From assembly GCF_017464355.1 (NCBI RefSeq), contig NZ_JAFUAG010000027.1, forward strand, positions 62,001-126,000: a stretch of DNA of 64,000 nucleotides, written 5' to 3'. The position numbers and the translations under genes are program-made. The DNA comes from Ruminococcus sp. Lineage in GTDB: Bacteria > Bacillota > Clostridia > Oscillospirales > Ruminococcaceae. A model generated the notes under the pieces. That model was not told the DNA's origin and searched no databases. It was given only the letters and a program-made list of their open reading frames with translations. This document shows, piece after piece, positions 1 through 64,000 of the stretch (positions are counted from its first letter, which is position 1; each line of letters starts with the position of its first letter).

Positions 1-318
1 TCCATAATAATCAAGATCATATGACGCGCTGCCCTTATCTTCCAATTCTTTATCAGCCTCTTTATCCGGTTCTATCTCAAACCCATCGCCCAGATCATCT
101 ACCGTACATGGCAGATCAAAATTTTTATCGTTGATGTAAATGACATCTTTAAGAGTCTCGTCTGTCCACCCGCCCTCGGGCACAGGCACAGGGTCGGGGG
201 CGGAAAAGTCTGCTTTAGCGTCAGCAGGCGGTACGCCCTTTTTGTTATGCTCGCAGGCTGCACCGCCCATCATCATCACCGCTGCCATAAGCAGCGCAGT
301 TAGTTTAGTTGCTTTCAT
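1..318 (-). CDS. Partial lipoprotein, paralogue of the next gene
   Basis: The ATG at 318 follows a GAGGTGG ribosome site and the frame stays open for 106 codons to the left edge, so the C-terminus is missing. The product starts with a Lys-containing n-region, a hydrophobic stretch and Cys22 in a GGAAC context, which reads as an atypical lipoprotein signal. It is almost identical to the first ~50 residues of the upstream gene (305..973), including an acidic/proline-rich stalk. Its start lies inside the 3' end of that gene (14 nt overlap), so the pair is probably translationally coupled. Tandem duplication is evident; the function is unknown. Confidence 0.75.
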   Translation of the reverse strand, partial: MKATKLTALLMAAVMMMGGAACEHNKKGVPPADAKADFSAPDPVPVPEGGWTDETLKDVIYINDKNFDLPCTVDDLGDGFEIEPDKEADKELEDKGSASYDLDYYG

Positions 319-973
319 TTGAGACCACCTCATGCTGTTCAGCCTCAGATGTATCCTGAGTACCATTTTTACGGTAGGTTACCGAGATAGTTTTCACCTT
401 GTCTTCAAGGACAGCTGCTGTTACCCACAATTTGTCGGGGCAGCAGGAAAAGTAATCCGGCTCTTTATCATCGGCAGAGTCTTTTCCGAGGTTTGTTCTC
501 ATATCTTCAATAGATGAACCAATGGTCACACCATTTACGCTAAAGGGCAGTTTAGGGTATTCCTTCACTAATTTGTCGTAATCATCATAACAAGTAAGAT
601 CTAAACTAATTACTTTGCGGTCAGCACCTTTTAAACTGATAACACCTACATTGTAGCCGTAATAATCAAGAAAGAAGGTCGAATAACCTTTATCCTCCAG
701 GTTTTTTTCCCTCTCCTCATCAGGCTCCACCTCGAAACCCTCACCCAGGTCTTCGACATAGCAGGGCAGCTGAAGCTTTTTGCCGTTTAAGTAAATAACA
801 TCTCCCAGAGTTTCATCTGTCCAGCCTTCCTCGGGCACAGGCACAGGGGCGGGGGCGGAAAAGTCTACCTTAGCGTCAGCAGGCGGCACTCCCTTTTTGT
901 TATGCTCGCAGGCTGTCCCGCCCATCATCATCACCGCTGCCATAAGCAGCGCAGTTATCTTTGTTGTTTTCAT
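305..973 (-). CDS. Putative lipoprotein, tandem-duplicated family
   Basis: 222 aa. I start it at the ATG at 973, five bases after AAGGAGT (979-985), rather than at an in-frame ATG 15 nt upstream that has no ribosome site. A short basic n-region, a run of Ala/Val/Met and Cys22 (GGTAC) suggest lipidation, although Gly at -3 is unusual. The mature part begins with a Pro/Ala/Val stalk, then a mixed alpha/beta domain rich in Asp and Tyr. I recognise no enzyme motif. It overlaps the start of a paralogue (1..318). A promoter lies at 1035..1064. Likely a surface protein of unknown role. Confidence 0.75.
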   Translation of the reverse strand: MKTTKITALLMAAVMMMGGTACEHNKKGVPPADAKVDFSAPAPVPVPEEGWTDETLGDVIYLNGKKLQLPCYVEDLGEGFEVEPDEEREKNLEDKGYSTFFLDYYGYNVGVISLKGADRKVISLDLTCYDDYDKLVKEYPKLPFSVNGVTIGSSIEDMRTNLGKDSADDKEPDYFSCCPDKLWVTAAVLEDKVKTISVTYRKNGTQDTSEAEQHEVVSNESN

Positions 974-1034
974 TTTGTACTCCTTCACTATCCATATTAT
1001 CCTTCTTTAATTGTAATACTTTACAATTTATGTA

Positions 1035-1064
1035 ATTATATCACTATCCATGATATACTGTCAA
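1035..1064 (-). promoter_or_regulatory. Promoter of the lipoprotein pair
   Basis: TTGACA (1064-1059) and TATAAT (1040-1035) on the minus strand with an 18-base spacer. The 10-mer TCACTATCCA (plus strand) lies in the spacer (1041-1050) and again at 985-994 downstream of the start point, so it may be a regulator site. Confidence 0.7.
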
Positions 1065-1151
1065 TGAAAAAACGGACAATTTGGTATTATATACTTAATA
1101 TTTCAACTTACATTTTAGATGTTAGTTATAATGCAGAAAGCTTTCAGCCCA

Positions 1152-1186
1152 CAAAAAAAACGGGCTGAAAGTGACCTTTCGACCCG
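1152..1186 (-). terminator. Rho-independent terminator after hslO
   Basis: Read on the minus strand, CGGGTCGAAAG and CTTTCAGCCCG pair (two-base internal mismatch) and are followed by eight T. It lies 13 nt past the hslO stop. A second perfect 10-bp pairing (1141-1150 with 1162-1171) has the T run in its loop and is an alternative fold. Confidence 0.75.
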
Positions 1187-1198
1187 CAGCGATATTGC

Positions 1199-2077
1199 TT
1201 ATTTTTTGCTCTCTTCGATGAGCCTTTTTACCTCATCGGGTGTAAAGCTGTAATGCTTTCCGCAGAAGTGGCACTTGATATCCACATCGCCGTCTTTGAT
1301 GATGTCGTTGAGTTCCTGCTCGCCAAGAGATATCAGCACCCTTTCGGTGCGCTCACGGGAGCAGTCACAGCGGTAGTCCACCTTGAAATCGTCAAGTACA
1401 TTGGGCTCCAGACCCTCCAGCGCCATAAGGGCTATCTCATCGGTGCTACGGCCGTCTTCCATAAGCTTTGTCACCGACTTCATGGCGGTTATGTTCTTCT
1501 CTATCTGGGTTATCACCTCATCGCTTGCAAAGGGCAGCACCTGTATCAGGAAGCCCCCTGCGTTTTTCACAGTAAGGTCTGCATTGACCAGCACGCCCAG
1601 GGCACATACGCTGGGCACCTGTTCGCTCTGAGCCAGGTAAGCTGTTATATCCTCAGCTATCTCGCCGCTTACCAGGGGCACTTGACCCACATAGGGCTCT
1701 TTCAGACCCAGGTCCTTTATAACGGTTATAGCGCCGTCAACACCTACAGCACCTGCCACGTCCAGCTTGCCTATGGCATTGGGCGGAAGCTCCACCACAG
1801 GCTGCATAACATCAGCCTTCACATTGCCGTAGCTGTCAGCCACAGCTATGAGCTGACCCGCAGGGCCGCCTCCCTCCAGCTTGACGGTTATCTTGTCATC
1901 TTCGCCTTTCATGCCGAAGCCCAGCAGGGAAGTGCCCATAGCCAGCCTTCCCAGGGCAGCTGTTACCACAGCCGATGACTGATGTACCCTCTCGATCTCC
2001 TCAACTATATCCTTGCCGTCGATGGCAGAGCATACCACCGAGGCGTCCTTTGAAATTGCTCTAACTATTCTTCCCAA
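1199..2077 (-). CDS. hslO: Redox-regulated chaperone Hsp33
   Basis: 292 aa, the usual Hsp33 length. The C-terminal zinc/redox switch is complete: C237-x-C239 and C269-x-x-C272, the latter in CHFCGKHY. In known Hsp33 these cysteines bind zinc when reduced and form disulfides under oxidative stress, turning on holdase activity in the cytoplasm. The start is TTG at 2077 with AGGAG nine bases upstream. It is the last gene of an operon with the TrpR-like gene and the methyltransferase, and is followed by a terminator at 1152..1186. Confidence 0.95.
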   Translation of the reverse strand: MGRIVRAISKDASVVCSAIDGKDIVEEIERVHQSSAVVTAALGRLAMGTSLLGFGMKGEDDKITVKLEGGGPAGQLIAVADSYGNVKADVMQPVVELPPNAIGKLDVAGAVGVDGAITVIKDLGLKEPYVGQVPLVSGEIAEDITAYLAQSEQVPSVCALGVLVNADLTVKNAGGFLIQVLPFASDEVITQIEKNITAMKSVTKLMEDGRSTDEIALMALEGLEPNVLDDFKVDYRCDCSRERTERVLISLGEQELNDIIKDGDVDIKCHFCGKHYSFTPDEVKRLIEESKK

Positions 2078-2132
2078 CTTGATTATCTCCTATTTGATAA
2101 CTTATCATGTGTATTACCGCAGGCTTTCAAAC

Positions 2133-2891
2133 CTAATCCTCCGACGCCCGTTCCTTCCGCCTGCACACATACAGCTCTCGCTGGGTGGTGTCACAGGGAG
2201 GGTCTTCCGTAAGCCCGTCAAAAACATCTATCAGCTCGAACCCGCAGGCTTTCACCGTCTGTTCGATGACCTCGGGAGAAATGAGTATCTCGCTGATGTA
2301 CTCGCTCTCACGGGCATAGCTGCCGTCTTCATTTTCTGCGAAGAAATCCAGCGCCATATCCACACGGCCGTCCTCACGGCAATGATTTCTCCATGCACAG
2401 AACAGCCCGTCAAGGTCATAGACGAAGCTGTTTTCGCCCAGTACCCTGCGGTGCTTGTACTCGGTATTTACATCAAAAATAAACAGCCCGCCGTCACAGG
2501 TGAACATCGACGCCCTCTCCACAGCCCTGCGGAAAGCCTCAATGTTCGGCAGGTGGTTCATGCCGTCCAGCACGCAGACGATAATGTCCGCGGCGCCCCA
2601 CAGGTCAAGCTCGGTCATGTCCTGCAAAATATAGGTGATGTCGCTGTCGGCGGTGCGGGCATTTTCAGCCTCGTCCAGCATCTCCTCGGAGATATCCACC
2701 CCGATAACGTCAAACCCAAGCTTTTCCAGCTCACGGCAAAGCCTGCCCGTACCGCAGCCCAGTTCCACGACTACCTCGTTCTCGCTGCTGTGGGCAAGCC
2801 CCAGTTCTCTTATGCGCCCTGCAATGGCCTTGTAGGGGACATCTGCCTGCAAAGCGTCATAGTACTTTGCAAAGCTGCCGTAGCCGTTCAT
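2133..2891 (-). CDS. Class I SAM-dependent methyltransferase
   Basis: 252 aa. Motif I of the Rossmann-type methyltransferases is clear (VELGCGTGRL, residues ~42-51) with the acidic residue of motif II in VIGVDIS. Later motifs (ITYILQDMTELD, IIVCVLDGMNHL) fit the fold. The substrate is not evident; small-molecule or rRNA-type targets are both possible. The start ATG overlaps the stop of the TrpR-like gene by four bases (2888-2891), and hslO follows after 55 nt, so the three genes form one transcript. Confidence 0.88.
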   Translation of the reverse strand: MNGYGSFAKYYDALQADVPYKAIAGRIRELGLAHSSENEVVVELGCGTGRLCRELEKLGFDVIGVDISEEMLDEAENARTADSDITYILQDMTELDLWGAADIIVCVLDGMNHLPNIEAFRRAVERASMFTCDGGLFIFDVNTEYKHRRVLGENSFVYDLDGLFCAWRNHCREDGRVDMALDFFAENEDGSYARESEYISEILISPEVIEQTVKACGFELIDVFDGLTEDPPCDTTQRELYVCRRKERASED

Positions 2892-3196
2892 TCCTCGCTG
2901 TCCTTCTTCTTGTCCAGCCTTTCAAAAACTATGTTGTAGCCGCCGCTGCCGTCATAGGAAAGCGACCTGTTCACACGGCTTATGGTAGCGGTGGAAGCCC
3001 CTGTCTCCTTGACGATATCGCTGTAAACGTGCTTGTCTGTCAGCATTCTGGCCACCTGAAAACGCTGGGAAAAGCTTTTCAGCTCAGGCACAGTACACAG
3101 GTCCTTGAAAAACAGCCTGCACTCCTCAAGAGTCTCAAGGGTCAGGATAGCCTCGTAAAGTTCATCAAGATTTGCTATCTCTAATTTATCACGCAT
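2888..3196 (-). CDS. TrpR-like repressor of the YerC/YecD family
   Basis: 102 aa. I start it at ATG 3196, eight bases after AAGGAG; the in-frame GTG at 3205 overlaps that ribosome site and is unlikely. The protein resembles the Trp-repressor superfamily proteins of Firmicutes (YerC/YecD), with the helix-turn-helix region at about residues 55-80 (DIVKETGASTATISRVNRSL). In E. coli TrpR this fold binds tryptophan and DNA; the ligand of YerC-type proteins is not settled. It heads its operon, and an inverted repeat of 14 bases overlaps its promoter, which suggests autoregulation. Confidence 0.85.
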   Translation of the reverse strand: MRDKLEIANLDELYEAILTLETLEECRLFFKDLCTVPELKSFSQRFQVARMLTDKHVYSDIVKETGASTATISRVNRSLSYDGSGGYNIVFERLDKKKDSEE

Positions 3197-3230
3197 GGTA
3201 AACACTCCTTTACATTTGTATTTTTCATAT

Positions 3231-3270
3231 TGTAAAGTGCTAAATCATAGTTATATTTTAGCACATTACA
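3231..3270. promoter_or_regulatory. Large inverted-repeat operator at the TrpR-like operon promoter
   Basis: TGTAAAGTGCTAAA (3231-3244) and TTTAGCACATTACA (3257-3270) are inverted repeats with 13 of 14 matches and a 12-base spacer. The right arm covers the -10 element, so binding would block transcription. Confidence 0.65.
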
Positions 3271-3283
3271 GCGTAAATGTAAA
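3255..3283 (-). promoter_or_regulatory. Promoter of the TrpR-like/methyltransferase/hslO operon
   Basis: TTTACA (3283-3278), 17 bases, TAAAAT (3260-3255) on the minus strand, about 60 nt upstream of the ATG at 3196. Confidence 0.65.
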
Positions 3284-3348
3284 GGGGTAAAATGAACATT
3301 TTATATGAATAAATAAAAATATATTACATACTGCTGTTCTCCGACCTC

Positions 3349-3384
3349 AAAAAGTGGACACCCCGCTTATTCGCAGGAGTGTCC
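3349..3384 (-). terminator. Terminator of the glycosyltransferase-like gene
   Basis: GGACACTCC and GGGGTGTCC pair on the minus strand around an 11-base loop (one mismatch) and are followed by ACTTTTTG. It lies directly after the stop at 3397. Confidence 0.7.
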
Positions 3385-3396
3385 CCTTGAAAACCG

Positions 3397-4860
3397 TTAT
3401 TTCCCGATGACCGCCAGCCTTACCGCCTTGTAGGCGCCGTCGTAGATGCCTGCATTTTTGGCGGTGATGATGTTCTCGCACATCTTACCGATGATATCCC
3501 CGTTGTGCTGTATCAGTGAGAGCATACCGCAGATCTCGGCAGGTGACGTGCATTCATAGGTTCCGTCCCCGACCTCGGAGGCACGCACAGCGCCCCAGGC
3601 TTCGTGGCCGCCCACACGCTTTATCATAAGCTTGGGCACGGGGTAGAAAGCCAGCTCGCTCGGTTTGGTGATAAGCACGTCTGTACAGCGCATGAGCAGA
3701 TTGGTCGAGTACACCGCTGCAAAGATATCATCGTGGAAGAAAGCGTGTATGCCGCTTATCTCGCCGTCCAGGGCGGTCTCGGCAAAGGCAGATGTTTCAG
3801 CAAAATCGTTCATATGCTCGGTGACAAATTCTTTCATCTGGGGCAGTATCTCTTTCAGTTGTTCCCAGACTTCCCTGTGGTCGCCTACGTTTATGAACAG
3901 CACAGCCTCACCCTTTTTTATCTCGGGCAGAAGCTTCCTTATTATGGAAACGAATATCTTCCTCTGCGCCCCTGCGCCCCCTACGGACATTAGCCAGCGC
4001 TTTGCCTTGCCCTGTTTCAGCCGTTCTGTCCTGCGGGCGCAGTCAGCCTCGATATTGCTGACCAGTTCGTGGTCGATGTAATGCCCCGTGTAAACTATGG
4101 AGCTTTCGGGCATGGGCTTAAGTATGCGCTTTTTATCCATGCCCCTAAGCGCCCTGTAGCCCAGGTAAGCCGAGGGCGTCTGGACTGTATGTATGGCTCC
4201 CTCGGAGAGGTGCAGTGCCATGGGCCAGTTGTCGGGAACGGCATTTACCACATGGGTGAGCCCTGCGTGTATTGCCGCCTGGGAAGGCCATACATGAGTG
4301 GCCACAAAAGGTATATCCTTTGGCAGGTCACGGAATACAGGGGTCATAAGTTCAGCGGCCTTCTGGTCTGAGCAGTTGTAGCTCAGCTGCCTGAAGCCCT
4401 CGCTGTTCAGGGGTTCCCAGATAAACTTGTTGAAAGGCGGGAACATCTGCGAAAGCCTTGACCCCAGGGAGTACAGCTCGTTCTGCCCCGAAATTATCTT
4501 GCCGCAGGTGGTGTCGCTGAATGAGCAGAGGTCGAACCAGTAAGGGTCATAGCCCAGGGCTCTCGCCGCCGAAGCTATGGCCATGGATATCCTGTAATGC
4601 CCGAAGCCCATGCGTATATTGCCGATGATAAGGCTTTTGTCGTCAAACTGCACTCCCGTCTTAGCGGAGATGTTCAGCGCCTGCACCCCCAGCATATCCC
4701 CAATGGCAGGGGCAGGTGCGGCGGAAAGATGATAAACCCTGTCAGCGTCGCTGCCGTATTTTCTCACAAATCTTGCTTTGCCCCGCACAGCCTTTCTGTA
4801 AGCGGAAGCTGACATCTTGTTGCCGAAAATGACCTTTGACTTATCTGTGTTCATGCTCAT
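3397..4860 (-). CDS. Glycosyltransferase-like (GT-B fold) protein, family not identified
   Basis: 487 aa, cytosolic. I start it at ATG 4860, six bases after GGAGGT; the open frame upstream to 4923 has no ribosome site. Residues ~77-90 (IGNIRMGFGHYRI) resemble the N-terminal GxGH loop of MGDG-synthase/MurG-type GT-B enzymes, SVGGAGAQ (middle) resembles the second-domain glycine loop, and LITKPSELAF resembles the nucleotide-sugar binding loop (TKPGG) of that class. No membrane span is seen. Donor and acceptor are unknown. It is a single-gene transcript with its own terminator. The fold assignment is inference from short motifs. Confidence 0.5.
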   Translation of the reverse strand: MSMNTDKSKVIFGNKMSASAYRKAVRGKARFVRKYGSDADRVYHLSAAPAPAIGDMLGVQALNISAKTGVQFDDKSLIIGNIRMGFGHYRISMAIASAARALGYDPYWFDLCSFSDTTCGKIISGQNELYSLGSRLSQMFPPFNKFIWEPLNSEGFRQLSYNCSDQKAAELMTPVFRDLPKDIPFVATHVWPSQAAIHAGLTHVVNAVPDNWPMALHLSEGAIHTVQTPSAYLGYRALRGMDKKRILKPMPESSIVYTGHYIDHELVSNIEADCARRTERLKQGKAKRWLMSVGGAGAQRKIFVSIIRKLLPEIKKGEAVLFINVGDHREVWEQLKEILPQMKEFVTEHMNDFAETSAFAETALDGEISGIHAFFHDDIFAAVYSTNLLMRCTDVLITKPSELAFYPVPKLMIKRVGGHEAWGAVRASEVGDGTYECTSPAEICGMLSLIQHNGDIIGKMCENIITAKNAGIYDGAYKAVRLAVIGK

Positions 4861-4997
4861 ACTATTACCTCCGATTTTACTGAAATGATGTCCCGCGGGA
4901 AAGCCCTTTCTCGGTGAAAACACTTGTCAATATCCACTGACAGCCCCTCCCGCGGTTGTGCCTTTCAACGAAATTTCGGGAAAATATTCGTGAACTC

Positions 4998-5026
4998 TTG
5001 ACAATCAAGAGAAAATGTGATAGACT
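4998..5026 (+). promoter_or_regulatory. Promoter of the TetR gene
   Basis: TTGACA (4998-5003), 17 bases, TAGACT (5021-5026). The -10 hexamer lies inside the left arm of the operator at 5017..5054. Confidence 0.8.
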
Positions 5027-5054
5027 ATCTATCAGTTGATAGTAAGTCTATCAC
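5017..5054. promoter_or_regulatory. TetR operator
   Basis: Perfect 10-bp inverted repeat GTGATAGACT (5017-5026) / AGTCTATCAC (5045-5054), with an inner pair ACTATC (5024-5029) / GATAGT (5038-5043). It overlaps the -10 and the start region of the TetR gene, the usual place for TetR autorepression. Confidence 0.75.
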
Positions 5055-5073
5055 ATTTTAGGAGGTTTGTCAA

Positions 5074-5733
5074 GTGGAAAATGAAATATATTCTGATCTT
5101 TCTCAGAAAAATCTGAAAAACCAGCGTACCAATCAGGCTGTGGCAGCGGCTGCAGAGCTGTTCATGAAAAACGGCATTGAGGAGGTCAAGATGACCGATA
5201 TAGCCGATGCCAGCAACGTGGGTGTGGCCACCCTCTACAGGTATTTCGGCACCAAGCCCCGTATCGTCACCGAGGTCATGACCTACCTGTGGGACAACAT
5301 AAACGAGCTGTTCAGCGGGGTCTTCGATTCGCACGAATTTCTCAGCCAGACGGGCATAAAGCAGCTTTCCGACCTTATGCGTATGTTCCATGTGCTGTAT
5401 TCGGCTCACGGTGATTTCATGAGGCTTGTAGCGGAATTCGACCGCTATTCTATCCGCGAACAGATACCCAAGGAGGAGCTGCGGGAATATGAGCAGAGCG
5501 TCATCAATTTCAACCCCGTGGTGGAAAGGGCATACAGGCACGGCCTTGAGGACGGCACTGTACGCGAGGTGGAGGATTTCGGGCTGTTCTTCCTTTCCTA
5601 CAGCCACGCGCTGCTGGAGCTGTGCAAGAAATTCGTGGGCGGTGAGGTGCTGCCCTCAGATGATTTCAGCCATGCTGACATGGAACTGCAAATGCTCATA
5701 GATACGGCTATACATTATCTGGAAAACAAGTAA
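5074..5733 (+). CDS. TetR family transcriptional regulator
   Basis: 219 aa starting at GTG 5074, eight bases after AGGAGG. The N-terminal helix-turn-helix is typical (residues ~18-65, with DIADASNVGVATLYRYF and the following KPRIV). The C-terminal ligand domain is not assignable. A symmetrical operator overlaps its promoter. A sugar symporter starts 54 nt downstream and an alpha-galactosidase follows, so the regulator may respond to a galactoside or another small molecule; that link is inference from position. Confidence 0.92.
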   Translation: MENEIYSDLSQKNLKNQRTNQAVAAAAELFMKNGIEEVKMTDIADASNVGVATLYRYFGTKPRIVTEVMTYLWDNINELFSGVFDSHEFLSQTGIKQLSDLMRMFHVLYSAHGDFMRLVAEFDRYSIREQIPKEELREYEQSVINFNPVVERAYRHGLEDGTVREVEDFGLFFLSYSHALLELCKKFVGGEVLPSDDFSHADMELQMLIDTAIHYLENK

Positions 5734-5787
5734 AGACAACTATCAACGCAGTACAAACACAACATCGATGACAAGGGGGTAAGCCTT

Positions 5788-7179
5788 ATGGAGAACAAAA
5801 AGATAGCTACAAATAAGGTGCTTTGGATATTTGCTGTAGGTCAGCTGGGCTGGTCTACGCTGGCAGGTATAATAACCAACTGGCTGGTAAAATTCTATGA
5901 GCCCGATGAACTTCCCGAGGGGCACAGCTTTTTCACTCCTCAGGGCAGGATATTCCTGGGGCTGCTGACAGCCCTGGGTGTCATCACTGCTGCGGGCAGA
6001 CTTTTCGATGCTGTCACCGACCCCTACATAGCAGGCAAGTCAGACAGCTTCAGGCACCGCCTGGGTCGCCGCATACCCTTTATGCGGGTGGCAGCCATAC
6101 CCTTTGGTGTCATGACGGTGCTTATCTTCACCCTGCCCTTTGACGGTGAAAGCTACGGCAACTTCGGGCTGCTGTTTCTGTTCTGTATGCTGTTCTACCT
6201 CTGCATGACAGCTTACTGCACCCCCTACAATGCCCTTATCCCTGAGCTTGGCAGAACTCAGGAGACACGCATAAACCTTTCTACCTACATCTCCGTGACC
6301 TACTTCTTCGGTTCGGGCATATCCTATCTGGTGCCGAACATAGCAGGTATCTTCTCGGGGGCTTTGGGCTATACCAACAGCTTCCGCCTGACGGTGGGCA
6401 TACTTTCCGCCATAGCTGTGGTATGTATGCTCATACCCGCTTTCCTTATAGATGAAAATGCCTATGCCGACACCACCCCCACCGAGGGCACAGCTTTCGG
6501 TTCACTTATGGCCACTTTCAAGAACGGCGATTTCAGAACTTTCGTTGCCTCCGATATCTTCTACTGGATAGGCCTTACCATGTTCCAGACAGGCCTGCCT
6601 TTCTACATCACCACGCTGCTGGGGCTGTCGGATAACTGGGCGTTCCCCATGTTTGCCGCCATGACCTTCATGTCACTGCTGTGCTATGCCCCCGTAAATA
6701 TCTTCGCCAAGAAGATGGGCAAGAAAAAGCTCATATCCTTTGCGTTCATGTTCTTCTCGGTGACTTTCCTCGTCACTGCGCTGGCAGGCTTCCTGCCCAT
6801 ACCCGGGGTGGCCTACGGCTTCATGATAGCTGTGCTGGCCGCAGTGCCCATGGCTATACTTGGCATACTTCCCCAGGCGGTGGTAGCTGATATCTCCGAG
6901 GCCGACAAGACCCTTACGGGCGAAAGCAGACAGGGTATGTTCTATGCCGCAAGAACTTTCGCATTCAAGCTGGGGCAGTCCCTGGCCATGCTGCTGTTCA
7001 CCAGTATAAAGACCATAAATTCAGGCGTGCCCGCAGGCGAAAAAGGCTACGGCCTGGGTCTCAGGATAACTGCTGTGCTGGCAACAGTGCTTTGCCTTAT
7101 CGGCGGTATCATATTCATGAGGTATAAGGAAGACAAGGTCATCGGCACCATAGCTGATGGCAGTAAAAAGGAGAATTGA
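5788..7179 (+). CDS. GPH-family sugar:cation symporter (MFS)
   Basis: 463 aa with about 12 predicted membrane segments. The glycoside-pentoside-hexuronide signature is present after TM2 (DAVTDPYIAGKSDSF then GRRIPFMR, residues ~75-100), as in MelB. These carriers bring in galactosides or glucuronides with Na+ or H+. The alpha-galactosidase begins two bases after its stop, so melibiose or raffinose-type galactosides are the likely cargo. Weak ribosome site (AAGGGGG) before ATG 5788; no separate promoter is evident, so it is probably read from the TetR promoter. Confidence 0.88.
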   Translation: MENKKIATNKVLWIFAVGQLGWSTLAGIITNWLVKFYEPDELPEGHSFFTPQGRIFLGLLTALGVITAAGRLFDAVTDPYIAGKSDSFRHRLGRRIPFMRVAAIPFGVMTVLIFTLPFDGESYGNFGLLFLFCMLFYLCMTAYCTPYNALIPELGRTQETRINLSTYISVTYFFGSGISYLVPNIAGIFSGALGYTNSFRLTVGILSAIAVVCMLIPAFLIDENAYADTTPTEGTAFGSLMATFKNGDFRTFVASDIFYWIGLTMFQTGLPFYITTLLGLSDNWAFPMFAAMTFMSLLCYAPVNIFAKKMGKKKLISFAFMFFSVTFLVTALAGFLPIPGVAYGFMIAVLAAVPMAILGILPQAVVADISEADKTLTGESRQGMFYAARTFAFKLGQSLAMLLFTSIKTINSGVPAGEKGYGLGLRITAVLATVLCLIGGIIFMRYKEDKVIGTIADGSKKEN

Positions 7180-7180
7180 T

Positions 7181-8860
7181 ATGCTTGTATTCAAACACAT
7201 AAAGTTTGCCTACCTGGCAGGCGGAAAGGTCTATTCCGTGACCACCGGCAAGACGGTGGAAAACAGCCGTGTCAAGCTTAAAGTTGAAAACACGGGCGGT
7301 GTGATTTCGGCCTCGGTGGAAACTGCCACACCCATAACACTGCTGCGGCTGTCGGCGGAATTTGAGTACGACTTCAAGAGCGTAAGCCGCATTTTCCTGA
7401 ACGGCTATCAGTCCTGGACGGACAGCGTTGAACACACCACCGCTGACAGGCTGCATGGCATAGGCCATATACCAAAGCCCCTGGCGGACAGATATGCATT
7501 CTCCCAGTACGGCGACTACACCTTTACTCACTACAGCATGAAAAAAGGCTCCATGCACGGCTTTTCCTACGGATATGTGCGGAACTATGATGTTTACGAC
7601 TTCATAGGCTCCCTCAACGAGCAAAGCGGCTTCACCACTATCCGCACAGAATGCTCTGCGGGAAAGCTGCTGGCTTTCAAGGAATGCAATGACCTTAAGA
7701 TAGAAAACAGCTTCGACGGCCTGAAACTTTACATCGGGCAGGGCAGCGAGGACGAGGTCTTTGACGAATGGTTCAGGCTTATGGGCATTGCAAGACGTCC
7801 CGCAAGCCCCGTTAAGGGCTATACCAGCTGGTACAGGCACTATCAGGATATCAGCGAGGAGATACTCACCGCTGATATGGAGGGCAGCGAGCTTTCAGAG
7901 GAAGATATCTTCCAGATAGACGACGGCTGGCAGACCGCAGTGGGGGATTGGCTCAGCGTTGACAAGGAAAAATTTCCGAACGGGATGAAAGCCATGACCG
8001 ACAAGCTGAAGGAGTGCGGCAAAGGCAGGGCAGGGCTGTGGCTGGCACCTTTTGTCTGCGAGGAAAAGTCTGTGCTTTTCAGGGAACATCAGGACTGGCT
8101 GGTAAAAGATAAAAACGGCAGGCCTGTCAAGGCGGGCAGCAACTGGTCTGGCTTCTATGCACTGGATATCTATAAAGAGGACTTCCGTGCTTATCTGAAA
8201 GAGGTCTTTGATACGATCATCGGCGAGTGGGGCTTCTGCGGGCTGCTGAAACTGGATTTTCTCTACGGTGCCTGCATAGTCCCCCGTGAGGACAAGACCC
8301 GCGGCATGATAATGGCTGATGGCATGAAGCTGCTGCGGGAGCTGGCGGGTGATACCCCCATACTGGGCTGCGGTGTGCCTTTGGCCAGTGCTTTCGGTAT
8401 GGCGGAATATTGCAGGGTAGGCTGCGATGTCGCCCTTGACTGGGACGACAAGCCTTACATGAAATTCATGCACCGCGAAAGGCCAAGTACAAAAAATTGT
8501 ATACTTAACTCCGTCTTCCGCCGCCAGCTGAACAAGCGTGCATTCCTCCTTGACCCCGATGTATACCTGCTGCGTGACACTGAAACTTCCATGACAGCCG
8601 ACCAGCGCAGGTGCCTTATCGGGATAAACACCCTGACAGGTGGCGTGCTGTTCACCTCCGACAATGCCGCTGAATACAGCGATGAACAGAAGCAAATGTA
8701 TGAGGAAGCGGCAAAGCTTGCAGGCAGGAAGATCATCTCCGCCGAACTGAACGGCAGTGAACTCATACTGCGGCTCGGCGGCGAAGAGGGCACAGAGATA
8801 AAGACCTACGATATGTCCGCCCTGCCAGATATCGGAATTAAGCGGCTGCTGGGTCAGTGA
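7181..8860 (+). CDS. Alpha-galactosidase, GH36 family
   Basis: 559 aa, no signal peptide, so cytosolic. ATG 7181 lies six bases after AAGGAG inside the end of the symporter gene; the longer open frame from 7157 is not used. Key GH36 motifs: FQIDDGWQ before the barrel core, the nucleophile Asp359 in LKLDFLYG, and the acid/base Asp416 in CRVGCDVALDWDD. It would cleave alpha-1,6-galactosyl sugars delivered by the neighbouring symporter. It is shorter than the ~720-aa GH36 enzymes, as in the compact bacterial members. A terminator hairpin follows at 8885..8914. Confidence 0.85.
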   Translation: MLVFKHIKFAYLAGGKVYSVTTGKTVENSRVKLKVENTGGVISASVETATPITLLRLSAEFEYDFKSVSRIFLNGYQSWTDSVEHTTADRLHGIGHIPKPLADRYAFSQYGDYTFTHYSMKKGSMHGFSYGYVRNYDVYDFIGSLNEQSGFTTIRTECSAGKLLAFKECNDLKIENSFDGLKLYIGQGSEDEVFDEWFRLMGIARRPASPVKGYTSWYRHYQDISEEILTADMEGSELSEEDIFQIDDGWQTAVGDWLSVDKEKFPNGMKAMTDKLKECGKGRAGLWLAPFVCEEKSVLFREHQDWLVKDKNGRPVKAGSNWSGFYALDIYKEDFRAYLKEVFDTIIGEWGFCGLLKLDFLYGACIVPREDKTRGMIMADGMKLLRELAGDTPILGCGVPLASAFGMAEYCRVGCDVALDWDDKPYMKFMHRERPSTKNCILNSVFRRQLNKRAFLLDPDVYLLRDTETSMTADQRRCLIGINTLTGGVLFTSDNAAEYSDEQKQMYEEAAKLAGRKIISAELNGSELILRLGGEEGTEIKTYDMSALPDIGIKRLLGQ

Positions 8861-8884
8861 TGAAAATTATCCATATAATGACAG

Positions 8885-8914
8885 AGCCCCTGAACGCAGA
8901 AGCGCTCGGGGGCT
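8885..8914 (+). terminator. Terminator after the alpha-galactosidase
   Basis: AGCCCC (8885-8890) pairs with GGGGCT (8909-8914) with an inner CGC/GCG pairing; only a short T tract (TTTATAC) follows, so strength is uncertain. Bases 8915-9080 show no ORF or structure I can name. Confidence 0.5.
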
Positions 8915-9083
8915 TTATACTGACTATTCAGCTGTTATGGCACAGGATAGTGTAGGTATCACCGCCGCAGCCGTTCAGGTGTATGACCTGTACTGTGTGA
9001 TAATATTTAATGCTGTATACTATAACTGTGGCCGTTTTGTTACGCAGTGGCATAATGCTCAATTAACGGCATATGTTATCGTC

Positions 9084-9123
9084 ATAACCTATAGTTGACA
9101 AAATGGTTACAATAGGTTATAAT
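9084..9123 (+). promoter_or_regulatory. Consensus promoter flanked by an inverted repeat
   Basis: TTGACA (9095-9100), 17 bases, TATAAT (9118-9123), a perfect sigma-A consensus. A perfect 9-bp inverted repeat ATAACCTAT (9084-9092) / ATAGGTTAT (9112-9120) brackets the -35 and enters the -10, so it is a likely repressor operator. Confidence 0.8.
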
Positions 9124-9168
9124 ATATGTGATATGTTATGTTGTTTTGAACCACTAAGGAGTGATAAA

Positions 9169-10749
9169 ATGAAATTTTCAGGACGTTCACTTGGGCGGAC
9201 GGCGGCGCTGCTGCTGGCTGTCAGCGTGCTTGCGACAATAGGCGCGGCAGCAGAGGGAACGGGTAACGAAGCGGTAACAAAAGTAACAAAGAAAGACGTT
9301 TCAAAATATACCGCCGCACAGATCAGCGCTGACATGGGGCTGGGTCTGAAAGCGGGAGAAAGCTTTGATGCAGTGCAGGCCGCAGCGGCTAAGAACGGCG
9401 GGTTCAGCACTGTAAAGGTGTCGGGCAGCTGGGACGGGCTTATCTCCGATGACGGCAGCTTCACCCTTGATGCCGACTGGCTGGCAGGCCTGAAAGCCAA
9501 GGTAGATGCGGCTGCTTCTCAGGATATGTACATAATACTTGAACTGACAGGCGGTGACTACGCAAAGGGCGAGCAGAAAGCCGTGTGGTCCCGGGTGGCT
9601 GAGGAGTTTGCCGACTACGACAGAAAGCTCATATTCGCAGGCGACTTCATCGAGGTAAAGCCCGCAGCAGACAAGGCGGAAGACAAGAAAGATGATACCG
9701 CCGATAAAAAGACTATCCCCCAGACCATAAGGTCGGTAAAGGGCAGCGAGAACAGGGTGCTGCTGGCGGACGCAGGTGACTGGTACACTCTCAGCGGTGA
9801 GGGCAATATCATCGCAGGGGTGGACGCAGCAGGCTTTGCGGTAAAGGGCGATGCTTTCACCGATGAAGACGCAGCCATGATAGAAAACTCCTTCGGGAAG
9901 ATAGAGCTTGATTGGGTGAACGCAGGTGTCCCCGTGATAATTGACAACGCTGCTTTCAGCGGTTTTGCCATGGCGGAAGAAAATGTCAAGTGGGCAGAAA
10001 GCTTCGCTGAGGGCGCAAAAAAGCTGGGTGTCGCAGCAGTGTTCGATAAGGTTGGCGGCAAGGAGGATAAGGCGGCAGATAAGCTCCTTAAGACCTATGC
10101 CGATACCAATACCACAGGCAGCGTATTCACCCTGACGGATACCGAGCTTGAATGCGAGGTGGCTGACACAGGCTACATCGAGCTTAACGGCGGCAAGGGC
10201 AGTATCGCTCTTGATGACCTGTTCAGTGAGGTGAAAAGAGATAAGGTGAAGGCCGTGCGCCTGACCTGCAGCAGCGGTTTCAGCGTTGAGGGCGAAAAGG
10301 GCAGTGACGTTGTCAGAAAGGTCATCGACATAGCTGAACTGACAGGTGACAGCCTTTCCCTTACAAACTCAGCAGGGGGCTATGCCAAGGTAAAGTACGA
10401 GATATTCGTGGGCGAGGACAAGCTTGAAGCCTACACCAAGTACCTCCAGTTCACTGAGCCTGACGGCAGCGGACAGGTCTATGCAAGGGCTGTCATGATG
10501 GTGAAGTATGAGGACATCGCTGATGTAAGCTCGGTAAAATTCACCTTTGACCTGGACGGCAAGGAAGCTTCGGTGAATTCTTCAAAATTCTACCATGCAG
10601 TAAGCCAGCAGGGCGAACTGACAGAGCCCGATGAAGACTATGTTTTCGTGGCCGCAGTTATCTCAGGCGTGCCCGAAGAGTCGGTCGAAGGCTTTACTAT
10701 CAAGGATATAGAACTGGTCAGAACACAGACCGAGGATGAGCAGGGGTAA
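9169..10749 (+). CDS. Secreted GH5-like protein lacking catalytic residues (pseudo-glycosidase)
   Basis: 526 aa. The start is ATG 9169 after AAGGAGTG; the open frame from 9103 begins upstream of the -10 and cannot be the start. A signal peptide ends near AAAEG (~residue 28). Residues ~50-165 follow the layout of GH5 cellulases (ADMGLGL, GFSTVKVSGSW, LDADWLAGLK, MYIILELTGGD, LIFAGDFIEVK), and ~235-280 match the region before the nucleophile (AGVPVIIDNAAF). At each expected active-site point the residue differs: Arg to Lys, the His pair lost, Asn-Glu lost, nucleophile Glu replaced by Asn. The C-terminal ~200 aa look like beta-rich binding modules. Likely a carbohydrate-binding or structural surface protein; co-transcribed with a Thr-rich lipoprotein. 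Confidence 0.6.
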   Translation: MKFSGRSLGRTAALLLAVSVLATIGAAAEGTGNEAVTKVTKKDVSKYTAAQISADMGLGLKAGESFDAVQAAAAKNGGFSTVKVSGSWDGLISDDGSFTLDADWLAGLKAKVDAAASQDMYIILELTGGDYAKGEQKAVWSRVAEEFADYDRKLIFAGDFIEVKPAADKAEDKKDDTADKKTIPQTIRSVKGSENRVLLADAGDWYTLSGEGNIIAGVDAAGFAVKGDAFTDEDAAMIENSFGKIELDWVNAGVPVIIDNAAFSGFAMAEENVKWAESFAEGAKKLGVAAVFDKVGGKEDKAADKLLKTYADTNTTGSVFTLTDTELECEVADTGYIELNGGKGSIALDDLFSEVKRDKVKAVRLTCSSGFSVEGEKGSDVVRKVIDIAELTGDSLSLTNSAGGYAKVKYEIFVGEDKLEAYTKYLQFTEPDGSGQVYARAVMMVKYEDIADVSSVKFTFDLDGKEASVNSSKFYHAVSQQGELTEPDEDYVFVAAVISGVPEESVEGFTIKDIELVRTQTEDEQG

Positions 10750-10776
10750 GCCCCGTGACCCGATAGGAGGATAACT

Positions 10777-11625
10777 TTGAAAAAATATTTTGCGATATTT
10801 GCGGGTGTGCTTGCAGCGGCTGTGATGACAGGCTGCGGCAGTGTCATCTCCAAGGACGAGAGCATGGCCAGCGACAGGATATCCCGCAGGGCAGAGAGAG
10901 AGTCTGCCAAGATAAGCACCACCGCGGAGGAGCCTACAAAGTCCATTATGGGTGATGTTACCGAGAACACCACCGAGGCCACCAAGGTGACTACCACCAC
11001 CGAAACAGAAACGACTACCACATCGGCCACCACTACCACCACCCGCACCGAGACCTGGGTGACAGCCGATAAAAACAACGTGATAGCTTTCACGCTGGCG
11101 CCTGAGGCTAAAACAACGACCACTACCACGGCGGCAGCCACCACCACAACAAAGGCTCCGACGACTACTGCCAAGCAGACGGCAGTGAACAAGCCTTCAA
11201 AGGTGACTACCAAGGCAACTACTGCAAAGCAGACCACCAAGTCTACTACAGCAAAGCAGACCGAGAAAGCCACCGAAAAGGCAACTCAGAAAACTACACA
11301 GAAGGCCACCGAAAAGGTGACACAGAAGACCACCGAAAAGGTAACACAAAAGACCACCGAGAAGACCACCCAGAAGCCCGCCGAGGGCGGCGACAAGAGT
11401 GGTTCGGGTACCGGTACAGGCAAGGTAACTGAGAAAGTCACTGAAAAGGTAACACAGAAAGCGACAGAAAAAGTCACCGAGGCACCTGTTACCGAAAAGC
11501 CGGCAGAGTCTTCCTCCGAGGTAAAGAAGCCCGAGGAGAAGACCGCTAAGGAACTCATTCTGAAGAGCGAAAAGGAAGCCCCCATGAACGACCTCAGCTG
11601 GGGCGCACTGGTAGCAGTCAAGTAA
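10777..11625 (+). CDS. Thr/Lys-rich repeat lipoprotein
   Basis: 282 aa from TTG 10777, which follows AGGAGG. The signal peptide ends in the lipobox MTGC (Cys20), so it is probably lipid-anchored. Residues ~50-125 are Thr-rich; ~125-250 are built of short degenerate units such as TEKVTQKT and TEKATQKT with a Gly/Ser break, an extended, possibly glycosylated, wall-spanning stalk. The C-terminal 30 residues (from KELILKS) are non-repetitive. It lies 27 nt after the GH5-like gene in one transcript, so the two may work together at the surface. No enzymatic domain is seen. Confidence 0.75.
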   Translation: MKKYFAIFAGVLAAAVMTGCGSVISKDESMASDRISRRAERESAKISTTAEEPTKSIMGDVTENTTEATKVTTTTETETTTTSATTTTTRTETWVTADKNNVIAFTLAPEAKTTTTTTAAATTTTKAPTTTAKQTAVNKPSKVTTKATTAKQTTKSTTAKQTEKATEKATQKTTQKATEKVTQKTTEKVTQKTTEKTTQKPAEGGDKSGSGTGTGKVTEKVTEKVTQKATEKVTEAPVTEKPAESSSEVKKPEEKTAKELILKSEKEAPMNDLSWGALVAVK

Positions 11626-11638
11626 ACCGAAATAGTAT

Positions 11639-11683
11639 GAGCGCAGGCGATAACTCGTCTGCGCTCACTTTGTTTATTTTTTA
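11639..11683 (+). terminator. Terminator between convergent genes
   Basis: GAGCGCAG (11639-11646) pairs with CTGCGCTC (11659-11666); TTTGTTTATTTTTT follows. It ends the GH5-like/lipoprotein transcript and may also serve the opposing feo transcript, whose last codons overlap the T tract. Confidence 0.8.
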
Positions 11684-11811
11684 TTGCAGTGGGGACAGCC
11701 CCCTGTGCAGCAGCCGCAGCTGCAGCTGCCTTTTTTCTTTACCGTGTGTACCACCGCAGCTGTAAGGACGGCGGCTATGATAATTATAAGAATGATATCT
11801 GCAACGCTCAT
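11674..11811 (-). CDS. FeoB-associated Cys-rich membrane protein
   Basis: 45 aa, too short for ordinary ORF calling. ATG 11811 directly follows the feoAB stop (TGA 11814-11812), and GGAGGTG within the end of feoAB serves as ribosome site. The protein has one N-terminal membrane segment (residues ~5-21, Ile/Ala/Val) followed by a basic KKK and a Cys-rich tail CSCGCCTGGCPHC with six Cys and one His. This is the layout of the small FeoB-associated family found next to feoB in Firmicutes. A role in ferrous iron handling at the pore is inferred. Confidence 0.85.
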   Translation of the reverse strand: MSVADIILIIIIAAVLTAAVVHTVKKKGSCSCGCCTGGCPHCNKK

Positions 11812-14163
11812 TCACACACCTCCGAACATCATGCCTACGAGCCTTACCAGCAGTGCTATCACCCAGGCTATAACGCTCTGCCATACCACCAGGGTCACTG
11901 CCCACTTTTTGCCAAGCTCACGCTTTACCGCAGCAATGGCTGCCACGCAGGGGGTGTACAGCAGTGAGAACACCAGCAGGCAGGCCGCACCAAGGCTCGT
12001 CATGGCAGTGGTGACATTTCCCGAGAAGAGTATCTCCAGGGTGGATACCACGCTTTCCTTGGCCATAAAGCCGCTTATAAGGGAAGTTACTATCCTCCAG
12101 TCCCCAAGCCCCAGAGGCTTGAACAGGGGAGCGAAAGTTCCTGCGACCACCGCAAGTATGCTGTCCTCCGAATTCTTGACCATGTGCAGGTGCAGATCAA
12201 AGCTCTGCAAAAACCACACGGCCACCGTGGCTATAAGTATCACCGAGAATGCCCTCTGCAGGAAGTCCTTTGCCTTGTCCCACAGCAGCTGCAGCACGTT
12301 CTTGGCCGCAGGCATACGGTAGTTGGGCAGCTCCATCACAAAGGGGACAGCTTCGCCCCTGAACATGGTGCCCTTGTAAACACAGGCCACAAAGATACCG
12401 CTGATGATACCCAGTATGTACAGCGCCACCACTATGCCCGCACTGTGCCCGGGGAAGAATGCGTTGGCGAAAAATGCGTAGATAGGCAGCTTTGCCGTGC
12501 AGCTCATGAAAGGGGTGAGCAGTATGGTCATTTTTCTGTCACGCTCGCTGGGCAGTGTTCTGGTGGACATGACCGCAGGTACGGTGCAGCCGAAGCCTAT
12601 GAGCAGCGGCACTATGCTCCTGCCTGAAAGACCTATCTTTCGCAGAGCCTTGTCCATGAAGAATGCCACACGGGCGATGTAGCCGCTGTCCTCCAGCAGT
12701 GAAAGGAAGAAGAACAGCGTCACGATGATAGGGAGAAAGCTCAGCACACTGCCCACACCTGCGAACACACCGTCGATGAGCAGGCTGTGTATCACCTCGT
12801 TGACGTCGTTGCGCTTCATGGCTTCATCTGCCAGGGCGGTGAGCTTGTCTATGCCCGTTTCCAGCAGCCCCTGCAGACCTGCGCCGATGACCCCGAAGGT
12901 CAGCCAGAACACCAGACCTATTATCAGCACGAACATGGGTATGGCCGTGAAACGTCCCGTGAGTATCTTGTCTATCTTGCGGCTGCGGAGGGTCTCGCGG
13001 CTTACACGGGGCTTCTTCACCGTGCTTTTGCAGACCTTGTGTATGAATGAGAAACGCATATCCGCCATGGCAGCGCTGCGGTCAAGGCCGCGCTCTTTCT
13101 CCATTTGTCTGACGATATGCTCTACCGCTTCAAGCTCGTCTTCGTCAAGCTTAAGCTGCTTCAGCACAAGCTCGTCACCCTCGATGACCTTGCTTGCCGC
13201 AAAGCGCACAGGCAGTCCCGCCCGCTTTGCATGGTCTTCAATGAGATGACCTATGCCGTGAAGACATCTGTGTACCGCGCCGCCGCAGTCGTTCTCATCG
13301 CAGAAGTCCTGCCGCTGAGGTCTTTCCTGAAAGTGAGCAACGTGCTGTGCGTGGTCGATAAGCTCGTCCACACCCGAATTTTTAGCCGCCGAGATAGGCA
13401 CCACAGGCACCCCCAGCATGGCTTCCATCTCGTTGATATCCACGCTGCCGCCGTTGGCAGTGACCTCGTCCATCATGTTCAGCGCCACCACCATGGGCAC
13501 GTTCATTTCCAGCAGCTGCATGGTCAGGTAGAGGTTCCTCTCGATATTGGTGGCGTCAACTATGTTTATTATGCCGCGGGGCTTTTCGTCCAGCACAAAG
13601 CTTCGGCTGACTATCTCCTCGCTGCTGTAGGGTGACATGGAGTATATACCGGGCAGGTCAGTTACCAGCGTGTGGGGCTGCCCTTTGATAGGTCCGTCCT
13701 TGCGGTCAACTGTTACCCCGGGGAAGTTCCCGACGTGCTGGTTTGAACCTGTCAGGCGGTTGAACAGGGTGGTCTTGCCGCTGTTCTGATTTCCAACCAG
13801 TGCAAAGGTCAGCAGTTCATCTTCGGGCAGCGGGTCGGGCTTTTCGGGGTGGGCTTCATGGAAGCGTCCCCCCTCGCCGAAGCCGGGGTGCTCACGCTTC
13901 TTGTGTTTCCTGACTTCCTCTTCCTGTGCCTGTTCCTTGTCAAGAACTGTCACGCCTATCTGCGCCGCATCGGCCAGTCTCAGGCTGAGGGAGTAGCCGT
14001 GTATCATCACCTCCATTGGGTCGCCCAGGGGGGCATATTTTATCATCTTCACCTTAGCCCCGGGGATAACGCCCATGTCCAGAAAATGCTGTCTCAGCGC
14101 ACCCTCACCGCCTACATCGGTTATCACGGCAGACTTGCCTATCTCTAATTCTTTCAGTGTCAT
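11812..14163 (-). CDS. feoB: Ferrous iron transporter, FeoA-FeoB fusion
   Basis: 783 aa. Residues 1-75 form a FeoA-type SH3-like domain (LKELEIGKSAVI, HFLDMGVIPG, LSLRLADA). A charged linker leads to the FeoB G domain with G1 GNQNSGKTT (124-132), G3 DLPGIYSM and G4-like ALNMMDE, followed by the GDI region and a membrane part with the gate motifs expected for FeoB. It would import Fe2+ across the cytoplasmic membrane with nucleotide control. In most bacteria FeoA and FeoB are separate; here they are one chain. The 45-aa Cys-rich partner follows with no gap. A palindrome at 14240..14265 just past the -10 suggests iron-dependent repression. Confidence 0.95.
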   Translation of the reverse strand: MTLKELEIGKSAVITDVGGEGALRQHFLDMGVIPGAKVKMIKYAPLGDPMEVMIHGYSLSLRLADAAQIGVTVLDKEQAQEEEVRKHKKREHPGFGEGGRFHEAHPEKPDPLPEDELLTFALVGNQNSGKTTLFNRLTGSNQHVGNFPGVTVDRKDGPIKGQPHTLVTDLPGIYSMSPYSSEEIVSRSFVLDEKPRGIINIVDATNIERNLYLTMQLLEMNVPMVVALNMMDEVTANGGSVDINEMEAMLGVPVVPISAAKNSGVDELIDHAQHVAHFQERPQRQDFCDENDCGGAVHRCLHGIGHLIEDHAKRAGLPVRFAASKVIEGDELVLKQLKLDEDELEAVEHIVRQMEKERGLDRSAAMADMRFSFIHKVCKSTVKKPRVSRETLRSRKIDKILTGRFTAIPMFVLIIGLVFWLTFGVIGAGLQGLLETGIDKLTALADEAMKRNDVNEVIHSLLIDGVFAGVGSVLSFLPIIVTLFFFLSLLEDSGYIARVAFFMDKALRKIGLSGRSIVPLLIGFGCTVPAVMSTRTLPSERDRKMTILLTPFMSCTAKLPIYAFFANAFFPGHSAGIVVALYILGIISGIFVACVYKGTMFRGEAVPFVMELPNYRMPAAKNVLQLLWDKAKDFLQRAFSVILIATVAVWFLQSFDLHLHMVKNSEDSILAVVAGTFAPLFKPLGLGDWRIVTSLISGFMAKESVVSTLEILFSGNVTTAMTSLGAACLLVFSLLYTPCVAAIAAVKRELGKKWAVTLVVWQSVIAWVIALLVRLVGMMFGGV

Positions 14164-14239
14164 GCTTTCATTTACCTTCCTTATCAGCTGTCACATTTTA
14201 TGCGGACAGCCTTCGTTTTATGATGAAGTTTACTCTGTC

Positions 14240-14265
14240 AAAGTTAGTTTACTTTAACTAACTTT
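14240..14265. promoter_or_regulatory. Palindromic operator of feoAB
   Basis: AAAGTTAGTT (14240-14249) and AACTAACTTT (14256-14265) are perfect inverted repeats around six bases. The site begins one base past the -10 of the feo promoter. The TTAG...CTAA core resembles sites of DtxR/IdeR-type metal repressors; the regulator is inferred, and no such gene lies in the window. Confidence 0.65.
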
Positions 14266-14294
14266 ATTATAGCACAAGCTTTTTCCTCTTGCAA
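14266..14294 (-). promoter_or_regulatory. Promoter of feoAB
   Basis: TTGCAA (14294-14289), 17 bases, TATAAT (14271-14266) on the minus strand, about 100 nt upstream of the start. Confidence 0.75.
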
Positions 14295-14369
14295 TAGAAA
14301 AGTGTAAAAGTTTAACCTTTGTTAACATTTTAGTCTGCTAAAGCATTGCCCTGCCGATGATATTAGTCA

Positions 14370-14398
14370 TTGACAAGCGGGATATTAAATGATATAAT
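14370..14398 (+). promoter_or_regulatory. Promoter of leuB
   Basis: TTGACA (14370-14375), 17 bases, TATAAT (14393-14398), a perfect consensus; the leader to ATG 14447 is only ~40 nt, too short for a T-box or attenuator. Confidence 0.8.
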
Positions 14399-14446
14399 TA
14401 CAGTGTATGAAAATTCTGCCGCTTGCGGCTAAAGGAGTTAATTGAA

Positions 14447-15529
14447 ATGAACAAGAAAATAACCGTTATCAAGGGCGACGGCATCGGTCCCGAAATAGTT
14501 ACCGAAGCTATCAAGGTGCTGGACGCTGTTTGTGCAAAGTTCGGCCACAGCTTTGAGTATACCGATATACTCATGGGGGGCTGTTCGATAGATGCCTGCG
14601 GCGTGCCCCTGACCGATGAGGCCGTTGCTACAGCCAAGGCTGCCGATGCAGTGCTGCTGGGCGCTATCGGCGGAAATACCTCAACTTCACCCTGGTATAA
14701 GCTGGCACCTAACCTCCGTCCCGAGGCCGGTCTGCTGAAGATAAGAAAGGAACTGGGTCTGTTTGCCAACCTGCGTCCCGCAAACCTCTATGACGAACTG
14801 AAGTTTGCCTGCCCCCTGAGAAGCGATATCATCGAGGGCGGTTTTGACATGATGATAATGCGTGAACTGACAGGCGGCCTGTACTTCGGCGCAAGAAAGA
14901 CCGAGACCGTTGACGGCGTTGAAACTGCCGTTGATACCCTGACCTACAACGAGGACGAGATCAGACGTATCGCCGTAAAGGGTTTCGATATCGCCATGAA
15001 GCGCCGCAAGAAGGTAACAAGCGTTGACAAGGCAAACGTACTTGACTCCTCCAGACTCTGGAGAAAGGTAGTAAACGAGGTAGCCAAGGATTACCCCGAG
15101 GTAGAGCTGGAACATATGCTGGTGGATAACTGCGCTATGCAGCTGGTGCGTGACCCCAAGCAGTTCGATGTTATCCTCACCGAGAATATGTTCGGTGATA
15201 TCCTTTCCGATGAAGCTGCTATGGTCAGCGGTTCACTGGGTATGCTGGCTTCCGCTTCGCTGAATGACACCAAGTTCGGCCTGTATGAACCCAGCCACGG
15301 CTCTGCGCCCGATATTGCAGGCCAGGACAAGGCTAACCCCCTGGCTACCATACTTTCAGCTTCCATGATGCTCAGATATTCCTTCGATATGGACAAGGAA
15401 GCTGACGCTATCGACAATGCTGTTAAGCAGGTGCTGGCTGAGGGCTACCGCACAGGTGATATCATGTCCGAGGGCATGAAGCAGGTCGGCTGCAAGGAAA
15501 TGGGCGACCTGGTAGCAGCAAGGGTATAA
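14447..15529 (+). CDS. leuB: 3-isopropylmalate dehydrogenase
   Basis: 360 aa from ATG 14447 after AAAGGAG. It oxidises and decarboxylates 3-isopropylmalate with NAD+ in leucine synthesis. Motifs: [10 protein letters not shown] at the N-terminus, LLGAIGG, the substrate loop with [10 protein letters not shown], the YFGARK region, [12 protein letters not shown], and the NAD site [11 protein letters not shown] then [18 protein letters not shown]. Length and motifs match the family. Unusually, it stands alone; no leuA, leuC or leuD is in the window. A strong promoter precedes it, and no clear terminator separates it from 15616..16209. Confidence 0.95.
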
Positions 15530-15615
15530 ACGTATACCAAAAGCGCACATGAAAGAGAGAGGCATTTTAGCAGAAGTATCTTAAGACGTTCTTAGGAACA
15601 TAGATCGGAGTTAAA

Positions 15616-16209
15616 ATGAAAAAATATATCCCCGCAAAAATGGTGCAGCGCAGCCGCTTTGTCACCTATTTTGACTCACGGGATAAAAAATGGCAGCAGG
15701 GACTGCTGGACAGGATAAGTCAGCTTATAAAGGAGAACCCCGAGTACTGCGACAGCGGCAACTACGGGCATCTCTGCAACCTGCTGACCTCTCTTGCCAT
15801 GGTGCAGCAGCTGGAGGGCGAGGGTCTTGACCGCAGCGAGGCGGTGAAGACCGTGGCTGAGGCTATGTACAAGTTCATCGAGCCGCAGATAGCCTCCATG
15901 AAAAAGCTGGCGGGGCACGGCTGGTTCGTGCCTTTCCTGAAGCTGACCATGCCGCTGAAATTCAGAATGACCCTGGGCTTCGGCTGGGAGGTCGAGTTCC
16001 CAAAATGCCCGAGGGACACTTTCTCCATGACTACCCACAAATGCATATATCAGCAGATATTTGCAAAATACGGTATGCCCGAGATGACAGCTGTGTTCTG
16101 CAAGGTAGATGATATTCTCTACAGCGACCTGCCCCGTGCGGCATTCACCTACACCCAGCAGATAGGCAACGGCGGGAAGATGTGCGATTATTCCTACAAA
16201 AAAAGATAA
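15616..16209 (+). CDS. L-2-amino-thiazoline-4-carboxylate hydrolase-like protein
   Basis: 197 aa from ATG 15616 (AUG preceded by a weak GGAG). The C-terminal half, with a GFGWEVEFP stretch and an ending GKMCDYSYKK with a conserved-looking Cys, resembles the ATC hydrolase family (Pfam ATC_hydrolase), many members of which are of unknown function. No signal peptide or membrane segment. It may be co-transcribed with leuB (86 nt gap). Enzymatic activity is not certain. Confidence 0.5.
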   Translation: MKKYIPAKMVQRSRFVTYFDSRDKKWQQGLLDRISQLIKENPEYCDSGNYGHLCNLLTSLAMVQQLEGEGLDRSEAVKTVAEAMYKFIEPQIASMKKLAGHGWFVPFLKLTMPLKFRMTLGFGWEVEFPKCPRDTFSMTTHKCIYQQIFAKYGMPEMTAVFCKVDDILYSDLPRAAFTYTQQIGNGGKMCDYSYKKR

Positions 16210-16224
16210 TAAACGGCATATCCT

Positions 16225-16252
16225 GTGACCGTCCGTATAAAGCGGCGGTCAC
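16225..16252 (+). terminator. Possible terminator hairpin
   Basis: GTGACCG (16225-16231) pairs with CGGTCAC (16246-16252) around 14 bases, followed by ATTGTTTA. The T tract is poor and the next gene starts at once, so read-through is likely. Confidence 0.4.
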
Positions 16253-16269
16253 ATTGTTTAAGGAGAGAT

Positions 16270-16716
16270 ATGGATACTTTCATGCATACACTGTTCCCTG
16301 CGCTGATATACGGCTTTTTCGGCATAATGGGCATATTTTATGCAAGCCTTTCACGCAGTACAAAACGGGCGATAAAACATTTCGGTGCTGTGGCTGAGGG
16401 CGAAGTAACGGGCTATCGCAGCTATGTCAAAGGTCACGGAAGATGTCGGATACGCTATCGTGAAATAACTGCTGTCTGCTTTCCGCCAAACAAAATGGGA
16501 CCTGTAAACTACATCATAACCACATCGGGGCATTTCACGTTCCTCTACCGCTGGAGGAAAAAGGTAAAGCTGACCTTCGTTGCAGAAGACAGACCCCTGC
16601 TGCCCGAAGATGTACGTCAGCTGAGTTTTGACGGCGTGGCAGGTCTGATAGCAGGCATAATTCTGCTGCTGATGGCGATATGTGCCATTGCGGGGTACAT
16701 CGCCGAGATCACCTGA
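16270..16716 (+). CDS. Small membrane protein, unknown
   Basis: 148 aa from ATG 16270, which follows AAGGAG at short spacing. One membrane segment near the N-terminus (~residues 6-24), a central ~80-residue domain with alternating beta-like pattern, and a second segment at ~120-140. The layout is like small DUF3592-type proteins, but the match is loose. No catalytic motif is visible. Confidence 0.6.
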   Translation: MDTFMHTLFPALIYGFFGIMGIFYASLSRSTKRAIKHFGAVAEGEVTGYRSYVKGHGRCRIRYREITAVCFPPNKMGPVNYIITTSGHFTFLYRWRKKVKLTFVAEDRPLLPEDVRQLSFDGVAGLIAGIILLLMAICAIAGYIAEIT

Positions 16717-16801
16717 GGTGCGGTATACTGCCGATGTGGAAATGATCATGGGGCACTGACAGAGGTCAAAAAAATTATAGCGGAAATTTTCGCCTGACCC
16801 C

Positions 16802-16830
16802 TTGACAAATCCGAAAAAAACTGGTATAAT
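16802..16830 (+). promoter_or_regulatory. Promoter of tRNA-Lys
   Basis: TTGACA (16802-16807), 17 bases, TATAAT (16825-16830), perfect consensus, ~28 nt before the mature tRNA. Confidence 0.85.
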
Positions 16831-16864
16831 ATATGAGTTGCAATTGGTAGTACCTTTTGCAGAT

Positions 16865-16937
16865 GAGCCATTAGCTCAGTTGGCAGAGCATTTGACTTTT
16901 AATCAAAGGGTCTGGAGTTCGAATCTCCAATGGCTCA
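16865..16937 (+). tRNA. tRNA-Lys (anticodon TTT)
   Basis: 73 nt cloverleaf: acceptor GAGCCAT/ATGGCTC with discriminator A, D stem GCTC/GAGC, anticodon stem TTTGA/TCAAA with loop CTTTTAA, T arm TGGAG TTCGAAT CTCCA. The 3' CCA is not encoded. Confidence 0.97.
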
Positions 16938-17017
16938 CTTCACATCGCTCTCGGCTAAGGTCGGGGGCGGTTAATTGTATTTGGTCTGATATTGACGTGT
17001 GACAGGCGGGTGGCAGT

Positions 17018-17566
17018 ATGCAGGACAGGTGTTTTTCCATAGGGCTCATCAGTGACGGTTCCATTTCGGGATATATGCGTGATGAGGAGAATGAGATATT
17101 TTTCGATAACAGTTGTCAGGAGGATTTTCTTGATGACCTGCTTCTTGCTGTGCTTTCAGCTGTAGGTGATATACCTGCGGAGGAGCGCAAGTCCATTTTC
17201 TGGGCTGACCTGGCGCCTATGCAGGCACGCTGGACGGTCTTCGGCTCAAATTCACGGATAAGGATAACCGTTACAAATTTTGACAGCAGCAGGAACGTGG
17301 CACAGGCCGCAGTTACCCTGACCCTGGATAAAGACAGGCTGCTCCGTGACCTGGCCGAGGAGCTTGGTGAGGTGCTTGCACGTTTCGGGATGTACGGCTA
17401 CCGCAGCGAATGGCGGCATGAGTTTCCCCTGAGCCTTTATCTGCATATAAAGGATCTGGCTGAGGGCACCGATATCACGGCGCTGAACAAGCGTATTTCC
17501 GAGCAGGAAAATATGGGTATAGCTGCCGACGGCTCTGACTTCGGCAAAGAAAAATCTGCCCTGTGA
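17018..17566 (+). CDS. Hypothetical cytosolic protein between two tRNA genes
   Basis: 182 aa from ATG 17018 after a GGCGGGTGG stretch. No signal peptide, membrane span or known motif; it is acidic with a mixed alpha/beta pattern (for example SIFWADLAPMQARW, LLRDLAEELGEVLARFG). It sits 80 nt after tRNA-Lys and ends 11 nt before tRNA-Leu, with no terminator or clear promoter between, so it probably shares a transcript with both tRNAs. Confidence 0.65.
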   Translation: MQDRCFSIGLISDGSISGYMRDEENEIFFDNSCQEDFLDDLLLAVLSAVGDIPAEERKSIFWADLAPMQARWTVFGSNSRIRITVTNFDSSRNVAQAAVTLTLDKDRLLRDLAEELGEVLARFGMYGYRSEWRHEFPLSLYLHIKDLAEGTDITALNKRISEQENMGIAADGSDFGKEKSAL

Positions 17567-17577
17567 CAAGTGAATAA

Positions 17578-17657
<80 letters not shown>

Positions 17658-17662
17658 TTGGT

Positions 17663-17687
17663 AAAGCCCGCTTTAACGGGCTTTTTT
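17663..17687 (+). terminator. Terminator after tRNA-Leu
   Basis: AAAGCCCG and CGGGCTTT pair around a six-base loop and run into T6, five bases after the tRNA. Confidence 0.9.
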
Positions 17688-17728
17688 CTATATGCAGAGG
17701 AGAAGCCCGTGCTGACTTGGATAAAAGC

Positions 17729-17764
17729 AAATATCCCGCAGACAATTTTGCTTGCGGGATATTT
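17729..17764 (-). terminator. Terminator of the pilus operon
   Basis: AAATATCCCGCA (17729-17740) and TGCGGGATATTT (17753-17764) form a perfect 12-bp stem right after the sortase stop codon; T-rich on both sides. Confidence 0.85.
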
Positions 17765-18469
17765 TTATTCTATGATATTGCAGAACACTACTACTCTCAT
17801 AGTAGACCTGTTTTCTGCACAGGTGGCAAGGGCAGCTATCCTGCCATGGGGCTCGGCGGTCTTCACATCAGCATTCTCCGATATGAACCTTGCTATGTCC
17901 CCTGAACGTGACACCCTGAAAACAGTGTCTTCTTTTGCATCCACCTTTGCCGCTGCAATGACCTGAAGCTCATACACCTGTCTGCCGTCCCTGCCCACTA
18001 TAAGGGTGCCCCTCTTGTGAGAAGCAAGATAGCCCTCATCAACGAAATCGTCCAGCGCCCCGAACATCTTGCCGTACTCCATGTGGTGTCCATATATCAG
18101 CAGATAATCGTCCGTCATATCAGGGCTGTTCTCGCTGTCAAGAAAAATGCTCCCCGACAGTGAGTAGTTCCCATAAGGGTCGGTGTTCAGGTACTTGCCG
18201 CTGTCAGTGCTGTACATTACAGGGTAGTCGATGTTGGTGCCGTCAATGGTCAGCCAGCCCGCCATATCCTGCGAAAGGGGAGAAGCATCAGGGTCGTAGC
18301 CGCTGACAGTGGGCTTGTATCTTGTAATGTCATCGTCCTCAGCGTGGGTGAAGATGTAGTAGCTGTCATACACGCAGTAGTTCGATATCAGCATAAGCAC
18401 TATGAACCCCAGCAGCAAAAACAAGTCATGCAGGCGGTTCAGCGACCGCCAGAACTTAGCGGCGCTCAA
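17765..18469 (-). CDS. Class B sortase (pilus type)
   Basis: 234 aa. An N-terminal membrane segment (~15-31) precedes the sortase domain, with catalytic His128 in YGHHM, Cys217 in ALATC and Arg225 in MRVVVF, the class B arrangement. It would cross-link pilin subunits or attach them to the wall on the outer face of the membrane. TTG start at 18469, directly adjoining the pilin stop, implies coupled translation. It ends a four-gene pilus operon, in the same order as the class B sortase in streptococcal FCT islands. Confidence 0.9.
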   Translation of the reverse strand: MSAAKFWRSLNRLHDLFLLLGFIVLMLISNYCVYDSYYIFTHAEDDDITRYKPTVSGYDPDASPLSQDMAGWLTIDGTNIDYPVMYSTDSGKYLNTDPYGNYSLSGSIFLDSENSPDMTDDYLLIYGHHMEYGKMFGALDDFVDEGYLASHKRGTLIVGRDGRQVYELQVIAAAKVDAKEDTVFRVSRSGDIARFISENADVKTAEPHGRIAALATCAENRSTMRVVVFCNIIE

Positions 18470-19771
18470 TTAGCCCTCAGCGTCCTCTTTCCGGCGCTTG
18501 ATGAATATGGTCATCGCACCTGCGAAGCCTGCTATGCTCAGCACAACAGGTACTGCCACAGCCACGATGATACCTGTGGGCAGGGTGCCTGCTCTGTCAT
18601 TGGTGAAAGCGGCCTCGGTGTTCTTTGTCAGGTATGTATCGGTCACAGAGAACTCGGTGCCTTCGGTCTTGCCCTCTATGGCAGTGCCCTCGTCTTCCTT
18701 GTCAGCGGTCTGCATATCGCTGGAATTTGAAAGCACAACAGAGGGGGCATAGTCCTCAAAAGCTTCCTTTACCACATAGCCAAGACCCTCGGGTATGCCC
18801 TGGACAGTAATGTTCTGACCGCTGTGCAGGTAGATATCATAGCCTGCCTTCAGCTCGGCATAGGTAAGGGAGGTCTTTTTGTTGGAAGCCAGCTCCTCAG
18901 CGGTGTAGATAGTTGCATCGTTTACCTCGGGCTCCTTGTCCCAGCTGCCCTTCAGCATGAAAACATCATCGTCGTTCACATCAAGGCCGTCAGCATTTGT
19001 AAGGGTAAGGGTGAACTTGAAGTACTTGTCCTTTGAACCCTGGTTGCCTGTTACGGTCTTGCTGAATGCCAGGTCGTTGGTTCTGTAGGCATTGGAGAAG
19101 CCTGTGGATTTCCTGGAACTATCGGGTGTGCCGACCTTGGGTGCATCACTGCCTGTGTGGAAGTAGAAACCGTCTATCTTGAGCTCGCCGTCTTTGTCGA
19201 TGACATATACATCGAGGTAGCGCACATTGTCTGCATCAGAGGTGACGCCTGCTATGCCCTCAGCCTTCTGCTCGGTAACAACATAACGGTAAACATCAGG
19301 CTCGGTGAACTCTACCTCACTCAGGTCAAGGGTAACAGCCTTTGAAGCGAACTTCTCGTCATCTTCAATATCGGTATCGAACTTTATCGTTCTGTTCTCA
19401 GCATCTGCCTCAGCCTCGGTGGTGTCGCTGCTCTTGAAAGCTGCCTGCGCATTGCCGTCAGTGTTAACAGTGACATCGTTGTCCTCATCAGCCACGAACT
19501 TTATGCCTGCGGGGCCTTTCTTTACTCCGAGGGTGTTTTCGGTAGCAGGAATGTCTTCCTCAGCAGGCGCAACGCTGAAACCGAAGCTTACGTTAGGTAC
19601 GGTAGCGCTGTTTTCCATAACGAGGTACTTGTCAAAGCTTACCTGTGTACCGTTGATGATCTCATAGTTATCCAATGGCTCGGCAGCTGTGGCCGAAGCG
19701 GATACTGCTGTCATCATGCCTGCAGCCAGCACGCTTGCTGCCAGGCCTGCGAAAAACTTGTTCTTTTTCAT
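18470..19771 (-). CDS. Major pilin with FctA/Spy0128-like isopeptide domains
   Basis: 433 aa from ATG 19771, eight bases after AGGAGG. Signal peptide to about AAEP. The N-terminal domain (~30-215) has the YRYVVTEQ motif of FctA-like pilins; the C-terminal domain (~220-390) begins FSKTVTGNQGSKDKYF and ends YVVKEAFEDYAP, where Lys and Glu of such repeats form internal isopeptide bonds. The sorting signal is GTLPTG, then a hydrophobic segment and KRRKED. The motif is LPTG without the fifth residue of LPXTG, like the short motifs of Spy0128-type pilins. Probable shaft subunit polymerised by the downstream class B sortase. Confidence 0.88.
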   Translation of the reverse strand: MKKNKFFAGLAASVLAAGMMTAVSASATAAEPLDNYEIINGTQVSFDKYLVMENSATVPNVSFGFSVAPAEEDIPATENTLGVKKGPAGIKFVADEDNDVTVNTDGNAQAAFKSSDTTEAEADAENRTIKFDTDIEDDEKFASKAVTLDLSEVEFTEPDVYRYVVTEQKAEGIAGVTSDADNVRYLDVYVIDKDGELKIDGFYFHTGSDAPKVGTPDSSRKSTGFSNAYRTNDLAFSKTVTGNQGSKDKYFKFTLTLTNADGLDVNDDDVFMLKGSWDKEPEVNDATIYTAEELASNKKTSLTYAELKAGYDIYLHSGQNITVQGIPEGLGYVVKEAFEDYAPSVVLSNSSDMQTADKEDEGTAIEGKTEGTEFSVTDTYLTKNTEAAFTNDRAGTLPTGIIVAVAVPVVLSIAGFAGAMTIFIKRRKEDAEG

Positions 19772-19791
19772 CTTCATTTCCTCCTGATCAT

Positions 19792-20349
19792 TCAAAATCC
19801 ACGTCTTCTCATGAGAAATATAACTTTCCCTTTATAATCGTCTTTGCTTATACCGCCGTAGATGCGGCTGTCCGTCACATCACTGCGGAAATCGTTCAAT
19901 ATAAAATATGTGTTCTCGGGAACGGTGTAGGGGTACTCGATAGCCGAGCCCTCGGTGTTCGTGGGATAGACCGTGTCTTCAAACAGCCCGAAGCCGTTGA
20001 CAGCCACATAGCCGTCCTTTATCTCGACCACATCTCCGCCCTCAGCGATGACCCTGCCGAAAAGTATGCCGCCGTCGTGTTCATAAGCGACAGCGTCGCC
20101 CTGCTCAGGCTGTTTCAGCTTGAGGGTCATGCACAGATCCCCGTCCTTTATCATGGGGTAGGAAGAATTTGAGTGGTTCACATAAACTCCTGCCACGAAG
20201 ACCAGCACAACTGTTATCAGCACCGCCGTAACGGCTATCCTGATAAAAAATTCTATGGCCAGCGACTTCGCTGTCCGCTTTTTCTTTTTGGGAAGCTTTT
20301 CTTCCTTTTTTGCGGGAGCTTCTGTCTGCACCTCGTTTTCTCCGCTCAT
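19792..20349 (-). CDS. Signal peptidase I-like pilus protein lacking the catalytic Lys (SipA-like)
   Basis: 185 aa: basic cytosolic N-terminus, one membrane segment (~36-56), then an S26 peptidase fold. The region of the nucleophile reads NSSYPMIKDGD, with Ser62 three residues before the Pro. The general-base Lys, normally in a KRV motif, is replaced by Gly98 (ILFGRVIAEGGD). In the streptococcal pilus protein SipA the catalytic pair is also altered and the protein acts in assembly rather than cleavage; by analogy this may be a pilus chaperone. The start overlaps the stop of the upstream pilin by one base (TGATG). Confidence 0.8.
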   Translation of the reverse strand: MSGENEVQTEAPAKKEEKLPKKKKRTAKSLAIEFFIRIAVTAVLITVVLVFVAGVYVNHSNSSYPMIKDGDLCMTLKLKQPEQGDAVAYEHDGGILFGRVIAEGGDVVEIKDGYVAVNGFGLFEDTVYPTNTEGSAIEYPYTVPENTYFILNDFRSDVTDSRIYGGISKDDYKGKVIFLMRRRGF

Positions 20350-21152
20350 CAGCCCTCACCCCCGTCATCTTCCTCGGGTTCGTTTCGTCTGCGCAGCGAG
20401 AAGAAATAAATTGCCGCCAGAGGTATCAGCGCACCCCCCACCGACACTGCTATACGTCCGCCTGTATTTGGCGGCAGCAGGGTGTCCAGCAATGTAGCCG
20501 TAGACGAGTCGGGCTTTGAAGAACTTTCAGCCTTCGATGAACTGTCCGCCCTTGAAGAGGACGAACTTTCCTGTGAACTCAGGCTGGTGTCATCTCCCGA
20601 ACTGTCTTCGGGAAGGCTGCTGTCATCAGGTTCCTTTATATCCTCCGATGAGTCTGAATCGTCATCAGGCTCCTCCGAATCTTCGGGCGGGATAAGTTCA
20701 AAGTCGCTCTCAAAATCCACGACATCTCTCTTGTCCGTCTGTCCTGCCGGGTTCACGGTAGTGCTGCCCCAGACCCTGCCGTCTTCTTCCGAGAAAACTG
20801 CCACCGTCACTTCATATATGGTGGGATCGGCAGTGCCTATCTCTTCATTGCTGCATATCTCGGAAAGGGTGTAGCAGTAGTTTCCGGGCTCGGTGAAAGT
20901 GATAGGCGGGAACTTGTATTCTCCTGCCTCCTCCACCTTTATCTCAGTGACCTCGGGCATAGGTGCAGAGCCTTCCGCTTCGATCTTAACGGTGAAATAC
21001 ACCCCGTCGGCCTCGCTGCTGCCCTTGCCCGTTACCCTGAAAGGTATCTCCGTCTTAAGCTCGATACCCTCGGCAAAAATGCTCATGGAGGCGGCATTCA
21101 AAGCCACACCCGCAGCCAGCAGGAAAGCGGATATTCTGTTTAAGCTTTTCAA
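20349..21152 (-). CDS. Minor or anchor pilin with LPPNTG motif
   Basis: 267 aa from TTG 21152; AGGAGG lies 12 bases upstream, a long spacing but no other start fits. Signal peptide to ~SIFAEG. Residues ~30-140 form a single FctA-like domain (FTEPGNYCYTLSEI, TIYEVTVAVF). Residues ~150-230 are an Asp/Ser stalk, then LPPNTGG, a hydrophobic segment and RRRNEPEED. It is first in the operon, so it may be the tip or wall-anchor subunit. FctB-like anchors in streptococci are similar in size. Confidence 0.8.
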   Translation of the reverse strand: MKSLNRISAFLLAAGVALNAASMSIFAEGIELKTEIPFRVTGKGSSEADGVYFTVKIEAEGSAPMPEVTEIKVEEAGEYKFPPITFTEPGNYCYTLSEICSNEEIGTADPTIYEVTVAVFSEEDGRVWGSTTVNPAGQTDKRDVVDFESDFELIPPEDSEEPDDDSDSSEDIKEPDDSSLPEDSSGDDTSLSSQESSSSSRADSSSKAESSSKPDSSTATLLDTLLPPNTGGRIAVSVGGALIPLAAIYFFSLRRRNEPEEDDGGEG

Positions 21153-21207
21153 GTCAGCAGCGCACCTCCTTTATACGAAATACTCTGTTCATAATATATC
21201 CTGATTT

Positions 21208-21237
21208 ATTATATCACAAGTACCCTTTCCGTGTCAA
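21208..21237 (-). promoter_or_regulatory. Promoter of the pilus operon
   Basis: TTGACA (21237-21232), 18 bases, TATAAT (21213-21208) on the minus strand, about 55 nt before the first gene. Confidence 0.75.
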
Positions 21238-21324
21238 GAATTTGTGAAAATTTTTTTATTTTTTTTGTAGTCAGAACATGAAGTATATGGGGCTTGCGCA
21301 CTTTTTTTGCACAGGCCGTCAAAA

Positions 21325-21347
21325 CGTGATGTCAATGATCTATCACG
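21325..21347. promoter_or_regulatory. Inverted repeat upstream of the GH43 gene
   Basis: CGTGAT (21325-21330) and ATCACG (21342-21347) around 11 bases, ~75 nt before the GH43 start. Possible operator; no bound factor can be named. Confidence 0.35.
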
Positions 21348-21421
21348 GGCATGATACTTTTTTTACGGTCAGGTATTGAAGCTTTGTCACTGTTGTGGTA
21401 TGATAAAGGAGGATAGATCTG

Positions 21422-22966
21422 ATGAAAGAAAGGCGGATCGCTATGTCAAAGAAAATACTGCTCTGTGCTGCCATGGCGGCACTCATGCTCACCTCCTGTG
21501 CAGGTGAAGAAGCCACGGGACACACCCTCAGCGTAAAAGGCGAGGGGCAGCGGTCGGAGGAAGCAGCCCCCATATTGGCCGAATGCAGGAACGATGTTCT
21601 TTTCAAGGCCGAGGGCGACCAGAACAACCCTCTCATAACCAACTATTTCTGCGCCGACCCCACTGCGGTGGAATACAACGGACGGCTGTATGTCTACGGC
21701 ACCAACGATGACCAGCAGTACCGTGAAAAGGGTGACAGCGATAATTCCTACGAGAGGATAAAGTCCTTTGTCATGCTTTCCACCGATGATATGGTGAACT
21801 GGTGCTTTGAGGGCATCATAGATACGGCTTCTGTCGCACCCTGGATATATGCCAGCTGGGCCCCCTCAGTGGTTTCGCGGGAGGAGAGCGACGGCAAGAC
21901 CCACTTCTACCTGTATTTTTCAAACAGCGGTGCAGGCGTGGGCGTGCTTACGGCAGAAAGCCCCACAGGCCCCTGGCGCGATCCCCTGGGCAAGCCCCTG
22001 ATAGCCCCCGACACCGAAGGCCTGGGTGACTGCCCCAGCCCCTTTGACCCTGGGGTGTGCATTGACGATGAGGGTGTGGGCTGGCTTACCTTCGGCGGGG
22101 GTAAGGCCGCTGAGGGCAGCGACTATATGCCCGGTGTGGCCAGGATAGTCCGCCTGGGCAGCGATATGATTTCCCTTGACAGCGATATCACCCCCGTGAA
22201 CACCCCCTATTTCTTTGAAGCCAGTGAGCTGAATTACTTTAACGGCACTTATGTCTACACCTACAATACCTCCTGGGAAAAGCGCCTTGAATGGGACAGC
22301 ACCGGCATAGTTCCTGCGCCCCCTGCCTGCTCCATGGCTTTCATGCGCACGAAAACTCCCCTTGATACCGACAGCTGGGAGTATGTGAACTACTACCTGC
22401 GCAACCCCGGGGAACTGGGCATGGAGTACAGCAACAACCATTCCCACCTGCAAAAGTTCGGTGACAGATATTACCTTTTCTACCATACTATGCTGCTCCA
22501 GAAAGCCAGAGGCATAGACCACGGTTTCAGGAGCCTCTGCGTGTCCGAGGCCGAGGTGGACGAGGAAAACGCATACATCAGCAACTGCGAGGCCAACAAG
22601 TTCGGTGCGGCGCAGATAAGACCTGCTGACCCTTATGCTGTTCGTCAGGCGGAAGAAGTCTGGCTGACCGACTGTGAGTTCACCGAAACAGACGGCCTCA
22701 TCGCTGCCCGCTGCGAAAGCGGAAAGGTAGCTGCGGTCAGGGGTGCGGACTTTGGCGAAAAGAGCAGGCGCTTCTGGGCAAAGGTGAAAGGAAGGGGCAC
22801 CATCGAGGTGCGCCTTGACAGCCCCGAGGGCGAAAAGCTCACCGCCGTGACCTTTGACTGCGATGACTGGACAGCCATGTACAGCGATGCCGAAGCTGAG
22901 GGTAAGCATGATATCTTCTTTATTTTTGACGGCGACTTTGAATTTGATGAATGGCAGTTTACCTGA
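21422..22966 (+). CDS. GH43-family glycosidase lipoprotein
   Basis: 514 aa from ATG 21422 (AGGAGG nine bases upstream); ATG 21443 is an alternative giving a tidier signal peptide. The lipobox LTSC puts Cys26 at the mature N-terminus, so the enzyme is outside the membrane. The five-blade GH43 domain has the catalytic base Asp79 in FCADPTAVEY, FDPGVCIDDEG for the modulating Asp, and the acid Glu in FEASELNY. Residues ~415-514 resemble a CBM6-like sugar-binding module (VRGADFG, IEVRLDSPEG). Likely arabinofuranosidase or xylosidase acting on arabinoxylan; exact specificity is unknown. Confidence 0.85.
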   Translation: MKERRIAMSKKILLCAAMAALMLTSCAGEEATGHTLSVKGEGQRSEEAAPILAECRNDVLFKAEGDQNNPLITNYFCADPTAVEYNGRLYVYGTNDDQQYREKGDSDNSYERIKSFVMLSTDDMVNWCFEGIIDTASVAPWIYASWAPSVVSREESDGKTHFYLYFSNSGAGVGVLTAESPTGPWRDPLGKPLIAPDTEGLGDCPSPFDPGVCIDDEGVGWLTFGGGKAAEGSDYMPGVARIVRLGSDMISLDSDITPVNTPYFFEASELNYFNGTYVYTYNTSWEKRLEWDSTGIVPAPPACSMAFMRTKTPLDTDSWEYVNYYLRNPGELGMEYSNNHSHLQKFGDRYYLFYHTMLLQKARGIDHGFRSLCVSEAEVDEENAYISNCEANKFGAAQIRPADPYAVRQAEEVWLTDCEFTETDGLIAARCESGKVAAVRGADFGEKSRRFWAKVKGRGTIEVRLDSPEGEKLTAVTFDCDDWTAMYSDAEAEGKHDIFFIFDGDFEFDEWQFT

Positions 22967-22973
22967 CCCTATG

Positions 22974-23006
22974 CCCGACAGGCACCCGAGCTTGTCGGGT
23001 GTTTTT
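22974..23006 (+). terminator. Terminator after the GH43 gene
   Basis: CCCGACA (22974-22980) pairs with TGTCGGG (22993-22999), followed by TGTTTTTT. Confidence 0.85.
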
Positions 23007-23057
23007 TGCACAGTAAAAAAATATTCACATTGAGTTAGTGAAATTTTACATAAATCG

Positions 23058-23086
23058 TTGACAATTAACTGAAAATATGCTACAAT
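23058..23086 (+). promoter_or_regulatory. Promoter of the c-di-GMP gene pair
   Basis: TTGACA (23058-23063), 17 bases, TACAAT (23081-23086). The leader to ATG 23215 is ~120 nt and shows no riboswitch I can recognise. Confidence 0.75.
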
Positions 23087-23214
23087 TAGTAAAATTGGTG
23101 CAGATATTTCCGTGGGAGGAGTATGCCTATTTGACGGAAAAATGCATTTTCGTGGTAAATTTATTATTCAGACTAAGTACAGTTTTTTTGGGTTTTTACG
23201 ATAGTGGTGGTAAT

Positions 23215-25515
23215 ATGGAGATAAGGGTACGATTTTCTATAATATTCACTGTGCTGGTGGTCATGCTCATCATCAGTGCGGTGAGGGCATATAAGTCCGA
23301 GCGGAAGATTGGCAAGTCGGTGGCCATGCTGGAACTTTCGCTGCTGCCGCCCCTGCTTGGCAACCTGATAATCATAGGAGCCAGCGTGCGTATCAGGGCA
23401 CTGGTGGGCAGCTATATCTATCTGGTGGGCATGGACATGGTCATGCTGGCGCTGGTAAATTTCACTGATGTCTACTGCACAGGCATAGGCAACGGCCGGC
23501 AGAAGCCTACGGTAGTGTATCTGGGGCTGGTGGCTGATATAGTCCAGCTGCTGCTGAACACCTTTTTCGGCCATGCCTTCGGTATCGAGCCTGTTAACGT
23601 GCAGGGGCTTGACTACTACAGGCTGGTGCCCCGCCTGGGACAGAACATACACCGTGTCGTTGACTACGGGGTGTTCTTCTGTGTCATGCTCATATTCATA
23701 CTGGCCTCGGTGAAGACCTCGCGGCTGTTCCGTGAGAAGTTCACGGTGCTGCTGGGCTCCATGATAGTGGTGGCTGTGTGGCAGACTTTCTACATAATCA
23801 CCCGCAGACCCGTTGACCGTTCCATGATAGGCTACGGTGTGCTGGGGCTGCTGGTCTGCTATCTTTCCATTGACTACAGACCTTTGCGCCTGCTGGACAG
23901 AATGCTCTCGGATATAGTTTCGGATATGAGCGAAGCTCTGTTCGTATATGATCCCACAGGCAGATGTATCTGGGCGAATGCTGAGGGTCAGAGGCTTACG
24001 GGAACTGACGAAAAATCCTTTGAAAAGGCCGAAGCTGCTCTGGCTGAGATATTTGGCACACGAGGCTCTCTCAGCGAAGAATGGAATGAGAACAGGGTCA
24101 TCGGCAGAGGTCACGAGGCTAAGTATTATTCGCTGGAACATCATGTGGTCAACGACAGCGGCGAGCAGATCTCGGGCTCCTATCTGGTGGTGCGTGACAA
24201 TACCGAGGAACAGCGCAGGATAAAGCGGGAGATCTACAATTCCACCCACGACAGCCTGACGGGTCTGTATACCAAGCAGTACCTCTACGAGAGCGTGCGC
24301 TCCATGCTGGAAAATGACCCCGATACGGAATATGCGGCCATATTCGTGGACGTAAAGAACTTCAAGATAGTAAATGACATTTTCAGCACTGCCTTTGGTG
24401 ATATGGCGCTTCTGCAGATAGCGGGCTGGATAAGCAGGGATATGACCGAGAAATGTCTGCTGGGCAGGCTGGCAGGGGATACCTTCGGGGTGTTTCTGCC
24501 TGCGGAGCAGTTTGAGAGAGATAAGCCCAGGATAGAGGAAGACCTGGCAGATTTCGTGGTGACCGACGGCACGGTGGAACATCATCTGGTCATGCACTTA
24601 GGCGTTTACGAAGTCACCGAAAGGGACGTAGATGTGTCGGTGATGTTCGACAGGGCGCACCTGGCATTATCTACCATAACCGATGACTACAACACCCCCA
24701 TAGCCTACTATGACAAGGATCTGCGTGACAAGATACTCTGGGAGCAGAGGATAACCGCAGGCCTGCGGGAAGCTATCGAGACAAGACAGCTGAGGCCCTA
24801 CCTGCAGCCCATAACCGACAGAAATGCAAAGGTAGTGGGTGCCGAGGCGCTGGCTCGCTGGATACACCCCGAGCAGGGCTTCATGCCGCCTTCGAGCTTT
24901 ATACCCATATTCGAGAAAAACGGCATGATAACCGAAGTGGACAAGCATATGTGGCGCTGTGCCTGCGAGATACTGGCAGGCTGGAAAGGAAAGCACGACG
25001 ACCTGTTCATATCGGTGAACATCTCCCCGAAGGATTTCTACTTCATCGATGTGGTGGGGGAGATAAAGGGTCTGGTGGAGGAATACGGCATCGACCCCGT
25101 AAAGCTTCGTATAGAAGTCACCGAGACCGTCATGATGAACGACCCCGAGGAAAGCATGAAGATGCTGGCGGAGTTCAGGCGGCTGGGATTTATAGTGGAA
25201 ATGGACGATTTCGGCAGCGGCTATTCGTCACTGAACCTGCTTAAAGATATGCCTGTGGACGTGCTTAAGATAGACATGAGATTTCTGTCTGTCACAGGCA
25301 GCTCGGATAAGGGCAGGACCATAGTCGGAAATATAATCAGGCTCTCTGAGGAACTGGAGATATCTTCCCTTACCGAGGGCGTTGAGACCGAGCAGCAGTA
25401 CTATAGTCTGGCGGATATGGGCTGCAGGCTGTTTCAGGGGTACTATTTTGCAAAGCCCATGCCTCTGGAAGAATTTGAAGAGTTCGCCTTTGGCAACGAA
25501 AAGCGAACAGAGTGA
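23215..25515 (+). CDS. Membrane PAS-GGDEF-EAL protein, probable c-di-GMP phosphodiesterase
   Basis: 766 aa. I start it at ATG 23215 because the open frame from 23077 overlaps the -10. The N-terminal ~220 residues hold about seven membrane segments, a PAS domain follows (~235-340), then a GGDEF domain whose signature is degraded to AGDTF (~residue 422), and an EAL domain with GAEALARW (~541), NISPKDF, IEVTETVMM, DDFGSGYSS and EGVET intact. It probably hydrolyses c-di-GMP, with the degenerate GGDEF in a regulatory role. A GGDEF protein with intact signature begins 14 nt downstream. Confidence 0.9.
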   Translation: MEIRVRFSIIFTVLVVMLIISAVRAYKSERKIGKSVAMLELSLLPPLLGNLIIIGASVRIRALVGSYIYLVGMDMVMLALVNFTDVYCTGIGNGRQKPTVVYLGLVADIVQLLLNTFFGHAFGIEPVNVQGLDYYRLVPRLGQNIHRVVDYGVFFCVMLIFILASVKTSRLFREKFTVLLGSMIVVAVWQTFYIITRRPVDRSMIGYGVLGLLVCYLSIDYRPLRLLDRMLSDIVSDMSEALFVYDPTGRCIWANAEGQRLTGTDEKSFEKAEAALAEIFGTRGSLSEEWNENRVIGRGHEAKYYSLEHHVVNDSGEQISGSYLVVRDNTEEQRRIKREIYNSTHDSLTGLYTKQYLYESVRSMLENDPDTEYAAIFVDVKNFKIVNDIFSTAFGDMALLQIAGWISRDMTEKCLLGRLAGDTFGVFLPAEQFERDKPRIEEDLADFVVTDGTVEHHLVMHLGVYEVTERDVDVSVMFDRAHLALSTITDDYNTPIAYYDKDLRDKILWEQRITAGLREAIETRQLRPYLQPITDRNAKVVGAEALARWIHPEQGFMPPSSFIPIFEKNGMITEVDKHMWRCACEILAGWKGKHDDLFISVNISPKDFYFIDVVGEIKGLVEEYGIDPVKLRIEVTETVMMNDPEESMKMLAEFRRLGFIVEMDDFGSGYSSLNLLKDMPVDVLKIDMRFLSVTGSSDKGRTIVGNIIRLSEELEISSLTEGVETEQQYYSLADMGCRLFQGYYFAKPMPLEEFEEFAFGNEKRTE

Positions 25516-25529
25516 AAGGATGACTCATC

Positions 25530-26930
25530 GTGAATGTGGAAAACTATAAAGCTTTTGCGGATAACTTAAAGCCCATGACCTGTATCATGTCTGTCAGGAG
25601 GGAACCCGATGTCCCCTATGGTGAGATACGCATAGTCACAGGCAATGCAGCCTATTTTCAGGCGGGTGCGAAGTGGAGCAACGAGGCACTGGGGGAGCAG
25701 AGGTTCGTGCCAAACCAGCCCTATGAGACCTACATACCCAAAAACCTGAACTTTGAGGAGTATTGCTACAGGTCTGCACTGCTGGGGGAGACCCTGCATT
25801 CTTACCTTAAGCCCGATTATTCGGGGTTCTGGATACATACGAACTATATCCCACTGAATTCCGATGAGGAGGACATAGGCTACTGTGCCTACACCATGGA
25901 GTTTGAAACAGACGGTGACGTAGGCGGCATGACAGCCCTTTCTCCCGACATAATGCGCAACGTGCTGAGGACCTGTATAGAGCTGAAAAAGTCCGAAAAC
26001 TTCGAGGAGTCTGCTGACAAGGTCATACATGATATCAGGGAGATGACCAATGCCCACCACTGCTGCATACTGCTGACGGATTTTGACCAGCGTCAGTGCT
26101 CGGTGCTGTGCGAAGCCCTCAGCGAGGATACAGACCTTGTTTCCATGAACATTTATGCCGATGAGGATTTCATCGACATAGCGGCCACCTGGGACGACAC
26201 CATAGCAGGGGACACCTGTATCATCATGAATGAGGAAAGGGACTGGGAGGATCTGAAAAAGCGCAACTCACTGTGGTATCAGTCACTGCGTGATGCGGGT
26301 GCGAAGAGCATGGTGCTGCTCCCCCTGAGATCCCAGGGCAGCAGCCTGGGCTACCTCTGGGCAATAAACTATGATGTCAGCAACACCGTCAAGATAAAGG
26401 AGACCCTGGAACTTACAGCCTACTTCCTGGCCTCTGAGATAGCAAACTATCAGCTGGTAGGCAAGCTCAAAAGTATGAGCCTCATCGATATGCTCACGGG
26501 GGTGGGCAACCGCAATGCCCTCAATGAGAGCATAGAGCATATCAAGGAGAAATGTGCGGGGGACAGATATGCTGTGATCTTTGCAGATGTGAATTCACTG
26601 AAAGAGACCAACGACTGCAAAGGCCATTCCGCAGGAGATCTGCTGCTTAGGCGCTCAGCCGTAGCATTGCAGGCAGCTTTCCCTGTTTACCCCTTCGGAG
26701 AGGTCTTCCGTGTAGGCGGCGATGAGTTCGTGGTCATAGCAAGCTGCAAAGATGAAACCGCTATACTCGAAGGGGTGGAATGTCTGAAAAAACGTTCCCG
26801 CAAAAACGACGGTATCAGCATAGCCCTGGGCTGCTGCATCGACGTGGGCGCTAACATCAGCGAAGCCATTCAGAAAGCCGATGAGATAATGTACGAGGAC
26901 AAGCGTACCTACCACGACTCACGGGATTGA
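25530..26930 (+). CDS. GGDEF diguanylate cyclase with N-terminal sensor region
   Basis: 466 aa from GTG 25530, nine bases after GAAAGGA. The first ~130 residues look PAS-like, residues ~150-300 look GAF-like, and the C-terminal GGDEF domain carries MLTGVGNRNAL, FADVNSLKETND and the intact active site RVGGDEFVV. No membrane span, so a cytosolic cyclase. It shares a transcript with the phosphodiesterase upstream, so synthesis and breakdown of c-di-GMP may be controlled together. Hairpin at 26941..26968 follows. Confidence 0.9.
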   Translation: MNVENYKAFADNLKPMTCIMSVRREPDVPYGEIRIVTGNAAYFQAGAKWSNEALGEQRFVPNQPYETYIPKNLNFEEYCYRSALLGETLHSYLKPDYSGFWIHTNYIPLNSDEEDIGYCAYTMEFETDGDVGGMTALSPDIMRNVLRTCIELKKSENFEESADKVIHDIREMTNAHHCCILLTDFDQRQCSVLCEALSEDTDLVSMNIYADEDFIDIAATWDDTIAGDTCIIMNEERDWEDLKKRNSLWYQSLRDAGAKSMVLLPLRSQGSSLGYLWAINYDVSNTVKIKETLELTAYFLASEIANYQLVGKLKSMSLIDMLTGVGNRNALNESIEHIKEKCAGDRYAVIFADVNSLKETNDCKGHSAGDLLLRRSAVALQAAFPVYPFGEVFRVGGDEFVVIASCKDETAILEGVECLKKRSRKNDGISIALGCCIDVGANISEAIQKADEIMYEDKRTYHDSRD

Positions 26931-26940
26931 CAGACAATAA

Positions 26941-26975
26941 CAAGCGTCGCCCGTACAGGCGGCGCTTGAAATTTT
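26941..26975 (+). terminator. Terminator after the diguanylate cyclase
   Basis: CAAGCGTCGCC (26941-26951) pairs with GGCGGCGCTTG (26958-26968); AAATTTTCT follows. Confidence 0.7.
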
Positions 26976-27026
26976 CTGCGGGATATGGTAGACTATATAT
27001 CACAGGCAGGAAAGGGAGCTGGTAGT

Positions 27027-27821
27027 ATGGCTGAGATCATTGAGATAAAGGATACTTCGGGAGAGGAGCTGCTGCCCTACACAGATACGGCGGAGCTTTC
27101 ACTGAAAGGGGCGGGGCTGTTCGTGGCGGAGAGCCCGAAGGTCATACGCACGGCACTTGATGCGGGGTATGAGCCTGTTTCGCTGCTGGCGGAGAAGAAG
27201 TACATCACGGGGCAGGCCGCAGATATCATCGCCCGCCTGGGGGAGGTGCCTGTGTTCTCGGCGGACAAGGCGCTGCTGATCGAGCTGACGGGCTATAAGC
27301 TGACCCAGGGTGTGCTGTGCGCCATGAAGCGTAAGCCGCTGCCCCAGGCTTCTCCTGAGGGGGTGCGCAGGGTGGCGGTGCTGGAGGACATCATGAACCA
27401 GACAAATGTGGGAGCCATATTCCGTTCGGCGGCAGCCATGGGCATAGACGAGGTACTGCTGACCGAGGGCTGCAGCGACCCGCTGTTCCGCCGCACCATC
27501 AGGGTCAGCATGGGCACGGTATTTCAGGTGCCCTGGAGGTTCGCAGGCAGGTCTGAGGAAGATTACATCAACCGTCTGCGGGGGGAAGGCTTCATCACCG
27601 CCGCCATGGCGCTGAGGCCTGATACTCTGAGCATAGATGACAAAAGGCTGAAAACTGCGGATAAGCTGGCGATAGTCCTTGGGACCGAGGGCGACGGCCT
27701 GAAAGATAAGACCATCGCAGAATGCGACTATACCGTAAAAATACCCATGGCACACGGTGTAGATTCACTGAACGTGGCTGCCGCAGGAGCTGTGGCTTTC
27801 TGGGAAACAAGGGCGAGATAG
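27027..27821 (+). CDS. TrmH/SpoU-family RNA 2'-O-methyltransferase
   Basis: 264 aa; ATG 27027 follows AAGGGAG, while the frame from 26985 lacks a ribosome site. The three SPOUT motifs are present: NVGAIFRSAAAMGID (motif 1, with the catalytic Arg), AIVLGTEGDGL (motif 2) and IPMAHGVDSLNVAAAGAV (motif 3), forming the knotted SAM site. The N-terminal ~100 aa resemble an RNA-binding substrate domain. It would methylate a ribose in rRNA or tRNA; which one is not clear. It is transcribed alone. Confidence 0.92.
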   Translation: MAEIIEIKDTSGEELLPYTDTAELSLKGAGLFVAESPKVIRTALDAGYEPVSLLAEKKYITGQAADIIARLGEVPVFSADKALLIELTGYKLTQGVLCAMKRKPLPQASPEGVRRVAVLEDIMNQTNVGAIFRSAAAMGIDEVLLTEGCSDPLFRRTIRVSMGTVFQVPWRFAGRSEEDYINRLRGEGFITAAMALRPDTLSIDDKRLKTADKLAIVLGTEGDGLKDKTIAECDYTVKIPMAHGVDSLNVAAAGAVAFWETRAR

Positions 27822-27852
27822 TACAACTTTTTGAATTTTTTGTGATTTGATA

Positions 27853-27881
27853 TTGACAAATGCCCTAAAAAGGTGTATCAT
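27853..27881 (+). promoter_or_regulatory. Promoter of the dockerin gene
   Basis: TTGACA (27853-27858), 17 bases, TATCAT (27876-27881). Confidence 0.7.
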
Positions 27882-27938
27882 AATATAAGTGTTAAAATTT
27901 TATCACAATTTCAATTTTTGTTACAGGAGATGTTTTCT

Positions 27939-28232
27939 ATGAAGATCAGAAAGATAGCTGCTGCTGTATGCGCAGCTGTGATCATGGGTACAATGGGCAC
28001 ACTCAGCGCCTGGGCAGGCAACGTTATCTACGGCGATGTTGACCTCAACGGCGAGATCAACGTTACTGACGTTGTGAAGATTGCGGCTCATGTAAAGAGC
28101 ATCAAGCCTCTCGTGGGTGAAGAACTGAGAGCTGCTGACGTAAACGGTGACGGCAATGTGGATATTACCGATGTTGTAATGGTCGCTGCCCATGTCAAGA
28201 ATATCAAGCCTATAGTTCAGAGAAAGAACTGA
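27939..28232 (+). CDS. Secreted free-standing dockerin
   Basis: 97 aa from ATG 27939 after AGGAGAT; the frame upstream to 27873 overlaps the -10. A signal peptide ends near AWAG (~residue 27). The entire mature part (~70 aa) is a dockerin: two Ca2+-binding repeats, DVDLNGEINVTDVVKIAAHV and DVNGDGNVDITDVVMVAAHV, with a KxIKP extension after each. Dockerins bind cohesins of cellulosome scaffoldins. Here there is no enzyme or binding module attached, and its own promoter and terminator flank the gene. It may occupy or regulate cohesin sites, or serve as an adaptor; that is inference. Confidence 0.92.
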   Translation: MKIRKIAAAVCAAVIMGTMGTLSAWAGNVIYGDVDLNGEINVTDVVKIAAHVKSIKPLVGEELRAADVNGDGNVDITDVVMVAAHVKNIKPIVQRKN

Positions 28233-28262
28233 CAGGAAAAAATGTACAGATAAGTAACATTG

Positions 28263-28297
28263 ACGGCACATCTGTAAATTGCAGATGTGCCGTTTTA
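28263..28297 (+). terminator. Terminator after the dockerin gene
   Basis: ACGGCACATCTG (28263-28274) and CAGATGTGCCGT (28282-28293) form a perfect 12-bp stem followed by TTT. Downstream, AACGGC recurs at 28317, 28347 and 28368 before the next promoter. Confidence 0.85.
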
Positions 28298-28413
28298 ATG
28301 CTCAGAAAACGCTTTTAACGGCCGTAATTGTTGCCGAAATGGCAAAAACGGCAGTGCGGCTGGACGAAACGGCACAAAAGCCGCCGTAAAAGCTGCCGCT
28401 GAGTGTCGGGCTA

Positions 28414-28443
28414 TTGACAAATGCGGCCCAAATGTGATAGAAT
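28414..28443 (+). promoter_or_regulatory. Promoter of the 28484 gene
   Basis: TTGACA (28414-28419), 18 bases, TAGAAT (28438-28443). Confidence 0.65.
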
Positions 28444-28483
28444 AGTGAATAAGCAGACGACGTTCGTGAATGGGGGTGAGTGT

Positions 28484-29041
28484 GTGAAAAAGTATGCTGT
28501 ATATCGTTCGTCAACGGGCTATTACTGCAATGAGTATCACGACACTCTCGATAGCCTGAAAGGTACCCAGTTCGAGAACAGGGTGAAGGAAGAGCAGCTG
28601 CCTGTGGTGCTTGACGGCAACGGGGGCTACTATGCTTTTAAAGAGGACGACTATAATTTCGTCAAGATAATCGAATCGGATAAGAAGTACCCCCTGCCTG
28701 TGGAGAAAATGTATTTCAAGAACGATGACAACTTCAAGCTCGGCTGGATGTCACCTCAGGGGGATACCTATTCCTGCGAGTATTACGGACATAACCGCTG
28801 TGCCATGATGCTGGCAGACAAATTCATACCCGGGGCAAGGTTCCCTGAAAGGGCGCTTGGCAAGGCAGGCTGGATAAAGGTCATAGACTCCTGGGACGGC
28901 ACCCAGCGTCAGCACGGCCAGTTCGTCTATTCGCTGACAGGGAAGATCACCAAGCAGCAGGCAGATAAGCTGTTCGATATAGGCCTCTATTTCAATGAAG
29001 AGGTGCAGCGGCTGGTCAATGACTGCGAGAATGACTGGTGA
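28484..29041 (+). CDS. Hypothetical cytosolic protein
   Basis: 185 aa from GTG 28484 preceded by GGGGGTGAG; the frame from 28421 overlaps the -10. No signal peptide or membrane span. Rich in Tyr, Asp and Lys; a middle segment (HNRCAMMLADKFIPGARFP) and an Asp-Gln-Ala-Asp C-terminus do not match a family I know. It stands alone between its own promoter and a terminator at 29077..29113. Confidence 0.7.
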   Translation: MKKYAVYRSSTGYYCNEYHDTLDSLKGTQFENRVKEEQLPVVLDGNGGYYAFKEDDYNFVKIIESDKKYPLPVEKMYFKNDDNFKLGWMSPQGDTYSCEYYGHNRCAMMLADKFIPGARFPERALGKAGWIKVIDSWDGTQRQHGQFVYSLTGKITKQQADKLFDIGLYFNEEVQRLVNDCENDW

Positions 29042-29076
29042 TATGCTGAGGATATAAGTATTTTAGCAAATAGCAT

Positions 29077-29113
29077 AAAACTCCGTTCGCACAATTAGCG
29101 GACGGAGTTTTAA
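29077..29113 (+). terminator. Terminator after the 28484 gene
   Basis: AAAACTCCGT (29077-29086) pairs with ACGGAGTTTT (29102-29111); T-rich on both ends, so possibly bidirectional. Confidence 0.8.
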
Positions 29114-29159
29114 ACTGAATTTTGTGAAAAATCAACAAAAAACATCGGCTAATTTCTGC

Positions 29160-29189
29160 GTTCAGACAAACTGAACGAATTTGTATAAT
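29160..29189 (+). promoter_or_regulatory. Inverted repeat next to a possible upstream promoter
   Basis: GTTCAG (29160-29165) and CTGAAC (29171-29176) around five bases, followed by TATAAT (29184-29189) without a good -35. Possible distal, activator-dependent promoter for the DivIVA-like gene. The rest of 29114-29320 is AT-rich with no ORF. Confidence 0.3.
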
Positions 29190-29320
29190 TTAAATAAATT
29201 GTGAATGATAATTCTGGAAAAAAGTCGCAAATTTTGGGCGGTCACACAAGAGAAATCTTAACTAACTGAACTATTTTGCATAAAACGTCGAAAAATCTTC
29301 GGGATTTGTGAAAAAATCTA

Positions 29321-29349
29321 TTGACAATTGTGAAAAAAAGTTTTATACT
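29321..29349 (+). promoter_or_regulatory. Promoter of the DivIVA-like/hydrogenase-sensor operon
   Basis: TTGACA (29321-29326), 17 bases, TATACT (29344-29349); leader of ~100 nt to ATG 29458. Confidence 0.75.
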
Positions 29350-29457
29350 TATTAATGTAAATTTATATGAATGTGCCTTAATGCGCCTGTTCGTGTAAAG
29401 ATTGAATATTCTGCCGCTGTCGGAAGAAAACGGCGGTATCAGGAGGAATGATATACA

Positions 29458-30480
29458 ATGGCGGAAACCAGATTTATCAAGACGGTCGAGTTCGGCGGTT
29501 ATGACAGAAACGACGTTATCAAGAGATTGGAATTTCTGAACACCCAGGTGTTCGATCTTAAAAATGAACTGCGTGAGACCAAGCTGATAATGGAGGAGTA
29601 CAAGAAGGGCTCCGACGAAGAAAAGGCTCACGAGACCGTGCTGGCACAGGAAAAGGTAAAGCTGACCAGCCTGCAGGTGCAGAATGAAACTACTTCCGCT
29701 AAGCTGAAAGCAGCTGAGGAAGACAAGGCTAAGCTCAGTGAAGAACTGGCTGCCCTTAAGGCTGCCCACGAAGAGATGACCAAGGAGCTGGAAGATGTAA
29801 AGAGCAAGCTGAGCGCATATGAGGCAGATAACGAAGCTACTGCCCTGAGCCAGGTGTTCATAGCAGCACAGGCTTCCGCTAATGCCGTTGTTGCCAATGC
29901 CAATAAAGAGGCTGAGGACAAGAAGGCACAGTGCGACCAGCTGGTCAAGGATATGATAGATGATGCTAACCATACAGCAGCCGAGATAGTCTATGAGGCC
30001 GAAAAGAAGGCCGCTGAGACCGAGGCTGAGAGCAAGAACGCTTCCGAGAAGATGAAGGTGGCTTCCAATAACCTGAGAGCTGCCATGCTGACCGATGTGG
30101 AAGAACTGAGCAAGCAGATGACCCAGCTGAATGAAGCTTTTGAACTGCTGAAGAACAAGAGCGACGAAGCTACAAAGCTGCTTCAGACCACCGAGAGCAA
30201 GCTGACAGCAGGCGGTGTTCCCGAGTTTAAACTGCCCGAGACCTTCGAGGCACAGCTGCCCGATGCTCCCGAGCCCAGAAAGCCTTCCGAGCAGAACAAG
30301 AAGTCCAATGCCAAGCTGGACGAACTCCAGAAAATGGCAGCTGCACTGGCAGGCGGCGGTGACACAGGCGAAAAGGCTGAGGAAGCTGCTGAGGAAAAAT
30401 CTGAAGAACCCAAGGAAGAGAAAAAATCAGGCGGTGTTGACCTGGCAGATCTGCTGAAACAGGCGGACGCGCTGAAATAA
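29458..30480 (+). CDS. DivIVA-like coiled-coil protein
   Basis: 340 aa from ATG 29458 after AGGAGG. The N-terminus has the membrane-targeting pattern of DivIVA (FGGYDRNDVIKRLEFL, ~12-27), then a long coiled coil (~30-130), an Ala-rich amphipathic middle (~135-230) and a Pro/Glu/Lys-rich tail ending DLADLLKQADALK. DivIVA-family proteins mark curved membranes at poles and septa and recruit partners. It is the first gene of an operon with the hydrogenase-like sensor, so it may localise that protein. That partnership is inference. Confidence 0.75.
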   Translation: MAETRFIKTVEFGGYDRNDVIKRLEFLNTQVFDLKNELRETKLIMEEYKKGSDEEKAHETVLAQEKVKLTSLQVQNETTSAKLKAAEEDKAKLSEELAALKAAHEEMTKELEDVKSKLSAYEADNEATALSQVFIAAQASANAVVANANKEAEDKKAQCDQLVKDMIDDANHTAAEIVYEAEKKAAETEAESKNASEKMKVASNNLRAAMLTDVEELSKQMTQLNEAFELLKNKSDEATKLLQTTESKLTAGGVPEFKLPETFEAQLPDAPEPRKPSEQNKKSNAKLDELQKMAAALAGGGDTGEKAEEAAEEKSEEPKEEKKSGGVDLADLLKQADALK

Positions 30481-30529
30481 TATAAGGTTTGGGTAAGCTC
30501 GCAGAGGCGGGCGGTAAGGAGTGTATATT

Positions 30530-32212
30530 ATGAGTGAAATGATTATTGTCAGACCTGACAAGTGCGTAGGCTGTAATGCGTGTGTGAGATCATGTCCCGC
30601 ACCCGAGGCCAATATAACCAAAATGGTCGAGGGCGGCAGGTTCATCACCACCGTAAACCCCGACAGATGTATCGCCTGCGGCGAGTGCGTCAAGACCTGT
30701 AATCACGGCGCGAGAGACTACATAGATGATACAGATGAATGCATGAGCAGACTGGAAAAGGAAAAGCTGATAATCATGGCTACCCCCGCTATAAAGTCTG
30801 TTTACCCCACTAAGTGGAAGGGAATACTTGACTGGTTCCGCAAGAAGGGCTGCCTTATCTATGACGTATCTTTCGGCGCTGATATCTGCACCTGGGCTCA
30901 CCTGAGGGCTATCGAGCAGAAGAAGGTCGGCAACGTTATCACCCAGCCCTGCGCTGCCATAGTAAAGTATGTTGAGACCTATCAGCCCAAGCTGCTGGCT
31001 AACCTTTCTCCCATACACAGCCCTATCTCCTGCGGTGCTACCTATATCAAGAAGTACCTGAGGAGAAATAACCCCATAGCTGTGCTTTCTCCCTGTATCG
31101 CCAAGAAGAATGAGTTCGAGGAAACAGGCCTTGTGGATTACAACGTTACCTTCCGCAAGCTGAGCGAGTATTTCGAGAAAAACGGCATTACTATCCCCGT
31201 ATCCAATGCGGAGGAGTATGAGTATAAGTTCGATGACCAGCAGGGTCAGATGGGTGCGGTATACCCCCGTCCCGGCGGACTCAGAGATAATATCTGGCTG
31301 CATAACCCCGATATAAATATCACTACTTCCGAGGGTGTACACAAGGTATATCCCGAGCTGGATATGTACGCCGAGATGCCCGATTTCAAGCACCCTGAGG
31401 TGTTCGATGTGCTTTCCTGCGAATTCGGCTGCAACGAAGGTCCCGGCACTGCCACTACCCAGAGCATTTTCGATATCATGCTGACCATGAAGGAAGTCGA
31501 GAAGGAGGCCAAGAGCCGCCAGAAGTCAGGCTTTATGGGCAGAGGCGACGACAGGCTGTTCAAGAAGTTCGATGATGAGCTGAAGCTCAATGACTTCCTG
31601 AGAAACTACAAGCCCGTTACCCCCACTCCTGTGCCTACCGAAAGACAGCTCGAAAGCGTATACGAGAGCATGGGCAAGCATGAAGAGGCTGACAGACATT
31701 ATGACTGCCGTGCCTGCGGATACAGGACCTGCCGCGATATGGCTATCGCTATCTACAGAGGTCTGAATACTCCCGATAACTGCGTTATCCACGCTAAGTA
31801 TGTCATGGTGGCAAGGCACAGCCAGCTGGCTGAACAGCATGAGAAACTGGCTGAGATAACCTATGAGTGTCTTGAACTTTCCGATAAGCTCAAGGGCAGC
31901 GTTGACAGCATAATGAAGAATATGGAAACTATCGGTGACTCCACCTCCAAGACCAGTGAGAGAGCAGGTGTCGTAAGGGATCTGCTGCAGAACGTAGTTT
32001 CTTTCTGCCACGATAATTCCACCATGGATTCGGGCAGCGTTTCTCAGCTGATAACTATACTGGAGACCACTATCTCCGCTTTCAGTGCCCTGGACGACAA
32101 CGTTAACGCTACTAACGAAAGCTCGGGCATAATCAAGAATTCTATCAGCGATATAACCAATCTTGTTGAGGAGATAAACCAGACTCTCCACAAGTCTACT
32201 GAGAAGAAGTGA
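30530..32212 (+). CDS. Sensory [FeFe]-hydrogenase-like protein with chemoreceptor-like tail
   Basis: 560 aa from ATG 30530, eight bases after AAGGAG. Order: two [4Fe-4S] ferredoxin motifs (CVGCNACVRSCP and CIACGECVKTC), a hydrogenase H-cluster domain (~75-400) with L1-like QPCAAIVKYVETY, L2 PCIAKKNEF and L3-like CEFGCNEGPG, so four candidate H-cluster cysteines are kept; a further Fe-S-type domain CRACGYRTCRDMA (~395-425); then ~130 residues of coiled coil (LEKLAEITYE to the C-terminus) like an MCP signalling tail without a membrane segment. This fits the group C/D sensory hydrogenases rather than a bulk H2 enzyme. No maturases (hydEFG) lie nearby. Confidence 0.8.
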   Translation: MSEMIIVRPDKCVGCNACVRSCPAPEANITKMVEGGRFITTVNPDRCIACGECVKTCNHGARDYIDDTDECMSRLEKEKLIIMATPAIKSVYPTKWKGILDWFRKKGCLIYDVSFGADICTWAHLRAIEQKKVGNVITQPCAAIVKYVETYQPKLLANLSPIHSPISCGATYIKKYLRRNNPIAVLSPCIAKKNEFEETGLVDYNVTFRKLSEYFEKNGITIPVSNAEEYEYKFDDQQGQMGAVYPRPGGLRDNIWLHNPDINITTSEGVHKVYPELDMYAEMPDFKHPEVFDVLSCEFGCNEGPGTATTQSIFDIMLTMKEVEKEAKSRQKSGFMGRGDDRLFKKFDDELKLNDFLRNYKPVTPTPVPTERQLESVYESMGKHEEADRHYDCRACGYRTCRDMAIAIYRGLNTPDNCVIHAKYVMVARHSQLAEQHEKLAEITYECLELSDKLKGSVDSIMKNMETIGDSTSKTSERAGVVRDLLQNVVSFCHDNSTMDSGSVSQLITILETTISAFSALDDNVNATNESSGIIKNSISDITNLVEEINQTLHKSTEKK

Positions 32213-32249
32213 CAGTCCGTCCCGAACGGGACAGAAAGGTCGGTGCATC

Positions 32250-32495
32250 ATGGAATCTGAAGTTGCTGTCGCTGTGATCATCGTTGAAAGAGGTGCTTCG
32301 GTGGAAGGCGTTAACAGCCTGCTCCATGAATACAGCGATTATATCATCGGCAGAATGGGCGTGCCCTATAAAGACAAGGGCATAAACATCATAAGTGTTG
32401 CTTTTGATGCCCCGGCCGATATCATTGAGGAGCTCTCTGAGAAAGTCAATGCTCTGGAGGGTATTTCTTCAAATACTGTTTTTTCTGTTGGATGA
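32250..32495 (+). CDS. TM1266-type iron-only hydrogenase system regulator
   Basis: 81 aa from ATG 32250 after AAAGGTCGG. A small ferredoxin-like alpha/beta (ACT/NikR-C-like) protein: VAVAVIIVERG, the YIIGRMGVPYKDKGINIISV stretch and a regular C-terminal helix are the pattern of the TM1266 family, which is repeatedly found beside [FeFe]-hydrogenase genes. It lies 37 nt after the hydrogenase-like sensor, which supports the assignment. It has no DNA-binding domain, so it may act as a ligand-binding partner. Confidence 0.82.
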   Translation: MESEVAVAVIIVERGASVEGVNSLLHEYSDYIIGRMGVPYKDKGINIISVAFDAPADIIEELSEKVNALEGISSNTVFSVG

Positions 32496-32500
32496 ATCCC

Positions 32501-32545
32501 AATAAGCGGCAGGGCTTGCGAGGGCAGGCTCGCCGCTTATTTTGT
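32501..32545 (+). terminator. Terminator of the hydrogenase-sensor operon
   Basis: AATAAGCGGC (32501-32510) pairs with GCCGCTTATT (32532-32541), then TTG. It separates this transcript from the next. Confidence 0.75.
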
Positions 32546-32555
32546 GGGTAAAAAC

Positions 32556-32594
32556 CGAAAACGTTATCTGTAAAAAATCGAAAACGATATCTTT
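32556..32594 (+). repeat. Direct repeat upstream of the TerY-P operon promoter
   Basis: CGAAAACGTTATCTGT (32556-32571) and CGAAAACGATATCTTT (32579-32594) repeat with a 23-base period, about 45-80 bases before the -35. Position and phasing suit an activator site. Confidence 0.45.
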
Positions 32595-32615
32595 GTGGAT
32601 TTTCGGTAAAATCGG

Positions 32616-32670
32616 ACTTAAGTACCACATTTTTACTTGACAATTTTATCAAAAAGTGCTATACTTAAGT
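32616..32670 (+). promoter_or_regulatory. Promoter of the TerY-P operon with two ACTTAAGT boxes
   Basis: TTGACA (32637-32642), 17 bases, TATACT (32660-32665). The palindromic octamer ACTTAAGT occurs at 32616-32623, upstream of the -35, and at 32663-32670, across the -10 end, 47 bases apart. A ~120-nt leader follows, with a CCATTGT/ACAATGG hairpin at 32718-32754. Confidence 0.7.
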
Positions 32671-32793
32671 AAATGTATTATGAGTAGATCATAGATAAAT
32701 ATTTTTACTTAAAAAGCCCATTGTTAACGGCAGATAAGGCTGTGAGGACAATGGCGGGAATTTCAATTTTTTATATGTCAGGAGAGAAGATTT

Positions 32794-33858
32794 ATGCAGT
32801 GTGAAAGATGTAATGCCGAGCTGCCACCAAACGCCATCGAATGTCCCGAATGCGGCGCTCCTGCTCCGCAGAATATCGAAGGCTTTGAAAATACCATGGA
32901 GATCCAGCATATACTGAAAACTATCATGGAAAAACATGGCAGCATACTGATCAACGACCCGACCCAGTTCGTGTCTATGCTCAATGATTACCTGAATGGC
33001 TATGATAAGGAACGCAGACTGCTGGTGAATGCCATGAGGGCAGGCGTTCTGAAAAATATGGTCAAGGAAGAAAAGACTAACAGGGAATATGCCCTGCTCA
33101 GCGCGAAGAGCTACATGATAAATGAGCTGTTCGTTTCCGAAAATGCCGCTGAGTTCGTGCTGGCCTGCTTTACCTATACCCTGGGCTGGCCCTATGACTC
33201 CTCCATGTCCCATAAGGAAGAGGAGAAGAAGGACGAGGAGCCTGAGGAAGAGGAGAAGGATGTCGTTAAGGAGCCTAAGCTGCGTATCGACAGCAAGATC
33301 TATAAGACCTCCGATGCGGGCAGACACAGACTGGCAAGAAATATCACTATCCCTGAGGGCTTTACCAAGATCGACAGCTTCTGCTTCGATAGGTTCACCT
33401 TCATGAGGTCTATAAGCCTGCCTTCCACCATGATGGCCATAGGCGACTACGCATTCGCTGAGTGCAAGAACCTCAAGGGCATCGAACTTCCCGAAGGCCT
33501 GAAGGTCATCGAACAGGGCGCTTTCAGCCAGTGCGGCAAGCTCGCAATGATAAAGATACCCAGGGGAATTCTTGAAATACCCGACAACACTTTTGAGTTC
33601 TGTGCCAACCTCAGCGTGGTAGAGATACCCAATACTGTCAGCAGTATCGGCGTTGAGGCATTCTCGGGCTGCGAAAAGCTGGAAAAGCTGTTCCTGCCCG
33701 ACAGCGTTAAGTTCATCGATAAGAACGCTTTCTCTTATTGTCCCGAACTTACCATACGCTGCTACAGGAACTCTTATGTACACAAATATTGCCTGACCTA
33801 CAATATCGATTTTGAAACGGTAGAGATAGGTGTGGGCCTGAAGCAGAAGCCAATATAA
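32794..33858 (+). CDS. Zinc-ribbon protein with leucine-rich (BspA-type) repeats, cytosolic
   Basis: 354 aa from ATG 32794 after AGGAGAG. The N-terminus is a zinc ribbon (CERC at 3-6, CPEC at 17-20). A helical middle (~30-155) is followed by a Glu/Lys-rich acidic patch. From ~170 on there are about six LRR_5 repeats of the pattern SLPSTMMAIGDYAFAECKNL. BspA-type LRR proteins are usually secreted; this one has no signal peptide, so it should act inside the cell as a binding scaffold. It is first in an operon with a kinase, vWA and phosphatase. Confidence 0.85.
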   Translation: MQCERCNAELPPNAIECPECGAPAPQNIEGFENTMEIQHILKTIMEKHGSILINDPTQFVSMLNDYLNGYDKERRLLVNAMRAGVLKNMVKEEKTNREYALLSAKSYMINELFVSENAAEFVLACFTYTLGWPYDSSMSHKEEEKKDEEPEEEEKDVVKEPKLRIDSKIYKTSDAGRHRLARNITIPEGFTKIDSFCFDRFTFMRSISLPSTMMAIGDYAFAECKNLKGIELPEGLKVIEQGAFSQCGKLAMIKIPRGILEIPDNTFEFCANLSVVEIPNTVSSIGVEAFSGCEKLEKLFLPDSVKFIDKNAFSYCPELTIRCYRNSYVHKYCLTYNIDFETVEIGVGLKQKPI

Positions 33859-33881
33859 GGAGAAAGTGGAGGAAGTAGCAA

Positions 33882-35225
33882 ATGGTTGAACTGAAGATCG
33901 GCCAGGAGGTCGAGATGGAATTCGGAGGCAGAGCGAAAGTCCTCAAGGTCATCGGCAGCGGTGGTCAGGGTATCGTTTACCTCGTCGAATTCAATGCACA
34001 GAAATGGGCGCTGAAATGGTACGATGTGGACAAGATCAAGCGCCCCAAGGAATTCAGACAGAACATCAAGAACAATATCCAGGACGGTGCGCCCAGCAAC
34101 AAGTTCCTGTGGCCCAAGTACCTGACCAAGGAAAACGATCAGGGAACCTTCGGCTACATAATGGAACTCAAGCCCGAAAGCTTTGATTCTTTCGTGGATA
34201 TCCTCAATACCTACAAGCTGGTCATCGACCCGCTGACAGGCAGGGCTACCAAGCAGGCTGTAAGGTTCCAGAGCCTTTATGCTATGGTAACAGCCGTTAT
34301 CAATATCGCCAATGCGTTCAGACAGCTGCACCGTGTGGGCAAGAGCTATCAGGACCTTAACGACGGCGGTTTCTTCATCAACGTGAATACAGGCGCTGTC
34401 CTCGTCTGCGACTGCGATAACATCGCACCTGACGGAAGCAACTTCGGTATCGGCGGTAAGCCCGGATATATGGCTCCCGAGGTCGTAAGAGGCATCGCTA
34501 AGCCTGATGTGCAGACAGATAAGTATTCGCTGGCAGTAGTTCTTTTCAAGCTGCTGTTCAGGGGCGACCCCATGGAGGGCGAAAAGGTCGTCAAGGACGT
34601 TTGCCTGACAGAGTCTTCCGAACTGAAGCACTACGGTCAGGACGCTGTGTTCGTTTATGACCCTGACAATGCCACTAACAGACCTGTAAGAGGCATTCAT
34701 GACAACGTCATCAAGTTCTGGAGGATATATCCCAAGTATATCAGAGATGCTTTCATACTCTCCTTTACTTCAGGTATCTCCGACCCGAACAAGCGTATAA
34801 TCGAGAACGAGTGGCAGAAGCTGTTCATCCGCCTGAGATCTGAGATAATCCAGTGCGTATGCGGCAGGACCAACTTCACTTCGATGTTCGCACAGGCCGA
34901 TGAAAAGACTTTCCGCTGCCCTAAGTGCGGCGCAGAGTTCGCAACACTGGGATTCAGCAACAGGGATAACAGAATGCCGCTTTATGTGGGCTGCAAGTTC
35001 TATAAGTGCGAGATAGACCCCGATTGCGACGATTTCCTGACTGTGGCAGGCGAGCTGGTAGAGAACAAGCTCAAGCCCGGTGTGCTGGGTATCAAGAACT
35101 GTACTGAGGATACCTGGCAGGCAAAACTCCCCGATGGCAAGTATTATCCCATCCAGCCCGGCAAGGGCTTCCCGATATGGAAGGACCTGGAAGTCGATTT
35201 CGGCAAGGTCACCGCGAGAATATAA
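33882..35225 (+). CDS. Protein kinase with C-terminal zinc ribbon (TerY-P triad kinase)
   Basis: 447 aa from ATG 33882 after GGAGGAAG. Kinase features: Gly loop GSGGQGIVYLV (~28-38), ATP Lys45 in WALKWY, catalytic loop YQDLNDGGFFIN with Asp158 in place of HRD context, a DFG-like CDCDN, and GYMAPEV. All residues needed for catalysis appear present. C-terminal to the kinase lies a zinc ribbon (C325-x-C327, C346-x-x-C349) and a ~90-aa beta-rich tail. No membrane segment. In the TerY-P triad a kinase of this type occurs with a vWA protein and a PP2C phosphatase, and the next two genes are exactly those. Confidence 0.88.
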   Translation: MVELKIGQEVEMEFGGRAKVLKVIGSGGQGIVYLVEFNAQKWALKWYDVDKIKRPKEFRQNIKNNIQDGAPSNKFLWPKYLTKENDQGTFGYIMELKPESFDSFVDILNTYKLVIDPLTGRATKQAVRFQSLYAMVTAVINIANAFRQLHRVGKSYQDLNDGGFFINVNTGAVLVCDCDNIAPDGSNFGIGGKPGYMAPEVVRGIAKPDVQTDKYSLAVVLFKLLFRGDPMEGEKVVKDVCLTESSELKHYGQDAVFVYDPDNATNRPVRGIHDNVIKFWRIYPKYIRDAFILSFTSGISDPNKRIIENEWQKLFIRLRSEIIQCVCGRTNFTSMFAQADEKTFRCPKCGAEFATLGFSNRDNRMPLYVGCKFYKCEIDPDCDDFLTVAGELVENKLKPGVLGIKNCTEDTWQAKLPDGKYYPIQPGKGFPIWKDLEVDFGKVTARI

Positions 35226-35249
35226 ATTAGGAAAGGGCGTATTTAATCT

Positions 35250-36068
35250 ATGAATAACAATATCAATGATGCTGAGGTTAAGGAAAACACCACTGTGGAC
35301 GACCTGCTGGACTTCGATGACGATGATCCCCTGGGTGCCACTGCGGTCTCCAAGAAGAGCCTTGTAATTTTCTTCCTGATAGATACTTCGGGAAGCATGA
35401 AGGGTAAGAAAATGGGTCAGCTGAACACCGTTATGGAAGAGCTGATACCCGAGATAAGAAGAGTAGGTGAGGCTGATACCGATGTTAAGGTAGCGGTACT
35501 GACCTTCGATACAGATGTTAAGTGGATGTACTCTGCTCCTATCTCTATCGAGGAGTTTGAGTGGGCAAGACTGGGCGCACAGGGCGTTACCAGCATGGGC
35601 GCTGCTTTCACTGAGCTGGCAGCAAGAATGTCCAGAAACAGCTTCCTGAATTCGCCTTCACTGTCCTTCGCACCTGTTATGTTCCTGATGACAGACGGTT
35701 ATCCCTCTGATGACTATAAGTCGGGTCTGAAGGCACTGCAGGCTAACAGCTGGTACAAGTTCGGCCTTAAGGCTGCACTGGGTATCGGTGATGAGGCCAA
35801 CGACGAGATGCTGACAGAGTTCACAGGCTCCAAGGACACCGTTGTTCACGCTTACACAGGCGGACAGCTGGCTTCCATGATCAAGATCATCGCCGTTACC
35901 GCTTCTCAGATAGGCAGTAAGTCCATGACTCTTTCTGATGAAACAAATGAGGAGCTCAGCGATGAGGACGTATACGCTGCAAAGCAGAAGATGCTTGGTC
36001 AGCAGATACAGGAGCTGGTCGGCGACCAGACCGACGGCGGCGACGTACCTTACGATACGGGCTGGTAA
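35250..36068 (+). CDS. TerY-type vWA domain protein
   Basis: 272 aa from ATG 35250. After an acidic 30-residue N-terminus comes a vWA domain with a complete metal site: DTSGSM (Asp45, Ser47, Ser49), the Thr in GVTSMGAAF, and the Asp in LMTDGYPS. TerY-like vWA proteins bind Mg2+ and protein partners in the cytosol and are linked to stress and metal-response modules. The C-terminal ~50 aa are polar and end in VPYDTGW. It lies 24 nt after the kinase and 33 nt before the phosphatase. Confidence 0.88.
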   Translation: MNNNINDAEVKENTTVDDLLDFDDDDPLGATAVSKKSLVIFFLIDTSGSMKGKKMGQLNTVMEELIPEIRRVGEADTDVKVAVLTFDTDVKWMYSAPISIEEFEWARLGAQGVTSMGAAFTELAARMSRNSFLNSPSLSFAPVMFLMTDGYPSDDYKSGLKALQANSWYKFGLKAALGIGDEANDEMLTEFTGSKDTVVHAYTGGQLASMIKIIAVTASQIGSKSMTLSDETNEELSDEDVYAAKQKMLGQQIQELVGDQTDGGDVPYDTGW

Positions 36069-36101
36069 AGCGCAGAGTGTCGGAAGGAGTGTTGGAAGAA
36101 A

Positions 36102-37007
36102 ATGTCGTTTAATGGCTTTAGCCACTCGGTAATGGGTCAGAGTCACGTGGCAAAGGGAATTGTTTGCCAGGACAGCTCGGCTCACAAGATAACCGACCGT
36201 TATGCCATAGCAGTTGTGGCTGACGGTCACGGAAGCAAAAAGCACTTCCGCAGTAATATAGGCTCGCAGTGCGCGGTGGAAGCGACTATCGAGACTATAG
36301 ACAGGTTCTATCAGAATGCTGACGAGTTCGAGGAGAACCTGCCCAAAAATCATAAAATGATAATCCGCAATATCGAAAGACAGATAATCGCGGCCTGGAA
36401 CACAAAGGTCATGGAGCACCTTGAAGAACACCCCGTAACAGCAGTGGAGAAAAAGCCCTTTACTCCCGAGGAGTTTGAGGCTATCAATCCCGAGTCCTAT
36501 TACGGCACCACGCTGATAGCAGCTGTGGCAGGCAGGGGCTTCACCTTTGGTGTGCAGATAGGCGACGGAAGCCTGGTAGCCATCTTTGAGGACGGCGAGG
36601 CGGTAATGCCTATGGAGTATGAGGAGGCAAACCCTGCCAACATCACTTCCTCCATGTGCAATGCCAACGCAGCTTCCATGTTCGAGAGTTTCTATATCGA
36701 CAACAAGAAGCTTATCGCACTGTTCTCCTCTACGGACGGTCTGTATACGTCCTTCGGCAGCGAGTATGATTTCAGGGATTATCATGTGATCCTCGCTTCA
36801 CAAGTGAATTCTCCCGCACTGGAGGGTTCGGTGGTGAAGAACATAACCAAGAGGTCTCACTTCGGAACAGAAGATGATATCTCGCTGGCCTGCGTTTACG
36901 ATGTTGAATTTGCAGCAGAAAAGGTGGATCTGCTCAAGGAAATGATCGAGCGCAACAAGAAGCTTGCCGCTGAGAGAAAGGCAAAGCTGCATACTGCAAA
37001 TTTCTGA
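36102..37007 (+). CDS. PP2C-type Ser/Thr phosphatase
   Basis: 301 aa from ATG 36102 with AAGGAG 13 bases upstream. PP2C metal and catalytic motifs are kept: VCQDSS, VVADGHGSKKHF (Asp41 region), YYGTTLIAAV, IGDG, STDGLY and the final Asp in EDDISLACVY. The last ~35 aa form a basic helix. It would reverse the work of the operon's kinase. Genome order kinase-vWA-PP2C is the TerY-P triad. No signal peptide or membrane segment. Confidence 0.9.
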   Translation: MSFNGFSHSVMGQSHVAKGIVCQDSSAHKITDRYAIAVVADGHGSKKHFRSNIGSQCAVEATIETIDRFYQNADEFEENLPKNHKMIIRNIERQIIAAWNTKVMEHLEEHPVTAVEKKPFTPEEFEAINPESYYGTTLIAAVAGRGFTFGVQIGDGSLVAIFEDGEAVMPMEYEEANPANITSSMCNANAASMFESFYIDNKKLIALFSSTDGLYTSFGSEYDFRDYHVILASQVNSPALEGSVVKNITKRSHFGTEDDISLACVYDVEFAAEKVDLLKEMIERNKKLAAERKAKLHTANF

Positions 37008-37062
37008 TATCGGAAGTAACGGGATAAGAAAAATTATAGGTGATTGGAGTATATATTTTATT

Positions 37063-37986
37063 ATGGAAAAGAAAAAACAGGATAACGGCAATATAGTCGT
37101 AGTAGTGATTTGCGCAGTTCTCTACATAGCAGCATTTATCGTACAGACCAGAGGTATCAGCGGCTTGTCGCCTATCTTAGCTCAGGCACAGGTAGTAATA
37201 TCTATCATCATGACCATGTTCGGCAAGAAGAAGGGTATGATAACAGGTGTCGCTCTCAATGCGATAACAACACTGATGGCTTTACTCAGGGCATTAAGGT
37301 CTGTGAAGACCGATGAGTTCAGTGTAAGTGATCTGGCAGGTGCCGCCGTTGCTTTCATATCTATCGGTATCGTTCTGCTGATATATTTCTATGTCAACAA
37401 GAGTGACAGAATGACCGCAGAGCTTCAGGAAAGCTATCAGGAAGCTATCGAGAAGAACCGCATAATCGAGCAGCAGGGCAAGTCCGTGCAGTTCCTGGCT
37501 TACTACGACCAGCTGACAGGTATGCCCAACAGACAGAGCTTTATGGACGAGCTTGAAAAGCAGATCAAGGAAAAAGGCGACTGCGTGGCTATCTATGTTG
37601 ATATGGACGATTTCAGACGTATCAATGATAACTACGGCCATGCCATAGGCGATGAGCTGCTCAAGCGCTACGCTGATAAGATCAAGGATTACTGCAGCGA
37701 TAACTCCTTCGCAGCCAAGATAGGCGGCGATGAGTTCGGTATAATCCTCACAGGCAGCAAGACTCAGGAAGCTATCTTCCAGTATGCTGCAGGTATCAGC
37801 AAGATCTTCAGCGAGCCCATCGAGATCGGCGGAAATATCTACACCGTTGCAGCAAGCTACGGCGCAGCAAGCTTCCCTGAGAACGCTATGACGGCTGATG
37901 ACCTGTTCAGATGTGCCGAAAGTGCAATGTTCATTGCAAAGGAAAGCGGCAAGAACCAGCTGTGCTTCTACACAAGGCAGGGCTGA
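37063..37986 (+). CDS. Membrane-bound GGDEF diguanylate cyclase
   Basis: 307 aa. The start ATG 37063 gives a natural N-terminus; GGAG lies 13 bases upstream. Three or four membrane segments (~10-115) with a short loop, a coiled-coil linker (~120-145), then a GGDEF domain with YDQLTGMPNRQSF, VDMDDFRRIND and intact KIGGDEFGI (~residue 222). It should make c-di-GMP. The gene sits between the PP2C phosphatase and the YPQQG-repeat protein on the same strand with short gaps, so it may take input from this phospho-signalling operon. Confidence 0.88.
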   Translation: MEKKKQDNGNIVVVVICAVLYIAAFIVQTRGISGLSPILAQAQVVISIIMTMFGKKKGMITGVALNAITTLMALLRALRSVKTDEFSVSDLAGAAVAFISIGIVLLIYFYVNKSDRMTAELQESYQEAIEKNRIIEQQGKSVQFLAYYDQLTGMPNRQSFMDELEKQIKEKGDCVAIYVDMDDFRRINDNYGHAIGDELLKRYADKIKDYCSDNSFAAKIGGDEFGIILTGSKTQEAIFQYAAGISKIFSEPIEIGGNIYTVAASYGAASFPENAMTADDLFRCAESAMFIAKESGKNQLCFYTRQG

Positions 37987-38020
37987 TAAGAAGTATTTTG
38001 AAAGGTAATTGGTGTGTACT

Positions 38021-39502
38021 ATGGAAATTAGCGAGCTTTATAATATTGCAAAACAGTATGCAGATATGATAGGGCAGGAAAAGCCCGAGTTTGTTTCCGC
38101 GGCTGAATCGGCTATCTGCGTTATAGCTGACAGCAATGACCAGCTGACCACAGGTGTTTCCAGCGTTACTGTACGCGGCGGACAGGTCGAGGTCATACCC
38201 GCAGAAACTGTGGCGGTAAGAAGATTTATCGACAACGTCGAAGGCGCTTCTGCCAAGAATATCGTGACCATGATGTTCAAGGAAGCTGCAGTTGTTGACA
38301 CCGCCAAGGCTTCGCTTATGATACTTGCCCAGGCAGATCCCGCAAACGGTGACTGCATGGTCATGACTTCCGCTGAGGAAGAAAAGGCGCTGAGAGATAT
38401 CGTGCCCGTTCCCGAGGTCGAAGAAGCAGTGGAAGCTGCAGCTGAAACTCCCGAGGCTCCCGCAGAGGAAGCTGGTGTTGAAGAAGCAGCTAATGAAGCT
38501 GTGGCAGAGGTCGCTGCCGCTGCCGAGACCAGCATGGAAGACCTGATGAACGGCTTTGATGTTGAGGTAGAGGCTCCCGAGCAGGAACAGACCCAGGAGC
38601 AGATAGCTGAGTCTTACATGGCTGAAAAGGTGGGCGAGCCCGCTGAGTTCGCTGATGGCTTCAGCGTTGACGAGAGCAATCCTTTCTTCGAGGAAGCAGC
38701 AAGCGGCCCCGACTCCGAGGTCAAGACCCTTGATAACGGCGTTAAGTCAATGTTCGACCAGCCTACAGATGCAACTGCAAAGGGCGCTGCAGGTTTCAGC
38801 GTACCTCCCGTACAGGGCGGCTACCCCCAGCAGGGAATGCAGGGCGGTTATCCTCAGCAGGGCATGGGCTATCCCCAGCAGGGTATGCAGAGCGGATATC
38901 CTCAGCAGGGCATGGGCTACCCCCAGCAGGGCAGACAGAGCGGCTATCCTCAGCAGGGCATGGGTTATCCCCAGCAGGGTATGCAGAGCGGCTATCCTCA
39001 GCAGGGCATGGGTTATCCCCAGCAGGGTATGCAGAGCGGATATCCTCAGCAGGGCATGGGTTATCCTCAGCAGGGCAGACAGAGCGGCTATCCTCAGCAG
39101 GGTATGGGCTACCCCCAGCAGGGCATGGGCTATCCTCAGCAGGGAATGCAGGGCGGTTATCCCCAGCAGGGTATGGGCGGTTTCCCCACCGCTAATCCCT
39201 ATCCCCAGCAGGGCGCAATGCAGTCCATGACAATGCCGGGTGTTGGTCAGACTTCTGTTCATCTTAAGACAGAAGCTTCGCCTGCTCCCACATCTGTAAG
39301 CCAGGAACTGAAATCTCTCCACGCAGAGGATCTGATGAAGTCCACCTCCGTCAACACCTCATCTCTTGCTGATGACGATGATGAGGACGAAGAAGACGCA
39401 CCTATGACCAGAGAAGAAATGCTCAAGGCTGCAAAGCAGAAAAAGAAGAATGCCAAGATGAACTCAAATTTCAAGAAGAAGATGAGAGATTCAGGCTTCT
39501 GA
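38021..39502 (+). CDS. YPQQG-repeat low-complexity protein of the TerY-P operon
   Basis: 493 aa from ATG 38021; TTG 38009 is an alternative. Residues ~1-115 form a folded domain ([44 protein letters not shown]) that loosely recalls a cytidine-deaminase fold with AE kept but the zinc cysteines lost. An Ala/Glu/Pro-rich linker follows (~130-260), then residues ~265-400 with 16 YPQQG motifs, mainly as pairs [13 protein letters not shown][M/R]QS. The C-terminus has a DDDDEDEED patch and a Lys-rich helix. No signal peptide. It may be a phosphorylated substrate or condensate-forming scaffold of this operon; that is inference. Terminator at 39515..39545. Confidence 0.8.
38818..39225 (+). repeat. Tandem coding repeat (YPQQG units)
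   Basis: About 400 bases of units near 21 bases, arranged mainly as 48-base pairs (two YPQQG motifs plus QS). The units differ at silent sites (TAT/TAC, CCC/CCT), which shows selection on the protein rather than recent DNA slippage alone. Unit number could still vary between strains. Confidence 0.85.
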
Positions 39503-39514
39503 TATAAGAATATT

Positions 39515-39545
39515 AAAGCCGTCGGTAGTTCCGGCGGCTTTTTTG
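39515..39545 (+). terminator. Terminator of the TerY-P operon
   Basis: AAGCCGTCGG (39516-39525) pairs with CCGGCGGCTT (39531-39540) with one mismatch, running into T6. Confidence 0.9.
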
Positions 39546-39652
39546 TGCTATACAGATTTTTGAACACTTGCCTATTTAGCAAAATACGAACATTAGCAAA
39601 ATGTGTATTGTTTCATAAATCAATAAACCGAGCTTTCCGAGTGAACGAAAAC

Positions 39653-39682
39653 AAAAAAGCCATGCACGAAGCATGGCTTTTT
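39653..39682 (-). terminator. Terminator of the 39686 gene
   Basis: AGCCATGC and GCATGGCT pair around ACGAA, with A/T tracts on both sides; works for the minus strand and possibly both. Confidence 0.85.
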
Positions 39683-39685
39683 ATT

Positions 39686-40216
39686 TTACTTGAATTGTAC
39701 GCCCCAGTCGGAACTTATCTTGCCGTATAGCGCCAGCTTAACTCTGCTCTTCTGCCAGCGGAAGAAGTAGGTAACACCACCTACTACCAGCAGAGAACCT
39801 ATAACTGCCAGTACGATACCGCCTACCTTGCCTATCACAAACACACCCAGTGCAACGAAGATAAGCACACCGATGAGTATGATGGGCAGTGCAGAAGTCA
39901 CAAAGCTTCTGTCAGTTACCTTGATGTAGTTCTGTATCTCCTTCAGATCAAAGGATTCATAGTGTCTTGCAATGAAGTTATCGGGTCTTGCCCACTTGCA
40001 GAAATCAGCCACGCTGTTAAACCTTGCAGCATAGTCTCTGAAAGAATAGCCCTTACCAACGTCGGTAACACGGTATTCAACCACATAGCCGTCCTTCTTC
40101 TTGGTGGCATTCAGCACATGGATAATGTTACCGGGCTCGGCCTGAGCCTTGAGCTGCTTTGTTACCAGAAACTTTCTGTCAATAGCTTCATCTATACTGT
40201 TGAGCATATATGTCAT
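39686..40216 (-). CDS. Membrane protein, unknown
   Basis: 176 aa from ATG 40216, which follows GGAAGGAAG by six bases; the frame to 40258 is not supported. Residues ~1-100 are soluble (KKKDGYVVEYRVTDVGKGYSF), then two adjacent hydrophobic segments (~105-148) and a short basic C-terminus. No family is recognised. It stands alone between its promoter at 40303..40331 and a terminator. Confidence 0.7.
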   Translation of the reverse strand: MTYMLNSIDEAIDRKFLVTKQLKAQAEPGNIIHVLNATKKKDGYVVEYRVTDVGKGYSFRDYAARFNSVADFCKWARPDNFIARHYESFDLKEIQNYIKVTDRSFVTSALPIILIGVLIFVALGVFVIGKVGGIVLAVIGSLLVVGGVTYFFRWQKSRVKLALYGKISSDWGVQFK

Positions 40217-40302
40217 AACTATCTTCCTTCCCTGATATATACTTACTATGATCTTCACATGGCAAAAGCCACGATAAAAGCTATATAAATATCCACAAAT
40301 AT

Positions 40303-40331
40303 ATTATAGCATATAATTTTCAAAATTGCAA
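40303..40331 (-). promoter_or_regulatory. Promoter of the 39686 gene
   Basis: TTGCAA (40331-40326), 17 bases, TATAAT (40308-40303) on the minus strand. The rest of 40332-40440 is AT-rich and without features. Confidence 0.7.
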
Positions 40332-40443
40332 GTAATTTTGAAAATTTTTCACAATAATTCTTAATTTGTGCCAAGCTGTGTAATATTACATTTTTTTAAC
40401 TGAAAAAAAGATCTTTAACAGTAATTATGACTATTTTAAACAG

Positions 40444-40471
40444 CAGAAAGGCACTCATGCAGTGCCTTTCG
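40444..40471 (-). terminator. Terminator of the esterase gene
   Basis: GAAAGGCACT and AGTGCCTTTC pair perfectly around five bases, 16 nt after the esterase stop; followed on the minus strand by TGCTGTTTAA. Confidence 0.75.
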
Positions 40472-40486
40472 CCAAGGTTATCTCAG

Positions 40487-42046
40487 TTACTTTTTACGCT
40501 TTGATATAATAACTGCACCGCCCATGATAGCTATCATAGCCATGCCGCCTGCCATGCCCGTGGTGGGGTTCTGGTTGGTCTGGTTGGGGTTGACAGTTGC
40601 CTTGCTGCTTGAAGCATTACTTGCCGCAGCAGAAGATGTTTTGCTCTCAGACTCAGCCTTGCCTGAAGATGAAGCTTCGCTTGAAGCAGAAGAAGCCTCG
40701 CTTGAAGAAGAAGCTTCACTTGATGAAGCCTCGCTCACTACAGATGAAACCTCGCTTGACTCAGCCTTGCTGCTCTCGGAGGAGTTTTCGCTGCTGTCAT
40801 CTGTTTCAGCATTCTCTTCATGGAACTCACCCTGTACAAGGTTGTCGGGTGTCAGGGTAAGGGTTCCGTCGTCGGGCATTTTGCCCAGCTCCCACTTCAT
40901 CAGCTCAGCTATGAAAGGCCCAAGCTCCTCCTCCGCAGCCCTTGTATTAGAGGCAGGCAGTGGGTGGTAGTCAACAGCATATCCCTCGGAGGACTCATCT
41001 ATAGGCTCAAGTTCAAGGGTGTATACCTCACTGTCGCCTGTTTCGGCCTTGTAGTCGTCAACGGCGTTGTCCATTTCAGTAAACAGATCAGCGCCCATAA
41101 GACCCAGCGTGCAGACTATTTTGGCATTGGGGTTGTTCTCGCGGACTATTTTCAGAAAGTTTATATAAGACTCCTCAAAATTGTCTGTTTCGTCCATGTG
41201 GCTTTTGAAATAAGACCAGTCATTGGTGCCCAGGTTGATGACTATGCACTGGGGCTGATACTGGGTGAAATCCCAATCGTAGGATTGTATCAGCGTGTAG
41301 TCCTTGGCAGAAATGCTGTTCCAGGTGTTGGGGCCGCACTGCTTGTAGAACTTCTCCATGATATTGTCCCTGCCGCCGCCGTAGTTGCACCATATGCCGT
41401 AGCCGCTGCCCGAGAACAGGCTCACGTCCGCATCGAACATCTCAGCCAGCTGGTAAGCGTAGGCCTTTGAAGCGTCCTCGCTGACGGTGGAGAAAGAATT
41501 GGTCTTTCCCGTGTCAGGGTCTTTCAGGGGAAGGTCGATACCATAGCCGCAGGTTATGGAGTCGCCGATGAATTCCAGCTTTTTCTCCTTGGCCTCCGCA
41601 GGCTTTATGGAAGCACCCTCGTCGATCTCGATAGACTGTATGGACATGGAAGACTGAGGCCCCTCCGAAAGCTTGATAAGCTTGACGGTATTCTCGCCCT
41701 CTTCAAGTTCGGCAGTAATGCTGCCCATTTTTTCGGTAGTTTTCTTTCCTCCGAAAACACCGCGCTGCACCAGCTTGTCGTTAACATAAACACCCACTCT
41801 TGTGGGGTCGCCCGATATCCTGATGTTGAACCGCACCGTAGTACCCGTAGCCTTGAACTCAACACCTGCGGCCGAGTCTGCGAACCACAATGCGTCCTCA
41901 TGATAGACCGTTCTTCCCAGAAGTTTCACATTTTCCTTAGTTGCTTCGTAAAACGCAGTTTTTCCACCTTCTGCGCTTGCAGGCAGCACTGATGCCGCCA
42001 GCACTGCGGAACACATTCCCGCAATAAATGCTCTCCTTATTTTCAT
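40487..42046 (-). CDS. Surface SGNH esterase (CE2-like) with Ser-rich stalk and sorting-type tail
   Basis: 519 aa from ATG 42046 (GAGGATA upstream). Signal peptide to ~ASAEG, then a beta-rich domain (~30-150) as in CE2 N-termini, then an SGNH hydrolase with GDSITCGYG (Ser163), NLGTNDWS and DYHPLP carrying the catalytic His. CE2 enzymes remove acetyl groups from xylan or other glycans. Residues ~415-485 are a Ser/Ala/Glu stalk, followed by NPTTG, a hydrophobic segment and KRKK. This is a sortase-type sorting signal with Asn in place of Leu, closer to NPxTG-like class B motifs. It is probably wall-bound. Confidence 0.82.
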   Translation of the reverse strand: MKIRRAFIAGMCSAVLAASVLPASAEGGKTAFYEATKENVKLLGRTVYHEDALWFADSAAGVEFKATGTTVRFNIRISGDPTRVGVYVNDKLVQRGVFGGKKTTEKMGSITAELEEGENTVKLIKLSEGPQSSMSIQSIEIDEGASIKPAEAKEKKLEFIGDSITCGYGIDLPLKDPDTGKTNSFSTVSEDASKAYAYQLAEMFDADVSLFSGSGYGIWCNYGGGRDNIMEKFYKQCGPNTWNSISAKDYTLIQSYDWDFTQYQPQCIVINLGTNDWSYFKSHMDETDNFEESYINFLKIVRENNPNAKIVCTLGLMGADLFTEMDNAVDDYKAETGDSEVYTLELEPIDESSEGYAVDYHPLPASNTRAAEEELGPFIAELMKWELGKMPDDGTLTLTPDNLVQGEFHEENAETDDSSENSSESSKAESSEVSSVVSEASSSEASSSSEASSASSEASSSGKAESESKTSSAAASNASSSKATVNPNQTNQNPTTGMAGGMAMIAIMGGAVIISKRKK

Positions 42047-42108
42047 ATCCGATATCCTCGCTGTCGTTCTGTCAAAAAATCTAACAGAATGGCCATATTC
42101 CTTACTTT

Positions 42109-42125
42109 GAGGTACACCTTACCTC
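42109..42125. promoter_or_regulatory. Inverted repeat downstream of the esterase promoter
   Basis: GAGGTA (42109-42114) and TACCTC (42120-42125) around CACCT, about 10 nt past the -10 on the minus strand. Possible operator. Confidence 0.4.
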
Positions 42126-42131
42126 GAAAAT

Positions 42132-42159
42132 ATTATACCATATCCAACGGATTTTTCAA
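42132..42159 (-). promoter_or_regulatory. Promoter of the esterase gene
   Basis: TTGAAA (42159-42154), 16 bases, TATAAT (42137-42132) on the minus strand. Bases 42160-42400 between the two divergent promoters show no ORF or clear structure. Confidence 0.65.
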
Positions 42160-42411
42160 GTGTTTTTCACAACATTTAACCCGAACGTAAACATTCTTGT
42201 ATATCTTAAACAATTTCAAAGGGTGACTTTTATCAAATAAAGAGATTTTGTTTCATAAATCACATATATTATACTAAATATGAACTTTCACTCAGCCTGA
42301 ACACTGCCCGTGATATCAGCAACGGTGAGGATAAGTGTGAAAAATCATGCCGTTTAATATAAGTGACGGAAAGCGCTGTCTGCAAAAGCTGAATTATATG
42401 GAAAATTAGCC

Positions 42412-42440
42412 TTGACTTAAACGTTTGAAAGAGGTATAAT
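42412..42440 (+). promoter_or_regulatory. Promoter of glmU
   Basis: TTGACT (42412-42417), 17 bases, TATAAT (42435-42440). Confidence 0.75.
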
Positions 42441-42500
42441 AACAATATATACTGCCGCTAAATGAAGGCGGCTGACTTTTAGCTGATAAGGGGTCGGAAT

Positions 42501-43913
42501 ATGGCAAATAATGTTATTATACTTGCAGGCGGACAGGGCAAGCGTATGAAGATAAACTCACCCAAGGTACTTTGCAGGGTGCTGGGCGAACCTATGATAG
42601 AATGGGTAATGAGGGCTTGCGAGGACGCAGGTCTTAAGGACATATGCGTGGTAAAGGGCTTTGCAGGCGAGCAGATAGATGAGTTCGTGGCCGGGCGCAG
42701 GTCCGTCGGTGAGGTAAGCACTGTGCTGCAGGCAGAAAGGCTTGGCACAGGTCACGCTGTCATGATGGCAGAGGATTTCCTAAGGGGACACATAGGCGGC
42801 AGCACGCTGGTGCTTTGCGGCGATGCACCTTTCATCGACGCTGCCACCATAAAGGGTGCGCTGGAACTTCACGAGAAAAAGGGCTGCGGTGTTACGGTGG
42901 TGACTTCTGTAGTGGAAGATGCCACAGGCTACGGCAGAGTTGTCCGCACAGAAGAAGGCATAGCAGGCATAGTCGAGCATAAGGACTGCACCGAGGAGCA
43001 GCTTAAGATCAGGGAGATAAATTCGGGCTGCTACTGGTTCGATACAAAGGCGCTGCTGGAGGTGCTTTTCGAGATAAAGCCCAACAATGCCCAGGGCGAG
43101 TATTACCTCACCGACTGCGTTGAGCTGATGATAAAGAAGGGCAGAACGGCAGATGCTTATATCTCGGAGAACCCCAATGTGGCTCTGGGCGCCAATGACA
43201 GGCGGGGTCTGCTGAAGCTCAACGACATTGCAAGAATGTCTGTGATAGATAAGTGGCTGGACGAGGGCATTGAGTTCACCTGCCTTGACGGTGTGAGCAT
43301 AGGCCGTGATGTAGTCATCGGCAGAGGCACCCGTATCGACGCAGGTGTTGAGCTGAGAGGAAAGACCGTCATCGGCGAAGACTGCGTTATCGGACGGGGC
43401 TGTGAGCTTGAAAACACGGCTATCGGCAATGGTGTGGTGCTCAACAATGTCCATGCCTTTGATGCAGTGGTGGACGACAATGCGAAGATAGGGCCTTTCG
43501 TTCAGCTGAGGCCTGGTACACACATCTGCAGGGGTGTGAAGATAGGCGACTTTGTTGAGATAAAGAATTCCACCATAGGCGAGGGCACAGCGGTAGCCCA
43601 CCTGACCTATGTGGGCGACTCAGATGTGGGTATGAACGTAAACTTCGGCTGCGGTGTGGCAACAGCCAACTATGACGGCGAGAAGAAGTTCCGCACAGTG
43701 GTGGGGGACAATGCGTTCATTGGCTGCAATACAAATCTGGTGGCACCTGTTACCATAGGCAAGGGTGCATATACCGCAGCAGGTTCTACCATTACAGGTG
43801 ATGTTCCTGCGGACGCACTTGCTATCGAGAGAGGTCAGGCGGTCATCAAGGAAGAATATGCCAAGAAGAAGCTGGAGAAACGGACGAGGAAGTTCGAGGA
43901 CAGCAGAAAATAA
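42501..43913 (+). CDS. glmU: Bifunctional GlcNAc-1-P uridyltransferase / GlcN-1-P acetyltransferase
   Basis: 470 aa from ATG 42501 after AAGGGGT. The N-terminal pyrophosphorylase domain has LAGGQGKRM near the start, LCGDAPFI and EQxxxREINSGCYWFD; the C-terminal part (~250-450) is a left-handed beta helix of hexapeptide repeats with the acetyltransferase region YVGDSDVG, NYDGEKK and IGCNTNLVAPV. It makes UDP-GlcNAc for peptidoglycan. Length and domain order match GlmU. It is a single-gene transcript with two terminators in tandem. Confidence 0.95.
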   Translation: MANNVIILAGGQGKRMKINSPKVLCRVLGEPMIEWVMRACEDAGLKDICVVKGFAGEQIDEFVAGRRSVGEVSTVLQAERLGTGHAVMMAEDFLRGHIGGSTLVLCGDAPFIDAATIKGALELHEKKGCGVTVVTSVVEDATGYGRVVRTEEGIAGIVEHKDCTEEQLKIREINSGCYWFDTKALLEVLFEIKPNNAQGEYYLTDCVELMIKKGRTADAYISENPNVALGANDRRGLLKLNDIARMSVIDKWLDEGIEFTCLDGVSIGRDVVIGRGTRIDAGVELRGKTVIGEDCVIGRGCELENTAIGNGVVLNNVHAFDAVVDDNAKIGPFVQLRPGTHICRGVKIGDFVEIKNSTIGEGTAVAHLTYVGDSDVGMNVNFGCGVATANYDGEKKFRTVVGDNAFIGCNTNLVAPVTIGKGAYTAAGSTITGDVPADALAIERGQAVIKEEYAKKKLEKRTRKFEDSRK

Positions 43914-43919
43914 GGTGTG

Positions 43920-43950
43920 GGCGGGAGCTTTCGGGCTTCCGCCTTTTTTC
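43920..43950 (+). terminator. First terminator after glmU
   Basis: GGCGGGAGC (43920-43928) pairs with GCTTCCGCC (43935-43943), then T6. Confidence 0.9.
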
Positions 43951-43955
43951 TTACG

Positions 43956-43988
43956 GCAGGGCTTTCAGGGGAAGGCTCTGCTTTTTTT
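43956..43988 (+). terminator. Second terminator after glmU
   Basis: GCAGGGC (43956-43962) pairs with GCTCTGC (43975-43981), then T7. Tandem terminators insulate glmU from the exporter operon. Confidence 0.8.
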
Positions 43989-43994
43989 GTGTGG

Positions 43995-44024
43995 GTGTAC
44001 TGCTGCGGTGTACTACAGTGTACT
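43995..44024 (+). repeat. Three GTGTACT boxes upstream of the exporter operon
   Basis: GTGTACT at 43995-44001, 44008-44014 and 44018-44024. They match the half-sites at 44169-44200 and may be extra sites for the GntR regulator. Confidence 0.5.
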
Positions 44025-44135
44025 GCGGGGGTGGAAATGGGGCGGCTTTTGGTGCGGGCTTGTGAAATGTGCTATATAATGCAAAGAAATAATGCGGATA
44101 TAACTGTTGAATTCTACAAAGATATCATAGCTTGC

Positions 44136-44164
44136 TTGACAAATCTGCGCCGCAGTGGTAAGCT
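44136..44164 (+). promoter_or_regulatory. Promoter of the GntR/ABC operon
   Basis: TTGACA (44136-44141), 17 bases, TAAGCT (44159-44164). The -10 is weak; the operator starts five bases later. Confidence 0.6.
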
Positions 44165-44168
44165 ATAA

Positions 44169-44200
44169 GTGTACTACGACAGATAGTACACTTAGTACAC
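44169..44200. promoter_or_regulatory. GntR-type operator
   Basis: GTGTACTA (44169-44176), seven bases, TAGTACAC (44184-44191), one base, TAGTACAC (44193-44200). An inverted pair plus an extra half-site right past the -10, consistent with control by the YtrA-like GntR protein of the same operon. Confidence 0.7.
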
Positions 44201-44222
44201 ATAGGACACAGGAGAGGAAACA

Positions 44223-44339
44223 GTGAAAAGCGGCAGGCGGCGTACACAGCTTAAGACAGATAAACTGACCTTTTACAGCGTCAGCAGCCGTCAGCCAGAG
44301 AACGAAAGGAGAAAAACATGGAAGGTATATTGCCTTTAG
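44223..44339 (+). CDS. Possible 38-aa basic leader peptide
   Basis: GTG at 44223 follows AGGAGAGGAAACA at good spacing and the frame gives a Lys/Arg-rich peptide ending at 44339, overlapping the next small ORF by 22 nt. It could be a leader whose translation couples to that ORF. No homology is apparent, and it may be chance. Confidence 0.3.
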   Translation: MKSGRRRTQLKTDKLTFYSVSSRQPENERRKTWKVYCL

Positions 44340-44398
44340 CGGTGAGCGTGCTGGGTCTTTGCCTGTTCCTGGCAGGCGGAGGCGGCAAAGAAAAGTAG
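44318..44398 (+). CDS. 26-aa small membrane protein
   Basis: ATG 44318 follows AAAGGAG by seven bases. The peptide is a single hydrophobic segment (ILPLAVSVLGLCLFLAG) with a GGGGKEK end. Small hydrophobic proteins of this kind are encoded at the head of some YtrA-type ABC operons. It is too short for ordinary gene finding. Confidence 0.5.
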   Translation: MEGILPLAVSVLGLCLFLAGGGGKEK

Positions 44399-44501
44399 AC
44401 AGCTTTCTGCTGAATGTGTTTTTTGGAGAGAGGAAAGAGCGTAGATAAAGGCCTGCCGTTCTGTCGGCGGCAGACCTGCACCCTGATGAGGAGAGAACGA
44501 T

Positions 44502-44921
44502 ATGAAAAAGAGAATGTTCGCCATCCCCCTTGCAGCAGCCCTTGTGCTGGCAGGCTGTGGGCAGCGCTATACCCGAAGCTTCGGGGACTCGGAGATGTAT
44601 TCCGTGGAAGAGATAGCAATGGCCATGGACACCGTGGAGGACGAGTTTGAGCAGGACGACTACTACAGCCGCTGCGACCTTCATTCTCTTGAGTTTGACG
44701 GCGACGCAGAGATGACCGACGGCGAACTGGAGAGAGCGAAGCTTTGCTGTAAGAACAACGGGCTGCCCGAGCCCGATGAGGTCATAAGGCTGGCAGGTGA
44801 GTTCACATCGCCCATATTCGATACAGGCGCCCTTGACAGCTGCACCAATTACCAATGGAATTACAGCCTGGGAAGACGAAACGGCGGAAAATGGTTCATC
44901 TACGACAGAGGAGTAGGCTGA
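44502..44921 (+). CDS. Lipoprotein of the exporter operon
   Basis: 139 aa from ATG 44502 after GAGGAGAG. The signal peptide ends in LAGC (Cys19). The mature part is acidic (EEIAMAMDTVEDEFEQDDYY) with paired Cys near the middle (LCCKN) and a Trp/Tyr-rich end. Unknown function; its place in the GntR/ABC operon suggests a role at the outer face of the same transporter or in envelope stress. Confidence 0.75.
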   Translation: MKKRMFAIPLAAALVLAGCGQRYTRSFGDSEMYSVEEIAMAMDTVEDEFEQDDYYSRCDLHSLEFDGDAEMTDGELERAKLCCKNNGLPEPDEVIRLAGEFTSPIFDTGALDSCTNYQWNYSLGRRNGGKWFIYDRGVG

Positions 44922-44946
44922 GGACAGATAAAAGGAGATAATAAAT

Positions 44947-45354
44947 ATGAAAAAGAGGATCATAGCAGCGGCCCTGGTATGCGTGGCACTGGCAGGCTGT
45001 GGCGAAAGAGGTTTTGCCTGTGATCATAACTATGAGGGCAGCATACCCGAGGAAGAGGACGCAGCGTGCATCATCTCGCTGAACGAGGACCTGAAAGAGA
45101 GAAGCGGCCGCAAGGCCATCAAACGGGTAGGTATCGAAGACTACGGCAACGGGGGAGAGCTTCTTGAAAAGGCAAAGGCCGCAGGGGGCAAGGATTACAC
45201 TGAATATATGCTGCTGGAAGGTATGGTCGATGACCGCAGCTTTTTCGGGAACATCTTCGGGCAGGAGGGCGAGCAGCTCAAGGGCAGCTGGCTCATGGCA
45301 AAGGAAAAGGACGGAGAGTGGGAGATAGCTTTTGAAGAAGGCGAGGCTAAATGA
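44947..45354 (+). CDS. Lipoprotein, first of a tandem pair
   Basis: 135 aa from ATG 44947 after AAAGGAG. Lipobox LAGC (Cys18). The mature part shares a plan with the next gene: a Glu-rich start with IPEEED, a VGIEDYG motif, GGKDYTEYMLLEG, and an end with SWLMAKEKDGEWE. The 3' end overlaps the next gene's ATG by four bases. The function is unknown. Confidence 0.78.
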   Translation: MKKRIIAAALVCVALAGCGERGFACDHNYEGSIPEEEDAACIISLNEDLKERSGRKAIKRVGIEDYGNGGELLEKAKAAGGKDYTEYMLLEGMVDDRSFFGNIFGQEGEQLKGSWLMAKEKDGEWEIAFEEGEAK

Positions 45355-45806
45355 AGGGCAGGCTCTTCGTGGCGGCAGGACTTATCAGCATACTGCTTAC
45401 AGGCTGCGGAGAGAAATGCATCACTGTCAAGAATAGTTACCTGGGCGAAGTACCTGAAGGAGAAGATGTAAAGTGTGTTTGCGCCCTGAGCGAAGAACTG
45501 AGCAGCATGGCAGGCCACAGGAAACTCAGAACAGCAGGTATCAGCGGCTACGGCACATGGGGCTTCTACATAGATAAGGCAAGAGAAGAGGGCGGCAAGG
45601 ACTACAGAGAGTATATGGTGGTCGAAGGCGCGGTCGATGAGCTCAGCTTTATGGAAAGGCTCATAGGGAAGGACGGCGCTGTATATAAAGGCCTGTGGCT
45701 GATGGCAAAGGAAAAGGACGGAGAATGGGAAGTAGTCCACGAAAACGGAGAATGGGAACAGACATATACGCCCCCCTCCTTTTCGCGGAGGACTTTGGAG
45801 AGATAA
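45351..45806 (+). CDS. Lipoprotein, second of a tandem pair
   Basis: 151 aa from ATG 45351. Lipobox LTGC (Cys19). Clearly a paralogue of the previous gene (VPEGEDVKC, GISGYG, GGKDYREYMVVEG, LWLMAKEKDGEWE) with ~40-50% identity by eye, plus a C-terminal extension rich in Arg and Pro. Local duplication is evident. Confidence 0.78.
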   Translation: MKGRLFVAAGLISILLTGCGEKCITVKNSYLGEVPEGEDVKCVCALSEELSSMAGHRKLRTAGISGYGTWGFYIDKAREEGGKDYREYMVVEGAVDELSFMERLIGKDGAVYKGLWLMAKEKDGEWEVVHENGEWEQTYTPPSFSRRTLER

Positions 45807-45876
45807 CGATAAAACAGAAAAGCTTGTGCATGATCTTTGGAGAAAGACAGGAAAACTTTGTAAAGGAGGAAAGCTT

Positions 45877-46257
45877 TTGATAAATATAGACCTGACAGGA
45901 AGAGAGCCCATATATGAGCAGATATGCAAGGGCTTCGGGGAGCTTATAGGCAGCGGCGCCCTGAAAGAGAATGACAAGCTGCCGGGAGCCAGGACACTGG
46001 CAAAGGAGCTGGGGCTAAACCCCAACACGGTAGCCAAAGCCTACAGCAGGCTTGAACATGACGGCATAATATATTCGGTAGCAGGGAAGGGATGCTTTGT
46101 GGCAAAACAGAAGGGACATATAGAGAAGAAGCTTTTTGAAACATTCGATGCGGCAGTGGCGGCAGCTGTAAGGGCAGGCGTTACTGTTGATGAACTTAAA
46201 AAGCGCATGGACGAGGGAACATATCTGAGTTCAGCCGATGAGGAGGACAAGAAATGA
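45877..46257 (+). CDS. GntR-family regulator, YtrA type
   Basis: 126 aa from TTG 45877, eight bases after AAAGGAGG. The winged helix fills residues ~10-75 (PIYEQICKGF, LPGARTLAKELGLNPNTVAKAYSRLEHDG) and a short helical dimerisation tail follows, the YtrA subfamily layout. Such regulators usually repress an ABC exporter in the same operon; here the ATPase overlaps by four bases. The GTGTACTA/TAGTACAC operator at 44169..44200 is its probable site. Confidence 0.92.
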   Translation: MINIDLTGREPIYEQICKGFGELIGSGALKENDKLPGARTLAKELGLNPNTVAKAYSRLEHDGIIYSVAGKGCFVAKQKGHIEKKLFETFDAAVAAAVRAGVTVDELKKRMDEGTYLSSADEEDKK

Positions 46258-47186
46258 TAGAGATAAAAAACATTACTATGTCCTTTGAAAAGGAAAAGGG
46301 CGACAAGGAAGAATTCGTGGCGCTGGACGATATATCCCTTACCATACCCGAGGGCTGCATATACGGCTTCCTGGGGTCGAACGGTGCAGGCAAAAGCACG
46401 CTGATGAGGCTTATCTGCGGAGTTTACCCCTGCAGCAAGGGCAGCATTAAGATAGACGGCAGAGAGGTCTACGATGACCCCGAGGCCAAGGGCAATATCT
46501 TCTTTGTGAACGATGAGACCATACAGTATTCGGCCTATACCCTTAAGGACCTGAAACACTACTATAAATGCTACTACCCCGAGTTCTCCGATGAGATATT
46601 CGACAGGCTGACAGGTAGGCTGGAGCTTCCGCAGAACAAGCGTATGTCGCAGTTTTCCAAGGGCATGAAAAGGCAGGCGGTAGTGGTGGCAGCCCTCAGC
46701 TGCAAGACAAAATACATCATGCTGGACGAAGCCTTTGACGGCCTTGACCCCGCCATGAGAAAGATAATAAAGACCATGATAGTCGATGAGCTTATGGACA
46801 GGGGAGCCACCCTGATAGTGTCCTCCCATAATGTGGCAGAGATAAATGAACTGTGCGACAGAGCCATGCTCATACATCAGGGCAAGCTGTTATTCGCTGA
46901 TGAGATCGACGAGATACGCAGCAGCTTCTGCAAGGTACAGATATCTCCGGGCGACAGGGCGATAACAAAAGAAACAGCGCAGCAGCTGGGGCTGGAGGTA
47001 ATGCAGATATCCTCCCTGGGAAGCGTTTCCCAGATGATAATACGGGGCGGTGCGGAGGACAGCCTGCTCAAGCTGCATAAGCTTGCACCTGTACTGCTGG
47101 AGGCGGTGCCGCTGACGCTGGAGGAGATCTTCATATACGAACTGGAGGGAAGAGGTTATGGCTCAGACATACTTAAAGAAAATTGA
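46254..47186 (+). CDS. ABC transporter ATP-binding protein
   Basis: 310 aa. Walker A GSNGAGKST (~41-49), signature FSKGMKRQ, Walker B YIMLDEAFDGLD and switch His in VSSHNV. It starts inside the GntR gene (ATGA) and its last 29 nt overlap the permease gene. The C-terminal ~90 aa extend beyond the core, as in BcrA/YtrB-type exporters. Likely drives export of an antimicrobial peptide or lipid by analogy with YtrA-linked systems. Confidence 0.93.
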   Translation: MIEIKNITMSFEKEKGDKEEFVALDDISLTIPEGCIYGFLGSNGAGKSTLMRLICGVYPCSKGSIKIDGREVYDDPEAKGNIFFVNDETIQYSAYTLKDLKHYYKCYYPEFSDEIFDRLTGRLELPQNKRMSQFSKGMKRQAVVVAALSCKTKYIMLDEAFDGLDPAMRKIIKTMIVDELMDRGATLIVSSHNVAEINELCDRAMLIHQGKLLFADEIDEIRSSFCKVQISPGDRAITKETAQQLGLEVMQISSLGSVSQMIIRGGAEDSLLKLHKLAPVLLEAVPLTLEEIFIYELEGRGYGSDILKEN

Positions 47187-48765
47187 CCTTGCTTCAAAGG
47201 CCGAATGCCGCAGCAGACGCAAGCTGCTGCTGATAATACTCATAACCATGTTTATGTCGGTATTGTTCCAGATCGCCGAATACAGGGTAGAAATGGGTAG
47301 AGATACGGTTTCTTATTTCTATCAGGGCGAATGGCTGGAGCCCTCTGATGAACTGTACAAGGTGGGCAGTTATGATGGCATTTTCGGACTGGGTATGTTA
47401 TTCGTCACTGCATTCCTCGGGCTTTTCGTGGTGCATGGAGTGTTCAGTGACCTGGGCTCAAAGCAGGTGGCAGACGTTCAGCTGTCGCTGCCCATGAGTG
47501 CAAAGGAAAGGTATCTTTCAAAGCTGCTGGCTGTGTTCAAGCTGCACATACTGCCCATGCTGACGGGCTCTGCGCTGGCAGTGATACTCGGCAGTATCAT
47601 AAAGGGCGGCTTTGATGTGATCGCCTATCCCATAAAGATGCAGCTGATAGCTCTGGCGGTGGCACTGTTCACCGATGCCATGACCATATTCTGCATGACC
47701 TGCTGCGGTGCCAGGGCTGAGGGCATATATACCTCTGTCATAGCCCAGGGCTGCCTGAGCCTGCTGCCCTTCCTGGCTGTACACATGATCAGGGAGAGAT
47801 ATTCGGGTCTGACAAACAGCGGTGTAGACAGGATATCAAAAGTATTCTCCTGCCTGGGCGACATAGTGATACTCTGGGCTGAGGCCGACAGCCGTGAACT
47901 TAGCAACGGCTTTGGGTATATACTGGTGAATATCCTTGCCAGCGGCCTGATAATATTTGCAAGCTTCTTTACCTACCGCAGACGTGACGGCAGACAGGTG
48001 GGCAAGCCCATGGTCAGCAAGCTGTTTATGGAGGTCTTCATGTGTACAGGTGTGTTCACCCTGCTGCTGCTGTCCTTCAATGAGACCGAATGGTACCTGG
48101 GTGTGTCAGTTTCACTGATAATATACCTGGTCATCAGCGTAGTGCTGGCAAGGGCAAAGATAACCCCCGTGAGGATACTGGCATGGCTGGGCAAATACAC
48201 CGCCACCTTAGCGGTCTTCCTGGGGATAATGTGTGCTTCCTACATCACAGGGGGCTTCGGCCACTACAAGTACAGGATAGACCCCAATACCAATATGGGC
48301 TATTGCAGCATATTATTCCATACTTACGATGATTCTAACGGTGAAGTATTCTCCCACTATGAAAAAGAAGACAAGCTTGAAGGTGTCACCTACAGAAAGG
48401 ATAAGACGGATACCGCAGGTGTATCCCGTGAAGAGCTGGCGGGTAACATTGAGGCTGTGAATGAAATGCTGGATAAGTATCTCGACTTTGAAGGCCGCAC
48501 CGTTAGCGGTTTCCTGAGAAGCTATTTTGAAGGAACAGGCTTTGATACGCTGGATGAGAGAAGAAACGGCAGTGTAGCAGTCAGCATAGAAGTACACTAC
48601 AGCGTACTGGATAATGGTGCCGATCTCACCGACAACAGATACAGTGAGTACGTTTTCAATGTTACCAGAGAAGAAGCTGCCAAGATGAACAAGATGGCAG
48701 AAGCCTTCATGGAAAAGGCAGAGCCTGATGAAAGTGAATATATTGACGAAGTAATTTATGAATAA
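47158..48765 (+). CDS. ABC transporter permease with C-terminal soluble domain
   Basis: 535 aa from ATG 47158 after GGAAGAGG. Around ten hydrophobic segments between ~22 and ~380 in an ABC-2-like pattern, followed by a ~150-residue polar region (DKTDTAGVSREELAGN onward) that is probably extracytoplasmic. The partner ATPase overlaps upstream. Substrate unknown. Confidence 0.85.
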   Translation: MAQTYLKKIDLASKAECRSRRKLLLIILITMFMSVLFQIAEYRVEMGRDTVSYFYQGEWLEPSDELYKVGSYDGIFGLGMLFVTAFLGLFVVHGVFSDLGSKQVADVQLSLPMSAKERYLSKLLAVFKLHILPMLTGSALAVILGSIIKGGFDVIAYPIKMQLIALAVALFTDAMTIFCMTCCGARAEGIYTSVIAQGCLSLLPFLAVHMIRERYSGLTNSGVDRISKVFSCLGDIVILWAEADSRELSNGFGYILVNILASGLIIFASFFTYRRRDGRQVGKPMVSKLFMEVFMCTGVFTLLLLSFNETEWYLGVSVSLIIYLVISVVLARAKITPVRILAWLGKYTATLAVFLGIMCASYITGGFGHYKYRIDPNTNMGYCSILFHTYDDSNGEVFSHYEKEDKLEGVTYRKDKTDTAGVSREELAGNIEAVNEMLDKYLDFEGRTVSGFLRSYFEGTGFDTLDERRNGSVAVSIEVHYSVLDNGADLTDNRYSEYVFNVTREEAAKMNKMAEAFMEKAEPDESEYIDEVIYE

Positions 48766-48792
48766 GCGTTAAAGAACCTCTTCAAAATAAAG

Positions 48793-48836
48793 AAGACCGC
48801 AGCGATCCCCGTAAGGAGATACTGCGGTCTTTCTTT
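48793..48836. terminator. Bidirectional terminator between convergent genes
   Basis: AAGACCGCAG (48793-48802) pairs with CTGCGGTCTT (48822-48831), with T-rich flanks on the plus strand and a stop for the symporter gene 10 nt away. Confidence 0.8.
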
Positions 48837-48845
48837 GTCAAAAAC

Positions 48846-50387
48846 TTATTCGTAGCAGGTGAAAGCCGCCTCGGTGACTTTCTTGTCTTCTTCGTTCGAC
48901 TTGGTAACAATGCTCACCACAGGTACTACTATGAGCCCGAACAGCATGGCGAAAGCGCCTGCGTTAACAGGTGAAGCCAGTGACAGCCCGCCTAGGGTCT
49001 TGGGGGCATCGGGGATAATGCCGAAGGTGTAGATGAGCATATGCACCACGGTGATAGCCACACCGCAGACGAAGCTTGCCATAACTGCCGCCTTGGTAAC
49101 GCCCTTCCAGAAAAGGCCGTACATAAAGGGTGCCAGAAAAGCACCTGCCAGAGCGCCCCAGCTTATGCCCATAAGGCTTGAGATGACCATGGCGTCCTGC
49201 TTGGCGCCGCGCAGTGAGTAAACTGCTATAGCAACGGAGATGAGCAGGAACACTGCGATGAATATACGCATAACGGAAACTTCCTTCTTCTCGTCCATTT
49301 TGCCTTTCATCAGGGGCTTGATGAGGTCTATGGTCAGGGTAGAGCTGGAAGTAAGTACCAGTGAAGAAAGGGTAGACATGGAAGCCGACAGCACCAGCAC
49401 GATTATCAGTGCGAACAGTGCCGAGGGCAGGCTGTCCATCATGGAGGGAACTATGGCATCAAAGCCCTCCTTGGGTGCGCCGTCAACGTTCTCCATGAAA
49501 AGTCTGCCGAAGCCGCCCAGGAAGTAGCAGCCGCCTGCCACGACAACTGCAAACACGGTGGAAACAACTGTGCCTGTCACAACTGACTTGTCGTCCTTGA
49601 TGGCATAGAACTTCTGTACCATCTGGGGCAGTCCCCAGGTGCCCAGAGAGGTGAGTATGACAACGCCTACCAGGTTGATGGGGTCGGGGCCGAAGAGGGA
49701 GTTGTAGACCTCGGTATTGCCGTTGGTATCGGGGATAGCACCCATAGCCTCCAGCGAACCTGTCAGGCCGCCGTTTACATTCAGCACAGCCACAACAACA
49801 GCAACAATGCCGATGAGCATGATTATGCCCTGTATGAAGTCGTTGAGGGCAGTAGCCTTGTATCCGCCCATGATAACGTAAACTGCGGTGAATATAGCCA
49901 TGATGACTATGCACCACTCGTAGTCGATGTTGAAGCTTTTCTCAAAAAGCCTTGAAAGTCCGTTGTATACCGAGGCTGTGTAGGGGATAAGGAAAATGAA
50001 TATTATCAGCGCCGATACAGTTTTCAGGGTCTTTGAATTATAGCGCAGTTCAAAGAACTCGGGCATGGTCTTGGCATCGAGGTGCTTTGTCATGGTACGG
50101 GTGCGCTTGCCCAGCACCAGCCATGCCAGCAGGGAACCTATCACCGCATTGCCTATGCCCACCCAGGTAGAAGCCACGCCGTATGCCCAGCCGAATTTTC
50201 CCGCATAGCCCACGAAGATAACTGCGGAGAAGTAAGATGTTCCGTAAGCAAAGGCCGTGAACCAGGGACCCAGTCCTCGTCCGCCCAGCACGAAATCGGA
50301 AACGTTGGCAGTTTTTTTGCGGTAGTAAACACCTATGCCTATCATAAGCGCCAGGTATACCACAAGTATCGCCCATCTTATAACCAT
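48846..50387 (-). CDS. Sodium:solute symporter, PutP type
   Basis: 513 aa from ATG 50387, which follows AAGGAAGTG; the frame to 50423 has no ribosome site. About 13 membrane segments; SSS family features include YYRKKT after TM1, the FAYGTSYFSAVIFVGYAG segment of TM2 that lines the Na+ site, and an SSLVLTSSSTLTIDL segment like TM8. Proline is the best-known substrate of PutP, but pantothenate or sugars are also possible. A perfect consensus promoter precedes it. Confidence 0.9.
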   Translation of the reverse strand: MVIRWAILVVYLALMIGIGVYYRKKTANVSDFVLGGRGLGPWFTAFAYGTSYFSAVIFVGYAGKFGWAYGVASTWVGIGNAVIGSLLAWLVLGKRTRTMTKHLDAKTMPEFFELRYNSKTLKTVSALIIFIFLIPYTASVYNGLSRLFEKSFNIDYEWCIVIMAIFTAVYVIMGGYKATALNDFIQGIIMLIGIVAVVVAVLNVNGGLTGSLEAMGAIPDTNGNTEVYNSLFGPDPINLVGVVILTSLGTWGLPQMVQKFYAIKDDKSVVTGTVVSTVFAVVVAGGCYFLGGFGRLFMENVDGAPKEGFDAIVPSMMDSLPSALFALIIVLVLSASMSTLSSLVLTSSSTLTIDLIKPLMKGKMDEKKEVSVMRIFIAVFLLISVAIAVYSLRGAKQDAMVISSLMGISWGALAGAFLAPFMYGLFWKGVTKAAVMASFVCGVAITVVHMLIYTFGIIPDAPKTLGGLSLASPVNAGAFAMLFGLIVVPVVSIVTKSNEEDKKVTEAAFTCYE

Positions 50388-50470
50388 TTTTACACTTCCT
50401 TTAAAGTTTTTCAGCATTAGCATTTTAATGCTTTTATGCTTTTACTTGATAAAGTCAAAAGCTGTATTTA

Positions 50471-50499
50471 ATTATAGTACATTTTAAGGCTGATGTCAA
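50471..50499 (-). promoter_or_regulatory. Promoter of the symporter gene
   Basis: TTGACA (50499-50494), 17 bases, TATAAT (50476-50471). The leader contains GCTTTT...AAAAGC (50437-50461), a possible operator. Confidence 0.8.
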
Positions 50500-50659
50500 C
50501 CGCTGTGAACATTTTTTATGCGGAGAAATAAGCACAAATTTTCAATCAGACATTTGTGCATTGTGCTGTTAATGGCAAATGCTGTAAATTGCAGAGCTTT
50601 TCCGCCGTCCCAAAGGGAGAATTGCTGTCCCGAAAGGGAAAATAATTTCTTTTAAAATA

Positions 50660-50688
50660 TTTACAAGAGGTTTAAATTGTGGTATAAT
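50660..50688 (+). promoter_or_regulatory. Promoter of the 50743 gene
   Basis: TTTACA (50660-50665), 17 bases, TATAAT (50683-50688). Confidence 0.75.
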
Positions 50689-50742
50689 CATGATGTACGC
50701 AAAGATCGGGCTGAAAAACCTGTATTGACCTAGGAGATAGCA

Positions 50743-52386
50743 ATGAAAAATTTCGTGAGAAAACTGGGATATGTAATGTACACCATACTGGCCGTGGTGG
50801 AAATGCTGGCTGTGGTGGTATTCATAGGCGCGACCATTGACCCCACCGAGGGCAATGACCCTCTGTTCACCATACCCGATATGATAGCCGCTTCGTCCTG
50901 TGCGGGCATACTTATGCTCATAAGCTTCGGCAGCATAGCAAGGCTGCATATGGACAAGAAGATGGTGTTCGTCTGCGGGCTGCTGATGAGGCTGTTCGTG
51001 CTGGGCGGGGGTGCCGCATGGTTCTTTTACAGCTCATATCATGTCAGCTCCCCCGAGGCCGCAGCTGTTACGCTGTTCATCACCCTTATCTTCGGTGTGG
51101 CAGCTTACATAATGGGGCGGCAGTCGGACAAACGCTCCGATCACAGCCCGGGGAATGCTAACAGCAGCTTCATTGCTGATAATTTTGATGTCGAGAAGGC
51201 AGAATGGTGCTTTGATGCGGCAGCTGAGGAATACTACGGCAGAGATGTACCGCCCATGATAAGTGAGAAGGACAGCGACAGAATATACGGCTATGCTGCC
51301 AGACCTATGGCAAGCTACCTGGGCTGGCTGGTCAGCAGGGGGCTGGTGACGGAGGGCTTCTGTCAGGGCATTGACCCTGTGCTGCTGCAGGACGTAAGGG
51401 ACGGCAGGGCAGACCCGCTTCTGCTGCTGGAACAAAATGACCTCACACTGACCTCGGATATGATAGACAAGCAGGCAGGGTGGTTCACAAATAACTATTA
51501 CTGGGACTGTATGCACAGAACAAGGTGGTGGTTCTACGCTTTTGACCTTGACTCCACAAGCTACCAGTTTGACTACTTTGATATCATCGGCTGCGGACAG
51601 AACTACTATGTCAACGACTTTGACCCCCGCAGGCAGGAGGAACTGAACAAGCTGCTTGACAGGCGCTTCCGTGAGTATGATAAAGAGGGGCGGTACGATT
51701 ACGAGCTGTACAAAACAGTGGACAGCAAGATATTCGGCGAGGCAGAAATATTGGCCGATGAGGATATCAGCGAAAGCTACCTGGATATGATCTGCGATAT
51801 GATAGCAGACCCCTCCGCCGAACTGGAGGACAGCCTGTTTGCCGCTATACAGGATTTTGCGGAGAACTGTGGTACTCACTATGCCGATAAGCAGGAAGCC
51901 TTTGCAGCCTTCAGCGAGCCGTCGGTCTATGTGAGCAGGCCTGAGGGCGAAGAGCCTGCCTTTGTCATCGAGGGCGGCGGCGAGCTTGAGCCTGAGCATG
52001 GCTGCGGCATGACCGTCAGGGGCAGGTATGTTTCCAATCTGACCTATGCAGGGGAGGAAGATGAGCCCTGGACAGAAGCAGTGCGGCTCAGCATGAAAAT
52101 GGAGGATATGGACAGGGAACCCCTCCGTCAGGCCTTTGTCATACCCTATGAGTGCGGGGGCTCCCAGACAGCGGACAATATGGTGTCACTGCCCGAAACT
52201 CTCGCTGAGGCCAAGGAGAAGTGTGACCGCAGGATCATCTGCCTGCTGAAACAGGGCATGAAGCTCAGCTACGTTTTTGAGCCTTACTATAACAGCGCAG
52301 GCAGGGCGGCAGGCATGAAGGTAGAAGCCCTGAGGACTGACGGCCGCAAAGCCTTCAGCATGATAAGCAGGGCTATAGGCAGCTGA
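50743..52386 (+). CDS. Membrane protein with large cytosolic domain, unknown
   Basis: 547 aa from ATG 50743 after AGGAGAT. Four membrane segments (~10-30, 45-65, 75-95, 105-125), then ~420 soluble residues rich in Asp, Tyr and Trp. The start of the soluble part (VEKAEWCFDAAAEEYYG to YLGWLVSRGL) loosely recalls the DUF7832 pattern in which an N-terminal helix pair ends in a Y-x-x-W motif. Not a transporter by composition. A response regulator lies 25 nt downstream in the same direction, but there is no histidine kinase domain here. Confidence 0.6.
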   Translation: MKNFVRKLGYVMYTILAVVEMLAVVVFIGATIDPTEGNDPLFTIPDMIAASSCAGILMLISFGSIARLHMDKKMVFVCGLLMRLFVLGGGAAWFFYSSYHVSSPEAAAVTLFITLIFGVAAYIMGRQSDKRSDHSPGNANSSFIADNFDVEKAEWCFDAAAEEYYGRDVPPMISEKDSDRIYGYAARPMASYLGWLVSRGLVTEGFCQGIDPVLLQDVRDGRADPLLLLEQNDLTLTSDMIDKQAGWFTNNYYWDCMHRTRWWFYAFDLDSTSYQFDYFDIIGCGQNYYVNDFDPRRQEELNKLLDRRFREYDKEGRYDYELYKTVDSKIFGEAEILADEDISESYLDMICDMIADPSAELEDSLFAAIQDFAENCGTHYADKQEAFAAFSEPSVYVSRPEGEEPAFVIEGGGELEPEHGCGMTVRGRYVSNLTYAGEEDEPWTEAVRLSMKMEDMDREPLRQAFVIPYECGGSQTADNMVSLPETLAEAKEKCDRRIICLLKQGMKLSYVFEPYYNSAGRAAGMKVEALRTDGRKAFSMISRAIGS

Positions 52387-52411
52387 GCATAAAAACGGGG
52401 AGGTGTATCTC

Positions 52412-53080
52412 ATGGCAGCGGTACTGGTGATAGAAGACGACAGCTCGATAAACAGCCTGCTCTGCAGCATACTTGAAAAAAGCGGCTGCACCGCAGACCA
52501 TGCTTCAAACGGCCTTGAAGGCCTTGACAAAGCCCTTGCGGGGGACTATGACATTATACTTATGGATCTTATGCTTCCCCTTAAGACAGGGGAGGAGCTG
52601 CTGAAAGAGCTGCGCAGGGCAAAGAACACCCCTGTCATCGTCATATCGGCGAAATCTGAGGTCTACAACAGGATAGAGCTTTTCAGGATAGGGGCAGATG
52701 ACTACATAACCAAGCCCTTTGATATCGACGAGGTAATGCTGAGGATACAGGCTTTGCTTCGGCGGACGGGGGCTAAGGTGCCCTCGGTGGTGAGCTATAA
52801 AGCAATGGAACTTGATACTGACTCAAAGCGTGTGTATATCAGCGGAAATGAACTTACCTGCACCGCCACCGAATATGCCATACTTGAACTCATGCTGAAA
52901 AATCCGGGGATCATATTCTCCAAGCGCAGGCTTTACGAAAGCGTTTCGGGGGATACCTACCTCAGCGACGACAACACCATGAACGTACACATAAGCAACC
53001 TCCGCAAGAAGATAGCTAAGGTCACGGAGGAGGAGTACATCGAAACGGTCTATGGCATGGGCTACAGGCTGGCGAAATGA
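52412..53080 (+). CDS. OmpR-family response regulator, no adjacent kinase
   Basis: 222 aa from ATG 52412 after GGGAGGTG. The receiver has the acidic pair EDD, phospho-acceptor Asp in LMDLMLP, Thr/Ser switch in VIVISA and Lys in ITKPFD; the C-terminal winged helix carries TATEYAILELMLKNPG and a closing VYGMGYRL. It follows the unknown membrane protein in one transcript. No sensor kinase gene is in the window, so its partner is elsewhere or the membrane protein takes that role. Confidence 0.92.
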   Translation: MAAVLVIEDDSSINSLLCSILEKSGCTADHASNGLEGLDKALAGDYDIILMDLMLPLKTGEELLKELRRAKNTPVIVISAKSEVYNRIELFRIGADDYITKPFDIDEVMLRIQALLRRTGAKVPSVVSYKAMELDTDSKRVYISGNELTCTATEYAILELMLKNPGIIFSKRRLYESVSGDTYLSDDNTMNVHISNLRKKIAKVTEEEYIETVYGMGYRLAK

Positions 53081-53162
53081 CAGCTTTTCCCGTTGAAGAT
53101 CTCGTTTGTAAATATATGCAAAATGGAATGAGCCCTATCCTGCTCAAGCCTGTTTGTACAAA

Positions 53163-53196
53163 AAAAGACCACTTGTCCTGAGGACAGTGGTCTTTT
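53163..53196. terminator. Bidirectional terminator
   Basis: AAAAGACCACTTGTCCT and AGGACAGTGGTCTTTT pair over ~15 bp around one or two bases, with A/T tracts on both sides; ends the response regulator and acetolactate decarboxylase genes. Confidence 0.88.
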
Positions 53197-53201
53197 GTGT
53201 T

Positions 53202-53927
53202 CTATTCGCCCTGTTCGACTTCTTTTATCTCGTCCTTTGAAGCGCTTTTCAGCGAGTAGGTATCAAAGGCGGGGGTGGATGGCAGGGATATCTCCAGGTC
53301 GTGTATCTGTATCTCACGGGTCCTGCCGCTGTTCATTTCCAGCTCGAAGACATGGCCGCCCTTAGTGCGGTCATCGGAGATAAAGTGCATATGCCAGCCT
53401 GCGGCATTTATGCCGTCCATGTAATCGGGATAATACACCCCTACCAGCGAGCCGCTGATATTCTCAAACACAAAATCCTTCTGGGTCACGCTGAGGGCAT
53501 CTTTCAGGGAAACATGGTGGGCACGGTAGCCCGATTCGCTCCTCGCACAGACCTTTGCAAAGCTGCCGTCAATGCGTACCAGGTGCATACTGTTCAGGCC
53601 AAAGCGTTCCTCTATGCGCAGGGTGAGCTGTTTTTTAAGCTCTGCCATGTCAGCTGTGTGCCCCAGCTCAAACTCTCTGCAGTCTTCAAGATATGCCACC
53701 GAAGAAAAGGGAACACCCGTCTTGCCGTCAGCCTCGGTGACAGTACCATGCTCAGAGGCTCGGTAGCAGCGGCCGTCAAGGGTTATCATCTCACCGTCCA
53801 CATCTTCAAAGGTGCCAAGCCCCGTATCTCCGTGGCTCAGCAGTTCCTCCACCGTTACCACCGACTTTGAATACCCCAGCGCCAGCGCCTGCAGGGTGGA
53901 TACCTGAAACATCTTGTGTTCTTTCAT
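53202..53927 (-). CDS. Alpha-acetolactate decarboxylase
   Basis: 241 aa from ATG 53927 after AAGGAG. It converts acetolactate to acetoin in the cytosol. Family motifs: GDTGLGTFEDVDGEM near the N-terminus, LDGRCYRA, the PFSSVAYL region, and the zinc His pair in GWHMHFISDD, followed by GGHVFEL. Length is as in AlsD/BudA. The acetolactate synthase is not in the window. It lies 20 nt after the STAS-kinase gene and is read from the same promoter. Confidence 0.93.
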   Translation of the reverse strand: MKEHKMFQVSTLQALALGYSKSVVTVEELLSHGDTGLGTFEDVDGEMITLDGRCYRASEHGTVTEADGKTGVPFSSVAYLEDCREFELGHTADMAELKKQLTLRIEERFGLNSMHLVRIDGSFAKVCARSESGYRAHHVSLKDALSVTQKDFVFENISGSLVGVYYPDYMDGINAAGWHMHFISDDRTKGGHVFELEMNSGRTREIQIHDLEISLPSTPAFDTYSLKSASKDEIKEVEQGE

Positions 53928-53947
53928 TACTTATTCTCCTTACTATG

Positions 53948-55108
53948 TCAGAAAAGCAGGCTGTCTGTCCTGTCTGCCAGCTCCCTGAGCCTTTTGCGGT
54001 TATGCCCGATCCGTGCCTCAAAAAGCGCCCCCGAAGTATCTGAGGCAAAGCCTATAAGATACAGGAACCTCACAGCGCCCACAACGGCGATCTTGTCCCG
54101 CAGGGAAGCTATGCGCTCCTCGTCATCGGTCTTAAAATAGTACCCCACGAACTTTTCCCATACCCTTTCGGAAAGCTCATTGGGTATCCCCAGAAAATCC
54201 ATGCTGTTGTTCGGGTCGTCTTCCCCGAAGGCAAAATATGTCACATAGACCGACTGCAGGTCGAAGATGGGGTGCCCCGCACAAAGGGTCTCCATATCTA
54301 TGAGCATGGGCTCGCCGTCCCGCACCATAATGTTCTTCATCTGGGCGTCGCCGTGTATGACGTTCAGCTGTTCGGGTATCTCCAGGAACATCTCCCTCAG
54401 CCGTGCGGTAAGGTCGTCATCAAGATACCTTGAAGCTTCCTCCAGATACCCCATGTACAGCTCCCTGGCCGACCTCAGCTTCCCCCGTGGGACGGTCTGC
54501 TCATTCACCAGGCGGAGAAAACCAGCGTACTGCTTTATTATCTCATCGGCATTGGCAGGGTCTTCTATGAGCAGGTCGTTGAAGGTCTTTGCGTTGAGCA
54601 GCTCAAACACCGAGCCGTAACTGTTCCCGACCTTTACGATGTCGTAGGATATGGCTGTGGGCACCCCTGCTATCAGGGCGGTGCGGGCAAGCTCTTTTTC
54701 AGTGCGGATAATGTTTATGCTGTCAGGGGACTCATACACCTTTACGATAGTTTCGGGGTCGATACGGTAGACAGTCCCGTAAAAGCCCCGCCCGATGATC
54801 TCACAGCCCTCAACGCTGACCTCACGCATTTTCTTGCTGATGTCAAAAAGCTCATCAAAGCCTGTGGTCTCAAATATCTCGTATACCTCCGGGGAAGCGT
54901 TTCTTATCTCAAGCCTGTTCTTCCAGCGCTTTCTTATCTTCATGAGTACCCTCAGCCCTGCGCTGGAAATGTACTGAAGCTCTGCTATATCGAACACAGG
55001 CTCAGCCCCGCTGTTTTCCGCAAGAAGCTTTTCCAGCCTCTTCTCGGTGTCTGCCGCATTGGAGGTATCTATCCTCCCCGAAAGCTCTATCACGAACCTG
55101 TCTGCCAT
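53948..55108 (-). CDS. STAS domain fused to an aminoglycoside-phosphotransferase-like kinase
   Basis: 386 aa from ATG 55108 after GGGAGGT. Residues 1-95 are a STAS domain of the anti-sigma antagonist type, with the phosphorylatable Ser in ISSAGLRV (Ser48/49). Residues ~105-386 are an APH/choline-kinase-like fold: GRGFYGTVYRI (glycine loop), TIVKVY (Lys), VIHGDAQMKNIM (catalytic Asp) and LIDMETL (metal Asp). The kinase resembles the TIGR02172 family. The fusion suggests a partner switch that phosphorylates a STAS domain or a small molecule. No anti-sigma kinase or sigma gene lies near. Confidence 0.85.
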   Translation of the reverse strand: MADRFVIELSGRIDTSNAADTEKRLEKLLAENSGAEPVFDIAELQYISSAGLRVLMKIRKRWKNRLEIRNASPEVYEIFETTGFDELFDISKKMREVSVEGCEIIGRGFYGTVYRIDPETIVKVYESPDSINIIRTEKELARTALIAGVPTAISYDIVKVGNSYGSVFELLNAKTFNDLLIEDPANADEIIKQYAGFLRLVNEQTVPRGKLRSARELYMGYLEEASRYLDDDLTARLREMFLEIPEQLNVIHGDAQMKNIMVRDGEPMLIDMETLCAGHPIFDLQSVYVTYFAFGEDDPNNSMDFLGIPNELSERVWEKFVGYYFKTDDEERIASLRDKIAVVGAVRFLYLIGFASDTSGALFEARIGHNRKRLRELADRTDSLLF

Positions 55109-55171
55109 ACTATGACCTCCCTTCGGAATTTCATCTCACAAATAAGTTAAAAGCACTTGCTCTGTTCATAT

Positions 55172-55200
55172 ATTATACCACTAATTATGCAAAATGTCAA
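55172..55200 (-). promoter_or_regulatory. Promoter of the STAS-kinase/acetolactate decarboxylase operon
   Basis: TTGACA (55200-55195), 17 bases, TATAAT (55177-55172). Confidence 0.8.
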
Positions 55201-55266
55201 CAGCCGACAGCAACAGCCTGCAAAAATTAGTTTATTTAGCTTATTCGTAAAAGGGAGTCATTTCCG

Positions 55267-56139
55267 CTATTCAAGAAACTTTTCCCTCAGCGCCTCCAGT
55301 TCGCTGTCGGTAACACCCAGCTCTGCCTTGATATAGCCGTTCACCGAGCCGTAGTTTTCTTTCAGGTGGGCTATCACGTTGGTCATGGTGGTTTCGTTCA
55401 CCCTGTCCATGGCCATGAGGTATGCGTCTGTCTTGTCAGGGGGTATCTTACCCGAGTTTTCCAGCATCCTGCGCTCAGCGGCAATGCGTTCGCTGTTGTA
55501 GATGTTTGTTAGCATATAGTCCTCCACGATGACATCTTCGGGCACCCCAAGTGCTGAAAGTATCAGCATGGCCGCCACACCTGTCCTGTCCTTGCCCTGG
55601 GTGCAGTGGAAGAGCATAGCCCTGCCCTCGCTGAGGTTTAAAAGCTCACGGAAAAACCTGCTGTAGCCCCGCCTGCCTGCCTCATCATCAAGAAAACCGA
55701 AGTACAGCGTATCTCCCAGAAACCCCGAGGACACTGCCAGCTCCAGCAGAGCCAGCTGGTCTATACCCTTTGAGGGGTCAATGTCGTACCCCGAAAACTG
55801 CTGCATAAGGCTCTGCATATCAAGTATGGGCATATGGAAATACTCAGCCCCTTCAATGGCGGGGTCAGGCTCGCTGGAAACAGTGCCCGTTATAAACGAA
55901 AGCTCCGCAGAACCGTTTATCTCCTCATCCGAGCGAAAGTCCGCTATCTTCTCCAGATGATAGACCTCTCTCAGCCTGCTGATATCTTTTTCACTTGCCG
56001 TGGAAAGCTTTGCCGACCTCAGCAGTACCCCTTTTTTCACACGGCGGTTGTCCGCTGTGATGTACCCGCCCAGCTCACGGGCATTCTGCAAACCTGTCAT
56101 GCGTATGCTTTGTTTACGGGCAATTTTTATCTCATCCAT
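55267..56139 (-). CDS. Tyrosine-protein phosphatase, PTP-like
   Basis: 290 aa; ATG 56139 follows AGAAGGTGA by four bases. The open frame extends 60 codons further upstream without a ribosome site, past the promoter. N-terminal NARELGGYITAD, FRSDEEI, and the active-site loop HCTQGKDRTG with the nucleophilic Cys and the Arg are those of the bacterial LipA/IphP-type dual-specificity phosphatases. Cytosolic. It may dephosphorylate proteins or phosphoinositides. Single-gene transcript with its own promoter. Confidence 0.9.
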   Translation of the reverse strand: MDEIKIARKQSIRMTGLQNARELGGYITADNRRVKKGVLLRSAKLSTASEKDISRLREVYHLEKIADFRSDEEINGSAELSFITGTVSSEPDPAIEGAEYFHMPILDMQSLMQQFSGYDIDPSKGIDQLALLELAVSSGFLGDTLYFGFLDDEAGRRGYSRFFRELLNLSEGRAMLFHCTQGKDRTGVAAMLILSALGVPEDVIVEDYMLTNIYNSERIAAERRMLENSGKIPPDKTDAYLMAMDRVNETTMTNVIAHLKENYGSVNGYIKAELGVTDSELEALREKFLE

Positions 56140-56184
56140 GAGATCACCTTCTCTTTCTTTTGTGTCTGGTAAAAAGCTATCTTT

Positions 56185-56213
56185 ATTATAACATATCTCC
56201 GCCGTTCTTTCAA
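56185..56213 (-). promoter_or_regulatory. Promoter of the PTP-like phosphatase
   Basis: TTGAAA (56213-56208), 17 bases, TATAAT (56190-56185). Confidence 0.7.
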
Positions 56214-56227
56214 CCCGCGGGCAAAAG

Positions 56228-56263
56228 AAAATAGCCCGCAGGATATACCTGCAGACTATTTTT
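56228..56263 (-). terminator. Terminator of the apbE operon
   Basis: AAAATAG..CGCAGG and CCTGC..CTATTTT pair with two mismatches around five bases; the stop codon of the Gx-transporter gene lies in the stem, and CTTTTG follows. Confidence 0.75.
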
Positions 56264-56771
56264 CCGCCGACTTGTTTTTCCTGCGGGAATTCAGCCTCCC
56301 CGTCACCAGCTGGGCGCATATGCCTGTGAAGAGGCCTGCTATGCAGCCTGATATGAGCAGCACGGGCAGGTAGCCCAGGACGGCTTTGCTCTTAAGGACT
56401 ATCATGGCCACCGTTATCTGGCCGATGTTGTGCAGCACTGCGCCTATGACGCTTAAGAACCACATATTCTTCTCATCGGCAGCGCGGCGGAGCAGCACCA
56501 TTCCCGCAAAGCAGAGAGCGCCTCCCGCAATGCTGTACCACAGCGCCATGAGGTTCCCCGAGAAGAGCGCCCCGAGAAGTATCCGTGAGAAGAGCATCAT
56601 GGCGGTCTCGGCGGGGGTGAAGGTGTAAATGCAGTAGACGGTTATGATATTTGCCAGCCCCAGCTTTACCCCCGGTACGGGCACCACATCGGGCAGGCGA
56701 AGCTCGACTATGAAGATTATGAGCGCCAGGCAGGTCAGCAGACCCAGCTTTGTTAATTTGTTGACTTTCAT
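56256..56771 (-). CDS. Gx transporter family protein (HepI-like)
   Basis: 171 aa from ATG 56771 after GAGGTAA, four bases past the stop of the NusG-II gene. Five to six membrane segments; VELRLPDVVPVPGVKLGLANI near the N-terminus is the signature of the family once called heptaprenyl diphosphate synthase component I, now seen as an ECF-like transport subunit. Beside ApbE and the NusG-II protein it matches the pair called EetA/EetB in flavin-based electron export loci; function inferred from context. Confidence 0.82.
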   Translation of the reverse strand: MKVNKLTKLGLLTCLALIIFIVELRLPDVVPVPGVKLGLANIITVYCIYTFTPAETAMMLFSRILLGALFSGNLMALWYSIAGGALCFAGMVLLRRAADEKNMWFLSVIGAVLHNIGQITVAMIVLKSKAVLGYLPVLLISGCIAGLFTGICAQLVTGRLNSRRKNKSAEK

Positions 56772-56775
56772 CAGT

Positions 56776-57135
56776 TTACCTCGCTGTTCCGTCAAGGCCG
56801 CCCCCTGCATACTCTATGACCAGCCTGTTGGGCAGGCAGACTATGGGGGTGTCAGGCCGAAGCTTTCCTGTTTCGATGCAGATGTGGTCGGGGCAGTCGG
56901 CATGGGTCATGCGCACCTCGCCGTCCTTTATCTCTATGACGTTCTTTCTGCCCTTGTATTCGACTTCAATGGTGCGGTATGGGGTGCGGGAAAGGTCTAT
57001 GCGGTAAAGCTCTTTGCCGTCCTGAGAAATGACTATCTCCTCACCCGCAGGACGCATTGCAAGGTAAACGCACCACACCGCCGATACCGCCAGCAGACCT
57101 GCTGTTATGAGAATGAATATCTTCCGCCCGGTCAT
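56776..57135 (-). CDS. NusG domain II-containing membrane-anchored protein
   Basis: 119 aa. One N-terminal membrane segment (~6-26), then an extracytoplasmic beta-barrel with NVIEIKDGEVRMTHADCPDHIC and IVCLPNRLVIE, the NusG-II domain pattern with a conserved pair of Cys. It lies between apbE (overlap of four bases) and the Gx transporter gene, the standard order. The role is unproven; a flavin or quinone link is suggested by context. Confidence 0.85.
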   Translation of the reverse strand: MTGRKIFILITAGLLAVSAVWCVYLAMRPAGEEIVISQDGKELYRIDLSRTPYRTIEVEYKGRKNVIEIKDGEVRMTHADCPDHICIETGKLRPDTPIVCLPNRLVIEYAGGGLDGTAR

Positions 57136-58169
57136 TTTCTCAGCACCTTAAGTTCGGCGGGCACTGTCAGCTGAAAGCTTTGCTCGATGCCCTCGGTGAT
57201 GACAAAGCTGCCGTCCTCGCAGATAAGCACCATGTCGAAGTCGCCCCTTTTCCGCCAGAGTTCTTCAGCGCCCTCAGCCCCCAGCACATAAAGGGAGGTA
57301 GAGAGTGCATCGCAGTACCGCCCCTCGTCACCTATGGCGGTGGCGCTTGCCAGCCCGCTTTCCGCAGGGCGGCCTGTTTTCGGGTCGAGGATATGCTTGT
57401 AGACCTTGCCGTCCTGCTCAAAGTAGCGCTCGTAGCCCCCCGAGGTTATCACAGCCCCCTCACCTGTTTCCAGGGTGGCCGCCGAGCCTTCGCCGTAGGG
57501 GTCCCGTATGCCTATCTTCCATTTTGTGCCATCGGGCTTGGTTTCACCCAGGGTCTGTATGTTGCCCCCCAGGTCGAGTATGGCGCATTCTACCCCCTGT
57601 TCTTTCAGGGCGGCCACGGCCTTGTCCCCTGCACAACCCTTGGCCACTGCACCCAGGTCTATCTCCATGTCCTCGGGCAGGGTGACGGTATTGTCCCCGA
57701 GGGATATCTTTTCCGCCCCTGTTTTTTCCAGAAGAGAGGCTATCTCCTCCTCATCGGGCACACGGTATTCCCCCGTGGTGAAGCCCCATGCCCTCAGCAC
57801 AGGGTAAAGGCTTATGTCCAGAGCGCCCCCTGTGGCCTCATGCATATCAAGGGCAAACTCCAGAAGCTCTGCGGTCTCCCCGCTGACAGCGGTGCTGCCG
57901 CCCCCTGCATGGTTCACGGCATATATCTCGCTTTGCTCATCGGTCACAGACCACAGCTTTTCCAGCCTTGTCATTTCCTCCGTTGCCGCAGACACCCCTG
58001 CCTCACGGTCGTCGCCGTAGGCTGTCACGGTCATGTAGGTGTCCATGGCAAACACCGACCCGCTGGACTTGGTATTGGGGTCGCCAGCAGGGACTTCGGG
58101 CTTGTCACCGCAGGAACTCAGCATTGCAAGACATATCAGGGCGGTGGATAAAAGGGTAGTTTTTCGCAT
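57132..58169 (-). CDS. apbE: FAD:protein FMN transferase lipoprotein
   Basis: 345 aa from ATG 58169. The lipobox SSC puts Cys20 at the mature N-terminus, so the enzyme is on the outer face of the membrane. ApbE motifs: FAMDTYMTV, GGALDISLYPVLRAWGF, DLGAVAKGCAGDKAV, LDLGGNIQTLG, and HILDPKTGRPA with SATAIG and ADALSTSLYV-type ends. ApbE links FMN to Thr of flavoproteins such as Rnf or extracellular reductases. First gene of a three-gene operon with NusG-II and Gx proteins. Confidence 0.95.
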   Translation of the reverse strand: MRKTTLLSTALICLAMLSSCGDKPEVPAGDPNTKSSGSVFAMDTYMTVTAYGDDREAGVSAATEEMTRLEKLWSVTDEQSEIYAVNHAGGGSTAVSGETAELLEFALDMHEATGGALDISLYPVLRAWGFTTGEYRVPDEEEIASLLEKTGAEKISLGDNTVTLPEDMEIDLGAVAKGCAGDKAVAALKEQGVECAILDLGGNIQTLGETKPDGTKWKIGIRDPYGEGSAATLETGEGAVITSGGYERYFEQDGKVYKHILDPKTGRPAESGLASATAIGDEGRYCDALSTSLYVLGAEGAEELWRKRGDFDMVLICEDGSFVITEGIEQSFQLTVPAELKVLRK

Positions 58170-58206
58170 AGGGTATCTCCTTATTAATTAGTACAAACTA
58201 ACTCAG

Positions 58207-58235
58207 ATTATAACACATATCCCCCAAAAAGTCAA
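58207..58235 (-). promoter_or_regulatory. Promoter of the apbE operon
   Basis: TTGACT (58235-58230), 17 bases, TATAAT (58212-58207). Confidence 0.78.
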
Positions 58236-58270
58236 CCTGATAAAACAGGGCTTTTAAGGGGACATATGCC

Positions 58271-58696
58271 TTATGACAGCTCAGCGCTCAGCTCAGCGAG
58301 GACAGCGTTGGCTTTTTTTACCTGCCTGAAAAATGCCGCATAGTACAGCACTGCCCCTGCCACATAGGGTATGGTGACGGATACTATCATATCCCGATAG
58401 GCGTTGGTGTCGGTACCCGTTGCGCTGTCCACTGCCGCCACAATACCCAGGGTCACGGCCGCCACTGCCAGATACTGCACTATCAGCACGGGCAGCAGGG
58501 GGAACCTCTGCAAATAATAATGCACCGAAAGCACGGCGGGTATCATGATACAAAAGCCCAGGCAGAGCAGTATGTTCTCGGTATAGTACCTGTCCGTATG
58601 GCCGATGAGCCTTTCAAATATGAGCTTGCCCGTTACCATAAAGGTAAAGGATATGCAAACTATGCTCAGGAAATTTTTTCTTGTTATGAGCTTCAT
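58271..58696 (-). CDS. DUF3021 membrane protein (LytTR partner)
   Basis: 141 aa; ATG 58696 overlaps the stop of the LytTR gene by four bases. Four membrane segments (~10-25, 42-60, 70-90, 105-122), a short polar tail. Small four-segment proteins of this type are repeatedly encoded after short LytTR regulators and act as their membrane inhibitor in the streptococcal HdrM/BrsM systems. Confidence 0.82.
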   Translation of the reverse strand: MKLITRKNFLSIVCISFTFMVTGKLIFERLIGHTDRYYTENILLCLGFCIMIPAVLSVHYYLQRFPLLPVLIVQYLAVAAVTLGIVAAVDSATGTDTNAYRDMIVSVTIPYVAGAVLYYAAFFRQVKKANAVLAELSAELS

Positions 58697-59151
58697 GCCT
58701 TGTTCTTCCCCCTTATCTTTTCAAGCTGTGCGAAGAACTCCTTGCGGTAGCCCCTGTTCATCACCAGCTTTTCGCCGTTTTTAAGAAATATCAGCACCCT
58801 CATGTTCAGGTCGCCCTGAAGATGATCTACCTTGTAAACATTTACTATGGCTGACTTGCTTATGCGTATGAAGCCCGTATCCCCGAACCTGTCCAGCAGG
58901 TCTTTCAGCGGCTCACGGAACTCCACCGTTCTATCCTCGGTATAGGCGAAGGTCCTGCGGTCAACGCTTTCAAAGTACAGCACATCTGTTACGGGCACTG
59001 TCACCCGCATATCATCGCAGGTGCCCTCGATAGTGGCAAGACTGCCCTCGATACGAAAGATGTATTCCCGTGTTTCATTGTCTACCTCATTATAATGGAG
59101 CTCAAGGTAGTTCTCCCCGAGCCCCTCTTCTTTAGTTTTTATAAATCGCAT
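58693..59151 (-). CDS. LytTR-domain DNA-binding regulator (short type)
   Basis: 152 aa; ATG 59151 with a weak ribosome site. N-terminal ~50 aa helix-strand region, then a LytTR domain (VTDVLYFESVDRRTFAYT, GFIRISKSAIVNVYKVDHL, LVMNRGYRKEF). There is no receiver domain, so it belongs to the LytTR-membrane-inhibitor pair with the next gene. LytTR proteins bind direct repeats ~21 bases apart; such repeats occur at 60054..60124 upstream of the operon promoter. Confidence 0.9.
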   Translation of the reverse strand: MRFIKTKEEGLGENYLELHYNEVDNETREYIFRIEGSLATIEGTCDDMRVTVPVTDVLYFESVDRRTFAYTEDRTVEFREPLKDLLDRFGDTGFIRISKSAIVNVYKVDHLQGDLNMRVLIFLKNGEKLVMNRGYRKEFFAQLEKIRGKNKA

Positions 59152-59173
59152 TTACACCGTTCCCTGCGGGAGG

Positions 59174-59887
59174 TCACAGAGCGTTCCAGTACACAAAGAA
59201 TATGAGCACACAGCCCCATGCGTTCCCTGTTTCTTTTCGTACTATAAGCATACCATAGATAAGGAACATCGTCAAGAGCATATTGAGAAAAGCGTCGGGT
59301 GTGACACCCACAACCCCGTGTATGAGAATGCACATAACTGCGCAGACGAAAGCGCCCACGTCCCAGAACCTGTGCTTTGAGGGAAAGCGCTCGCTGAGCT
59401 TGTCCCTTATGACCACATAGTTGAAGCCCTCGAAAAAGCCCCATGCCATGGCGGTAAGTGCAAAGCCCAGCACCTTTACGGGAAGCCCTGCTGCCAGCAC
59501 CTCTCTGGTGGTGAACACGTCTATGAAGGGGCACCAGGGGTGAACATTGCCCTTTGCCAGCTGGTAGATGAAGTCGGGCACACAGCAGGCAAGGCTCAAA
59601 AGCAGTGCGGGGAGCAGGTTCTTCCTTGTCAGGCCGAATTTTGTGAAGCTCTCTTTCCTGAAAATGCACACTGCCGTTATGCCAAGCCCTGCCACTGCGA
59701 ACTGTCCGCATACCGCCGCCAGCGCCACCCTGGGCAGCGCCGAACGGGAGGTATCATATACGAACCCGTTGAACTGTTTGCCGAATACCACCATAATAAG
59801 TGTAAGTGCTATGAATGTTATGATGCCTATGGCAATAAGGTCGTGGTCAAGCTGTTTTTTTCTTATATTGTCTATGGTGTTTTTCAT
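59174..59887 (-). CDS. CPBP-like membrane protein
   Basis: 237 aa; ATG 59887 follows AAAGGAGAT, while the frame to 59986 begins upstream of the -35. Six to seven membrane segments. The FFEGFNYVVIRDKLSERFP stretch resembles the CPBP (Abi) motif EExxxR in a weakened form, so protease activity is doubtful. First gene of the operon with LytTR and DUF3021, perhaps a target of, or immunity to, the pathway it controls. Confidence 0.65.
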   Translation of the reverse strand: MKNTIDNIRKKQLDHDLIAIGIITFIALTLIMVVFGKQFNGFVYDTSRSALPRVALAAVCGQFAVAGLGITAVCIFRKESFTKFGLTRKNLLPALLLSLACCVPDFIYQLAKGNVHPWCPFIDVFTTREVLAAGLPVKVLGFALTAMAWGFFEGFNYVVIRDKLSERFPSKHRFWDVGAFVCAVMCILIHGVVGVTPDAFLNMLLTMFLIYGMLIVRKETGNAWGCVLIFFVYWNAL

Positions 59888-59954
59888 CAGTGTATCTCCT
59901 TTGTCTTCTGTGATGTGCTTGTTTGGAAATATATTACAGTCGGCACATTCGGAT

Positions 59955-59983
59955 ATTATATCACAAACAGGTGTGTTTGTCAA
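59955..59983 (-). promoter_or_regulatory. Promoter of the LytTR operon with inverted repeat
   Basis: TTGACA (59983-59978), 17 bases, TATAAT (59960-59955). The spacer holds a perfect inverted repeat ACAAACA-GGTG-TGTTTGT (59963-59980), a good repressor site. Confidence 0.8.
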
Positions 59984-60053
59984 CATTTTAAAAACTTCCT
60001 TTCGGTCTGACTTGTTTTGTTTGGTATGTCTGTATCATACACCATAACAGCCC

Positions 60054-60124
60054 AAGCTGCAACACTTTCGTGCGTAAGCTGCGATATGATATGCGCAAAC
60101 TGCAAAATGACCTCCGCAAGCTGC
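60054..60124 (+). repeat. Four phased direct repeats upstream of the LytTR operon
   Basis: AAGCTGC-type units begin at 60054, 60076, 60097 (AAACTGC) and 60118, spaced 22, 21 and 21 bases. On the minus strand they read TGCAGCTTGCG-like. Two-helical-turn spacing is what LytTR proteins use. Confidence 0.6.
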
Positions 60125-60136
60125 ACTAATGGGCAG

Positions 60137-60168
60137 AAAAAAAGCATACCTGCCATTGGCAGATATGC
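60137..60168 (-). terminator. Terminator of the CPBP gene
   Basis: GCATATCTGCCA and TGGCAGGTATGC pair with one mismatch around one base and run into T7 on the minus strand, 12 nt after the stop. Confidence 0.88.
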
Positions 60169-60179
60169 CCTTCGGTTTA

Positions 60180-60926
60180 TTACTGCATTTCGGGAAGCTC
60201 ACGCTTCGGGAGCCTTACTACCCACAACAGGTATGCCGCACCTATGGCGAGCTTTATGCCCAGCATGATGATATCGGCTGTGCCTTCGCTGAAATTGTCT
60301 TTCAGCAGGCTGCCTGTGCAGAAAGCTGTAACAGCGTTGTTTACAGCATGGAAGACTATGCACGGGACTATGCTGGCCGTCCGCAGGAAGATGAACACCA
60401 GCAAAAAGCCCACCATAACCGCATAGATGACCTGGCATATGTTCTCAGTGATATGGGCGCCGTTCAGCAGGTTGACTATGTGCCCCGCCGCAAAGGTCAG
60501 GGAGGAGATGATGACGGCTCTGTTCAGGCTGTCTCTCGCTATGCCCCGAAACAGGAACCCGCGGAAGATGACCTCCTCCAGAAAGCCCACGCAGAGCATT
60601 TTCACCACAAAGAACACTGAGGTCAGCGCATTGTATTCAGCCCCCGCCCCGAAGACTATCTGTATGACCGCCATGGCAAGCAGCGGTATGTAAAAGAGCA
60701 TCCTGCCCCCGCTTACCTCGGGCTTTCTCAGCCCCAGATGGTCTCCCAGGCTGCTGCGCTTTATGAACACCGAAAGCCCCGCCGTCATCACAAGGGCAAA
60801 TATCATCTGAGCGCACTCCTTCACCCCCGTGTCCTCGGACAGGTTCATCATAACACTCATGCCCACCACATAAATGACGATGAGCATGACCGCAAAAGTT
60901 ACTTCGTTCTTTCTGAACAGTTTCAT
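60180..60926 (-). CDS. CPBP-family intramembrane protease
   Basis: 248 aa with seven or eight membrane segments. All CPBP motifs are intact: FLEEVIFRGFLFRG, FAAGHIVNLLN and the second metal His in FHAVNNA. In this family (CAAX protease and bacteriocin-processing) the Glu and His residues form the active site within the membrane. ATG 60926 overlaps the stop of the upstream TetR gene by four bases; the two form one operon under TetR control. Confidence 0.9.
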   Translation of the reverse strand: MKLFRKNEVTFAVMLIVIYVVGMSVMMNLSEDTGVKECAQMIFALVMTAGLSVFIKRSSLGDHLGLRKPEVSGGRMLFYIPLLAMAVIQIVFGAGAEYNALTSVFFVVKMLCVGFLEEVIFRGFLFRGIARDSLNRAVIISSLTFAAGHIVNLLNGAHITENICQVIYAVMVGFLLVFIFLRTASIVPCIVFHAVNNAVTAFCTGSLLKDNFSEGTADIIMLGIKLAIGAAYLLWVVRLPKRELPEMQ

Positions 60927-61495
60927 ACATCTTCCCCCCGTACTGCGCCGATGACCCCGAAAAACGTGCGGGTCAGCAGCTGTTTGAAATGTTCTTCCTC
61001 ATACTCCATGGAATTGTTCGCTATAAGGCTTGCCGCCCCGTGTACGCACATGAACAGCACCGAGAATACCTCCCGCGCCTGAGCCTCATCAAGGCCTGCT
61101 CCGCTGCAGAGGGGGGCTAACAGGGACGAGGTCTCCTCCTGCCCCATAAGCTGATCGAAGCTCATATCCCCGAATTTCCCCGACTGGAACAGAAACCTGA
61201 AAAGCTCCCTTTCCTCGGCGGCAAAGCGTATGTACTTAAGCCCTATGCTCAGGAAAGGGTCCCCGATACTTTCATCAGGGGTCATTATGTAGGCGGTGTG
61301 AAGCTCATCGGCGGCGGCATAAACTGCGGCTTTAAGCTCGCTTACTGTACTGAAATGGTACATGACAGGCTGGGTCGAACAGCCCAGCACAGCGGCGGCC
61401 TGCCGCACATTAAGGCTCTCAGCCCCTTTCTCACGGACTATCTTTACCCCTGCCTCGATTATCATATCCCGTGTTATCTTCGCTTTAGGCGGCAT
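60923..61495 (-). CDS. TetR family regulator (with CPBP protease)
   Basis: 190 aa from ATG 61495 after AAAGGAG. N-terminal helix-turn-helix with NVRQAAAVLGCSTQPVMYHF, then an all-helical ligand domain of the TetR_C WHG type (ERELFRFLFQSGKF, ASLIANN). A perfect palindrome at 61510..61531 directly upstream suggests autoregulation together with the CPBP gene. Confidence 0.92.
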   Translation of the reverse strand: MPPKAKITRDMIIEAGVKIVREKGAESLNVRQAAAVLGCSTQPVMYHFSTVSELKAAVYAAADELHTAYIMTPDESIGDPFLSIGLKYIRFAAEERELFRFLFQSGKFGDMSFDQLMGQEETSSLLAPLCSGAGLDEAQAREVFSVLFMCVHGAASLIANNSMEYEEEHFKQLLTRTFFGVIGAVRGEDV

Positions 61496-61509
61496 GGTCT
61501 ATCTCTCCT

Positions 61510-61531
61510 TTATATAACATTTGTTATATAA
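61510..61531. promoter_or_regulatory. Palindromic TetR operator
   Basis: TTATATAACA (61510-61519), TT, TGTTATATAA (61522-61531), a perfect 10-bp inverted repeat 7 nt past the -10 and 15 nt before the start codon. Confidence 0.75.
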
Positions 61532-61538
61532 CACTTGT

Positions 61539-61567
61539 ATTATAACAGATATCATGGAGGTTGTCAA
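61539..61567 (-). promoter_or_regulatory. Promoter of the TetR/CPBP operon
   Basis: TTGACA (61567-61562), 17 bases, TATAAT (61544-61539), perfect consensus. Confidence 0.82.
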
Positions 61568-61629
61568 GGGGGGACGGGCAAAAAATTTTTCGGATAGTTT
61601 ATCATGCTTGTGCCCGCAGACCCTTGTAA

Positions 61630-61820
61630 CAAGAATGGCAATACCCGTTAAAATACACACATGACCAACATACACACATGGCCGCACACATAAAAATACG
61701 CATAAAAGCCCGAAATATAGGGCTTTACACACTTACACACTTATTTTTATATTGATGTATATTATATATATAAATATGAACGAATAAATTCATCTGTGTT
61801 ATGTGTGTATGTGTGCAGAT
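61630..61820. other. CA/TG-rich intergenic stretch
   Basis: Between the TetR promoter and the phosphatase terminator lies low-complexity sequence with repeated ACACA/TACACAC (61656-61740) and GTGTGTATGTGTG (61800-61815), plus a small AAAGCCC/GGGCTTT hairpin at 61705-61726. No ORF is supported. Confidence 0.6.
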
Positions 61821-61831
61821 AACAAACAAGA

Positions 61832-61859
61832 CCTCCCGAAGCCGGTAAACTTCGGGAGG
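61832..61859 (-). terminator. Terminator of the histidine phosphatase gene
   Basis: CCTCCCGAAG and CTTCGGGAGG form a perfect 10-bp stem around eight bases; TCTTGTTTGTT follows on the minus strand. Confidence 0.85.
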
Positions 61860-61871
61860 CTGTATAAGCTA

Positions 61872-63323
61872 TCATGCCGCAGGTTCTTCGTACTCTGCAA
61901 TGATATCATCGTAGGCCGAGATCGCTTCTTCAAAGCGTTCAGCCATGTCATCGGCTTTGTACAGGCCGTCGGCGGCGGGGGTCATATCCGTGAAAGCCAT
62001 GGGCACTGCCACGGGGGTGTTATCAAGGTCAAGCAGGGAAGTATCCCTCAGCTGAGAAGCCCGCTGGTATACCAGGTCGCAGGAGATGTATTCATCGCCC
62101 CTGCCGTCCTTCCATTTGCAGAAGACCAGCTTGCACCCAATGGGTGTCCTGCCCTCAATGGTATCGGGAAGCTCGTAGTCCTCAGCGCCCAGGGCTGCCA
62201 GCACGCTGCCGATATTTGAGTCGTGTCCGCAGAGAAAAGTGAACCGTCTGCCCTCGGTGTCAAGCTCGCTGTCTATTTCTTCCAGCAGAGGGTGTGCCAC
62301 GTTGGCGGCCACCAGGGGGGCAGTGAAAAGCAGGTCGCCGTAAAGGTCTTTTACCAGACCTATCTTCTGCCAGTCCTCAAAGGTCAGGTCATGGCCGAAG
62401 GCAGCCTTTCGGTCGTCAGGCTCCTCGTAATACTGAAGCACCAGGGCGTCGCTGACAGAGCAGGCTGTCTTCATGGAGCCTGTCATGGAAGGCTCTGCAT
62501 TCTCCTCATAGACAAAGCCCAGGTCATCGGCGGTAAACCCCGTGACAGTGCCGTCCTTATAAGCCGCCGACTCCTCCAGGTCTATGACCTCGGCCAGCAG
62601 GTCGAAGCTTTCCTGTATCTTTTCAAGGTCATCGGCATAAAGCTCACGGGTCTGGGCTTCGGCGGCAGCGTTGTATCCGGGGGAAACATAGGTCAGCTGC
62701 GGGGTGAAGACAGGGTCCATGGTATCGAAGTCCATGTGGTATTCGTTCATCAGGTCGGCCGCGGGAAGCAGGCCTGCCTTGAAATAATTGGCAGTGGCAA
62801 TGGTGCGCTGTTTTGAGTTTGAGTAGAAACGAACCTCGCCGTCTTCGGGGCGGTAGTTCTCGGGGAAAAACTCCTCCTGCTCCAGCCACTTTCTGAAATA
62901 CTGCCCCATGGCAGTTTCGGAGACCCCGCCCCTGAGGGAAAGCTGTGCGGCGGGTGAAGACCATTCCGTCCACTCATGGGGTGTCACCTGCCCCAGCACC
63001 GAGTCCTTGGAGCTTAAGGGCGCACGGATATTGTGCCTGCTGAGCATGACCACCTGCTCCAGCTCAAAGCCCTCGCGGGAAAGGGAATAGGCCACGCTGT
63101 CCTCGGCGGAGGTAGGTTCTTCCGCCTCCTGTTCCTCTTCCTCCGTTGAAGGCGCTTGGGTGACATCAGGGGCTTTTTCCTCCGCCTGCGCCGTGGCGGC
63201 AGCTGTGGTGACTTCTCCCCGTGAAGCTGTGTTTTCGGGGGTGTTCTCAGTGCTCTCACTGCAGGCAGATAGTATCATGCACCCTGCCAGCAGGGCAGCG
63301 GTGTATCTTTTTATTTGTTTCAT
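61872..63323 (-). CDS. Histidine acid phosphatase lipoprotein
   Basis: 483 aa from ATG 63323. The lipobox LSAC gives Cys21 as the mature N-terminus; an acidic Thr/Glu linker (~25-75) follows. The catalytic domain has the branch 2 histidine phosphatase motif RHNIRAP (normally RHGxRxP) near residue 97, YSNSKQRTIATANYF with the second Arg, and the proton donor in CGHDSN. Such enzymes include phytases and glucose-1-phosphatases. It sits on the outside of the membrane and probably releases phosphate from plant or sugar phosphates. Confidence 0.88.
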   Translation of the reverse strand: MKQIKRYTAALLAGCMILSACSESTENTPENTASRGEVTTAAATAQAEEKAPDVTQAPSTEEEEQEAEEPTSAEDSVAYSLSREGFELEQVVMLSRHNIRAPLSSKDSVLGQVTPHEWTEWSSPAAQLSLRGGVSETAMGQYFRKWLEQEEFFPENYRPEDGEVRFYSNSKQRTIATANYFKAGLLPAADLMNEYHMDFDTMDPVFTPQLTYVSPGYNAAAEAQTRELYADDLEKIQESFDLLAEVIDLEESAAYKDGTVTGFTADDLGFVYEENAEPSMTGSMKTACSVSDALVLQYYEEPDDRKAAFGHDLTFEDWQKIGLVKDLYGDLLFTAPLVAANVAHPLLEEIDSELDTEGRRFTFLCGHDSNIGSVLAALGAEDYELPDTIEGRTPIGCKLVFCKWKDGRGDEYISCDLVYQRASQLRDTSLLDLDNTPVAVPMAFTDMTPAADGLYKADDMAERFEEAISAYDDIIAEYEEPAA

Positions 63324-63377
63324 ATTTTCACCTTGTCTTTCTGTGTATCAGGTTTCTTGCAATTAACTTATACACAA

Positions 63378-63407
63378 ATTATACCACACTGCCGCAGAAA
63401 AAGTCAA
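63378..63407 (-). promoter_or_regulatory. Promoter of the histidine phosphatase
   Basis: TTGACT (63407-63402), 18 bases, TATAAT (63383-63378). Confidence 0.68.
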
Positions 63408-63467
63408 CCGCAGGACGCAGCTGCACCGAAGGAAATGCCGTTTCGGCAACAACGGGAGGACGGGTGC

Positions 63468-63496
63468 TTGCAAATCAGGGGGAAATGTGGTATAGT
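63468..63496 (+). promoter_or_regulatory. Promoter of the last gene
   Basis: TTGCAA (63468-63473), 17 bases, TATAGT (63491-63496). The ~170 nt leader to 63667 has no ORF I can support. Confidence 0.6.
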
Positions 63497-63666
63497 ATTC
63501 TTATATCCCGCTGCGGCTTTATGATCCGTAATTATTGGCATATGCGAAGGCTTGCTGTTTCCGGGACAGCATTGCTGCAAACAGCGGGCAGGTCGGGGCA
63601 CATAGGGCTATAGGTATGACTTGTGCTGCCTGCCTTTAGATGAATGCATTCATGAAAGGGTCTTAT

Positions 63667-64000
63667 ATGGATAATATATTTGATATGATAGCTGAGCTTT
63701 GCTCGCGGGTCATGGCGATGTGTGAGGACAGTGTCTACCAGAAATACGGCTGTATCTCGCCCTCGGCTAAGGCTGAGATACGAGCTGAGATACAAGGAGC
63801 CGTGCCCGCCCTTTTTGAGGGGGACAGGGTCAGGCAGCTGGGCAGGGCTGACATGGACAAGGCATTCTTCCGTGAACTTGAAAACTGTATCGCAAAGGCC
63901 GAAGAGGGCGGGGACGTTTTTTACATGACAGGCCTGCTCCAGGTGCTGGACGAGAGCCTGGAAACGCTGCTGAAAGAGATAACAGCTGAGTATCAGCGGG
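63667..64000 (+). CDS. Partial hypothetical protein at the right edge
   Basis: ATG 63667 follows GAAAGGG and the frame is open for 111 codons to the end of the window. The start reads MDNIFDMIAELCSRV; the rest is helical and charged (EIRAEIQGAVPALFEG, LLQVLDESLETLLKEI). No signal peptide or known motif. The C-terminus is missing. Confidence 0.6.
   Translation, partial: MDNIFDMIAELCSRVMAMCEDSVYQKYGCISPSAKAEIRAEIQGAVPALFEGDRVRQLGRADMDKAFFRELENCIAKAEEGGDVFYMTGLLQVLDESLETLLKEITAEYQR

Follow-up and report, generated by a model that had tools for sequence, protein, structure and literature searches.

TerY-P triads bring together a TerY-like VWA protein, a PP2C phosphatase and a Ser/Thr kinase with a zinc ribbon, and PMC11090510, which cites Anantharaman et al. 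2012, places them in tellurite and defence contexts. The question raised by the locus considered here, which lies in a 64,000-nucleotide stretch of Ruminococcus DNA (the window), is what such a triad acts on when no TerD gene accompanies it and its companions are a leucine-rich repeat (LRR) protein, a GGDEF protein and a repeat-rich protein. A preliminary description took the six genes to be a single operon and a distinct phospho-signalling module that feeds c-di-GMP. The layout agrees with that description, as all six ORFs are found co-directionally on the + strand, site scans find promoter-like and terminator-like sites matching the single flanking pair that it had proposed, and Pfam backs its LRR, kinase, VWA, PP2C and GGDEF labels.

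32637..32665, +, sigma-70-type promoter-like site, TTGACA-N17-TATACT, score 11/12 (site scan)
32794..33858, +, LRR adaptor gene (ORF; Pfam LRR_5, 5.6e-50)
33882..35225, +, Ser/Thr kinase gene with zinc ribbon (ORF; Pfam Pkinase, 2.3e-10)
35250..36068, +, TerY-like VWA gene (ORF; Pfam VWA, 3e-10)
36102..37007, +, PP2C-type Ser/Thr phosphatase gene (ORF; Pfam PP2C_2, 2.7e-35)
37063..37986, +, GGDEF gene, ATG at 37063 (ORF; Pfam GGDEF, 1.2e-36)
38021..39502, +, gene for the YPQQG (YPQ) protein, a putative deaminase-fold and low-complexity scaffold (ORF)
39515..39541, +, intrinsic-terminator-like site with an 11-pair stem (site scan)

The genes are separated, in order, by 23, 24, 33, 55 and 34 nt, and two further promoter-like sites on the + strand are intragenic, at 33777 (9/12) and 38295 (11/12). 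Among loci with at least 420 nt of sequence 5' of the LRR gene, a TTGACW-N15-19-TATAMT element lies within 420 nt of that gene in 70 of 74, the window counted, compared with 0.45 expected from base shuffles; by this measure the predicted operon promoter itself is conserved among relatives. The CTTAAG palindromes near the window promoter were considered as a possible operator, an idea dropped because CTTAAG is present 5' of the LRR gene in only 2/78 loci.

Conservation was followed through the kinase. Relatives at 60% identity or more were present in 12 of the 148 genomes of the same family that were searched, and 260 kinase relatives came from scanning genome contigs; the best 80 of them (kinase identity at least 79%), from Ruminococcus plus Oscillospiraceae or Clostridia genomes, were kept. 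These best 80 of 260 loci are closely related, so that counts drawn from them are not independent events and shared synteny may partly be recent descent; with that reservation, VWA, PP2C and a same-strand YPQ-type gene accompany the kinase in 67/67 loci with more than 2.7 kb 3' of it, and the LRR gene in 73/75 loci with more than 1.5 kb 5' of it. The same five genes on a single strand recur in 9 of 12 further loci (L048-L056). The exceptions are L057, which has two GGDEF genes and an oppositely oriented YPQ gene; L058, a second copy in genome G135, where only the kinase and PP2C were detected among the profiles used; and L059, a second copy in the window's own genome, with LRR, kinase and YPQ genes and without VWA and PP2C. 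The 99 kinase rows, less 3 duplicates and 5 distant rows, left 91 for a tree, 11 of them without a scorable YPQ head; L061, whose kinase ORF is shorter than 400 aa, is outside this set.

The conserved unit is therefore five genes, encoding the LRR adaptor, the kinase-zinc ribbon protein, the VWA protein, PP2C and the YPQ protein, and the GGDEF gene is optional. Of the proposal that all six genes co-occur in relatives, the part concerning these five holds and the part concerning GGDEF (inside the operon in 14/82 tree rows) does not; the proposal of a distinct Ruminococcus module with partners other than TerD is upheld. The set occurs in gut and rumen Ruminococcus. Literature searches, to which most subscription papers, including Anantharaman 2012, were external and may mention the operon, found no paper joining Ruminococcus with TerY, no TerY paper among the matches listed for TerY with deaminase and leucine-rich repeat, none on an inactive deaminase with GGDEF and kinase, and, among the papers listed, none relevant by title and abstract start for cytidine deaminase, pseudoenzyme and diguanylate cyclase.

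The three components named for TerY-P triads in PMC11090510 are all present, namely a kinase with a C-terminal ribbon, a VWA protein with a MIDAS and a PP2C from the same operon, and the identification of the triad in the preliminary description is upheld. The kinase lysine, the catalytic Asp and the four ribbon Cys (CxCG...CPxCG) are invariant in 81/81; the VWA protein has a complete MIDAS (DTSGS...T...D), the window PP2C has the metal-site motifs, and the motifs of all three proteins are invariant across the relatives examined. The kinase carries a further C-terminal domain beyond the ribbon. As in TerY-P triads, the three proteins are encoded contiguously and the zinc ribbon is C-terminal to the kinase domain. 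Unlike those triads, the window operon has neither TerD, as had been noted (no match in the operon proteins or in three other neighbours scanned), nor TerY_C (none of the six proteins matches PF15616 at E 1), and has instead a constant LRR adaptor and a deaminase-fold scaffold. It runs kinase-VWA-PP2C, whereas TerY-P loci L182-L185 and L187-L189 run VWA-PP2C-kinase, and its kinase shares 26-29% identity with theirs over about 210-280 residues. TerD neighbours and the VWA-PP2C-kinase order, both absent here, mark the TerD-linked subtype and lie outside the strict triad definition. By sequence, the window triad and the TerD-linked form fall on separate branches. Two genomes (G094, G122) combine a VWA-PP2C-kinase triad with 43-50% relatives of the window kinase, and in a class-wide draw 5/390 other genomes had kinase relatives at E 1e-40. 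The nearest triads, which place the kinase first, then VWA and PP2C, are in distant Clostridia (L198-L202), on a Prevotella plasmid (NZ_CP091789.1) and on a Methylomonas plasmid (CP157007.1), with no YPQ-type match in those loci; a separate TerY_C gene stands beside the triad in L199 and, by annotation, on the Prevotella plasmid, unlike in the window operon.

The LRR protein had been listed as a partner of the triad, but the description missed an N-terminal domain common to adaptors that bear other modules. The protein consists of a zinc ribbon, this domain of about 105 aa, an acidic linker and BspA-type LRR_5 repeats. The domain matches proteins of L198, L199, L191, L061 and L200 (E 1.7e-9 to 2.1e-3), and C-terminal to it stand Sel1 (L199, L191), DUF4190 (L198) or LRR_5 (L200) modules. 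No match below E 0.1 occurred in canonical TerY-P or deaminase control loci (1,324 ORFs searched overall), nor, in the first search round, was there one in L060, L062-L065, L190, L201 or L202. A Prevotella FGE protein was matched by the longer LRR-protein model only, and a PDB sequence search with the N-terminal profile gave two weak Mdm2 rows, confined to the zinc ribbon region. In some distant relatives, the sequences point to an adaptor domain with exchangeable C-terminal modules, which suggests that TerY-P-like triads may use such a domain with exchangeable recognition modules. On the Methylomonas plasmid (L191:9882-14418), five adaptor-domain genes lie in a row 3' of a kinase-VWA-PP2C triad, and the one scanned encodes Sel1 repeats.

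The protein at the end of the operon had been called a low-complexity protein. The repeat array is real, with YPQQG occurring 16 times in the window protein, but that label overlooked an N-terminal domain, or head, predicted to be well folded and deaminase-like.

38021..38425, +, predicted cytidine/blasticidin-S deaminase-fold domain, zinc ligands lost (PAE; DTAKA for PCxxC)
38636..38695, +, short motif of 20 residues (regular expression found in 42/67 complete proteins)
38819..39127, +, 48-bp tandem repeat coding for a 16-residue unit, with indel-bearing repeats continuing to about 39213
39404..39499, +, charged C-terminal tail (regular expression found in 61/67; two of the six misses hold masked stretches)

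Neither the full protein nor the window head alone has a Pfam match above cut-off, and a PDB sequence search with head profiles returned deaminases only weakly, at E 0.25 to 2.2, alongside unrelated rows with comparable values. Assignment of the head to the cytidine/blasticidin-S deaminase (CDA) fold comes from a predicted model and its structural match, together with profile matches to real deaminases; the head structure alignment left out L077, L082, L101 and rows more than 80% alike. In predicted fold and length the head resembles blasticidin-S/cytidine deaminases, from which the YPQ protein differs in its kinase-operon setting, in the low-complexity arm and charged tail fused to the head and, in the window, in the absence of zinc ligands, the C/HxE and PCxxC of the deaminase site being replaced by PxE and DTAKA. 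Across the 99 kinase rows the zinc site is lost in 72, intact in 11 and partial in 2, and 14 have no same-strand YPQ gene; counted over scorable loci, it is intact in 11/80. The YPQ head appears to be an inactive relative of nucleoside-modifying enzymes. The arm is not Q/P/G/Y-rich in 10/67 proteins, so assembly through the arm cannot be the whole function.

The same head is also found in proteins outside the kinase operon, mostly of 190-290 aa, and most of these sister copies retain the zinc site (8/8 in loci of the best 80, 5/6 in further genomes examined). All 13 intact sisters lie directly 5' of a same-strand GGDEF gene (511-539 aa), with spacing from a 1-nt overlap to a 67-nt gap; the sister without the zinc site (L232) has no adjoining GGDEF gene, the nearest being 2.3 kb away. 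No GGDEF gene occurs within the flanks (up to about 5 kb, shortened in 4/15) of 15 ordinary deaminases, chosen as controls from 28 matches under 50 bits, the GGDEF genes near sisters and controls alike having been sought with a purpose-built profile, not that of Pfam. The GGDEF partners of intact sisters read GSDEF in 13/13, have lost what we take to be the first metal Asp in 12/13, and keep the residues to which we likewise assign guanine contact in 13/13. In the family draw, the intact sisters examined come from four genomes, all among the 12 that have the kinase, an overlap with a chance of 2.6e-5 if genomes were independent, which these are not. The window's genome encodes three sister proteins; a GGDEF gene adjoins each of them or lies no more than about 5 kb away. 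At L150:7115-9491 (contig C47 of that genome), a protein with an intact-site deaminase fold and a charged tail is followed directly by a GSDEF gene, which constitutes a second deaminase/GGDEF module.

The reading that we favour, and hold to be somewhat probable, is that in Ruminococcus a TerY-P-like triad has given rise to a phospho-switch operon, with the kinase and PP2C acting on a deaminase-fold scaffold. What the analysis shows directly is the parts list, the conservation and the predicted fold; the functional steps are what we infer from sequence and structural model. The LRR protein would use its conserved N-terminal domain to deliver a signal or an intracellular partner to the triad, the VWA protein would organise the complex through its metal site, and the kinase and PP2C would phosphorylate and dephosphorylate Ser/Thr residues in the YPQ arm or tail. 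The YPQ protein is proposed as the substrate because of the gene association; the strongest pointer to it as the kinase's partner is the L059 copy, from which VWA and PP2C are missing. Cytidine deaminases are oligomers, and the YPQ head could be a non-catalytic oligomeric core, a nucleotide-binding head, or both. Phosphorylation would toggle multivalent assembly of this scaffold, with subsequent coupling to GGDEF proteins, a recurrent partner that is probably an active cyclase in R. albus-type loci and elsewhere appears degenerate with guanine-contact residues kept.

The preliminary description saw the purpose of the module in c-di-GMP control through the in-operon GGDEF enzyme. The window GGDEF protein, with a hydrophobic N-terminal half (by eye), has a complete DDNDDGGDEF signature and keeps the metal and guanine residues in common with GGDEF diguanylate cyclases; in R. 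albus-type loci the gene is co-directional with complete signature residues, the window's genome has 32 GGDEF and 13 EAL matches, which makes turnover likely, and GGDEF genes lie inside the operon or within 5 kb in 49/57 full-flank loci of the best 80 of 260, none being found within 5 kb in the other 8/57. However, the rarity of in-operon GGDEF genes in the tree rows, where the kinase tree needs no fewer than 4 changes to account for their distribution, argues that c-di-GMP is not the defining output, and the five-gene core is complete without them. Unlike diguanylate cyclases, the window-type gene is an optional partner, and the GGDEF proteins neighbouring the operon in other species are mostly degenerate; the commonest of them carries N instead of D in its signature in 56/58 and so is probably not a working cyclase. 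Nor does the genome have a PilZ match at E 0.001, although other types of c-di-GMP receptor exist. We consider control of c-di-GMP unlikely as the module's purpose; a direct output in c-di-GMP is plausible chiefly at loci whose operon contains the GGDEF gene.

Operation as a canonical TerY-P unit, in metal/tellurite stress or anti-phage signalling with incidental partners, would fit the presence of all the triad's defining domains, the contexts given in PMC11090510 and the resemblance of the window VWA protein to plasmid proteins annotated as TerY-C metal binding domain-containing (26.5% identity, E 3e-9). The kinase also matches PADLOC kinase models over short kinase-domain stretches, but kinases were the only matches among six operon proteins and four proteins of relatives, and a defence-system reading of the operon was rejected. 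The TerD-side triad, in which VWA-PP2C-kinase genes adjoin TerD-like genes (L183, L187; TerD and P-type ATPase by eye), belongs to another, distant locus found in this bacterial family, and G096 holds both kinds; the four TerD matches in the window's genome are all off the window's contig, and the examined relatives share a constant five-gene core. This reading is very improbable. A hydrogen or redox relay, with the triad as output of an adjacent hydrogenase-like sensor, is distinctly unlikely too, although two genes 5' of the operon invite it.

30521..32212, +, [FeFe]-hydrogenase-like putative sensory protein (homologue in 52/54 full-flank relatives)
32250..32495, +, putative regulator of the TM1266 type, iron-only hydrogenase system

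The regulator gene lies between the hydrogenase-like gene and the operon, hydrogenase-like and DivIVA-like homologues are found in the roughly 20-kb neighbourhood of 52/54 full-flank loci, on either side and in both orientations, and PMC6776011 describes a proposal, for another R. albus gene cluster, of a hydrogenase that acts as a sensor and has a Ser/Thr phosphatase as a subunit. Against such a relay, many loci have the hydrogenase-like gene and the operon in distinct transcription units, the hydrogenase-like protein and the triad have no linking domain in common, and descent alone can preserve synteny among close relatives.

In the phospho-switch reading, gut bacteria that degrade fibre would couple a eukaryote-like kinase/phosphatase switch to GGDEF proteins and to a nucleoside-deaminase fold put to new use. 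The YPQ protein is then the likely kinase substrate, and nature supplies paired variants, with the zinc site intact or lost and an in-operon GGDEF gene present or absent. A wider proposal, tentative and on balance doubtful, is that these proteins are a new signalling family, in which a deaminase-fold head, borne on a disordered arm rich in Q, P, G and Y, has repeatedly passed from zinc enzyme to pseudoenzyme and would form phosphorylation-controlled condensates under the kinase, VWA protein and PP2C, with intact sisters in GSDEF two-gene modules. If this were so, the intact sisters would imply that GGDEF signalling is coupled to a step in which nucleotides are deaminated or sensed.

Several features of the surroundings deserve mention. 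The commonest GGDEF neighbour usually adjoins a lipoprotein gene (41/54 full-flank loci; Peripla_BP_4 in the one scanned). At L048:3899-6170, L059:11140-13481 and many other loci, a Peripla_BP_4-type lipoprotein and a GGDEF protein, usually TGNEF, are encoded together, often divergently from the operon; by sequence the two resemble a sensor pair of the sugar type in which the GGDEF domain is non-catalytic. The lipoprotein has a partial LsrB match, but an interpretation in terms of AI-2 (compare PMC9540692) was set aside, since ribose-/allose-type models score better. At L055:10978-17736, seven tandem GGDEF genes, all with an altered motif, separate PP2C from YPQ. In the window, the stretch at 29458-32495, 5' of the operon, includes a DivIVA-like gene (by eye). 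Downstream, a convergent gene at 39686-40258 on the - strand encodes a protein of about 190 aa with hydrophobic stretches (by eye), which has no Pfam match over cut-off and a homologue in 53/54 full-flank relatives, and at 27873-28232 there is a short, secreted-looking protein with dockerin-like repeats (by eye).
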